Source: Gammaproteobacteria bacterium (GTDB taxonomy: Bacteria > Pseudomonadota > Gammaproteobacteria > Steroidobacterales > Steroidobacteraceae). Taken from it: DNA of 38,951 nucleotides. Both the position numbers and the translations under genes were made by a program. The notes under the pieces were generated by a model, which did not search any database, was not told where the DNA came from, and was given only the letters and a program-made list of their open reading frames with translations. Positions 1 to 38,951 of the stretch are shown piece by piece. The stretch covers positions 1 to 38,951 of the forward strand of contig JASHTK010000264.1 of the NCBI GenBank assembly GCA_030040575.1, in the 5' to 3' direction. Position 1 is the first letter of the stretch; the number at the start of each line of letters is the position of its first letter.

Positions 1-173
1 TCGCGACGGCCCCGCGGGGTCACGGGGGCTTCGGCTACGACCCGATCTTCCTGCCGCGAGGCGGCGAGCGCACCGCGGCCGAGCTCGAGCCTCGGGAGAA
101 GAGCGCGGTGAGCCACCGCGCGCTCGCCCTCTCCTCGCTCCTGTCCCTGCTTCGACCCCGCGCTGGGGCGTGA
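1..173 (+). CDS. rdgB: dITP/XTP pyrophosphatase (RdgB/HAM1 family), C-terminal part, truncated by window start
   Basis: Frame from nt 3 reads [62 protein letters not shown] and K(S/N)xxSHRxxAL motifs are typical of RdgB; upstream of hemW as in many gammaproteobacteria. Confidence 0.85.
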
Positions 174-1453
174 GGCTTGACTCCGCCGCGCTGCGGCGGC
201 ATGGATGGCTCGAGATGTCCGCCGTCCCGCCCTCACCGCCGCTGCGCCGCGAAGCGCCGCCGCCCCTCGCGCGGCCTCCGCTCGCGCTCTACGTGCACTT
301 TCCGTGGTGCGTGCGCAAGTGTCCGTACTGCGATTTCAACTCGTACACGCTGCGGGGCGCGCTGCCGGTGGAGCGGTACGTCGAGGCACTGATGGAGGAC
401 ATGGCGGCGCAGGCGCCGGAGGGGGCCGGACGAGCGCTCATCAGCGTGTTCCTGGGCGGCGGCACGCCGAGCTTGTTCCCGCCCGCGGCCATCGAGCGAG
501 TGCTCGCGGCGGCACGGGCGCTGTGGGGCTTTGCCGAGGACATCGAGATCACGCTCGAGGCCAACCCCGGCACCATTGAGCGCGGGCGCTTCGGGGAGTA
601 TCGGGCAGCCGGGGTGAGCCGAGTCTCGCTCGGCGCGCAGAGCTTCGATCGCGGCGCGCTGCACGCGCTCGGCCGGATTCACTCGCCCGAGGAGACCTGT
701 CGGGCCGCGGAGGAGCTGCATGCGGCCGGCCTCGCCAACTTCAATCTGGATCTGATGTACGGCCTGCCGGGGCAGGACCCGCGCGGCGCAATCGAGGACG
801 TCGAGCGCGCGCTCGCCCTCGGTCCGGCGCATCTGTCTCACTACCAGCTCACGATCGAGGCGGGCACCGTGTTTGCCGCGGCGCCGCCGGCTCTGCCGGC
901 GGAGGATGCGGCCGCGGACATGCTCGCGGCCTGCCAGGAGCGCCTCGCCGCCGCGGGCTTCGCGCAGTACGAGACCTCCGCGTATGCGCGGGAGGGCCGG
1001 CTCGCGCGCCACAATCTCAATTACTGGAGGTTCGGCGATTACTTGGGCGTCGGGGCCGGCGCGCACGGGAAGCTCACCGATCCTGCTCGGCGCTGCATCG
1101 CCCGCACGGCCCAGACGCGTGAGCCGCGCCGCTACCTCGCGGCCCCCGCGGGGTCCGCGACGCGCAGGACGGTCGAGCCAGGCGATCTGCCCTTCGAGTT
1201 CATGCTGAACGCGCTGCGCCTGACGGAGGGGTTCGACTCCGCCTTGTTTGAGGCGCGGACGGGCCTGAGTGCGAGCGTGGTCGAGCCCACGCTCACGAGC
1301 CTTCAAGAGCTCGGGCTCATGACGCGCGCCGGCACGGCAGCCCGCGCGGACACGCACTGGAGGACGACCCCACTCGGCGCACGCTTCCTCAACGACCTGC
1401 TCGTGAGGTTTCTGCCGGATTCGGCGGCCTTGGCGCGGGGCCGTACCGCTTGA
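170..1453 (+). CDS. hemW: HemW-like radical SAM protein (coproporphyrinogen III oxidase-like); start may be ATG at 215
   Basis: [19 protein letters not shown] radical SAM CxxxCxxC motif, [14 protein letters not shown] and SLGAQSF motifs. Confidence 0.92.
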
Positions 1454-1470
1454 GCAGAGCGCCGGTGCAT

Positions 1471-1489
1471 CCGCCGGAGGGTCCGGCGG
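1471..1489 (+). terminator. Perfect GC-rich hairpin after hemW (no T-tract)
   Basis: CCGCCGGA-GGG-TCCGGCGG, 8-bp perfect stem 18 nt after the hemW stop. Confidence 0.45.
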
Positions 1490-1571
1490 TCCGCGCGGTG
1501 AGCCCATGCCACCAGCGGCGAGGCACTGTCAACTAGCTGCCGAGGATGGCCAGGGTGCGGTGACGCGCCCG

Positions 1572-1785
1572 TTATACACAGGCCCGCACTGGCCTATCGG
1601 TAAATGAGCAAATTACGCGCGATACCCGCCAACTCGCTGCATGAGACGCCCGCAAGTAATTGATGAACAAGTGTGAAAATGTCTGGTTATTTTTTAGCCA
1701 GGGTCACAAAAATGCAATCTCGCGCGGATTTCGCCCATTCCGGCTCGGCGGTGTCCACAGATTTATCCACAGCTTCTGTGGATAG
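1572..1785. promoter_or_regulatory. Cluster of DnaA-box motifs in AT-rich intergenic DNA (origin-like or DnaA-binding locus candidate)
   Basis: TTATACACA 1572-1580 and TTATCCACA 1763-1771 match TTWTNCACA exactly; TGTGAAAAT (rc ATTTTCACA) 1672-1680 and TGTGGATAG (rc CTATCCACA) 1777-1785 match 8/9; IHF-like CAAGTAATTGATG 1653-1665 (one mismatch to YAANNNNTTGATW). Confidence 0.5.
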
Positions 1786-1864
1786 TTGGGGCCCTTGGGC
1801 AGAGGCCGCCAAGGACGTCCGGAGCGCCGAGAACAGGCAGCGTGAAAGGCGGGCGTTGCGGCGC

Positions 1865-1893
1865 TTGAGCACCCGGCGATTCGCCTGTAAACT
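1865..1893 (+). promoter_or_regulatory. Predicted sigma70 promoter of rpmE
   Basis: TTGAGC (1865-1870), 17-bp spacer, TAAACT (1888-1893), about 50 nt before the rpmE start codon. Confidence 0.5.
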
Positions 1894-1939
1894 CCCGCGC
1901 CCTTTTCCGCGAGGGCGCGCCAGCTTTGCGAGCCGAGCC

Positions 1940-2155
1940 ATGAAAGCGTCGATTCATCCCGAGTACCAAGAGATCAACGTCGTCTGCAGTTGTGGGAACA
2001 CCTTCACGACGCGCTCGACGCTCGGCCACGATCTGCACGTCGAGGTGTGCTCGAACTGCCATCCCTTCTACACCGGCAAGCAGAAGATCGTGGACACCGC
2101 GGGCCGCGTGGACAAGTTCCGCAAGAAGTACGGCGCCGCGGCGAGCCGCCGCTGA
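1940..2155 (+). CDS. rpmE: 50S ribosomal protein L31 (Zn-type)
   Basis: [65 protein letters not shown]; CxC and CxxC zinc-ligand cysteines. The listed ORF start at 1673 is too far upstream. Confidence 0.97.
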
Positions 2156-2323
2156 CCGTCGCTGACTCCCGCTGACCGTCGCCGGCGGCACAGGCGCGCT
2201 GCCGCGACCACCGCTCGCCCGCGGCGCACAGCCGCCTTGATTCCGTTCGCGGACCGTGTAACGCTCGGTATCGTCCGCGCAACATCGGGTGTGCGCGGGC
2301 CCGCCCGCAGAAGCGCCATCAAA

Positions 2324-3622
<1,299 letters not shown>

Positions 3623-3655
3623 GGGCGCTCCGCCGCTCGCCCGAGCCGGCCGGTC

Positions 3656-4264
3656 TCAGCGCTCGAGCAGCGCCTCGAGCTCGGAGAGGTCGGCGCGGCG
3701 CATGGGCCGTCCGTCGACCGGGCTCACCGGCGCCTGGCGGATTCCGTCGGCGGGGAACACGGTGGCCTCGATCGGCTGATCGTTGATCTCGAAGCGCACG
3801 CCCGGATACTCGAGCACACGGTCCGCGTTCATCTTGACGCGCCGCGCGGTGATCTCGTGGGGGATGCCCTGGTCCATGAGGTGGATCGCGACCGACTCGG
3901 GACTGTCCGCGAACAGGTGCAGCTGCACGTCCGAATGCGCGGTCGCCGTGCCGGCGAGCACCGGCCCGACGAGTCGCGGCTCGAAGTCGCTGAGCTTCCT
4001 CATGGCCTGCAGGGCGGCACGGCGCTGCGCATGCAGGGAGCGGGCGTGCGAGGCGCCGCCGAAGAGCCGCTGGTACTCGGCGAGCGCGGCCTCGATCTCC
4101 GTGTTCTTCGGCAGCACGGCGCTGTCCGTGACGCCGAAGCGGTCCGCCGCCTTGCGCTTCGCCGCGAGGAAGTCGCCGATGCCGTGCTCGGACATCACGC
4201 GTGCCGCTTCCTGGGCGAGCGCCCGTCTCAGATGGTCGCTGCGAGTGGGACGATGCTTGGGCAT
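3656..4264 (-). CDS. Conserved hypothetical protein, possibly nucleotidyltransferase-like
   Basis: 202-aa ORF in gene-dense context; AATG-free ATG start; LVGPVLAGTATAHSDVQLHLFADSPESVAIHLMDQGIPHE resembles a degenerate nucleotidyltransferase fold by eye only. Confidence 0.7.
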   Translation of the reverse strand: MPKHRPTRSDHLRRALAQEAARVMSEHGIGDFLAAKRKAADRFGVTDSAVLPKNTEIEAALAEYQRLFGGASHARSLHAQRRAALQAMRKLSDFEPRLVGPVLAGTATAHSDVQLHLFADSPESVAIHLMDQGIPHEITARRVKMNADRVLEYPGVRFEINDQPIEATVFPADGIRQAPVSPVDGRPMRRADLSELEALLER

Positions 4265-4284
4265 GATCGTGGGCTCGGCCGCAA

Positions 4285-6906
4285 CTAGAAGAGCGAATCG
4301 CCGGCCGCGGTCTGATCCGGCGCGGGCTGGGTCTCGGCCCCGGCGCCGCCCCCCGCGGGCAGGTGATTCACCATGAACGTCTCGAGGATCCCGTCGCGAC
4401 TCTCCGCGCTCACGAGCCGGCCGGTCGTCGGCGAGACGCGCAGCGTGACGAGCCCGTCGGGCATCGGACGGGTCGTCTCCGGCACGCCTCGCAGCGCCTC
4501 GCGCATGAAATAGATCCAGATCGGCAGCGCGGTGCGGCTGCCCTCCTCGGTCTCCCCGAGCGAGCGCTCCTCATCGTAGCCGACCCAGACGGTCGCGACG
4601 AGATTCGGCGTGAATCCGTTGAACCACGCATCGCGCGACTGATTGGTCGTGCCGGTCTTGCCCGCGATATCGTCGCGATGCAGGACGAGCGCCCGCTGCC
4701 CGGTGCCGTGCCGGATCACATCGGCGAGCATGTCGGTCATCAGGTAATCGTTCTGCGGACTGATCACGCGCGGCGCCAGACGGTCCGGCGGCAGGTCCCC
4801 GCGGCCGCCGCGGATCGCGTCCGCGGCGGCGAGCAGATCGGCCACGGACATCGGCTGCGGGCTCGACGGCATCGGGGCGCGCACCGACAGCGGGGAGGCC
4901 GCCGTCGCAGGACCACTCGCTGGCATACCGGCCGGCGCCGCTGAGCTCGCCAGCGGCGAGCCCGCGAGCGCGGGCGTGCCCCCTTGCGCACTCACCGCCC
5001 CGGGGCTGCCCGGCGGCTTGCCGAGGCTCGCGAGGTCCGCCGGCTGCTCGCACGGCGCACAGGCGATCCGCGGCTGCGCCTGCCAGACGACATCCCCTGT
5101 CGGACCCTCGATTCGATCGATGAAGTACGGGTCGACGCGGAAGCCGCCGTTTGCGAAGACCGCGTAGGCCGCGGCCATCTGCAGCGGCGAGGCCTGCAGC
5201 GTCCCGAGCGCGAGCGTGAGATTCTGGGGCAGCTCCTCGCGGGTGAATCCGAACCGCGTCGCGTAGTCCGTCGCGTACGGGACGCCCATCTGTCTCAGCA
5301 GGCGGATCGACGCCAAGTTGCGGGACCACTCGAGCGCCTCGCGCAGGCGAATCGGACCGCGAAAGTCGCGCTCCGAGTCCTCGGGGCGCCAGAGCGTCTC
5401 CATTCCCGGATCGTCGAGCACGACCGGCGTGTCGAGCAGCACCGAGGCGGGAGTGAAACCGGCGTCGAGCGCCGCCGAGTACAGGAACGGCTTGAAGCCG
5501 GACCCCGGCTGGCGCTCGGCCTGCACGGCGCGGTTGTACTTGTACGTGAAGTAGTCGAATCCTCCGACGAGCGCCGCGACGGCGCCGTCGCGCGGATCGA
5601 GGGCGACGAGCGCGGCCTGGGCTTCGGGCACCTGCGCGAGCTGCGCGGTGCGCTCGCCGTCGCTCACGACGTAGACCACGTCACCGCGCGCGAGCACATC
5701 GCCGGCGCTCTGCGGCGTCGGCCCCGGCGGGCCGTCGCCGCGAGCCTTGCGTGCCCACGACAGTCCCTCCCAGCTCACCGTCTGCGCGCCGGCCGCCTTG
5801 ACGAAGACCTCCGCCGAGGTGACGGCGATCGATACCACGACGGCAGGGGTCAGCAGGCCGACCGAGGGGTACGGGTCGAGGAGCGCCTCGAGCTGCTCGG
5901 GCTGCGCTCCCGCGGAGAGATCGACGTGGCCTGCCGGCCCTCGGTATCCGTAGCGGCGGTCGTACTCGATGAGGCCGAGGCGCACGGCGCGGTTCGCGGC
6001 CGTCTGCAGCCGGCCATCGATCGTCGTGTAGACCTTGTATCCGTCCGTCTCGGCGCGCGGCCCGATGCGGCGGAGCATCTCCTGGCGCACCATCTCGGCG
6101 ATGTATTGCCCTTCCACGTCGTACGCCGGACCGTGCTCGGTCGCATCGATCGGCTCCGCGTTCGCGGCCGCCGCCACCTCGGGACTCACGAACCCGAGCT
6201 CGCGCATGCGTCGCAGCACGTAGGTCCTGCGGACCCGCGCGTACTGCGGATTGACGATCGGGTTGTAGCGCGAGGGCACCTGGGCGATGCCCGCGAGCGT
6301 CGCGGCCTGCGCGACGGTGAGCTCGGAGAGCGGCTCGCCGAAGAACGTCTGCGCGGCGGCCGCGACCCCGTAGGCCCGCTCGCCGAAGAAGATGACGTTC
6401 AGGTAGAGGCCGAAGATCTGCTCCTTGGTGAACTCGTGCTCCATGCGGTAGGTGAGGAAGGCTTCCTCGAGCTTGCGCCGCCAGGTCTTGTCGAACGTCA
6501 GGAACATGTTGCGGGCCGCCTGCATGGTGATGGTGCTCGCGCCCTGCGCTCGCTGGCCGGTGGCGACGTCGACGGCGATGGCTCGCAGCAAGCCCCAGTA
6601 ATCGATGCCGTGGTGCTGGAAGAAGCGGTCATCCTCGGCGGCGAGGAAAGCCTGCTTGACGATGAGCGGGATCTGAGCGTAGCTCACCGGGATGCGGCGC
6701 TCGGCCCCGATCTGCGCGATCAGATCGCCGCTGCGGGTATAGACGCGCAGGGGAACCTGCAACTCGACGTTTCGCATCGACTCGACCGAGGGGAGCGACG
6801 GCTCGAGGTACACGTAGGCTGCGGACAGCCCGAAGACCCCGAAAAGTGTGATGAGGATCACACAGCCGGCGACAAATCCCAGAATTCGAACGAATTTCGG
6901 TCTCAC
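4285..6906 (-). CDS. mrcA: Penicillin-binding protein 1A (transglycosylase/transpeptidase)
   Basis: N-terminal TM, AAEDDRFFQHHGID, GASTITMQAARNMFL transglycosylase motifs; RQPGSGFKPFLYSAALD, SRN and KTGTTNQSRDAWFNGF transpeptidase motifs. Confidence 0.95.
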   Translation of the reverse strand: MRPKFVRILGFVAGCVILITLFGVFGLSAAYVYLEPSLPSVESMRNVELQVPLRVYTRSGDLIAQIGAERRIPVSYAQIPLIVKQAFLAAEDDRFFQHHGIDYWGLLRAIAVDVATGQRAQGASTITMQAARNMFLTFDKTWRRKLEEAFLTYRMEHEFTKEQIFGLYLNVIFFGERAYGVAAAAQTFFGEPLSELTVAQAATLAGIAQVPSRYNPIVNPQYARVRRTYVLRRMRELGFVSPEVAAAANAEPIDATEHGPAYDVEGQYIAEMVRQEMLRRIGPRAETDGYKVYTTIDGRLQTAANRAVRLGLIEYDRRYGYRGPAGHVDLSAGAQPEQLEALLDPYPSVGLLTPAVVVSIAVTSAEVFVKAAGAQTVSWEGLSWARKARGDGPPGPTPQSAGDVLARGDVVYVVSDGERTAQLAQVPEAQAALVALDPRDGAVAALVGGFDYFTYKYNRAVQAERQPGSGFKPFLYSAALDAGFTPASVLLDTPVVLDDPGMETLWRPEDSERDFRGPIRLREALEWSRNLASIRLLRQMGVPYATDYATRFGFTREELPQNLTLALGTLQASPLQMAAAYAVFANGGFRVDPYFIDRIEGPTGDVVWQAQPRIACAPCEQPADLASLGKPPGSPGAVSAQGGTPALAGSPLASSAAPAGMPASGPATAASPLSVRAPMPSSPQPMSVADLLAAADAIRGGRGDLPPDRLAPRVISPQNDYLMTDMLADVIRHGTGQRALVLHRDDIAGKTGTTNQSRDAWFNGFTPNLVATVWVGYDEERSLGETEEGSRTALPIWIYFMREALRGVPETTRPMPDGLVTLRVSPTTGRLVSAESRDGILETFMVNHLPAGGGAGAETQPAPDQTAAGDSLF

Positions 6907-7077
6907 GGGGCTCGTCGTGGGCTTGCGCCCGACCTTCCTCGGCGCTGCAACGCGCGACCCGGGCCCGCTAGCTTAAGAGAGCAAGGAGGCCTGTCGAGTC
7001 CGACGGCCAGTTTTACAGAACCGGCATCACAAAAACACTCCACCGGCTTGCGCCGCTTGGCACTGCTATGCATAGTA

Positions 7078-7169
7078 GCCGGCGTTCGAAAGGGCAAACT
7101 CACCGAAAGGTGGGGACGCAAAGCCTCCGGTCTACGGGCGTGAGCGCCTATGACAGCGGGGTTGCCGGC
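7078..7169 (+). ncRNA. c-di-GMP-I (GEMM-I) riboswitch aptamer
   Basis: gccggcgttcgaAAGGGCAAACtcaccGAAAggtgggGACGCAAAGCCTCCGGtctacgggcgtgagcgcctatgacAGCGGGGTTgCCGGC. It has the conserved GGGCAAAC, GACGCAAAGCCTCCGG and AGCGGGGTT blocks, a P2 stem with GAAA tetraloop (7099-7114), a P3 hairpin (about 7130-7154) and a closing P1 GCCGGC/GCCGGC. Matches the family consensus as recalled from the V. cholerae Vc2 aptamer. Confidence 0.93.
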
Positions 7170-7352
7170 GCAAACCTTAAACCATCCGCCTGCCATGGGC
7201 CATGGCGGGCAGGACGCGGTGCCGTCACCCCTCGCTCCCGCTCGCGTTCCGCATGCTCCGGGTGCTCGGCTCCCCAGCGACGCTTGGACCGGTCACGGCG
7301 ACATTCGTTGAATCGGTACGCGAGGAGCGGCCTCACCGCGGCGGGCGCGTTT

Positions 7353-7368
7353 CGTGAGACCTCTCACG
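7353..7368 (+). terminator. Perfect hairpin between GEMM aptamer and pilM (candidate expression-platform terminator)
   Basis: CGTGAGA-CC-TCTCACG followed by GTCTATTTAACTT. Confidence 0.35.
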
Positions 7369-7451
7369 GTCTATTTAACTTAGGCTGAGATATAGTGACT
7401 CCGGGGTCTCTCACACGGCGGACGCTAGCGCGCGCAAGTAACTGATAAGGA

Positions 7452-8522
7452 ATGAGAATGTTCCTATTTCAGCGCAGGTACCGCCCGCTGCTCGGACTCG
7501 ACATCACCACCTCGTCCGTGAAGCTCATCGAGCTTGCGATGGCGGGGGGCCAGTACCGCGTCGAGGCGTACGCCGCGGAGCCGACGCCTCAGAACGCCAT
7601 CAACGAGAAGGCGATCGTCGATGCCGAGGCCGTCGGCGAGGCCGTGCGCCGCGCGATCAAGCGCTCCGGCGCTCGCAGCCGCGAGGTCGCCATCGCGATC
7701 AGCGGTGACGCCGCCATCACCAAGGTGATTCAAATGCCCCGCAGCCTGCGCTCGGGGGACCTCGAGGCACAGGTGGAGATGCAGGCCGATCAGTACATCC
7801 CCTTCCCCATGGACGAGGTGAGCTACGACTTCGAGGTGCTCGGGCCGTCGGAGAAGGACCCGGACACGAGCGACGTGCTCCTCGTCGCGACGCGCACGGA
7901 GAACGTGGATCAGCGCCAGGCGGCGGTGAACGCGGCCGGGCTTTCCGCGAAGATCGTGGACGTCGAGGCCTTCGCCCTCGAGAACGCCTGCAAGCTCATG
8001 ACGCATCAGATGCCGGACGGCGGCATCGACCGGACGATCGCCGTGATCGACTTCGGCGCGAGCAGCACGACCTTCAGCGTGCTCCGGAACCTCAAGATCG
8101 TCTACACGCGCGATTTCGCCTTCGGCGGCCAGCAGCTGACCGAGGAGATCATGCGCACCTACGGACTGTCGATGGAGGAGGCGGGCCGCGCGAAGAAAGA
8201 GGGCGGGCTGCCCGCGAACTACCAGACCGAGGTGCTCGACCCCTTCATCGACGACATGACGCAGCAGGTGAGCCGCTCCCTGCAGTTCTACCTCGCCTCC
8301 GGGTCCGGGCGCGAGCAACCGGAGAAGATTCTCATCTGCGGGGGCTGCGCGAACATCGCCGGCGTCGCCGACGTGATCTCGAGCCGCGTCGGCATCGCGG
8401 GCGAGAAGGGCGATCCGCTCGGCCAGATGAAGCTGTCCTCGCGCGCCAAGGCCCAGGCGGTGCAGCGCGACGCCACGGCGCTTCTCACGGCGTGCGGCCT
8501 CGCGCTGCGGAGCTTCGACTGA
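7452..8522 (+). CDS. pilM: Type IV pilus assembly protein PilM
   Basis: LLGLDITTSSVKLIELA, actin-like ATPase fold, DFGASSTTFSVL, followed by pilNOPQ. Confidence 0.96.
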   Translation: MRMFLFQRRYRPLLGLDITTSSVKLIELAMAGGQYRVEAYAAEPTPQNAINEKAIVDAEAVGEAVRRAIKRSGARSREVAIAISGDAAITKVIQMPRSLRSGDLEAQVEMQADQYIPFPMDEVSYDFEVLGPSEKDPDTSDVLLVATRTENVDQRQAAVNAAGLSAKIVDVEAFALENACKLMTHQMPDGGIDRTIAVIDFGASSTTFSVLRNLKIVYTRDFAFGGQQLTEEIMRTYGLSMEEAGRAKKEGGLPANYQTEVLDPFIDDMTQQVSRSLQFYLASGSGREQPEKILICGGCANIAGVADVISSRVGIAGEKGDPLGQMKLSSRAKAQAVQRDATALLTACGLALRSFD

Positions 8523-8523
8523 C

Positions 8524-9114
8524 ATGCCGCGGATCAACCTACTGCCCTGGCGCGAAGCCGAGCGGCGCGAGCGCAAGCTGCATTTCGGGATCGCCCTCGG
8601 CGGGGCGACCGTCGCCGCGATCGCGTTCACCTTCATCGTGTACCTCATGGTGAGCTCGATGATCAGCGCCCAGCAGCGCCGCAACGACCTGCTGCGCGGC
8701 GCGATCCGCGTGCTCGACAAGCAGATCGAGGAGATCAACAGCCTCGAGAGCGAGAAGCAGCAGTTCATCGCGCGCATGGAGATCATCGAGAAGCTGCAGC
8801 GCTCGCGGCCCGAGATCGTGCACCTCTTCGACACCATCGCCCGCACGGTGCCCGATGGGGTCTACCTCACGGGCGTCACCGAGAAGGGCACCCATTTGAA
8901 GTTCGAGGGGGTCGCCCAATCGAGCACGCGCGTGTCGGCCTTCATGCGCAACATCGACTCCTCCGAGTGGCTCACCGATCCGGCCCTCGAGGTCATCGAC
9001 GGCGCGAACTTCGTGCTCGACGCCGAGCAGGTGAGCTCCGGCGCGAGCGACGACACGCCGTCCGTCGCCGGCAACGACGCTCCGAGCGTCGTCCGCAGGG
9101 GAGAGGCGCCGTGA
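8524..9114 (+). CDS. pilN: Type IV pilus assembly protein PilN
   Basis: MPRINLLPWREAERRERKLHF...; single TM; operon context. Confidence 0.95.
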   Translation: MPRINLLPWREAERRERKLHFGIALGGATVAAIAFTFIVYLMVSSMISAQQRRNDLLRGAIRVLDKQIEEINSLESEKQQFIARMEIIEKLQRSRPEIVHLFDTIARTVPDGVYLTGVTEKGTHLKFEGVAQSSTRVSAFMRNIDSSEWLTDPALEVIDGANFVLDAEQVSSGASDDTPSVAGNDAPSVVRRGEAP

Positions 9115-9770
9115 ATCTGCTCGAGGAGCTGCGCTCGCTCGATCCGCGCGACCCGGGACGCTGGCCGTTCGCCGTCCGCGCGGGCGCGGTCGGCGCGTGG
9201 CTCGCCGTCCTCACGGCGTTCCTCACGTACATGTTCGTGTGGCAGACCGAGCGCGTGCGGCTGCAGCGCTACCAGGACGAGGAGCAGCAGCTGCGCAGCG
9301 AGTACCGGACCAAGCACGAGAAGGCGGTGAACCTGCTCGTCTACAAGCAGCAGCTCAACGACATCGAGACCTCCTTCGGCGCGCTGCTGCGCCAGCTGCC
9401 GGGCAAGACCGAGGTGCCGAACCTGCTGGTGGACATCTCGCAGACGGGCCTCGCGGCCGGCTTGCAGCAGAAGCTGTTCCAGCCCGGCGCGGAGGTGAAG
9501 CAGGACTTCTACGCCGAGCTGCCCATCAAGATCAGCCTCACCGGCAGCTACCACCAGTTCGGCGAGTTCGTGAGCGGCATCGCCGCGCTGCCGCGCATCG
9601 TCACGCTGCACGACATCTCGATCAAGCCGGACTCCAAGGGCACGTACGACGAGCTCACGCTCGACCTCACGGCGAAGACGTACCGGTATCTCGACGAGGA
9701 GGAGCTCGCGGCCGCGGAGGCGCAGAAGGCGGCGAGCGAGCACAAGAGCCGCCGCCGGGGCGCGCATTGA
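9111..9770 (+). CDS. pilO: Type IV pilus assembly protein PilO (GTG start overlapping the pilN stop, GTGA)
   Basis: MNLLEELRSLDPRDPGRWPFAVR...; YHQFGEFVSGIAALPRIVTLHDISI typical of PilO; the listed ORF start 8967 is too far upstream. Confidence 0.94.
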   Translation: MNLLEELRSLDPRDPGRWPFAVRAGAVGAWLAVLTAFLTYMFVWQTERVRLQRYQDEEQQLRSEYRTKHEKAVNLLVYKQQLNDIETSFGALLRQLPGKTEVPNLLVDISQTGLAAGLQQKLFQPGAEVKQDFYAELPIKISLTGSYHQFGEFVSGIAALPRIVTLHDISIKPDSKGTYDELTLDLTAKTYRYLDEEELAAAEAQKAASEHKSRRRGAH

Positions 9771-9783
9771 TGGAGGACGCCGC

Positions 9784-10365
9784 GTGAGACTTGGGGGTCG
9801 CCTCAAGATGAGCCACATACTCGGTCGCCGGCCCACACGGATCGGCCCGCCAACGCCGGGGCGCCGCGCCGCCGCGGCGCTCGCCGCGCTTGCTGCGCTC
9901 GCGTGCGCCGCCCTCACGGCCTGCTCGAGCGCCGACGACCAGCTGCAGCAGTTCATCAACGAGGTGAAGCGCGAGCCGGGAGGGCGCGTCGAGTCGCTGC
10001 CCGAGCTCAAGCCCTACCAGACCTTCGTGTACTCGGCGGAGGACCTGCGCTCGCCGTTCGTTCCGAGCGGACCGTCCTCCGGCTCGACGCTGCGGCCGGA
10101 TCCGAAGCGCAACCGGGAATTCCTCGAGCAGTTCTCGCTCGATACGCTGAAGATGGTCGGCACGCTCAAGCTCGGCGAGCTGGTGTACGGCCTGGTCGAG
10201 ACCCGCGGCGGCCTCGTGAACCGCGTCGTCGCCGGCAACTACATCGGGCAGAACGACGGCAAGATCACCGCGGTCACCGCATCGAAGATCCTCATTCGCG
10301 AAATCGTTCCGGACGGCACCGGCGGCTACATCGAGAGATCCGCCGCGCTCGCCCTGAGCAACTAG
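9784..10365 (+). CDS. pilP: Type IV pilus assembly lipoprotein PilP
   Basis: Lipobox-like LTACSS; FVYSAEDLRSPF, LETLKMVGTL-like, GNYIGQNDGKI. Confidence 0.94.
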   Translation: MRLGGRLKMSHILGRRPTRIGPPTPGRRAAAALAALAALACAALTACSSADDQLQQFINEVKREPGGRVESLPELKPYQTFVYSAEDLRSPFVPSGPSSGSTLRPDPKRNREFLEQFSLDTLKMVGTLKLGELVYGLVETRGGLVNRVVAGNYIGQNDGKITAVTASKILIREIVPDGTGGYIERSAALALSN

Positions 10366-10396
10366 TAGCGCATCGGTAGCAGGGAGTCCTCACCCC

Positions 10397-12616
10397 ATGA
10401 AACGCCACAGCCCGACCCGCAAGCTTCGCGTGCTCGCCTGGGCCGTTGCCGCGCTCGCGCTCGGGGCGCTCAGCGCGCCGCTGCGCGCCGCGGATGCCCG
10501 CACCCTGCAGTCGATCGACGTGCAGCCGCTGCCGGGCCAGCAACTGCGGCTCACCCTGCACCTGTCAGCGGCCGCGCCGCAGCCGCTCTCCTTCACCATC
10601 GACAACCCGGCGCGCATCTCGATCGATCTACCGCAGACGTCACTCGCCCTGCCCTCGCGCCGGATCGACGTGCACGCCGGCGGTCTCGACACCGTGCTCG
10701 CCGCCGAGGACAAGGATCGCAGCCGCATCGTGCTCGAGCTCGACAAGATGCTGCCGTACACGACGCAGGTGGCGGGCAACGACGTGATCGTGATGCTCGG
10801 CGACACGAGCGTGGCGCAGGCGGCCGATACAGCGGCGGGGGCGGGCGCCCCTGCGACGGATCAGGCGGCGGCCTCGGGCTCGGCGCCTGCCGACACCGCA
10901 GCCCCTGCCGAGACACCGGCCGCGGCGTCCTCCGACAGCGGGGATGAGGCGAGCGCGGTGCGCGCGATCCGCAGCATCGACTTTCGCCGCAGCGCCGATG
11001 GCGGCGGCCGGGTGATCGTGCAGCTCACCGATCCGCACACCGAGATCAACCTGCGCCAGCTCGGCGATCAGATCGTCGTGGACTTCGCGGACACCGAGGT
11101 GCCCGCCGCGTATGCGCGCCGCTACGACGCGACCGACTTCGGCACGCCCGTCACGGGCTTCGATGTGACCCAATCGGGCGGCAACACGGAGATCGTGATC
11201 AACGCGACGGGCGAGTACGAGCAGCTCGCGTACCAGTCCGACACCCAGTACGTCGTCGAGGTGCAGCCGCAGCGCCAGGCGGCCGCCTCGACGGGCGAGG
11301 CGCGGCGCCAGTACACCGGCGAGCGCATCACGCTCAACTTCCAGGACATCGACACGCGCACCGTGCTGCAGCTGCTCGCCGACACGAGCGGCCAGAACAT
11401 CGTGGTGAGCGACTCGGTGAAGGGCACCGTGACGCTGCGCCTGCAGAACGTGCCCTGGGATCAGGCGCTCGACATCGTGCTGCAGACCAAGGGTCTCGGC
11501 AAGCGCCAGGAGGGCAACGTCATCATCGTCGCGCCGGCGGACGAGCTGGCCGCGCGCGAGAAGGAGGAGCTCGCCGCGAGCAAGGACGTGCAGGAGCTCG
11601 AGGCGGTGCAGACCGAGTTCCTGCAGGTGAACTACGCGAAGGCCGCCGACCTCGCCGCGCTCATCAAGTCCCGCACGAGCTCGATGCTCTCGGCGCGCGG
11701 CAGCGTGTCGGTCGATGCGCGCACGAACACGCTGCTGCTGCAGGACACGCCGGAGCGCCTTGCCGACATCCGCCGGATGGTCGCGGCGCTCGACATTCCG
11801 ATCCGCCAGGTGCTCATCGAGGCCCGCGTGGTCATCGTCAACGATGACTTCGAGCGCGAGCTCGGCACGGTTCTCGGCCTGACGGGGGCGACGCAGAACG
11901 GCCCGGGCGGCCTCATCACGACGAGCGGGACGGCCGCGGGCACGGACGAGATTCTCTCCTCGACGATCTCCGGGCAGCAGTTCCCCGCCACCATTCCGAC
12001 GGGGACCAACGCGACGAACCGCTACAACGTGAACCTGCCGACGCCCGATCAGGCCGGCAGCATCTCCTTTGGCGTGCTCGGCTCGGACTACCTGGTCGAC
12101 CTCGAGCTCTCCGCCGCGCAGCTCGAGACGCGCGCGGACATCGTCTCCGCGCCGCGGGTCGTCACGGCGAACCAGAAGAAGGCCGTGATCCTCCAGGGCG
12201 TCGAGATTCCGTACCAGGAGTCGGCATCCTCCGGCGCGACGACCGTCCAGTTCGAGCAGGCGGTGCTCTCGCTCACCGTGACACCGCAGATCACGCCGGA
12301 CAACCGCATCATCCTCGATCTCGACGTGAAGGACGACAGCGTGGGAACGGTGGTCGTCGAGTCGGGCGGCGTCAACGTGCCGGCGATCAATACCCAGGAG
12401 GTCACCGACCAGGTCGTGGTGAACGACGGCCAGACGGTCGTGCTCGGCGGCATCCTGCAGACGACGCACCGCGTGCAGGAGACGAAGATCCCGGTCCTCG
12501 GCGACATTCCCGTGCTCGGGCACCTGTTCAAGCAGACCACCCGGACGAACGACAAGGACGAGCTCCTGATCTTCGTGACGCCGAAGATCGTGCACGAGGG
12601 CGTGACGGTCTACTGA
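10397..12616 (+). CDS. pilQ: Type IV pilus secretin PilQ
   Basis: AMIN-type N-terminus, ITLNFQDIDTRTVLQLLADTSGQNIVVSDSVKGTVTLRL, VLIEARVVIVND, VVNDGQTVVLGGILQTT, LGDIPVLGHLFK. Confidence 0.97.
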   Translation: MKRHSPTRKLRVLAWAVAALALGALSAPLRAADARTLQSIDVQPLPGQQLRLTLHLSAAAPQPLSFTIDNPARISIDLPQTSLALPSRRIDVHAGGLDTVLAAEDKDRSRIVLELDKMLPYTTQVAGNDVIVMLGDTSVAQAADTAAGAGAPATDQAAASGSAPADTAAPAETPAAASSDSGDEASAVRAIRSIDFRRSADGGGRVIVQLTDPHTEINLRQLGDQIVVDFADTEVPAAYARRYDATDFGTPVTGFDVTQSGGNTEIVINATGEYEQLAYQSDTQYVVEVQPQRQAAASTGEARRQYTGERITLNFQDIDTRTVLQLLADTSGQNIVVSDSVKGTVTLRLQNVPWDQALDIVLQTKGLGKRQEGNVIIVAPADELAAREKEELAASKDVQELEAVQTEFLQVNYAKAADLAALIKSRTSSMLSARGSVSVDARTNTLLLQDTPERLADIRRMVAALDIPIRQVLIEARVVIVNDDFERELGTVLGLTGATQNGPGGLITTSGTAAGTDEILSSTISGQQFPATIPTGTNATNRYNVNLPTPDQAGSISFGVLGSDYLVDLELSAAQLETRADIVSAPRVVTANQKKAVILQGVEIPYQESASSGATTVQFEQAVLSLTVTPQITPDNRIILDLDVKDDSVGTVVVESGGVNVPAINTQEVTDQVVVNDGQTVVLGGILQTTHRVQETKIPVLGDIPVLGHLFKQTTRTNDKDELLIFVTPKIVHEGVTVY

Positions 12617-12653
12617 GCGGCTGAGCGGCTGAGCGGCTGAGCGGCTGAGCGGC
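12614..12653 (+). repeat. Tandem repeat, five perfect copies of TGAGCGGC starting at the pilQ stop codon
   Basis: Read directly: (TGAGCGGC)x5, then CGCGGAC. Confidence 0.98.
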
Positions 12654-12680
12654 CGCGGACCGGCCGGCCCGCGCGGCCGC
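12649..12680. terminator. GC-rich hairpin between pilQ and aroK
   Basis: GCGGCCGCG (12649-12657) pairs with CGCGGCCGC (12672-12680); 14-nt GC-rich loop; no T-tract. Confidence 0.4.
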
Positions 12681-12725
12681 CGGCTCGATCGCGCGCGCGG
12701 GGCCATGCGGTATGCTTCCGCACGC

Positions 12726-13271
12726 ATGCTCGGCAAGCGCAATGTCTTCCTCGTGGGTCCCATGGGCTCCGGCAAGTCGGCCGTGGGCCGGCAGCTCGCG
12801 CGCCTGCTCGATGCGCCGTTCTACGACAGCGACGCGGAGATCGAGCGCCGCACCGGCGTCGATATCCCGTACATCTTCGAGAAGGAAGGCGAGGCGGGCT
12901 TTCGCCAACGCGAGCGCGAGGCGCTCGAGACCTTGACGCAGCTCGAGCCCATCGTGCTCGCGACCGGAGGGGGCGCGGTGCTGCTCGCCGAGAACCGGCG
13001 CTGCCTCGCGGAGCGGGGCTGCGTCGTCTACCTGCAGGCCTCCATCGAGCAGCAGGCGCACCGGGTCCGCCACGCCCGGCATCGCCCGCTGCTCGCGAAC
13101 GTGGATCCGGAGGCGAAGCTCGCCGAGCTGATGCAGGAGCGCGCGTCCCTGTACCTCGGAGTCGCCGACCTCACCGTCACGACGGACGGCCGCAAGGTCC
13201 AGAGCGTCGCGGAGGAGATCGTCCGCGGGCTCAAGGCGAGTCAGCCGCCGTATACTGCGCCCATCCGATAG
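12726..13271 (+). CDS. aroK: Shikimate kinase
   Basis: MLGKRNVFLVGPMGSGKSAVGRQLARLLDAPFYDSDAEIERRTGVDI...; GGG motif; located between pilQ and aroB. Confidence 0.96.
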   Translation: MLGKRNVFLVGPMGSGKSAVGRQLARLLDAPFYDSDAEIERRTGVDIPYIFEKEGEAGFRQREREALETLTQLEPIVLATGGGAVLLAENRRCLAERGCVVYLQASIEQQAHRVRHARHRPLLANVDPEAKLAELMQERASLYLGVADLTVTTDGRKVQSVAEEIVRGLKASQPPYTAPIR

Positions 13272-13314
13272 GAGGCCGGCCGGGACGTGAGGCGCCCCGC
13301 CCGCCGCAGCAGCC

Positions 13315-14391
13315 GTGGACAGCCTGACCGTCGAGCTCGAAGATCGAAGCTACCCGATCCTGATCGGTGCCGGGCTCCTCGGGGAGCCGGCGCTGCTCGA
13401 CCGGCACGTGCCCGGCCGCGACGTGCTGCTCGTCAGCAACACGGTCGTTGCGCCCCTGTACGCGGAGCTGCTCGCAGGCGCGCTCGGTGAGCGCCGCGTC
13501 GTGCAAGTGATTCTCCCCGACGGCGAGTCGCACAAGACCCTCGCCAGCGTCGCGCGCATCGTCGATGTGCTCGTCGCCAACCGATTCGGCCGCGATTGCA
13601 CCGTCGTCGCGCTCGGCGGCGGCGTCGTCGGCGACGTGGCGGGGTTTGCCGCGGCCTGCTACCAGAGGGGCGTCCAATACGTGCAGGCGCCGACGACTCT
13701 CCTCGCGCAGGTGGACTCCTCGGTCGGCGGCAAGACCGGCGTCAATCACCCGGGCGGGAAGAATCTCATCGGCGCGTTTCACCAGCCGGTCGCCGTGCTC
13801 ACCGACGTCCGCACGCTCGACACGCTGCCACCGCGCGAGCTGCGCGCGGGGCTCGCGGAGGTCATCAAGTACGGCCTGATCCGCGACGCGGCGTTCTACG
13901 CGTGGCTCGAGGCGAATATGGAGCGCCTGCTCCACCGCGAGCCGCAAGCGCTCGCGCATGCGATCCGCCGCTCGTGCGAGATCAAGGCCGAGATCGTCGG
14001 TCGCGACGAGCGCGAGCAGGGCGAGCGCGCTCTGCTCAATCTCGGGCACACCTTCGGCCATGCCATCGAGTCGGCGACCGGGTATTCCGGCTGGCTGCAC
14101 GGCGAGGCCATCGGCGCGGGCCTGCTGATGGCCGCCTCCCTGTCGCGGGAGTGCGGCACGATGCGGCCCGAGGAGGTGCAACGCGTGCGAGCGCTGCTCG
14201 AGCGCGCGGGACTGCCCACTGCCGCGCGGGAAGTGCCCGCCGATGCCGTGCTGGAGCACATGAGAATCGACAAGAAGGTCAAGGCCGGACGTATCCGCCT
14301 CGTGCTGCTGCGGGGCATCGGGACGGCCTACCTCACCGGGGATTATCCGGACGGCGCCCTGCGCGCGACGGTCGAGGCGTACCACGGGTGA
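13315..14391 (+). CDS. aroB: 3-dehydroquinate synthase (GTG start)
   Basis: LPDGESHKTL, ALGGGVVGDVAGFAAACYQRGVQYVQAPTTLLAQVDSSVGGKTGVNHPGGKNLIGAFHQP, LNLGHTFGHAIE. Confidence 0.97.
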   Translation: MDSLTVELEDRSYPILIGAGLLGEPALLDRHVPGRDVLLVSNTVVAPLYAELLAGALGERRVVQVILPDGESHKTLASVARIVDVLVANRFGRDCTVVALGGGVVGDVAGFAAACYQRGVQYVQAPTTLLAQVDSSVGGKTGVNHPGGKNLIGAFHQPVAVLTDVRTLDTLPPRELRAGLAEVIKYGLIRDAAFYAWLEANMERLLHREPQALAHAIRRSCEIKAEIVGRDEREQGERALLNLGHTFGHAIESATGYSGWLHGEAIGAGLLMAASLSRECGTMRPEEVQRVRALLERAGLPTAAREVPADAVLEHMRIDKKVKAGRIRLVLLRGIGTAYLTGDYPDGALRATVEAYHG

Positions 14392-14419
14392 GCGGCGAGG
14401 CGGCGCGTCGAGGCGTTCG

Positions 14420-15610
14420 GTGAGCCGCGCCACGCGCCTGCGCGGCTCGACGCGCGTGCGCGGCGGCCTTGCGCCCTACGCCGCGCGGGAGGAGCTCTCC
14501 CGCGGGCGCCGGTATCCCGAGCCGCGGCCCGACTTTCGCGGCGAGTACCAGCGCGACCGCGACCGCATCATCCACTCCAACGCGTTTCGCCGCCTGGTGT
14601 ACAAGACGCAAGTCTTCGTGAACCACGAGGGGGACCATTACCGGACGCGCCTCACGCACTCGATGGAGGTCGCGCAGATCGCGCGCTCCATCGCGCTCGC
14701 GCTGCGCCTCAACGAGCCGCTGACGGAAGCCATCAGCCTCGCGCACGACCTCGGGCATACCCCGTTCGGGCACGCGGGCCAGGATGCCCTGAACCACTGC
14801 ATGCGCCCCTACGGGGGCTTCGAGCACAACCTGCAGTCCCTGCGGGTGGTCGATGAGCTCGAGGACCGCTACGCCGACTTTCGCGGGCTCAATCTCACCT
14901 TTGAGTGCCGCGAGGGCATTCTCAAGCACTGCTCGCTGCGCAACGCGCGCCGGCTCGGCGACGTGGGGGAGCGCTTCATCCGCCGCGAGCAGCCCGGCCT
15001 CGAGGCGCAGATCGCGAACCTCGCCGATGAGATCGCCTACAACCATCACGACGTGGACGACGGCCTGCGCGCCGGCCTGATCGAGGTGCGCGACTTGCTC
15101 GAGGTGCGCCTCTTCGGGCGCGAGCACGCGGCGCTGCTCGAGCAGTATCCGGGCCTGAACGACCGCAAGGCCGTTCACGAGACGATTCGCCGCATGATCA
15201 ACCTCGTCGTGAGCGACCTCATTCTCACCACCCGCGAGCGCCTGCAGGAAGCGCGGCCGGCCTCGAGCGAGGAGGTGCGCAAGCGGTCGAAGCCGCTCGT
15301 CGGGTTCGGCGCGGCCGTGCTCGAGGAGCACCTCGAGCTCAAGGCGTTCCTGCGCGAGCGCGTCTACCGCCATCACCGGGTGCTGCGCATGACCGCCAAG
15401 GCGCACCGGGTTCTCGAGCAGCTGTTCACGGCGTTCCTCGAGCGCGTGGACCTCATGCCGGAGACGCACCGCGATGCGGCGCGCGAGGCCGAGCGGGCGC
15501 ACGGGGCGGCCGGGCGCGCGCGCGCGGTGGCCGACTACGTGGCGGGCATGACGGACCGATACGCGATCCTCGAGTACGGCAGGCTGTTCGACCCCGCCGA
15601 GAGAACCTGA
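14420..15610 (+). CDS. dgt: Deoxyguanosinetriphosphate triphosphohydrolase-like protein (HD superfamily)
   Basis: YQRDRDRIIHSNAFRRLVYKTQVF, HYRTRLTHSMEVAQIAR, HDLGHTPFGHAG, DEIAYNHHDVDDGLRAG. Confidence 0.93.
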   Translation: MSRATRLRGSTRVRGGLAPYAAREELSRGRRYPEPRPDFRGEYQRDRDRIIHSNAFRRLVYKTQVFVNHEGDHYRTRLTHSMEVAQIARSIALALRLNEPLTEAISLAHDLGHTPFGHAGQDALNHCMRPYGGFEHNLQSLRVVDELEDRYADFRGLNLTFECREGILKHCSLRNARRLGDVGERFIRREQPGLEAQIANLADEIAYNHHDVDDGLRAGLIEVRDLLEVRLFGREHAALLEQYPGLNDRKAVHETIRRMINLVVSDLILTTRERLQEARPASSEEVRKRSKPLVGFGAAVLEEHLELKAFLRERVYRHHRVLRMTAKAHRVLEQLFTAFLERVDLMPETHRDAAREAERAHGAAGRARAVADYVAGMTDRYAILEYGRLFDPAERT

Positions 15611-15621
15611 GCGCGCGGCCG

Positions 15622-16446
15622 CTACGCGCTCGCGCAGCGCTCCCGCGAGGCTCGGCCGGAGAGCTTCCCGGCGCGGTCCACGTACACGTAAAGCCCGACC
15701 CCGTAGCACAGCCGCTTGCGCGCTGCCCGGCCCGCGCAGGAGTGGAACTTCTCGCCCACGGCGTCGAGGAACTGCTGCCCGTTCGACCGCACGAAGCGCT
15801 GCACCTCATCGAGCCGGCGGGCATCGAGCGCGGCGCAGCCGGTCCAGCGATGCATCAGGCCGTCCGCGGCGGCGGGTTTCCCGCAGACGTTGTACTCGAC
15901 GGTCTCGGCGCACCGCCGGATCGAATCGAGCATCGGCCCGGCGAGGAAACGGTCGCCCATCACACCGCGCAGCACGTCCGAGACCAGGCGCACGCGCTGC
16001 CCGCGGTCGCATCGCCGGATCGAGCCGAACGCCTGCAGCTGCGCGAGGGCGCTGCGCGCGCCGATCGCGACGCCCGCCTTCTTCAGCAGGTAGGGGAACG
16101 AGCCCGGTCCCGGATGCAGGCCGCCTGCGCACCGCAATCTCATCGGCGATCCGGTCTCGTCGATGAACTCCGGATCCCGCGCCCACACGCCCAAGGCCTG
16201 CGCGAGCTGCAAGAATCGCGCGCAGTCGAGCCAGATGCCTCGAGCGGGCGTGCGGGCGTACTGGCGATAGAATCGCTCGCTCATCGAGCGCAGCGCCCGC
16301 TCGGGAATGCCGGAGGCCCTGAGGAGGTGGACGATGACGCGCAGGAGCTTGAAGGCGGCGCGCCGCGATTGCGGCCGTGCAGGTCCTCTCATGTATTCCA
16401 TGGCGAGTGCTCCCCGGGGAATCTTGCCCTCGCGTTCTCGGACCAT
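15622..16446 (-). CDS. DUF6502-like hypothetical protein (divergent paralogue of the next gene); start may be 16401
   Basis: FLQLAQALGVWARDPEFIDETGSPMRLRCAGG...SFPYLLKKAG...ALAQLQAFGSIRRCDRGQRVRLVSDVLRG parallels the neighbouring DUF6502-type architecture. Confidence 0.65.
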   Translation of the reverse strand: MVREREGKIPRGALAMEYMRGPARPQSRRAAFKLLRVIVHLLRASGIPERALRSMSERFYRQYARTPARGIWLDCARFLQLAQALGVWARDPEFIDETGSPMRLRCAGGLHPGPGSFPYLLKKAGVAIGARSALAQLQAFGSIRRCDRGQRVRLVSDVLRGVMGDRFLAGPMLDSIRRCAETVEYNVCGKPAAADGLMHRWTGCAALDARRLDEVQRFVRSNGQQFLDAVGEKFHSCAGRAARKRLCYGVGLYVYVDRAGKLSGRASRERCASA

Positions 16447-16597
16447 CCGAAGCGCGCCGCGCCGGCTCGCGCGCCGGCGGTGCTATACTTCGGTTTGGTG
16501 GAAAAATCGCACAGCCACCGACCCGTTGCAATATCCGGCCGGGGGCCAGGGAGGCGTACGCGGCAGCGGATTTCGCGGCTCGCCCGAGCATTTCGCT

Positions 16598-17461
16598 ATG
16601 CAATCTGAATTTCGCTCAGCGCTCGTTTTTCTCTGCAGGCGGATCCTCTACCCGCTCGTCAGGATCCTCGTTCGCTTCGGGATCAGCGCGGGCGAGTTCA
16701 AGTCGATCGTGGACGCCGTTTACGCGCGCGCCGGCCTCGAGTACCTCGAGCGCGCGGGCGGGCGCGCGACGAATTCCCGGCTCGCCGTCATCACGGGCAT
16801 CAACCGCACCGCGCTCGCGGCGATCCTCTCGGCGCCGCAGGGCGATGACTTCGAGCCCCGCAGCGGCACGCAGCTGCATCGCGCGGCGCGCGTGCTGAAC
16901 GGGTGGTACGACGATGTGGATTTCCAGACTCGCTCCGGCGGCCCGGCCGTGCTGCCGATCCTCGGCGCGCGCGTGAGCTTCCAGCAGCTCGCGCAGCGCT
17001 ACAGCGGCGGCGTCTACCACCAGACGATCCTCGCCGAGCTCGAGCGCACGGGCGCGGTGAAGCGCACCGGCTCGAGCAAGGTGCGCGCCGTGCGCCGCTC
17101 GCTCGGCACCGGCGGCGCGAGCGCAGACTCGCTCCGCGCCGCCGGCGAGGTCGCGGGCGACCTGATGGCGACTCTCGAGCACAATCTCGCCTCTGCGGCG
17201 CACGAGCAGCTGCCGGTCCGCGCGCTCGCGCTGCGGGCCGATGCGAGGGGTCTGCCGCTGTTTCGCGCGCAGGTGGGACGGCGCGCGGATGCGCTGATCG
17301 AGCAGATCGAGTCGTTCCTCGAGGCGCATCGCGCCGAGCGCGGCCGCGAAGGATCCGGCGAAGGAGCCAAGGAGGAGCTCTCCCTCGGCGCGGCGGTGTT
17401 CGCGGTGTGCCGCGACGAGAGGCACCCCGAGCGTCATGCGGGGCCGCCCAAGACGCGCTAG
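16598..17461 (+). CDS. DUF6502 family protein
   Basis: ILYPLVRILVRFGISAGEFKSIVDAVYARAG...NSRLAVITGINRTALAAIL...RVLNGWYDDVDFQ...LPILGARVSFQQLAQRYSGGVYHQTILAELERTGAVKR; the listed start at 16307 is too far upstream. Confidence 0.8.
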   Translation: MQSEFRSALVFLCRRILYPLVRILVRFGISAGEFKSIVDAVYARAGLEYLERAGGRATNSRLAVITGINRTALAAILSAPQGDDFEPRSGTQLHRAARVLNGWYDDVDFQTRSGGPAVLPILGARVSFQQLAQRYSGGVYHQTILAELERTGAVKRTGSSKVRAVRRSLGTGGASADSLRAAGEVAGDLMATLEHNLASAAHEQLPVRALALRADARGLPLFRAQVGRRADALIEQIESFLEAHRAERGREGSGEGAKEELSLGAAVFAVCRDERHPERHAGPPKTR

Positions 17462-17473
17462 CGAGCCCCTGCC

Positions 17474-19174
17474 TCAGCGCCGCGCCACCTCGTCCCGCAG
17501 CGACCGTCGCAAGATCTTCCCGACGTTCGTCTTCGGCAGCTCGCTCCTGAAGTACACGTGCCTCGGCACCTTGTAGCCGGTGAGCGACTTGCGGCAGAAC
17601 TCGATCACGTCCCGCTCCGTGAGGGCGGGGTCCTTCCTCACGACGAACAGCGCCACCGCCTCGCCGGAGTGCGCATCCGGCTGCGCGACGGCCGCAACCT
17701 CGAGAATGCCGGGGTGCGTCGCGGCGACCTCCTCCACCTCGTTCGGGTACACGTTGAACCCGGAGACGAGGATCATGTCCTTCTTGCGGTCCTGGATGTA
17801 GACGTAGCCGCGCTCGTCCATGCGGCCGATGTCGCCCGTGCGCAGCCATCCCCCGGGGAGCATCACCTTCGCGGTCTCATCGGGCCGGTTCCAGTAGCCG
17901 CGCATGACCTGCGGGCCGCGCACGCAGATCTCGCCCGTCTCGCCGAGCGGCACGTCGCGCCCGGCGTCGTCCTTGATGCCGACCTCGGTCGATGGGATCG
18001 GCAGGCCGACCGAGCCGTTGAACTCCGCGAGCGGCGGATTGATGCACACCCCGGGGGAGGTCTCGGTGAGGCCCCACGCCTGGCAGATCGGATGCCCCGT
18101 CACCTTCCGCCAGCGCTCGGCGACCGAGGCCTGCACGGCCATGCCTCCGCCGAGCGTGATCTTCAGATGACTGAAGTCGAGCCGCGCGAATCCGCTGAGG
18201 TTGAGCAGCGCGTTGAAGAGCGTGTTGACGCCCGTGAGGCAGGCGAACGGCGTCCTGCCGAGCTCCGCCAGGAATCCCGCGAGATCCCGCGGATTGGGGA
18301 TGAGGACGTTGTGCCAGCCGAGCCGCAGGAACACCAGGCAGTTCGCGGTGAGGGCGAAGATGTGATAGAGCGGGATCGGCGTGACGACCACGCCGGGCTC
18401 GATGGGGCGCGCGCCTGGAGCTCCCGCGCGCGCCTCGAGGAAGGGGCGGATCCAGGCTTCCGCCTGCAGGACGTTGGCGCAAATGTTCCCATGCGTGAGC
18501 ACGGCGCCCTTCGCGACGCCGGTCGTGCCGCCCGTGTACTGGAGGAACGCCACGTCGTCGTGGCCGAGCTCGACCGGATCGAGCGCGAGCCCGCGCCCCG
18601 CGCGCACGGTGGCCGCGAAATCGAGCGCGCCCTCGATGCGCCAGGCGGGAACCTGCTTGCGCTTGTGGCGGACGACGTAATTGACGATCCACGACTTCGG
18701 CGCCCCGAGCCAGTCGCCGACGGCGGTGACGAGCACTCGGCGCACGCGGGTCCGCGGGAGCACCTCCGCGACGACGTGCGCGAAGTTCTCGAGAACGAGG
18801 ATCGCCGTGGCGCCGCAGTCATTGAGCTGGTGCTCGAGCTCGCGGGCCGTGTAGAGCGGATTGGTGTTGACGACGGTGAGTCCCGCGCGCAGCGCGCCGA
18901 GCGCCGCGATCGGGTACTGCAGGATGTTGGGCAGCATGACCGCGAAGCGATCCCCGCGCGCAAGGCCCGAGCGCTGCTGCAGCCAGGCGGCGAACGCGCG
19001 GGAGCGCTCGCCGAGCTCGCGGTAGCTCATCGAGCGGCCCATCTGGCTGAAGGCCGCGCGCGCGGCGAACTGCGCGAAGCTCTGCTCGGCGAGATCCTTC
19101 ACCGAGCGCAGGGCCGCCGGGTCGATCTCGGCGGGGACCCCGGGGGGATAGGCTGCGAGCCAGATCTTTTGCAT
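17474..19174 (-). CDS. fadD: Long-chain-fatty-acid--CoA ligase
   Basis: LQYTGGTTGVAKGAVLTHGNI AMP-binding motif, QAWGLTETSPGVC, GWLRTGDIGRMDERGYVYIQDRKKDMILVSGFNVYPNEVE. Confidence 0.93.
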   Translation of the reverse strand: MQKIWLAAYPPGVPAEIDPAALRSVKDLAEQSFAQFAARAAFSQMGRSMSYRELGERSRAFAAWLQQRSGLARGDRFAVMLPNILQYPIAALGALRAGLTVVNTNPLYTARELEHQLNDCGATAILVLENFAHVVAEVLPRTRVRRVLVTAVGDWLGAPKSWIVNYVVRHKRKQVPAWRIEGALDFAATVRAGRGLALDPVELGHDDVAFLQYTGGTTGVAKGAVLTHGNICANVLQAEAWIRPFLEARAGAPGARPIEPGVVVTPIPLYHIFALTANCLVFLRLGWHNVLIPNPRDLAGFLAELGRTPFACLTGVNTLFNALLNLSGFARLDFSHLKITLGGGMAVQASVAERWRKVTGHPICQAWGLTETSPGVCINPPLAEFNGSVGLPIPSTEVGIKDDAGRDVPLGETGEICVRGPQVMRGYWNRPDETAKVMLPGGWLRTGDIGRMDERGYVYIQDRKKDMILVSGFNVYPNEVEEVAATHPGILEVAAVAQPDAHSGEAVALFVVRKDPALTERDVIEFCRKSLTGYKVPRHVYFRSELPKTNVGKILRRSLRDEVARR

Positions 19175-19214
19175 GTGCGGCCCCTCGGCGCCGAGTCTCC
19201 TGCAGCGGGGGCCT

Positions 19215-19916
19215 TCAGTGCAGCAGCGGCGTCAGGTGAGGCCACACCGTGTCGAGCACGGGCCCCTCGCCTGCGGCGTTCGGATGCAGGCCGTCCGCCT
19301 GCATGAGATCGGGTTGCAGCGCGACGCGCTCGAGCAGAAAGGGCACGAGCGGAACGTGCAGCTCGCCGGAGAGCTGCCCGTAGAGCGCGGCGAACGGATC
19401 CCCGTATCGCGGGCCGTAATTCGGCGGCAGTCGAATGCCGAGCAGCAGCACCTTGGCGCCCGCCCGATCGGCGAGCCGGATCATGTCGGCGAGGCGATCC
19501 CGGATGCCCTCGACGGGCAGGCCGCGCAAGCCGTCGTTCGCGCCGAGCTCGAGGATCACGACCGCCGGTCGATGCAGGCGCAGCGCGCGCGGCAAGCGCT
19601 GCAGCCCTCCGCTCGTCGTCTCGCCGCTGATGCTGGCATTCACGATGGCGTACCCGTACCCTTGAGCCTGCAACCGTCTGTTGAGCAAGGCGACCCAGCC
19701 CCGCTCGGGCGCGAGTCCGTAGGCCGCGCTGAGGCTGTCGCCGAACACCAGGATGGTGCGAGCGGGCGCGGCGGCGCCCCGCGGCCCGATGAGCACCTGG
19801 AGCCCGATGAGCAGCAAACCCGTTGCGAGCGCCCGGGCGCTCGCCACTCGCGAGAACGTTCTCAAGGCCGCGAACCTCTGCAAGGAGGTTAGCAGCCCGG
19901 AGGGGAAGCTGACCAT
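19215..19916 (-). CDS. tesA: Arylesterase / acyl-CoA thioesterase I (GDSL/SGNH hydrolase); start 19916 (ATG) or 19847 (GTG)
   Basis: ILVFGDSLSAAYGL (block I), NASISGETTSGG, ILELGANDGLRG, DGLHPNAAGE; divergent from a lolD/ybbA-like gene as is common for tesA. Confidence 0.9.
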   Translation of the reverse strand: MVSFPSGLLTSLQRFAALRTFSRVASARALATGLLLIGLQVLIGPRGAAAPARTILVFGDSLSAAYGLAPERGWVALLNRRLQAQGYGYAIVNASISGETTSGGLQRLPRALRLHRPAVVILELGANDGLRGLPVEGIRDRLADMIRLADRAGAKVLLLGIRLPPNYGPRYGDPFAALYGQLSGELHVPLVPFLLERVALQPDLMQADGLHPNAAGEGPVLDTVWPHLTPLLH

Positions 19917-20517
19917 CGTGCGCGACGTGTCGATCGAGATCGGGGCCGGCGAGTCGGTTGCGATCGTCGGCCCCTCGGGCGCGGGCAAGTCGACGCTGCT
20001 CGCCCTGCTCGCGGGGCTCGATACCCCGACCTCCGGAGGGGTCTGGCTCGCCGGCGAGGATCTGACGCGCCTCGACGAGGATGGGCGCGCGCGGCTGCGC
20101 GCGCAGCGCGTCGGCTTCGTGTTCCAGGCCTTCCACCTCATCCCGGCGCTCACGGCGCTCGAGAACGTGATCCTGCCGCTCGAGCTCGCCGGGCGCTCCG
20201 ATGCGCGCCGCGCGGCGCTCGAGGCGCTCGAGCGCGTCGGCCTCGCGGCGCGCACCGGGCATTATCCGCGGCAGCTCTCCGGTGGCGAGCAGCAGCGCGT
20301 TGCGCTCGCGCGCGCGTTCGTCACGCGGCCCGCCGTGCTGTTCGCGGACGAGCCGACCGGCAATCTCGACACGGTGACCGGCGGGCAGGTGGCGGAGCTG
20401 CTCTTCGGTCTCAACGAGCAGTCGCGCACGACGCTCGTGCTCGTCACCCACGAGCGCAGCCTCGCCGCGCGCTGCGGGCGCATCCTGCACATGGATGCGG
20501 GGCGGGTGATGACATGA
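19807..20517 (+). CDS. ybbA: ABC transporter ATP-binding protein (LolD/YbbA-like); start could be 19789
   Basis: GPSGAGKSTLLALLAGLD Walker A, LSGGEQQRVALARAF signature, VLFADEPTGNLD Walker B; no in-frame start codon between 19810 and 19870. Confidence 0.9.
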   Translation: MSSKPVASARALATRENVLKAANLCKEVSSPEGKLTIVRDVSIEIGAGESVAIVGPSGAGKSTLLALLAGLDTPTSGGVWLAGEDLTRLDEDGRARLRAQRVGFVFQAFHLIPALTALENVILPLELAGRSDARRAALEALERVGLAARTGHYPRQLSGGEQQRVALARAFVTRPAVLFADEPTGNLDTVTGGQVAELLFGLNEQSRTTLVLVTHERSLAARCGRILHMDAGRVMT

Positions 20518-20554
20518 GGCGCGGCGCGAGCGGCCGCGATGCGGGAGTCCTCGG

Positions 20555-23044
20555 GTGCGCGCCTTAGCGCTCGCACTGCGCGGCTTCGCGCGCGAGTGGC
20601 GCTCCGGAGCGCTCGGCGTCCTGCTTCTCGCCCTCACGACCGCCGTCGCGGCGCTGACCGGCGTCGGCTTCCTGGTGGAGCGCGTGGCGAGCGCCGTCGC
20701 CGAGCAGGCCACTCAAGTGCTCGCGGCCGACTTGCGGCTGCGGTCCACCGAGCCCATCGGCCCGGCGGACTTTCAGGAGGCGGCGCGCCGCGGGGTGCGC
20801 TCCGCGCGCACGGTCTCGATGCTGAGCGTCGTGTTCCTCGGCGATCGCAGCGAGCTCTCCGATCTCGAGGCCGTCTCCGCGGGTTACCCGCTGCGGGGGA
20901 CGCTCAAGGTCGCGCGCGAGCCCTTCGCGGTCGGCTCGCCGGCGAGCGGCATCCCCGGGCGCGGTGAGGCATGGCCGAGCTCGAAGCTGCTCGCGACGCT
21001 CGGAGGTGCGCTCGGCTCGACGCTCTCGATCGGCGCGGCGAACTTCCGCGTGACGCGCGTGCTCATCTCGCGGCCCGACCAGGGCGGGGACTTCACCGAG
21101 CTCGCCCCGAGTATCGTCCTCAACGCGGACGACCTGCCCGCCACCGGGCTCATCCTGCCGGGAAGCCGCGTGACCTACGCCGCCTTGTTCGCCGCGGACC
21201 GGGCGCGCATCGAGGACTTCCGCCAGTGGCTCGCCGCGCACCGCAGGCCCGGGGAGGGGCTGCGCGACATCGCCGAGGCGAGCCCGCAGATCGAGAACGC
21301 GGTGGACCGGGCGGGCCGGTTCCTCGAGCTCGCGAGCCTCGCGAGCGTGCTGCTGTGCTCGATCGCGGTCGCGATGTCCGCGCGGCAGTACGTGCGCCAG
21401 CACCTCGATTCCGTCGCGCTGATGAAGACCCTCGGGGCGACGCGGGCGCTCACGCTGAGCGTGAGCCTCATCGAGCTCCTGCTGGTCGCGGTGGCCGCGG
21501 CGCTCGCCGGCTCGGCGATCGGCTTCGCCGCCGAGCAGTGGCTGCTGCACGTCCTGCGGGGACTGATCAACGCCGAGCTGCCGCCCGCCGACCTCGCGCC
21601 GCTCGGCATGGGATTCCTCGCGGCACTCGCGGTGCTCGCGGGGTTCGCGCTGCCCCCCCTCCTGCAGCTCTCGCGCGTGCCGCCGCTGCGCGTCCTGCGG
21701 CGCGACGTGGGGCCCCCGCCGCTGCTCGTGCTGCTCGCCTTCGGTCCCGCGGCCGCCGCCGTGATCGCCCTCCTCTACTGGGCGGTGCGGGACCTCGGGC
21801 TGGTCCGCGATGCGCTCCTCGGCTTGAGCGGGTTCACGCTGGTGCTGGTCGCGGCGGGCCTCGCGCTCGTGCTCGCGGCCGGACGGCTGCGCGGGCGCGT
21901 GGGCGTCGCCTGGCGCTACGGCATCGCGAACCTCAGCCGGCGCCGCGCGGACAGCCTCGTGCAGATCGTCGCCTTCGGCACCGGACTGATGGCGCTGCTG
22001 CTGCTCGGGCTCGTGCGCGGGGATCTCGAGAGCGACTGGCGCCGGACGCTGCCCGCCGACGCGCCGAATTACTTCTTCATCAACATTCCGCCCGCCGACC
22101 GCGACGCCTTCGTCGAGTTCCTCGAGGCCCGGGGCGCGAAGCTCTCGCGCATGCTCCCGATGCTGCGCGGGCGACTGACCGAGATCAACGGCCTGCCGGT
22201 CGAGCGCCGCGCGTTCCGCCGGGGCGAGGGACCGGGGTTTGCGGATCGCGAGCAGAACCTCACCTGGACGGCGACGCTCGGCGCGAGCAACCGCGTCGTC
22301 GCCGGACGATGGTGGACGGCGCAGGATGAGGGCAAGCCGCTCGTATCGCTCGCGACGGAGTTCCAGCGGTCCCTCGGACTGCGCATCGGGGACCGGCTCA
22401 CCTTTGATGTCGGCGGCGAGCCCTTCACCGTGACCGTCGCCAATCTTCGCGAGGTCAAGTGGGACAGCTTCCAGCCGAACTTCTTCATCGTGTTCGCCCC
22501 CGGAGTGCTCGACGCGGCGGCGGGCACGTACCTCACGAGCGCGTACTTCCATCCCGCGCAGGGCGCGGCGCTCGCCGAGCTCGCGCGCCGCTTCCCGAGC
22601 GTGTCGATCTTCGACGTGGACGACCTGCTCGAGCAGGTCCGCTCGCTCATCGACAAGGCGATCCTCGCCGTGCAGAGCGTGTTCGCCTTCACGCTCTTCG
22701 CGGGGCTCACCGTGCTGCTCGCCGCCGTGCAGGCGAGCCGCGACGAGCGCCGCTACGAGAGCGCGATGCTGCGGACGCTCGGGGCGAGCGCGGGCACGGT
22801 GCTGCAGGGCGTGCTCGCGGAGTTCGCGACGGTCGGGCTGCTCGCGGGCCTCCTCGCAGCCGGGGGCGCATCGCTCGCCGGAGCGTTCGTCGCCGCGCGC
22901 ATCCTGCAGGTGCCGTACGCGCTCGATCCGACCGTGTTCCTCGTCGGGCTCGCGGGCGGAGCCGTGCTGGTCGGGGCAAGCGGGTGGCTCGCGACGCGAG
23001 CGGCGGTCGCGCAGCCGCCGCTCGCCACGCTTCGCGCCGGCTGA
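20555..23044 (+). CDS. ybbP: ABC transporter permease, FtsX-type (YbbP-like)
   Basis: 829 aa, multi-TM, VALMKTLGATRALTLSVSLIELLLVAVAA and RRYESAMLRTLGASAGTVLQGVLAEFATVGLLAG; directly follows the ATPase. Confidence 0.9.
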   Translation: MRALALALRGFAREWRSGALGVLLLALTTAVAALTGVGFLVERVASAVAEQATQVLAADLRLRSTEPIGPADFQEAARRGVRSARTVSMLSVVFLGDRSELSDLEAVSAGYPLRGTLKVAREPFAVGSPASGIPGRGEAWPSSKLLATLGGALGSTLSIGAANFRVTRVLISRPDQGGDFTELAPSIVLNADDLPATGLILPGSRVTYAALFAADRARIEDFRQWLAAHRRPGEGLRDIAEASPQIENAVDRAGRFLELASLASVLLCSIAVAMSARQYVRQHLDSVALMKTLGATRALTLSVSLIELLLVAVAAALAGSAIGFAAEQWLLHVLRGLINAELPPADLAPLGMGFLAALAVLAGFALPPLLQLSRVPPLRVLRRDVGPPPLLVLLAFGPAAAAVIALLYWAVRDLGLVRDALLGLSGFTLVLVAAGLALVLAAGRLRGRVGVAWRYGIANLSRRRADSLVQIVAFGTGLMALLLLGLVRGDLESDWRRTLPADAPNYFFINIPPADRDAFVEFLEARGAKLSRMLPMLRGRLTEINGLPVERRAFRRGEGPGFADREQNLTWTATLGASNRVVAGRWWTAQDEGKPLVSLATEFQRSLGLRIGDRLTFDVGGEPFTVTVANLREVKWDSFQPNFFIVFAPGVLDAAAGTYLTSAYFHPAQGAALAELARRFPSVSIFDVDDLLEQVRSLIDKAILAVQSVFAFTLFAGLTVLLAAVQASRDERRYESAMLRTLGASAGTVLQGVLAEFATVGLLAGLLAAGGASLAGAFVAARILQVPYALDPTVFLVGLAGGAVLVGASGWLATRAAVAQPPLATLRAG

Positions 23045-23074
23045 GACGGCGCGGCGCGCGGCGGCCGCCCGCGG

Positions 23075-23090
23075 TCACCTCTCCCGGTGA
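23075..23090. terminator. Small hairpin between convergent genes
   Basis: TCACC-TCTCCC-GGTGA; flanked by two copies of GCCCGCGGTCA. Confidence 0.3.
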
Positions 23091-23100
23091 GCGCCCGCGG

Positions 23101-23991
23101 TCAGTGCGCGATCCCGATCGCGACCCACGAGTCGGGCACCGGATCCCCGCGCCAGGTGAGCCCCTCGATGGTGAACTGATAGTTGCCCGGCCCGAGCGCG
23201 GAGCTGTTGATCGCCATGCGCAGGTAGCCGTTCGAGTCCTTCGCGAGATGGTTGATGATCGCGACGCGGCCCTGATCGATCCGGTCGATCGTGACGCGAT
23301 ATTCCTGATAGGGCGAGCGGCTGAGGTCGAGCAGCAGATCGGCGAGTTGCGCCTCCTCGCCGCCGATCACCACCGCCGGCGAGGACGAGGCGCCCTCGCG
23401 GCTCGGCAGCACGCGGATGGTCCGGGTGCTCGTCGCGGGCTCGAGCGGCTGCTCGGCGATCTGCTCGTTGAGCGCCGCGATGGTGCGGCCCTGCGCGGCG
23501 CGGCCGCGCGCGAGGCCGACGGCCGTGAGGAGCAGGATCAGCACGGCGACGCCGAGACCGATCGGCAGCAGCGGGTTGTGCCAGAATCGCGGCGGCGGCT
23601 CCTGCCACGGCTCGGGCTTGCCGCTCGCCTCGAGCAGCCGCAGCCCGGCATTCACGCGGTCCGGCAGGCCGATCTCATCGAGCAGCTCGGGATGCTCCTT
23701 GCAGAAGCGCTCAAACTCCGTCGCCCCCTTGACGGGGAGCTTGCCGGACAGGTAGCGCTCGACGATCTGGTTGCGCGCAATGAAATCGCGGTCCATGGCG
23801 GGGGCGACCGGCGCCTGCGTCGCCGGTGCGCTCGGCGGGACCGCCGCGCTCGGTGCCGCCGTCGCAAGCGAAGCGACGGTCGCCGGCGCCTCGCGGGCGG
23901 GCGGTCTCGGACTGGGGCGTGCGGAGTCGGGCTCGTTCGGGACGGGATCGGGCGTCAGAGGCTCGAATTGAGGGCGAGAGGCAGCTTCCAT
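23101..23991 (-). CDS. Hypothetical protein with N-terminal anti-sigma-like segment, one TM and a periplasmic domain; true start may be the MDRDFIARNQIVERYL methionine
   Basis: RNQIVERYLSGKLPVKGATEFERFCKEHPELLDEI, TM NPLLPIGLGVAVLILLLTAVGLA, conserved-looking C-terminus SNGYLRMAINSSALGPGNYQFTIEGLTW. Confidence 0.7.
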   Translation of the reverse strand: MEAASRPQFEPLTPDPVPNEPDSARPSPRPPAREAPATVASLATAAPSAAVPPSAPATQAPVAPAMDRDFIARNQIVERYLSGKLPVKGATEFERFCKEHPELLDEIGLPDRVNAGLRLLEASGKPEPWQEPPPRFWHNPLLPIGLGVAVLILLLTAVGLARGRAAQGRTIAALNEQIAEQPLEPATSTRTIRVLPSREGASSSPAVVIGGEEAQLADLLLDLSRSPYQEYRVTIDRIDQGRVAIINHLAKDSNGYLRMAINSSALGPGNYQFTIEGLTWRGDPVPDSWVAIGIAH

Positions 23992-24301
23992 AGTTTCGGT
24001 TCCGTGGACGGATCGAGCCTGCGCGCCTTCGGCGCGAGGAGGAGCGGCTTGCGCCGCTCATCCGCAAGGGTCCGTCGCAAAAACGCGGTTCGCCACTCCG
24101 GCCGCAAGCCGATCACTGCCCACGGGAGCCCTCGCGGCCGCTGCGCGCAGCGTCCGGGCGAATCGTGCGGTTTGTCCATCACCCGTCTCAAGGGCATCGA
24201 AGGGTGCGCTTTCGGTCCGGCCTCGCTCGCCGGGGTGCCGCTATCCTGCAGCGCGGCGAGCTTCGCACCTGCGTGCTGGCTCACAGATCTCGCCACTCGG
24301 C

Positions 24302-25639
24302 TCAAACTGCGAACTGCTTCGCATTGCGCAATCTCTCGAGGATCTCGCCTGCCGCGCGCTGCCCGCTCTTGAGGGCCGCCTCGACGGTTCCCATCTCGGA
24401 CGCGCTCGCCGCCTCGCCGGCGAAGAACAGGCGGTCGCGGAGCGGGCGGGCGAGGGCCTCGGGCGCGCCGAGCCCTCCCACCGTGACGTAGCTGTAGGCG
24501 CCCCGAGCGTATGGATCCTGCTGCCAGTCGTGGACGTACGAGGCGGCGAGCTCGTCGCGCACGTCCGCTCCAACGCCGAATGCGCTCTGCACGGACTGAA
24601 GGGCGTGCTCGACGACTTCCGAGAGCGCTGCGCCCTCGAGGCGCCGGGCGCGGGGACCGCCGGCCCATGCGGTCAGGAGCGGCGCGCGGGCGGGCAGCGG
24701 CGTCCACAGGGTCGGGAATGGAGCCTCGGGCGCATGGACGAATCCCGCGTCCTCGAATCGCCCGCCCGCGAGCGCCTGCCAGAACGGCCGGCGAAAGCGC
24801 AGGAGCACCTTGACCACCGGACCCGGCGCGAGGGCGCCGAGGGCCTTCGCCTTCTCATCGAGCGGCGGCGTGAAGCGCACGGCGCCGGGAGCGCCGGGCG
24901 GCCGCTGCAGCACGCCGAGCGGCAACGTGACGAGCGCGCAGCGGGCGGCGGCGCGAACAGGTCCCGCGGGCGAGGACGCCTCGATCCGCACCTCCTCGCC
25001 GGTCCAGTCCACGGACTCGACGACGGTCTGCAGCCGCAGAAAGGTGTCGGCGCCCTCGAGCGAGTGCGCGAGCTGCGCCATGAGCGCGCCGTAGCCCGAC
25101 GCGGGCCGGCGCTGTGCGCCGTCCATGGCGCTCCACTCGCGCGCGATGGCCCGCACGCTCGCGCGCCGCGGATCGGCGGCGTCAAATCCCTCGACCATCA
25201 TCCGCGCCGACGCACAGGCCGCCCGCAGCGTGGGATCGCTTGCGTGGCGGGCGAGAAAGTCCTCGACGGAGAGATCCTCCTCGCCGAGAGATGCGACCCG
25301 TTGCATCAGCCTGTCGACGTCACCGAACGCATTCCCGCGGGGGCTCAGCCGGCCGTCGCGCATCATCCAGCGGCTTCCGGCCGTATCGAGGGCGCTTGCG
25401 CCCGCTCGCCGCAGCAGCTCGCAGGTCGCGGGAGCGCTGCCGTGGATGAACTCGGCGCCGAGCTCGACAGGAAAGGCGAGCGCCGGATCGGCGACCGTCA
25501 AGATCCTCCCGCCGATGCGATCGCGAGCCTCGAGAATCAGCACCGAGCGGCCGGAGTCGGCGAGGGCTCGTGCGGCGCTCAGTCCCGCGGCGCCGGCGCC
25601 GAGCACGGCCACGTCCGCCGCGCGCGAGGACTGCCTCAT
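24302..25639 (-). CDS. FAD-dependent amine oxidase (flavin monoamine oxidase family)
   Basis: VAVLGAGAAGLSAARALADSGRSVLILEARDRIGGRI, LGAEFIHG, LPLGVLQ, GAYSYVTVGG, LFFAGEAAS. Confidence 0.92.
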   Translation of the reverse strand: MRQSSRAADVAVLGAGAAGLSAARALADSGRSVLILEARDRIGGRILTVADPALAFPVELGAEFIHGSAPATCELLRRAGASALDTAGSRWMMRDGRLSPRGNAFGDVDRLMQRVASLGEEDLSVEDFLARHASDPTLRAACASARMMVEGFDAADPRRASVRAIAREWSAMDGAQRRPASGYGALMAQLAHSLEGADTFLRLQTVVESVDWTGEEVRIEASSPAGPVRAAARCALVTLPLGVLQRPPGAPGAVRFTPPLDEKAKALGALAPGPVVKVLLRFRRPFWQALAGGRFEDAGFVHAPEAPFPTLWTPLPARAPLLTAWAGGPRARRLEGAALSEVVEHALQSVQSAFGVGADVRDELAASYVHDWQQDPYARGAYSYVTVGGLGAPEALARPLRDRLFFAGEAASASEMGTVEAALKSGQRAAGEILERLRNAKQFAV

Positions 25640-25658
25640 CGCGCAAGCTTAGCGCCGA

Positions 25659-27212
25659 TTATTTCGGCTCGGCTAGCTCGACGGCGAGCGATGCGAGGCT
25701 CACGGGCGCATCAAACATCGGGCCTTCCGCGAAATCGAAGCCGGCGGCGGCGAGCCACCGCCGCGTCGCCTCTCCATCGACGCGCTTCGCCGCGCAGTGC
25801 ACGCCGAGCACCCGCGCCGCCTGCGAGATCGCGACGATGCGCGCCTGCGCGAGCTTGTCGCGCAGCGCCGCGACGACGAGCGCGGGGTCGATCTTCACCA
25901 GCCGCAGCGCCTTCGATCTCAGCAGCTCGAGCGCCCCGGAATCGAACGTGAAGTCATCGATCACGAGGAAGGTGCCGAGCTGCTCGACGGTGCGGACGAA
26001 GCGCTCGGCGCGCGCGCGGTGGCGCACGTAGAGGGACTCCTCGATCTGAAAGCCGATGCCATCGAGGCCTACCGCCGTGTCGCGCAGAGAGCCGGCGACG
26101 AGGTCGGGCAGGTCCTCCGCTTCCAGGGCGAGGGCGGATACGGCGAGCGCGAAGGTGAGCGGGACGCGCTCGGTGAGATGAGGATTCGCGGCGAGCCACG
26201 CCGTGAGCTCCTTGAGTGCGGCGACGAGCGTGCGGGCCGCCTCGGCCGAGGCGTTGAGGACTCCGCAGAAGGTGGCGCCGGTGAGCGCCGCAGCCGCTGG
26301 TGCCGCAGCCGAGGCCGGCGCGCGCGAGAGGACCTGGAAGCGGCGCATGCGGCCGCCCGGCCGCAGCTTCGTCAGCTCCTGCACGCTAAGGTCCGGCTCA
26401 CGGGCCGGCTCGTGGGCTGGCTCATGGGGCGGCTCGTGGGGCGGCTCGGCAGGCTCGGATGGCGTGGTCCGCGACGGCTCGGCGAGGACGACTGCGGGCG
26501 ACTTCGGCAGCGGCTCCGGGGACGATTCGGCAGCCGCGAATCGAGGCGGCTCGGCGGTCTGGGCCACGGTGGCGCTCGAGGGCGGGGTGGCGCTCGGGGT
26601 CACGGCCTCATGCGCGAGCTCGAACGTCAGAATGTCATCGATCTCCTTCGGCGCCAGGATCTCGAGGCTGATCGTTCCGGTCGAGTCGGCGCGAGGACGG
26701 CTCTGCGGCGCGGTAGCCGCCGCGGGTGCGGCACTCGCTGCGGGCACGGCGGCCGCGGGAGCCGGCGCCGCCTTCGATGGAGGAAGGAGGCTGATCGCGA
26801 GCCGCCGCAGGATGTCCTCGACCTGGGAGGTGAAGACTCGATCCGCGAGGCCGCCCGCAGCCAGGGCCTTCGCATCCACGAGGATCATGACGAGACCGGC
26901 GAGCTCGGCCCGCGCCGCGCGCACGGCGAGGAACACCGCGCCGCGCCCGTCGTGGAAGTCGGTTTCGCGGTGCGCCTGCGACGGCTGGTCCTTCAGCTCG
27001 CTCAACGCCTCGACCACGAAGCTTTGCTCGTCGGGACCGAGAGCTCCCTCGGAGAGCCAGAGCACCTCGCCCTCGGTGTCGTACAGGGAGACGGAATGCA
27101 GGCGCAGAGGCGGCAGCGCGGCGCGTAGCTGCCATCCGAGCGATTCCGATATCGCGGGCGGAGAGGCCGGCTCGACGGCCGGCGCCTCCGGTATGAGATT
27201 GGGCGTGGACAA
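25659..27212 (-). CDS. Protein with degenerate C-terminal EAL (c-di-GMP phosphodiesterase-like) domain and Pro/Ala-rich linker
   Basis: FLVIDDFTFDSGALELLRSKALRLVKIDPALV...ARIVAISQAARVLGVHCAAKRVDGEATRRWLAAAGFDFAEGPMFDAPVSL aligns by eye with EAL motifs DDFGTGYSSL..KID, AEGVE and QGYxFxxP, with key residues lost. Confidence 0.8.
   Translation of the reverse strand: MSTPNLIPEAPAVEPASPPAISESLGWQLRAALPPLRLHSVSLYDTEGEVLWLSEGALGPDEQSFVVEALSELKDQPSQAHRETDFHDGRGAVFLAVRAARAELAGLVMILVDAKALAAGGLADRVFTSQVEDILRRLAISLLPPSKAAPAPAAAVPAASAAPAAATAPQSRPRADSTGTISLEILAPKEIDDILTFELAHEAVTPSATPPSSATVAQTAEPPRFAAAESSPEPLPKSPAVVLAEPSRTTPSEPAEPPHEPPHEPAHEPAREPDLSVQELTKLRPGGRMRRFQVLSRAPASAAAPAAAALTGATFCGVLNASAEAARTLVAALKELTAWLAANPHLTERVPLTFALAVSALALEAEDLPDLVAGSLRDTAVGLDGIGFQIEESLYVRHRARAERFVRTVEQLGTFLVIDDFTFDSGALELLRSKALRLVKIDPALVVAALRDKLAQARIVAISQAARVLGVHCAAKRVDGEATRRWLAAAGFDFAEGPMFDAPVSLASLAVELAEPK
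26398..26460. repeat. 12-bp imperfect in-frame tandem repeats encoding EPxHEPxHEP linker
   Basis: cggctcgtgggc tggctcatgggg cggctcgtgggg cggctcggcagg; translates on minus strand as PAEPPHEPPHEPAHEPAREP. Confidence 0.8.
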
Positions 27213-27417
27213 TTCGGCCCCCGAAGCGCGATCAAGCGTGACAGGACTGTCCTGCCGCCGCCGTGACCCTGCTCGCGTTTGAGCCGATGAGCAGGCGAGG
27301 TCCGCGAGCGGCCGACGCCCGCGTTATGTCAAGGAGCGCCCGGCCCGCTCCGACCGATCACACCGAGGCCGGCCGGGCGAAGCCCCATCAGTCGCTGCTC
27401 GCCCGCAGCGAGCCCGG

Positions 27418-27927
27418 TCAGGCGGTGCCGAGGTAATCGCGCTTGCCGATCTCCACGCCGTTGTGGCGCAGGATGTCGTACGCGGTGACCACGTGGAAGT
27501 AGAAGTTGGGCAGCGCCCAGTCCTTGAGGTACGCGAGTCCCTTGAAGTCGAGGGAGCCGCCGTTCGGGATCGGCAGCCTCACGTCGCGGTCCTCCGAGCC
27601 TTCGAACGCGCCCGCCCGCACGCTCTGCAGATAGTCGAGGGTCTTCGCGACGCGCGACTTGAGCTCATCGAGCGTCTGTTCGTTGTCCTCGAATCGCGGT
27701 GGATCCTGGCCGGTGAGCCGTGCCGTCGAGCCCTTGGCGAAGTCGCATGCGATCTGCACCTGCTTGACGAGCGGATACATATCCGGCGCGAGCCGCGCCC
27801 CGGCGAGCGCGGCGGGATCGAGCTTTCTCGCGCTCGCATGCTGGGCCGCTTTCTCGAGGATCTTGGTGAGGGCACGCAGCGTGGGAACGAACGTCTCGAC
27901 CGACATGGCGTACATCGAGATCTTCAC
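27418..27927 (-). CDS. DUF1993 domain-containing protein (GTG start)
   Basis: MKISMYAMSVETFVPTLRALTKILEKAAQHA...LAPDMYPLVKQVQIACDFAKGSTARLTGQDPPRFEDNEQTLDELKSRVAKTLDYL...NFYFHVVTAYDILRHNGVEIGKRDYLG. Confidence 0.9.
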   Translation of the reverse strand: MKISMYAMSVETFVPTLRALTKILEKAAQHASARKLDPAALAGARLAPDMYPLVKQVQIACDFAKGSTARLTGQDPPRFEDNEQTLDELKSRVAKTLDYLQSVRAGAFEGSEDRDVRLPIPNGGSLDFKGLAYLKDWALPNFYFHVVTAYDILRHNGVEIGKRDYLGTA

Positions 27928-28101
27928 GGCAGGCTCGCGGGTGGCTCGGGATGACGGAGGCGGATCGTATCGCACGAGCGGCCGGGACTCCCACCTCGCC
28001 GGCGCGCGCGCCTCGCGCTCGCCGGCCGACGGGCTTCCGAGTGGCATCAACGGACCAATACTGAAACAATAGGCACTCTACACGGGGCGATTGCACAGCA
28101 C

Positions 28102-29001
28102 ATGAATCTAATCTGGCTGCCGGCTCAGCTCGCCGTACTCGCCAAGGTCGTCGATCTCAACGGCTTCTCCGCCGCGGCGCGCGCGCTCGGCGTGCCGAAG
28201 GCCGCCGTCAGCCGCGCCGTGGCGGATCTCGAGCGATCGCTCGGTGTGCGAGTGCTCGAGCGCACGACGCGCAGGATCTCGCTCACCGCGGCCGGCCGCA
28301 TCGCCTACCCGCATGCGAAGCGACTGGTCGAGGAGACCGAGACGGCACAATCGCAGGTCGCCCGGCTGCGCTCCCCGCCCGCACGGCCGCTCCGGGTCGG
28401 CGCCGAGCCCACCTACGGGCGCGTGCTGCTGACGCCGCTCGTGCCGCGCTTCCTCGAGAGCTTCCCGCAGGTGCCGCTCGAGGTCGCCCTGCAAGCCGGC
28501 GGCCTCGATTCCTGCGACGTGGCGCTCTGCACCAGCGCTCCCGATCGTCCGGGCCTCGCCGAGCGCACGCTCGGCGCGCCCCCCGCCGTCCTGTGCGCGA
28601 CGCCGGCGTATCTCGAGGCGCGCGGCGCGCCGCAGCGGCCCGAGGACCTCGGCCGCCACGACCTGCTCACGCCCGACGGGGAGAGCGCGGACCTCAAGCT
28701 CCTGCTGTCGCGCGGCTCGCAGCGCGCCGAGGTGCGCCTCGTCGCGAAGCTGCGGGTCAACGATCCGGCGGTGCTGCATGCCGCGACGGCCGCCGGTCTC
28801 GGCATCGGGCTGCTGCCGGAGTTTCTCTGCCGGCAGGGCCTTGCGACCGGGAAGCTGAGACTCGTGCTGCCGCAGTGGAGCCTGCCGCCCGCCGCCGCGC
28901 TGCGCGCGGTGTATCCGGAGATCCTCGCGGCCGACCCGCGCGTGCAGCACTTCGTCGATTTCGTCGCGGCGAACATCGTCCCGGCGCTCGCGCGGACGTA
29001 A
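28102..29001 (+). CDS. LysR family transcriptional regulator
   Basis: N-terminal wHTH VVDLNGFSAAARALGVPKAAVSRAVADLERSLGVRVLERTTRRISLTAAG; substrate-binding domain. Confidence 0.94.
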   Translation: MNLIWLPAQLAVLAKVVDLNGFSAAARALGVPKAAVSRAVADLERSLGVRVLERTTRRISLTAAGRIAYPHAKRLVEETETAQSQVARLRSPPARPLRVGAEPTYGRVLLTPLVPRFLESFPQVPLEVALQAGGLDSCDVALCTSAPDRPGLAERTLGAPPAVLCATPAYLEARGAPQRPEDLGRHDLLTPDGESADLKLLLSRGSQRAEVRLVAKLRVNDPAVLHAATAAGLGIGLLPEFLCRQGLATGKLRLVLPQWSLPPAAALRAVYPEILAADPRVQHFVDFVAANIVPALART

Positions 29002-29005
29002 CGCG

Positions 29006-30817
29006 ATGTATCGCGCTCCGCTCGACGACATCGGATTCGTGCTGCACGAGCTCCTCGGCGCCGAGGCGCTCGCGGGCTGCGGGGATTTCCCGGATTACTC
29101 GGCCGACCTCGCGAGCACCGTCCTCGCGGAGGCGGCGCGCTTTGCGGAGGCGGTGCTCGCGCCGCTCAACCAGAGCGGCGACCGGGAAGGCGCTCATTGG
29201 AGCGCGGCGGGCGTCACCGCGCCCGCAGGCTTCAAAGCAGCGTATCGCCAGTTCGTCGAGGGGGGCTGGCCGCAGCTCGGCGCAAGTCCGCAGTACGGCG
29301 GTGAGCCCGTGCCACAGATGCTCGCGACGGCGGTCCAGGAGATCTGGGCGTCGGCCAACCTCTCCTTCGAGCTCTGCCCGATGCTCACCCACAGCGCCGC
29401 TCATGCGCTCGCGCTCACCGGCTCGCAGGCGCAGCGGGACCTGTACCTGCCGAAGCTCGTGAGCGGCGAGTGGACCGGCACGATGGTGCTCACCGAGCCG
29501 CAAGCCGGCTCGGACCTCGGGCTCATCCGGACCCGGGCCACGCCCGAGGGGGAGCATTACCGGATCTTTGGCCAGAAGATCTTCATCACCTGGGGCGAGC
29601 ACGACTACACCGAGAACATCGTTCACATGGTGCTCGCACGCATCGACGGCGCGCCTCCCGGGACGCGCGGCATCTCGCTGTTCATCGTGCCGAAGGTGCT
29701 CGTCAACCCGGACGGAAGCTTAGGAAGACGCAACGAGGTGCGGTGCGTCTCCATTGAGCACAAGCTCGGCATCCACGCGAGCCCGACGTGCGTCATGGCG
29801 TTCGGGGAGCGCGCGGGCGCGATCGGCCATCTCGTCGGCGAGGCGAATCGCGGCCTCGAGTACATGTTCGTCATGATGAATACCGCCCGGCTCGGGGTCG
29901 GTCTGCAGGGCTATGCGTTCGCCGAGTGCGCGCTTCAGCAGGCCGCGGACTGGGCGCGCGCTCGCGTGCAGGGCAAGCCCCCCGCGACGCCGCAGGCGGG
30001 CGCGGGCGGCCCGGGCGCCGCCCCGATCATTCATCACCCCGACGTGAAGCGCATGCTGCTCGGGATGAAGTCGGGCGTCGAGGCGATGCGCGCCCTCACG
30101 CTGTATGCGGCGTCCCGTCTCGATGCGGCCGCGCATCACCGCGACGCAGCGGTGCGCGCCGCCGCCCAGGCCCGCGCCGATTTGCTGATTCCCATCGTGA
30201 AGGGATGGTGCACCGAGCTCGGCATCGAGGCCGCATCCGCGGGGATCCAGGCGCACGGCGGCATGGGCTACATCGAGGAGACCGGCGCGGCGCAGTTCCT
30301 GCGCGATGCGCGGATCACCGCGATTTACGAGGGCACGACGGGCATCCAGGCGAACGACCTCCTCGGGCGCAAGCTCGGTCGCGACCAAGGCGCCGCGATG
30401 TCGGCTCTCCTCAAGGAGATGCAAGTCGAGCTCGACGGCCTGAGATCGACGAACGCCGCCGCGGCGGCGGTGCGATCCGCCGCGCTCGAGGCGGTCGCGC
30501 TCCTCGGACACGCGACGCAGTCGCTCCTCGGAATGCTGGGCTCCGATGCGGCGCGTGCGGCGGGCGTCGCCGTTCCCTACCTCGAGTTGTGCGGCCTCAC
30601 CCTCGGCGGCTGGCTGATGGCGAGGTCCGCGGAGGTCGCCGCGGGCAAGCTCGCTCGCACCAGCACCGCCGCCGGCGGCGACCCTGCGCGCTATGCGGCC
30701 AAACTGCAGACGGCGCGCTTCTACGCCGAGCAGCGGCTGCCGGGCGCGCTCGCGCTCGCGCGCATCGTGCAGTCCGGCGCCGCGAGCGTCGCGGAAGCGG
30801 ACGCACGGCTCATTTGA
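29006..30817 (+). CDS. Acyl-CoA dehydrogenase
   Basis: WTGTMVLTEPQAGSDLGLIRTRA, KIFITWGEHD, EHKLGIHASPTCVM, IQAHGGMGYIEETGAAQFLRDARITAIYEGTTGIQANDLLGRKL. Confidence 0.94.
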   Translation: MYRAPLDDIGFVLHELLGAEALAGCGDFPDYSADLASTVLAEAARFAEAVLAPLNQSGDREGAHWSAAGVTAPAGFKAAYRQFVEGGWPQLGASPQYGGEPVPQMLATAVQEIWASANLSFELCPMLTHSAAHALALTGSQAQRDLYLPKLVSGEWTGTMVLTEPQAGSDLGLIRTRATPEGEHYRIFGQKIFITWGEHDYTENIVHMVLARIDGAPPGTRGISLFIVPKVLVNPDGSLGRRNEVRCVSIEHKLGIHASPTCVMAFGERAGAIGHLVGEANRGLEYMFVMMNTARLGVGLQGYAFAECALQQAADWARARVQGKPPATPQAGAGGPGAAPIIHHPDVKRMLLGMKSGVEAMRALTLYAASRLDAAAHHRDAAVRAAAQARADLLIPIVKGWCTELGIEAASAGIQAHGGMGYIEETGAAQFLRDARITAIYEGTTGIQANDLLGRKLGRDQGAAMSALLKEMQVELDGLRSTNAAAAAVRSAALEAVALLGHATQSLLGMLGSDAARAAGVAVPYLELCGLTLGGWLMARSAEVAAGKLARTSTAAGGDPARYAAKLQTARFYAEQRLPGALALARIVQSGAASVAEADARLI

Positions 30818-32210
30818 CCGGGCGCTGCGGCGGCGCGCTTCGGGCGCGCCGCCGCGGGCGCTGCGATCGCGCAGGCACGCGCAATCGAAGCTTCGGCGGC
30901 TCATTCAGGTTCTGCAGGAACTCCCGGCGCTCATCGGGCGCGAGGCTCGCCCAGTCCACCTTCGCGACCTGCGTGCGGCTTAAGGCCCGATCGCTCACCT
31001 GCGCCTCGGCGATGCTGGCGCTCGTCCACTCGGAGGGCAGCCGCCGGGTCGAGCCGCTCCGCAGCAGATCGACGACGGCAGCGGCGACCGTGCGGTCGCG
31101 CGTGAGGTCGCTGTGCGAGACCACCGCATGGAAATTGCGGGCGCCCGCGAGACGCGCGCAGGAGACCGGCACCGTCCCATCCCCGCGCCGCGTGATCGTG
31201 TAGACGAACTCGCCGCCGCGCCGATTGACCGCCGTCACGGTCTCCTGCCCGACGCCGACGATCGCGGCGCAGCGCTCATCGGGCGGCGCGAGCACCTGAT
31301 CGATCGCGCGCGCGGACTCGAGCAGCGCCGGGACCGGCTGCGGGCCCGAGCCGGGCCAGGCCGCCGGATCGAGCAGGTCGATCGCTCCGCTGTGTCCCGC
31401 CCTCGGGAGCATGTGATAGAGGCTCGGAAAGGTGCTGAAGATCGTGGCCGCGAGCGCCTCCGCCGAGTGGCGCGAGTCGAGGCGGGCGATCTTGCGCACC
31501 ACCGAGTACGTGCCTCTGAGGGCCTGCACGGCGGCGAATGAGCCGTAGTTGGGGCTTCCGAGCAGCACGAGACGCCCGACCTTCTCGCCGCCGGGGGAGG
31601 CGAGCGCCGCGCGGCTCACGAGGCCGCCCAGGCTGTGTCCGACGAGGGACACCTTCGCGGCGGGCTCCGCCTGCAGGCGTCGCGCGAGCTCGCGGCCGAG
31701 CTGCTCGACCCCGAACCGCCAGTCGTAGCAGTGGAAGACGGCGTCGAACCCCGCGGCGCGCAGGTGGAGCTTGATTCTGAGGTACGAGTACAGAACGACG
31801 CCGTACTCGGTCATGCCGGGGCTGACGGTGGCATCGGCGGCACGGGCAGCAATCGGCAGCGCAAGCTCCGTCAGCCGGCCGTAGCCGATATCGACCGGGT
31901 CCACCCAGAGGATGTCGCGCGGCAGAGGGGCGCGCCGCGGCAGTCCGAGCTGCGAGCCCATGATGCCCGGCACGATGAGCGCACGCGGTGAGCCCGCGGA
32001 CGGTGCGGCATCGTGCGCGGCGCGGGCGAGACGCGCGAGCTCGCGATACTCGCCCGGGCCGAAGAACGCTTCGAGCTCAGGGCGCCGCTCGCCGCTCGCG
32101 AGCAGCCGCTCGACGTCATCGTCGGTCCAGACGAGACGGTCGTAGGGAGTGACGTGGTCCGAGCCGGGGTGCGGACGGGTCTCGCGGATCGCGGGGGCTT
32201 CCGTCGCCAC
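30810..32210 (-). CDS. Lecithin:cholesterol acyltransferase-like / PGAP1-like alpha/beta hydrolase (GTG start directly abutting the preceding stop)
   Basis: ALIVPGIMGSQLG, VSLVGHSLGGLVSRAAL (GxSxG), LVLLGSPNYGSFAAVQAL. Confidence 0.82.
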   Translation of the reverse strand: MATEAPAIRETRPHPGSDHVTPYDRLVWTDDDVERLLASGERRPELEAFFGPGEYRELARLARAAHDAAPSAGSPRALIVPGIMGSQLGLPRRAPLPRDILWVDPVDIGYGRLTELALPIAARAADATVSPGMTEYGVVLYSYLRIKLHLRAAGFDAVFHCYDWRFGVEQLGRELARRLQAEPAAKVSLVGHSLGGLVSRAALASPGGEKVGRLVLLGSPNYGSFAAVQALRGTYSVVRKIARLDSRHSAEALAATIFSTFPSLYHMLPRAGHSGAIDLLDPAAWPGSGPQPVPALLESARAIDQVLAPPDERCAAIVGVGQETVTAVNRRGGEFVYTITRRGDGTVPVSCARLAGARNFHAVVSHSDLTRDRTVAAAVVDLLRSGSTRRLPSEWTSASIAEAQVSDRALSRTQVAKVDWASLAPDERREFLQNLNEPPKLRLRVPARSQRPRRRARSAPPQRPVK

Positions 32211-32681
32211 TCACTCGCTGCCGAGCGGCCGCACTCGCGCGGACACGTGGATCGCTTCGCCGCTCGCCAAGTGGAGCACGAGGGCCACGCTCTCCCCGAC
32301 CTGCAGCGGCTTGCGCAGCCCGTCGAGCATGACGTGCAGCGCCCCCGGCTCGAGGGTGATCGACCGGCCCGGAGCGACGGTGAGGCTCGCGACCGGGCGC
32401 ATCATCGACTCACCGTTCATCACCAGGGTCCGGTGAAGCATCGCCTCGCTCGCGACGGGCGAGCTCACCCCCACCAGCACGATCGGCGCATCGCCGGTGT
32501 TGCGCAGGGTGAAGTAGGCCGCGGCGACTTCTGAGCCGGGGGGCGGCTGCGGAATCCAGGCGTTCTCCACCTGCACCGGAGTCGGCGGCGCACTCGATGC
32601 GGGAGGCGCGGCGAGCGAGGCGCCGGCGAGCAGGGCCGCCGTCGCGAGGACGAGCGAAACCGAGAGCGAGCGTCGGGGCAT
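32211..32681 (-). CDS. Copper chaperone PCu(A)C; start could be 32714
   Basis: Signal peptide MPRRSLSVSLVLATAALLAGASLA; AAAYFTLRNTGDAPIVLVGVSS, MLHRTLVMNGESMMRPV...LEPGALHVMLDGL copper-binding H/M motif. Confidence 0.92.
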   Translation of the reverse strand: MPRRSLSVSLVLATAALLAGASLAAPPASSAPPTPVQVENAWIPQPPPGSEVAAAYFTLRNTGDAPIVLVGVSSPVASEAMLHRTLVMNGESMMRPVASLTVAPGRSITLEPGALHVMLDGLRKPLQVGESVALVLHLASGEAIHVSARVRPLGSE

Positions 32682-32815
32682 GTCGGCTCGAGCGGGTGGG
32701 CGGCTATGCCGCATGAAGAGCTCCGGCTGGGCATTATGCCAGCAGGGGCACGGACGCCGCGGTGGACTGCGGGAGGCAGTAGGCCCGCTCGCGGCGAGGA
32801 TTGGTCTATTAGTGG

Positions 32816-32843
32816 TTGATAATAGGTGAATAATGGATATAAT
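32816..32843 (+). promoter_or_regulatory. Predicted sigma70 promoter upstream of the antitoxin-like gene
   Basis: TTGATA (32816-32821), 16-bp spacer, exact TATAAT (32838-32843) in an AT-rich island within GC-rich DNA. Confidence 0.65.
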
Positions 32844-32876
32844 ACGGTCAAAGTATGTTCCACGCCTAACGGAAGC

Positions 32877-33314
32877 ATGAGCGCACGCCCCGCGCTGTTC
32901 GGCACGGTCCCCTCGCACGACTACTTGCAGTTCTGGCAATCCGGCCGCTTCCAGCCCCAGCGCGTCGTGAGATTCCTCGGCCTCGCGAAGGAGGATGTCG
33001 CCCGCATCGCGGGGCTCGCGGTGTCCTCCGTACGCTTCGATCGGAAAGCGCCGCGCGATCTCACCGAGCGCCTGACGGACGTCGCCGTCACCTGCACCCT
33101 GGTCGCAGAGTCCTTCGCGGGCAACGCGACGAGGACGGGGCTCTGGTTCAAGGCGGTGAACCCCATGCTCGGCGAGATCTCACCGCGCGACATGATCCGC
33201 GAAGGCCGGCACGAGCAGCTGAGGCGCCTCGTGCTCGAGGCGCTGGCCGAGTCACCGCTGCCGCGCGCGGAGCCGCCTGCGGGGACCGAGCTCGCCGGCG
33301 CGCGCCGCGGCTGA
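32877..33314 (+). CDS. Antitoxin-like protein, Xre/MbcA/ParS (DUF2384-type) family, apparently without an adjacent toxin
   Basis: RVVRFLGLAKEDVARIAGLAVSSVRFDRKAPRDLTERL HTH-like; GLWFKAVNPMLGEISPRDMIREGRHEQLRRLVLEAL resembles the toxin-binding domain (xxWLxxPNPxLGGxxPxDLL). Confidence 0.72.
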   Translation: MSARPALFGTVPSHDYLQFWQSGRFQPQRVVRFLGLAKEDVARIAGLAVSSVRFDRKAPRDLTERLTDVAVTCTLVAESFAGNATRTGLWFKAVNPMLGEISPRDMIREGRHEQLRRLVLEALAESPLPRAEPPAGTELAGARRG

Positions 33315-33328
33315 AGGGTCTCGAGGGC

Positions 33329-34495
33329 TCAGCCCGCCTGGATCGCGGTCGCGACCGGCATGCGTGCGGCCCGGATCGAGGGGAGGATGCCGCCGATGAG
33401 CGCGATGCCGAGCGCCCAGCAGAGGCTGACCAGCACGAGGTGTGCCGTGACGGCCATCGGGAAGGTGATCTGCTGCGCCACGACGACGTGGCCGTTGAAC
33501 AAGGACCAGTCGATGCCGGCGCCGAGCAGAGCCGCCGGAACCGCGAGCAGCATCCCCTCCGCGAGCACCGAGACGACGACCGCGAGGGCGCTGAAACCGA
33601 TCGCACGCAACGTCGCGATCTCGACCGCGCGGGCGTCGACGGCCGCGTAAAGGCTCGCGAGCGCGCCGCAGGCGGCGCCGAGCCCCATCAAGCCGCCGAT
33701 GAAATAGCTGATGAAGTCGAGGAGATTGCGGCGCGACTTGATGATGGCCTCGTTCGTCTCGGCCTGCGTCTTCACGTCCGCCGCGAGCGTCGGATCGCCG
33801 GTCACGGCCTGCTTGAACGTCGCGAACGCGGCAGGCGATTGCAGCACGACGTTGATGGCGTTGAACGTCGCATGCGGGAATGCCGCGAGCATCGTATCGG
33901 CATCCCCGATGACCGAGTCATCGAGCGCAGTGCTCGCGCTCTGGTACACCCCGACGATCCGCCAGTCGGTGCCGCGCACTCGGACATCGTCACCCACGTC
34001 CAACTGCCTGAAACGGCGGCGGATCAGGTCGCTCACGACGAGCTCGTGCAGCCCCGGGCGAAAGTATCGTCCCTCGATGATGTGGACCTCGGGCGTCATC
34101 GTGCGCCATTCCGGGGTGACGGAGTAGAGGCTCACGGTGCCGCGCTGGTTGCGGCGATTCACCGCGTTGAAGAACATGAATACGGCGCCGGAAGCGAGCG
34201 GCTTGCCCGCGGCGTCGCGCTTGATGCCCGGCTTGTCGAGAATCTTCCCGAGGTCCGGTCTCGGCAGGGAGCTGTCGAGGGCCGATTGCGCGCCGCTCGA
34301 GACGACGACGGCTTGGTCCGCGCGGACGCCCGCCTGGACGAAATCCTCGAGCCCCTGCCCGAGCGCGAGCATGGCGACGAGCACGCCCATCACCGTCGCG
34401 ATGCTGATCACGGTGACGAGCGAGGTGCCGAGCCGGTCGGGAATGCTGCGGATCGCGGTGTCGATGAGGAGCAATACGGGACGGATGGCGCGCAT
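33329..34495 (-). CDS. ABC transporter permease, MacB/FtsX-like
   Basis: MRAIRPVLLLIDTAIRSIPDRLGTSLVTVISIATVMGVLVAMLALGQGLEDF; EIATLRAIGFSALAVVVSVLAEGMLL. Confidence 0.88.
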   Translation of the reverse strand: MRAIRPVLLLIDTAIRSIPDRLGTSLVTVISIATVMGVLVAMLALGQGLEDFVQAGVRADQAVVVSSGAQSALDSSLPRPDLGKILDKPGIKRDAAGKPLASGAVFMFFNAVNRRNQRGTVSLYSVTPEWRTMTPEVHIIEGRYFRPGLHELVVSDLIRRRFRQLDVGDDVRVRGTDWRIVGVYQSASTALDDSVIGDADTMLAAFPHATFNAINVVLQSPAAFATFKQAVTGDPTLAADVKTQAETNEAIIKSRRNLLDFISYFIGGLMGLGAACGALASLYAAVDARAVEIATLRAIGFSALAVVVSVLAEGMLLAVPAALLGAGIDWSLFNGHVVVAQQITFPMAVTAHLVLVSLCWALGIALIGGILPSIRAARMPVATAIQAG

Positions 34496-34505
34496 GCCGG
34501 CCTCC

Positions 34506-35648
34506 TCAGCGATTGGCGAGCGCGTCAACGACGCGCAGCCGCAGGCCGCGCCAGGCTGCCATGGCGCCGCCGGCGAGCGCGAGCGTGAGGGCGCAGGCAA
34601 AGCCGATCGCGACGACGATCGCCGGCACCGAGCCGAGGCCGATGAAGTTGCGGGCGACGGGCAGGATTCGCGCGGCGAGCGCCAGGCCCACCGCGGCACC
34701 GACGAGGCAGATCACGAGCGTCTCGGCGAGGATCAGCCCCATCACGAGGCGGTCGGAGAATCCGAGCGTCTTCAGCACCGCGAGCTCCGGGGTGCGCTCG
34801 CGAATCGATTGCATCATCAGCGCGCCGGTCGCAAAGAGCAGCACGAAGAACGCGGCGGCGACGATCCGGTGGACGACGGTGTCGAGATCCCCGAGGCTTG
34901 CCACGTCGGCCTCCACCAGCTCCTGCTCGGACTGCGTGAGTGTCTCGTTCGGGGAGTTCGCGTACTGCGCGTCGATCACCTGCTCAACTTGAGTCGCGTG
35001 CGCGGGATCGTCGATGCGCACGACGGCGAGATTGATCGTGTCGGGCCCCGCGAGCAGCGACTCGTTGATGTAGCGGTAATGGGCGATGATGAGCTCCGAG
35101 TTATCCTCCTCCTCGCTGTTCACGAACGTCCCGAGGATGTCGAACGTCCAGTTGCCCGTTCCGTCCTTGCGTTGCAGCGAGGATTGCAAGGTCACGCGCT
35201 GGCCGACCGTCCAGCCGTACCTGCGCATCGTATCGATGCCCACGATGGCGCCGTCCTGGATCCGGTCCATCGCGCGCACCTCACCGGGATCGACCGTGAT
35301 CTCCGGGTACATCGCGAGGAAGGAGTCCACGTCGGTCGCGCAGATCGGCACGTTTTGCGTGGGCAGCTGGTAGCTGGCGCCGAACTGGAAGCGGTACGCG
35401 ACGGCGACGACGCCGGGGACCGTCTTCAGGCGCTCGAGGACGGCGATCGGGATCGGGTTGCCGAGCTGCAGCTTGCTGCCGACGTACAGCCGGTCGGGGT
35501 GGGCGGCGGCGATCGCGTGGTTGATGCCGCTCGCGAGCCCCTGCAGCACGCCGAACAGCGTGAACGCGATGATCACCTGGGCGAGGATGAGGATGGAGCG
35601 GCTCAGCTTGCGGCGGATGCCGGCCCACACGAGCGGAAAGAATCTCAC
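34506..35648 (-). CDS. ABC transporter permease, DevC/FtsX-like
   Basis: MRFFPLVWAGIRRKLSRSILILAQVIIAFTLFGVLQGLA; RTPELAVLKTLGFSDRLVMGLILAETLVICLVG. Confidence 0.88.
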   Translation of the reverse strand: MRFFPLVWAGIRRKLSRSILILAQVIIAFTLFGVLQGLASGINHAIAAAHPDRLYVGSKLQLGNPIPIAVLERLKTVPGVVAVAYRFQFGASYQLPTQNVPICATDVDSFLAMYPEITVDPGEVRAMDRIQDGAIVGIDTMRRYGWTVGQRVTLQSSLQRKDGTGNWTFDILGTFVNSEEEDNSELIIAHYRYINESLLAGPDTINLAVVRIDDPAHATQVEQVIDAQYANSPNETLTQSEQELVEADVASLGDLDTVVHRIVAAAFFVLLFATGALMMQSIRERTPELAVLKTLGFSDRLVMGLILAETLVICLVGAAVGLALAARILPVARNFIGLGSVPAIVVAIGFACALTLALAGGAMAAWRGLRLRVVDALANR

Positions 35649-35878
35649 GAGCCCCTCTGCTGGTCCGCCGCGGCTCGGCGCCGAGTTCCGCGGCAGTCTA
35701 TCGCGCGCGCCCGGGAAGTGTCACCGCCACGACGTTCAGGCACTGTTTCCGGGCGACCGTCTCCACCGTGCCCCTCGTGCGCTAGCATGGTCAAAGCGCT
35801 CATCGTGCGCGAGCGCGGTCGTGTAGAGTCGCACGCCTGACGTAAGCAATCCGTCGTCGAATCGAGGGAGGTCACCCG

Positions 35879-36100
35879 ATGAAATCTCAACTGTGCCTCG
35901 CCGTGTTGCTCGCGGCCGCGGTCCCCGTCATGGCCGGCACGCCGTGCGAGAAGGTCAAGAGCGCGATCGCGGCGAAACTCGACGCCAAGCACGTGATGCA
36001 CTACACGCTCGAGGCGGTGCCGAGCGATCAGGTGGGCGATCGCAAGGTCGTCGGCACGTGCGAGGGCGGCACGAAGAAGATCGTCTATACCCGCAAGTGA
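35879..36100 (+). CDS. Small secreted DUF1161 family protein
   Basis: MKSQLCLAVLLAAAVPVMAGTPCEKVKSAIAAKLDAKHVMHYTLEAVPSDQVGDRKVVGTCEGGTKKIVYTRK; GAGGGAGG ribosome-binding site. Confidence 0.88.
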   Translation: MKSQLCLAVLLAAAVPVMAGTPCEKVKSAIAAKLDAKHVMHYTLEAVPSDQVGDRKVVGTCEGGTKKIVYTRK

Positions 36101-36167
36101 AGCGATCGGCGCCCCGCGGCCTGTGGCGGGGCCACGGCGCGGGCGCTCGCGCAGCTTGGCGCCCGGG

Positions 36168-37052
36168 TCAGTCGCGCGGCTCGGTCAGAACCTGGACCCA
36201 GTAAAGACCGTACCGCCCGGTCGTCCCGGCGGCATCGGCGATGCCCATCTCCGTGAAGCGCGGGTCCATGATGTTCTCGCAGTGGCCCGGGCTTGCGAGC
36301 CAGCCCTGCACGGCTTCCTCGATCGAATCCACCCCGTAGGCGATGTTCTCGCCCACGAGTCGCTCTCGATAGCCGACGGCGTGGATCCGGTCCGCGGGGG
36401 ATGCACCGGTCAAGTCGATGTGATCGAAATAGTCGTGCTCGGCCATGTCCACGGCGTGTCCCGATGCGACATCGGAGAGGAGGCTCGAGAGTCGCAAGGG
36501 GGGTGCGGGTCCGTACGAGCGCTGCCCGCACCGAGCCCCACGCGCCCGGGCATCATTGACGAGCGCGAGCGCCTGCTCCGCGAATCCCGCCTCCGGCGCG
36601 AGGAGGCCGGCCTCCGGCTTGATGAGCCCCGCGTCCGGCGGAGCCGGCGAGACGTACGCCGAGGCGACCACGACCCACGAATCCCGTCCGACGCGATAGA
36701 CCCCGACATCGCGCAACGCCGGGCTCGCGATGGCCCGACAGCGCGAGCGGCGGATGGCCTTGTTCATCGCGACCTCGGTCCCCGTGACGTGCAGACCGCC
36801 TTCGCGCTGCGCGGCATAGCCGCTGCGCGCGACGGCGACCGAGAGCGACCGTCCGCCGGCCCAGAGCTCGGCCGATCGGTCGAGCAAGGCGTTGGGCCGC
36901 AGCGGAGTCGACGCCGGCAGCAGGCCGCCGCAGCCACCCTCGCGCAGCACTTGTACGACGTCGAGCGCGTCTGCACGGGCGCCGCCTGCCGCGAGGAGCG
37001 CGGCCGACAAGAGGAGTAACTGCGGGACCAGACCGGTGTATGGACGATTCAT
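36168..37052 (-). CDS. CAP domain (SCP/PR1) secreted protein
   Basis: Signal peptide; ALVNDARARGARCGQRSYGPAPPLRLSSLLSDVASGHAVDMAEHDYFDHIDLTGASPADRIHAVGYRERLVGENIAYG...VQGWLASPGHCENIMDPRFTEMGIA. Confidence 0.93.
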   Translation of the reverse strand: MNRPYTGLVPQLLLLSAALLAAGGARADALDVVQVLREGGCGGLLPASTPLRPNALLDRSAELWAGGRSLSVAVARSGYAAQREGGLHVTGTEVAMNKAIRRSRCRAIASPALRDVGVYRVGRDSWVVVASAYVSPAPPDAGLIKPEAGLLAPEAGFAEQALALVNDARARGARCGQRSYGPAPPLRLSSLLSDVASGHAVDMAEHDYFDHIDLTGASPADRIHAVGYRERLVGENIAYGVDSIEEAVQGWLASPGHCENIMDPRFTEMGIADAAGTTGRYGLYWVQVLTEPRD

Positions 37053-37456
37053 GTTGCGTTCCTGCTCGGCGCCCTATGGAACGCGCGGCGGTCCCGGCGG
37101 ATGACCATGCGCGGCGCGGCGGCCGAGCCGCAGGGCTTATGTCGAACGAGCGCGCCTCGGCGCGCAGCCCAAGGGGGGCGCTCGCGTGTCAAACCGTGCG
37201 GTCGATCACGGCCCGGGCTGCGGGGGCGCAACCGGCTGCGCGACGCAGTCAGGGTCCAGGGCGTGGGTGGAGGTGCCTGCGAGCGCGTCCATCAGTCACA
37301 GATTCGTCGTGAGGTGGCGTCACACGCGTTCGTGTCGAGGTAGCCCTTGATGAGGTCCCGCGCCGCCGGAGAGCCGTTCGGCGCGCCACCCCGCAAGGAG
37401 CGGTAGACGGCGCTGAAACCGTCCTCCAGTCGATGGGCAGCATGCCACCTCCGCCA

Positions 37457-37675
37457 TCAGCTCTCCGAGCGCACGACGAGCAGCCCGACCCCAACCACGA
37501 TCAGCCCGACGCTCACCCACAGGGGCACGTCGATCCGAGTCCGCTCGGAGAAGGAGACCTCGAGCGAGCCGAGCCTCGCTTCGTGCGTCTCGCGCGAGTA
37601 GGTGAACCCCCGGTAGATGAGTCCCAGCGTTCCGGCGACGATCAGAACGATGGCGGCGAGGTGCTTCGCTCTCAT
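37457..37675 (-). CDS. Small two-TM membrane protein (about 72 aa)
   Basis: MRAKHLAAIVLIVAGTLGLIYRGFTYSRETHEARLGSLEVSFSERTRIDVPLWVSVGLIVVGVGLLVVRSES. Confidence 0.75.
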   Translation of the reverse strand: MRAKHLAAIVLIVAGTLGLIYRGFTYSRETHEARLGSLEVSFSERTRIDVPLWVSVGLIVVGVGLLVVRSES

Positions 37676-37762
37676 GGTGTCCCCCCGAGCTGTGGCCGCC
37701 ACCGCGCGGAGCACGGGTGGCGCACGAGCGATCATAATGGCGACCGGCGGCCGGCGCTCGCC

Positions 37763-38680
37763 TCACGAGGGCTTGCGCGCCGCGAGCGCCGCGTGCTCGG
37801 CCACCACGGCGCAAACGGCATCGATCGCCGGCCGTCGTGCCGTCGTCTTGCGCCACACTGCACCGACGCGGCGCGTGGGGACCGGGCGCGCGAGGGGTCG
37901 GATCGCGACGGAGCGCGCGGAGCCGTAGGGTCCCTTGCCGGCGAGCTCGGGCAGCAGAGTGACGCCTGCACCGGCCGCGACCATCTGCCGCAGCGTCTCG
38001 AGGCTCGTCGCGCGGAAGTCCTGCTGCTCGTGCAGGCCGGCGCGGCTGCACAGAGCGAGGGCCTGGTCGCGCAGGCAGTGGCCTTCCGTCAGGAGCAGCA
38101 GCGGCTCGTCCTTGAGCTCCTCGAGCCGCACGCTCGGCTGCTTCGCGAGGCGGTGGCTCGCCGGAACGGCGAGCTCGAACGGCTCCTCGTACAGCTCCCG
38201 GACCTCGAGTCCCTCGTGCTCGACGGGCAGGGCGAGGATGCCGAGGTCGATCTCCCCGCCGTGCAGCCTCTCGAGCAACGGGGCGGTCTGATACTCGTAG
38301 AGGAGCAGAGTGAGCCGCGGCAGCGCCTTGCGCAGGGCCGGCATCACCTGCGGCAGCAGGTACGGCCCTACGGTCGGGATCAAGGCGACGCGCAGTCGCC
38401 CGGCGAGCGGGTCGCGGTGCGAGCGGGCGAGGGTCAAGACTTCCTCGCTCGCCTCGAGCATGCGGCGGGCTCGCGCGACGATCTGCTCGCCCGCCTCCGT
38501 GAGCCCGATGCGCTTCGGCTGCCGCTCGATGAGCTGCACGCCGAGGGAGTCCTCGAGCTTCTTCAGTTGCGCCGAGAGCGTCGGCTGGCTCACGAAGCAG
38601 CGCTCCGCCGCGCGCCCGAAGTGGCGGGTGTCGGCGACGGCGACGAGGTAGCGCAGATCCTTGAGCTTGATGTCCGGCAT
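37763..38680 (-). CDS. oxyR: Hydrogen peroxide-inducible genes activator, LysR family
   Basis: MPDIKLKDLRYLVAVADTRHFGRAAERCFVSQPTLSAQLKKLEDSLGVQLIER; EGHCLRDQALALCSRAG retains both redox cysteines. Confidence 0.93.
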   Translation of the reverse strand: MPDIKLKDLRYLVAVADTRHFGRAAERCFVSQPTLSAQLKKLEDSLGVQLIERQPKRIGLTEAGEQIVARARRMLEASEEVLTLARSHRDPLAGRLRVALIPTVGPYLLPQVMPALRKALPRLTLLLYEYQTAPLLERLHGGEIDLGILALPVEHEGLEVRELYEEPFELAVPASHRLAKQPSVRLEELKDEPLLLLTEGHCLRDQALALCSRAGLHEQQDFRATSLETLRQMVAAGAGVTLLPELAGKGPYGSARSVAIRPLARPVPTRRVGAVWRKTTARRPAIDAVCAVVAEHAALAARKPS

Positions 38681-38724
38681 GCCGACGACGCGATAGGGGT
38701 CCAGCGAAATGATAAGGTCAATGC

Positions 38725-38951
38725 TCAGTCGACGCGGTTGCGCGCAGCGCCGTGGAGAAACGCCTCGACGTTCGCGGCGATCTCATCGAGACAGCGCTGG
38801 CGGGCCTCGCGAGCGGACCAGGCGATGTGCGGCGTGATGAGGAAGTTCGGCAGGTCGGCGACGAGCAGGGGGCTGCCGTCCACCGGCGGCTCCTCGGCGA
38901 GCACGTCGATGGCGGCTCCGCCGATGCGCCGGGCCCGCAGCGCCTCGGCGA
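38725..38951 (-). CDS. D-isomer-specific 2-hydroxyacid dehydrogenase, C-terminal part (truncated by window end)
   Basis: Minus strand reads AEALRARRIGGAAIDVLAEEPPVDGSPLLVADLPNFLITPHIAWSAREARQRCLDEIAANVEAFLHGAARNRVD*; AAxDVLxxEPP and TPHIAWxS motifs. Confidence 0.88.
   Translation of the reverse strand, partial: AEALRARRIGGAAIDVLAEEPPVDGSPLLVADLPNFLITPHIAWSAREARQRCLDEIAANVEAFLHGAARNRVD

Follow-up and report, generated by a model that had tools for sequence, protein, structure and literature searches.

A GEMM-I riboswitch upstream of the pilMNOPQ operon, conserved across a gammaproteobacterial order, and a probable Crp/Vfr-type promoter between aptamer and pilM

GEMM-I riboswitches at pilus genes are already known from Geobacter, as the preliminary description of the locus studied here had stated, and control of pilM in that genus is of the cGAMP type (PMC6456294, PMC9262584). 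The GEMM-Ib riboswitch of Geobacter metallireducens pilM is a cGAMP ON-switch in which the intrinsic terminator captures the ligand-contacting C75 (PMC9262584), whilst in G. sulfurreducens the pilMNOP genes fall 2-3 fold once gacA is lost (PMC6456294). An A20G change in a Geobacter GEMM-Ib aptamer moves its selectivity from cGAMP to c-di-GMP (PMC6456294), position 20 being described as a selectivity factor and no hard filter (PMC9262584). Two further systems are relevant: Cd1 of Clostridioides difficile, a c-di-GMP-I OFF-switch that precedes flagellar genes, carries a terminator and has no detected P1 (PMC9262584), and Bc1 of Bacillus thuringiensis, which has a long leader and two rho-independent terminators in its expression platform (PMC11218506). 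We found no description of a GEMM-I before pilM in Gammaproteobacteria in the open literature, which is weak evidence of absence as subscription papers were mostly outside this coverage. The G20 type of aptamer at a pilM operon, its order-wide conservation with losses and the two-promoter arrangement presented below therefore appear to be new, as far as we are aware.

Within the 38,951 nt of Steroidobacteraceae DNA analysed here (hereafter the window), cmscan against Rfam 15 returned one match above gathering score, to RF01051 (c-di-GMP-I, GEMM-I) at 7083-7169 on the + strand (85 bits, where 35 is the gathering score; E 1.5e-15), covering the model end to end (1-87). The GEMM-I identity proposed in the preliminary description is upheld, and all of the conserved blocks it quoted are present in the sequence. 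Covariation across 50 distinct pilM-linked sequences scored 0.121 compared to 0.085 when shuffled, with none of 500 shuffles as high, and all slid controls gave lower covariation than the pilM-linked aptamer helices. The stretch is a genuine GEMM-I aptamer and the window riboswitch an ordinary RF01051 member. Carrying over the numbering of Vc2, we take G20 to be 7093, A47 to be 7120 and C92/C93 to be 7165/7166. Position 7093 is the middle G of AGGGC (stretch AGGGCAAAC) and the G20 column is G in 49 of the 50 distinct pilM-linked sequences, in agreement with the earlier assignment to the G20 rather than the A20 type. Together with the A20G precedent in Geobacter, this G makes c-di-GMP, rather than cGAMP, the likely ligand of the window aptamer.

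The aptamer sits between a divergent gene for a class A penicillin-binding protein (4285-6906, minus strand) and pilMNOPQ on the + strand (Table 1). All five pil genes follow it co-directionally and were recognized by Pfam (PilM_2, PilN, PilO, PilP and Secretin), and the previously estimated distance of about 280 nt to pilM, the head of the operon, holds, at 282 nt when counted to ATG 7452 and 288 nt when counted to ATG 7458. Relatives keep a pilM start that corresponds to ATG 7458, with the Shine-Dalgarno sequence AAGGA at 7447-7451, rather than ATG 7452. On the other side of the aptamer, a conserved TTTCACAGAAA-like stretch precedes the distal promoter of relatives; in the window it lies at 7003-7040 and reads ATCACAAAAA, and perhaps it is part of the promoter of the divergent penicillin-binding protein gene.

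Table 1. Coordinates of observed and predicted features in the window
Feature	Position	Strand	Remarks
Predicted sigma70-like distal promoter	7048..7076	+	TTGCGC 7048-7053, N17, CATAGT 7071-7076
GEMM-I aptamer	7083..7169	+	RF01051 match; covariation over 50 distinct pilM-linked sequences
Candidate post-aptamer hairpin P4	7166..7224	+	Outer stem CGGCGC 7166-7171 / GUGCCG 7219-7224; anchored-helix test
Conserved leader block B, CTTGGAC-N13-ATTCGTTGA	7283..7311	+	Found only in riboswitch-bearing loci
Crp/Vfr-like candidate operator, CGTGA-N6-TCACG	7353..7368	+	Conserved before pilM with or without riboswitch
Predicted -10 (TATAGT) of pilM-proximal promoter	7391..7396	+	TATATAGT/TATATA-like element, fixed spacing from operator
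pilM	7452..8522	+	PilM_2 E 5e-127
pilN	8524..9114	+	PilN E 2e-19
pilO	8967..9770	+	PilO E 4e-54; true start probably near 9114
pilP	9784..10365	+	PilP E 3e-44
pilQ secretin	10397..12616	+	Secretin E 5e-50, plus AMIN, Secretin_N, STN

To place the arrangement among relatives, which by PilM were named MAGs labelled Gammaproteobacteria or Steroidobacteraceae, 80 pilM loci were taken from named genomes, of which two were cut off upstream of pilM and 78 were usable. With a covariance model trained on 31 of the family's aptamers, a full aptamer was identified upstream of pilM in the window as well as in 50 of the 78 usable relatives (Steroidobacteraceae-type), with one locus that has Ns across the riboswitch stretch (L110) counted as being without it. 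Across the riboswitch-bearing loci the aptamer ends 224-386 nt before pilM. Another 29 pilM loci from the order were examined and 11 carried the aptamer, seven of these in four other families. Judged by these matches, the linkage of GEMM-I to pilM is conserved across a gammaproteobacterial order, in at least five families. On a PilM tree (FastTree, 106 rows, support weak in places) the riboswitch trait requires 11 changes, compared to 33.8 with shuffled labels, and a 21-row clade nested among riboswitch carriers has no member with a riboswitch. As read from the tree and the alignments, the riboswitch before pilM is subject to clade-wide loss and some aptamers are decaying. Degenerate GEMM-I copies were seen before pilM in L095 (1924-2051, 31 bits) and L104 (3170-3236, 27 bits), and the closest kin of both carry intact pilM aptamers.

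Immediately upstream of the aptamer, TGCATAGTA anchors 37 aligned loci, all in register for a -35 that contains TTG and is separated from CATAGT by 17 bp, and in other families the same place is taken by CTTGCC..TGCATATT or CTTGCC..TGCATAGT. This distal element, which like the proximal one below is called as a promoter by pattern and conservation, was not picked up by a stricter TTGACA/TATAAT scan. Because the conserved -10 lies at 7071-7076, the distal RNA is predicted to start near 7083, where the Rfam match also begins. A sigma54 promoter at TTGGCAC..TGCA (7057-7072) was considered and rejected, since its spacing is one base short and the conserved register is that of sigma70. The predicted start also bears on the aptamer boundary, earlier placed at 7078 with a closing P1, a helix that the RF01051 model does not include. 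In the folded sequence the extra GCCGG can indeed take part in a GCCGGC/GCCGGC pairing, with its 3' strand at 7164-7169, but with +1 near 7083 those bases would probably lie before the RNA start. No own-versus-swapped signal for P1 was found in the pilM-linked aptamers of relatives, and a P1 built with the post-aptamer strand was rejected on the same ground. The missing P1 signal is consistent with the promoter occupying the 5' strand of this helix.

A second promoter-like element lies between the aptamer and pilM. Counting the window, 69 of 79 loci have an exact GTGA-N6-TCAC before pilM, riboswitch present or absent, mostly followed by ATTTAAC and then an extended -10 of the type TG[ac]TATATA, again with or without a riboswitch; lineages that lack the riboswitch kept both the GTGA-N6-TCAC and the -10. 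Loci from other families show no constraint on the six bases at the centre of the operator (GTGAATGAGGTCAC, GTGATGCCCATCAC). This speaks against conservation of an RNA hairpin, and what remains are half-sites of the Crp/Vfr/Clp group. The same observations weigh on a Geobacter-like alternative, in which this palindrome (CGUGAG-N4-CUCACG, then UUCAAUUU) would be the terminator of the riboswitch. It was called terminator-like by a pattern scan and its inner pair is often retained in the clade of the window, but the element is equally conserved in riboswitch-less loci and other families lose the inner pairing, with only GTGA/TCAC remaining; on these two counts the palindrome was rejected as a riboswitch terminator, a role that we regard as highly improbable.

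If the last TATATA base is set at -7, the operator centre falls at about -41.5, the class II position, the start being predicted by pattern; in the genus of the window one base fewer separates operator and -10, and the operator is off that position by about one base. Its flanks are C/G, compared to T/A in the Crp consensus (TGTGA-N6-TCACA), and another dimeric regulator could therefore bind it. A Crp/Vfr-type protein was found in 23 of the 26 relatives' genomes searched, and in the window genome a Crp-type protein was seen as a C-terminal fragment at a contig end. When one full-length Crp-type protein of a relative was compared to E. coli CRP, Vfr and Xanthomonas Clp, the scores were 258, 253 and 213 bits respectively, and this greater closeness to CRP/Vfr makes a cAMP-type regulator likelier than a c-di-GMP-type one. 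The pilM-proximal promoter is thus probably activated by a cAMP-binding Crp/Vfr-type protein, and pilM can probably be transcribed from it without the riboswitch.

This second element alters how far the riboswitch is expected to reach. The preliminary description had c-di-GMP controlling the whole operon at the RNA level, a scheme with a single promoter upstream of the riboswitch through which c-di-GMP would gate all pilMNOPQ expression. The aptamer itself, its position adjoining the co-directional operon and the conserved linkage all stand, and the only strong promoter-like site specific to riboswitch loci is the distal one. Against complete gating, GTGA-N6-TCAC plus a -10 lies between riboswitch and pilM in nearly all loci and riboswitch-less clades need a promoter at the proximal site, so that exclusive control appears unlikely; retention of the proximal element in those lineages indicates that the riboswitch probably governs the distal transcript only. 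We favour, with a probability of roughly 0.55, an additive leader with two promoters, in which a c-di-GMP-sensing distal transcript is combined with the probably Crp-dependent proximal promoter. The distal transcript would start with the aptamer or a few bases ahead of it and head towards pilMNOPQ, and binding of c-di-GMP would change the share of it that reaches pilM. Control would be exerted during elongation through the ~280-nt leader, with no classical hairpin-plus-U terminator, and c-di-GMP-dependent expression would be added on top of Crp-dependent expression. c-di-GMP is generally linked with surface life, and for this reason, together with the Geobacter pilM case, our guess leans slightly towards an ON-switch.

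The leader itself is strongly divergent in sequence between clades, and, as regards a role for Rho, its C content was only slightly above G in the subset of loci computed. Block B occurs in a single copy in the genome and belongs to no Rfam family, and in relatives a block C (CGTGACGC..TCGGCAGT, ~7320-7350 by window position) is likewise present only with the riboswitch; other clades have retained the riboswitch but show no block B. An intrinsic terminator before the operator, as a hairpin plus T-run, was found in one of 51 leaders and not in that of the window, where the two terminator-like pattern matches are the operator itself and an overlapping stretch. With no intrinsic terminator in the leader, the mechanism of Geobacter pilM does not transfer. 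The length of the leader (224-386 nt), the complete promoter downstream of it and the restriction of blocks B and C to riboswitch loci would suit a distal RNA that ends in the leader as a small RNA, or that interferes with the proximal promoter, with c-di-GMP setting its reach. Such a small RNA has no terminator where it would end, however, and the clades differ strongly in leader sequence, making this alternative rather improbable.

A riboswitch-controlled small protein encoded between block B and pilM was also considered, as the spacings that separate block B from the promoter element in 18 loci have seven distinct lengths, every one of them 1 mod 3, and one frame is open in 17 of these loci. 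Yet codon positions 1, 2 and 3 change equally (676/657/683), the frame is broken in the closest relative (L032) and is not maintained past the promoter element, and some riboswitch-keeping clades are without block B altogether. The small protein was rejected for its lack of codon-position bias and for the frame broken in L032, and we give it very little credence.

Structure beyond the aptamer was sought in several ways. A helix with its 5' strand starting from C93 and closing ~30-90 nt later did better than dinucleotide shuffles in a set of 29 representatives (Fisher p 1.4e-4), eight of which had p <= 0.05, whilst the window's own P4 was not significant alone in this anchored-helix test (p 0.65). 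The strands differ by clade, being CGGUGCGGAAG/CUUCCGCACCG in L042, CGAAGC/GCUUCG in L157 and CAGACC/GGUCUG in L094. A post-aptamer hairpin P4 that would start at the pocket base C93 in relatives is only a lead, because anchoring at C93 was chosen after the P1 result had been seen and relatedness was handled solely by picking representatives. RNAalifold on the leader gave nothing besides the aptamer, and the Rfam search showed no other RNA family in 7000-7500. Long-range pairing between aptamer and leader was rejected as a platform, having no excess over shuffles (mean z 0.19), and an antiterminator formed by the P2 strand CUCAC with GUGAG of the palindrome was set aside on the argument that CCCAC/CCCAU takes the place of CUCAC in other clades. 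The fullest combination, in which a cAMP-Crp/Vfr promoter and an upstream c-di-GMP riboswitch share one leader, P1 is replaced by P4 at C93 and control is by terminator-free read-through, is put forward tentatively, as a possibility against which we would still bet.

Beyond pilM, GEMM-I was found in 83 of 100 genomes of the family and, scattered, in 45 of 275 genomes of the class. The other GEMM-I of the family precede genes for M23 peptidase, Ig/fn3 adhesin-like, SPOR and redoxin proteins. These (e.g. L001, L004, L006, L010 and L014) share with the pilM-linked aptamers the same core and a promoter directly before the aptamer, but they have a plain P1 (CGTG/CACG type) and lie mostly nearer to their genes (0-220 nt; adhesin-like, M23 peptidase and SPOR). 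The window genome (3.1 Mb, 83% complete) has one further GEMM-I, at L001 1501-1586 (G000:C248:1706-1791), 95 nt before an open frame of at least 468 aa with no Pfam match; genes placed like this one in two relatives (L018 and L021) encode SPOR domains. One genome of the same order (G104, family f6) held fifteen GEMM-I matches.

The presence of a c-di-GMP-type aptamer at the same operon as that of Geobacter, in at least five families, suggests convergence or an old partnership. Its tandem arrangement with a Crp-like promoter would make the combination of c-di-GMP and cAMP testable at one pilus operon, for which the lost and decaying aptamer copies are natural controls. The locus also cautions against assuming that an operon preceded by an aptamer is transcribed entirely under its control.

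Compared to the systems described elsewhere, the locus resembles Bc1 in its long leader between aptamer and gene, the difference being two rho-independent terminators in Bc1 and none found in the window. With Cd1 it shares a c-di-GMP-type GEMM-I, and the pilM-linked aptamers may resemble Cd1 in having no P1, whereas Cd1 is an OFF-switch with a terminator that precedes flagellar genes in a Gram-positive bacterium. The Geobacter pilM riboswitch, from a different phylum, is alike in placing a GEMM-I aptamer before the pilM operon on the same strand. It differs in responding to cGAMP and using a terminator, whereas in the window G20 predicts c-di-GMP, the leader is free of a terminator and a second conserved promoter element stands between the aptamer and pilM.
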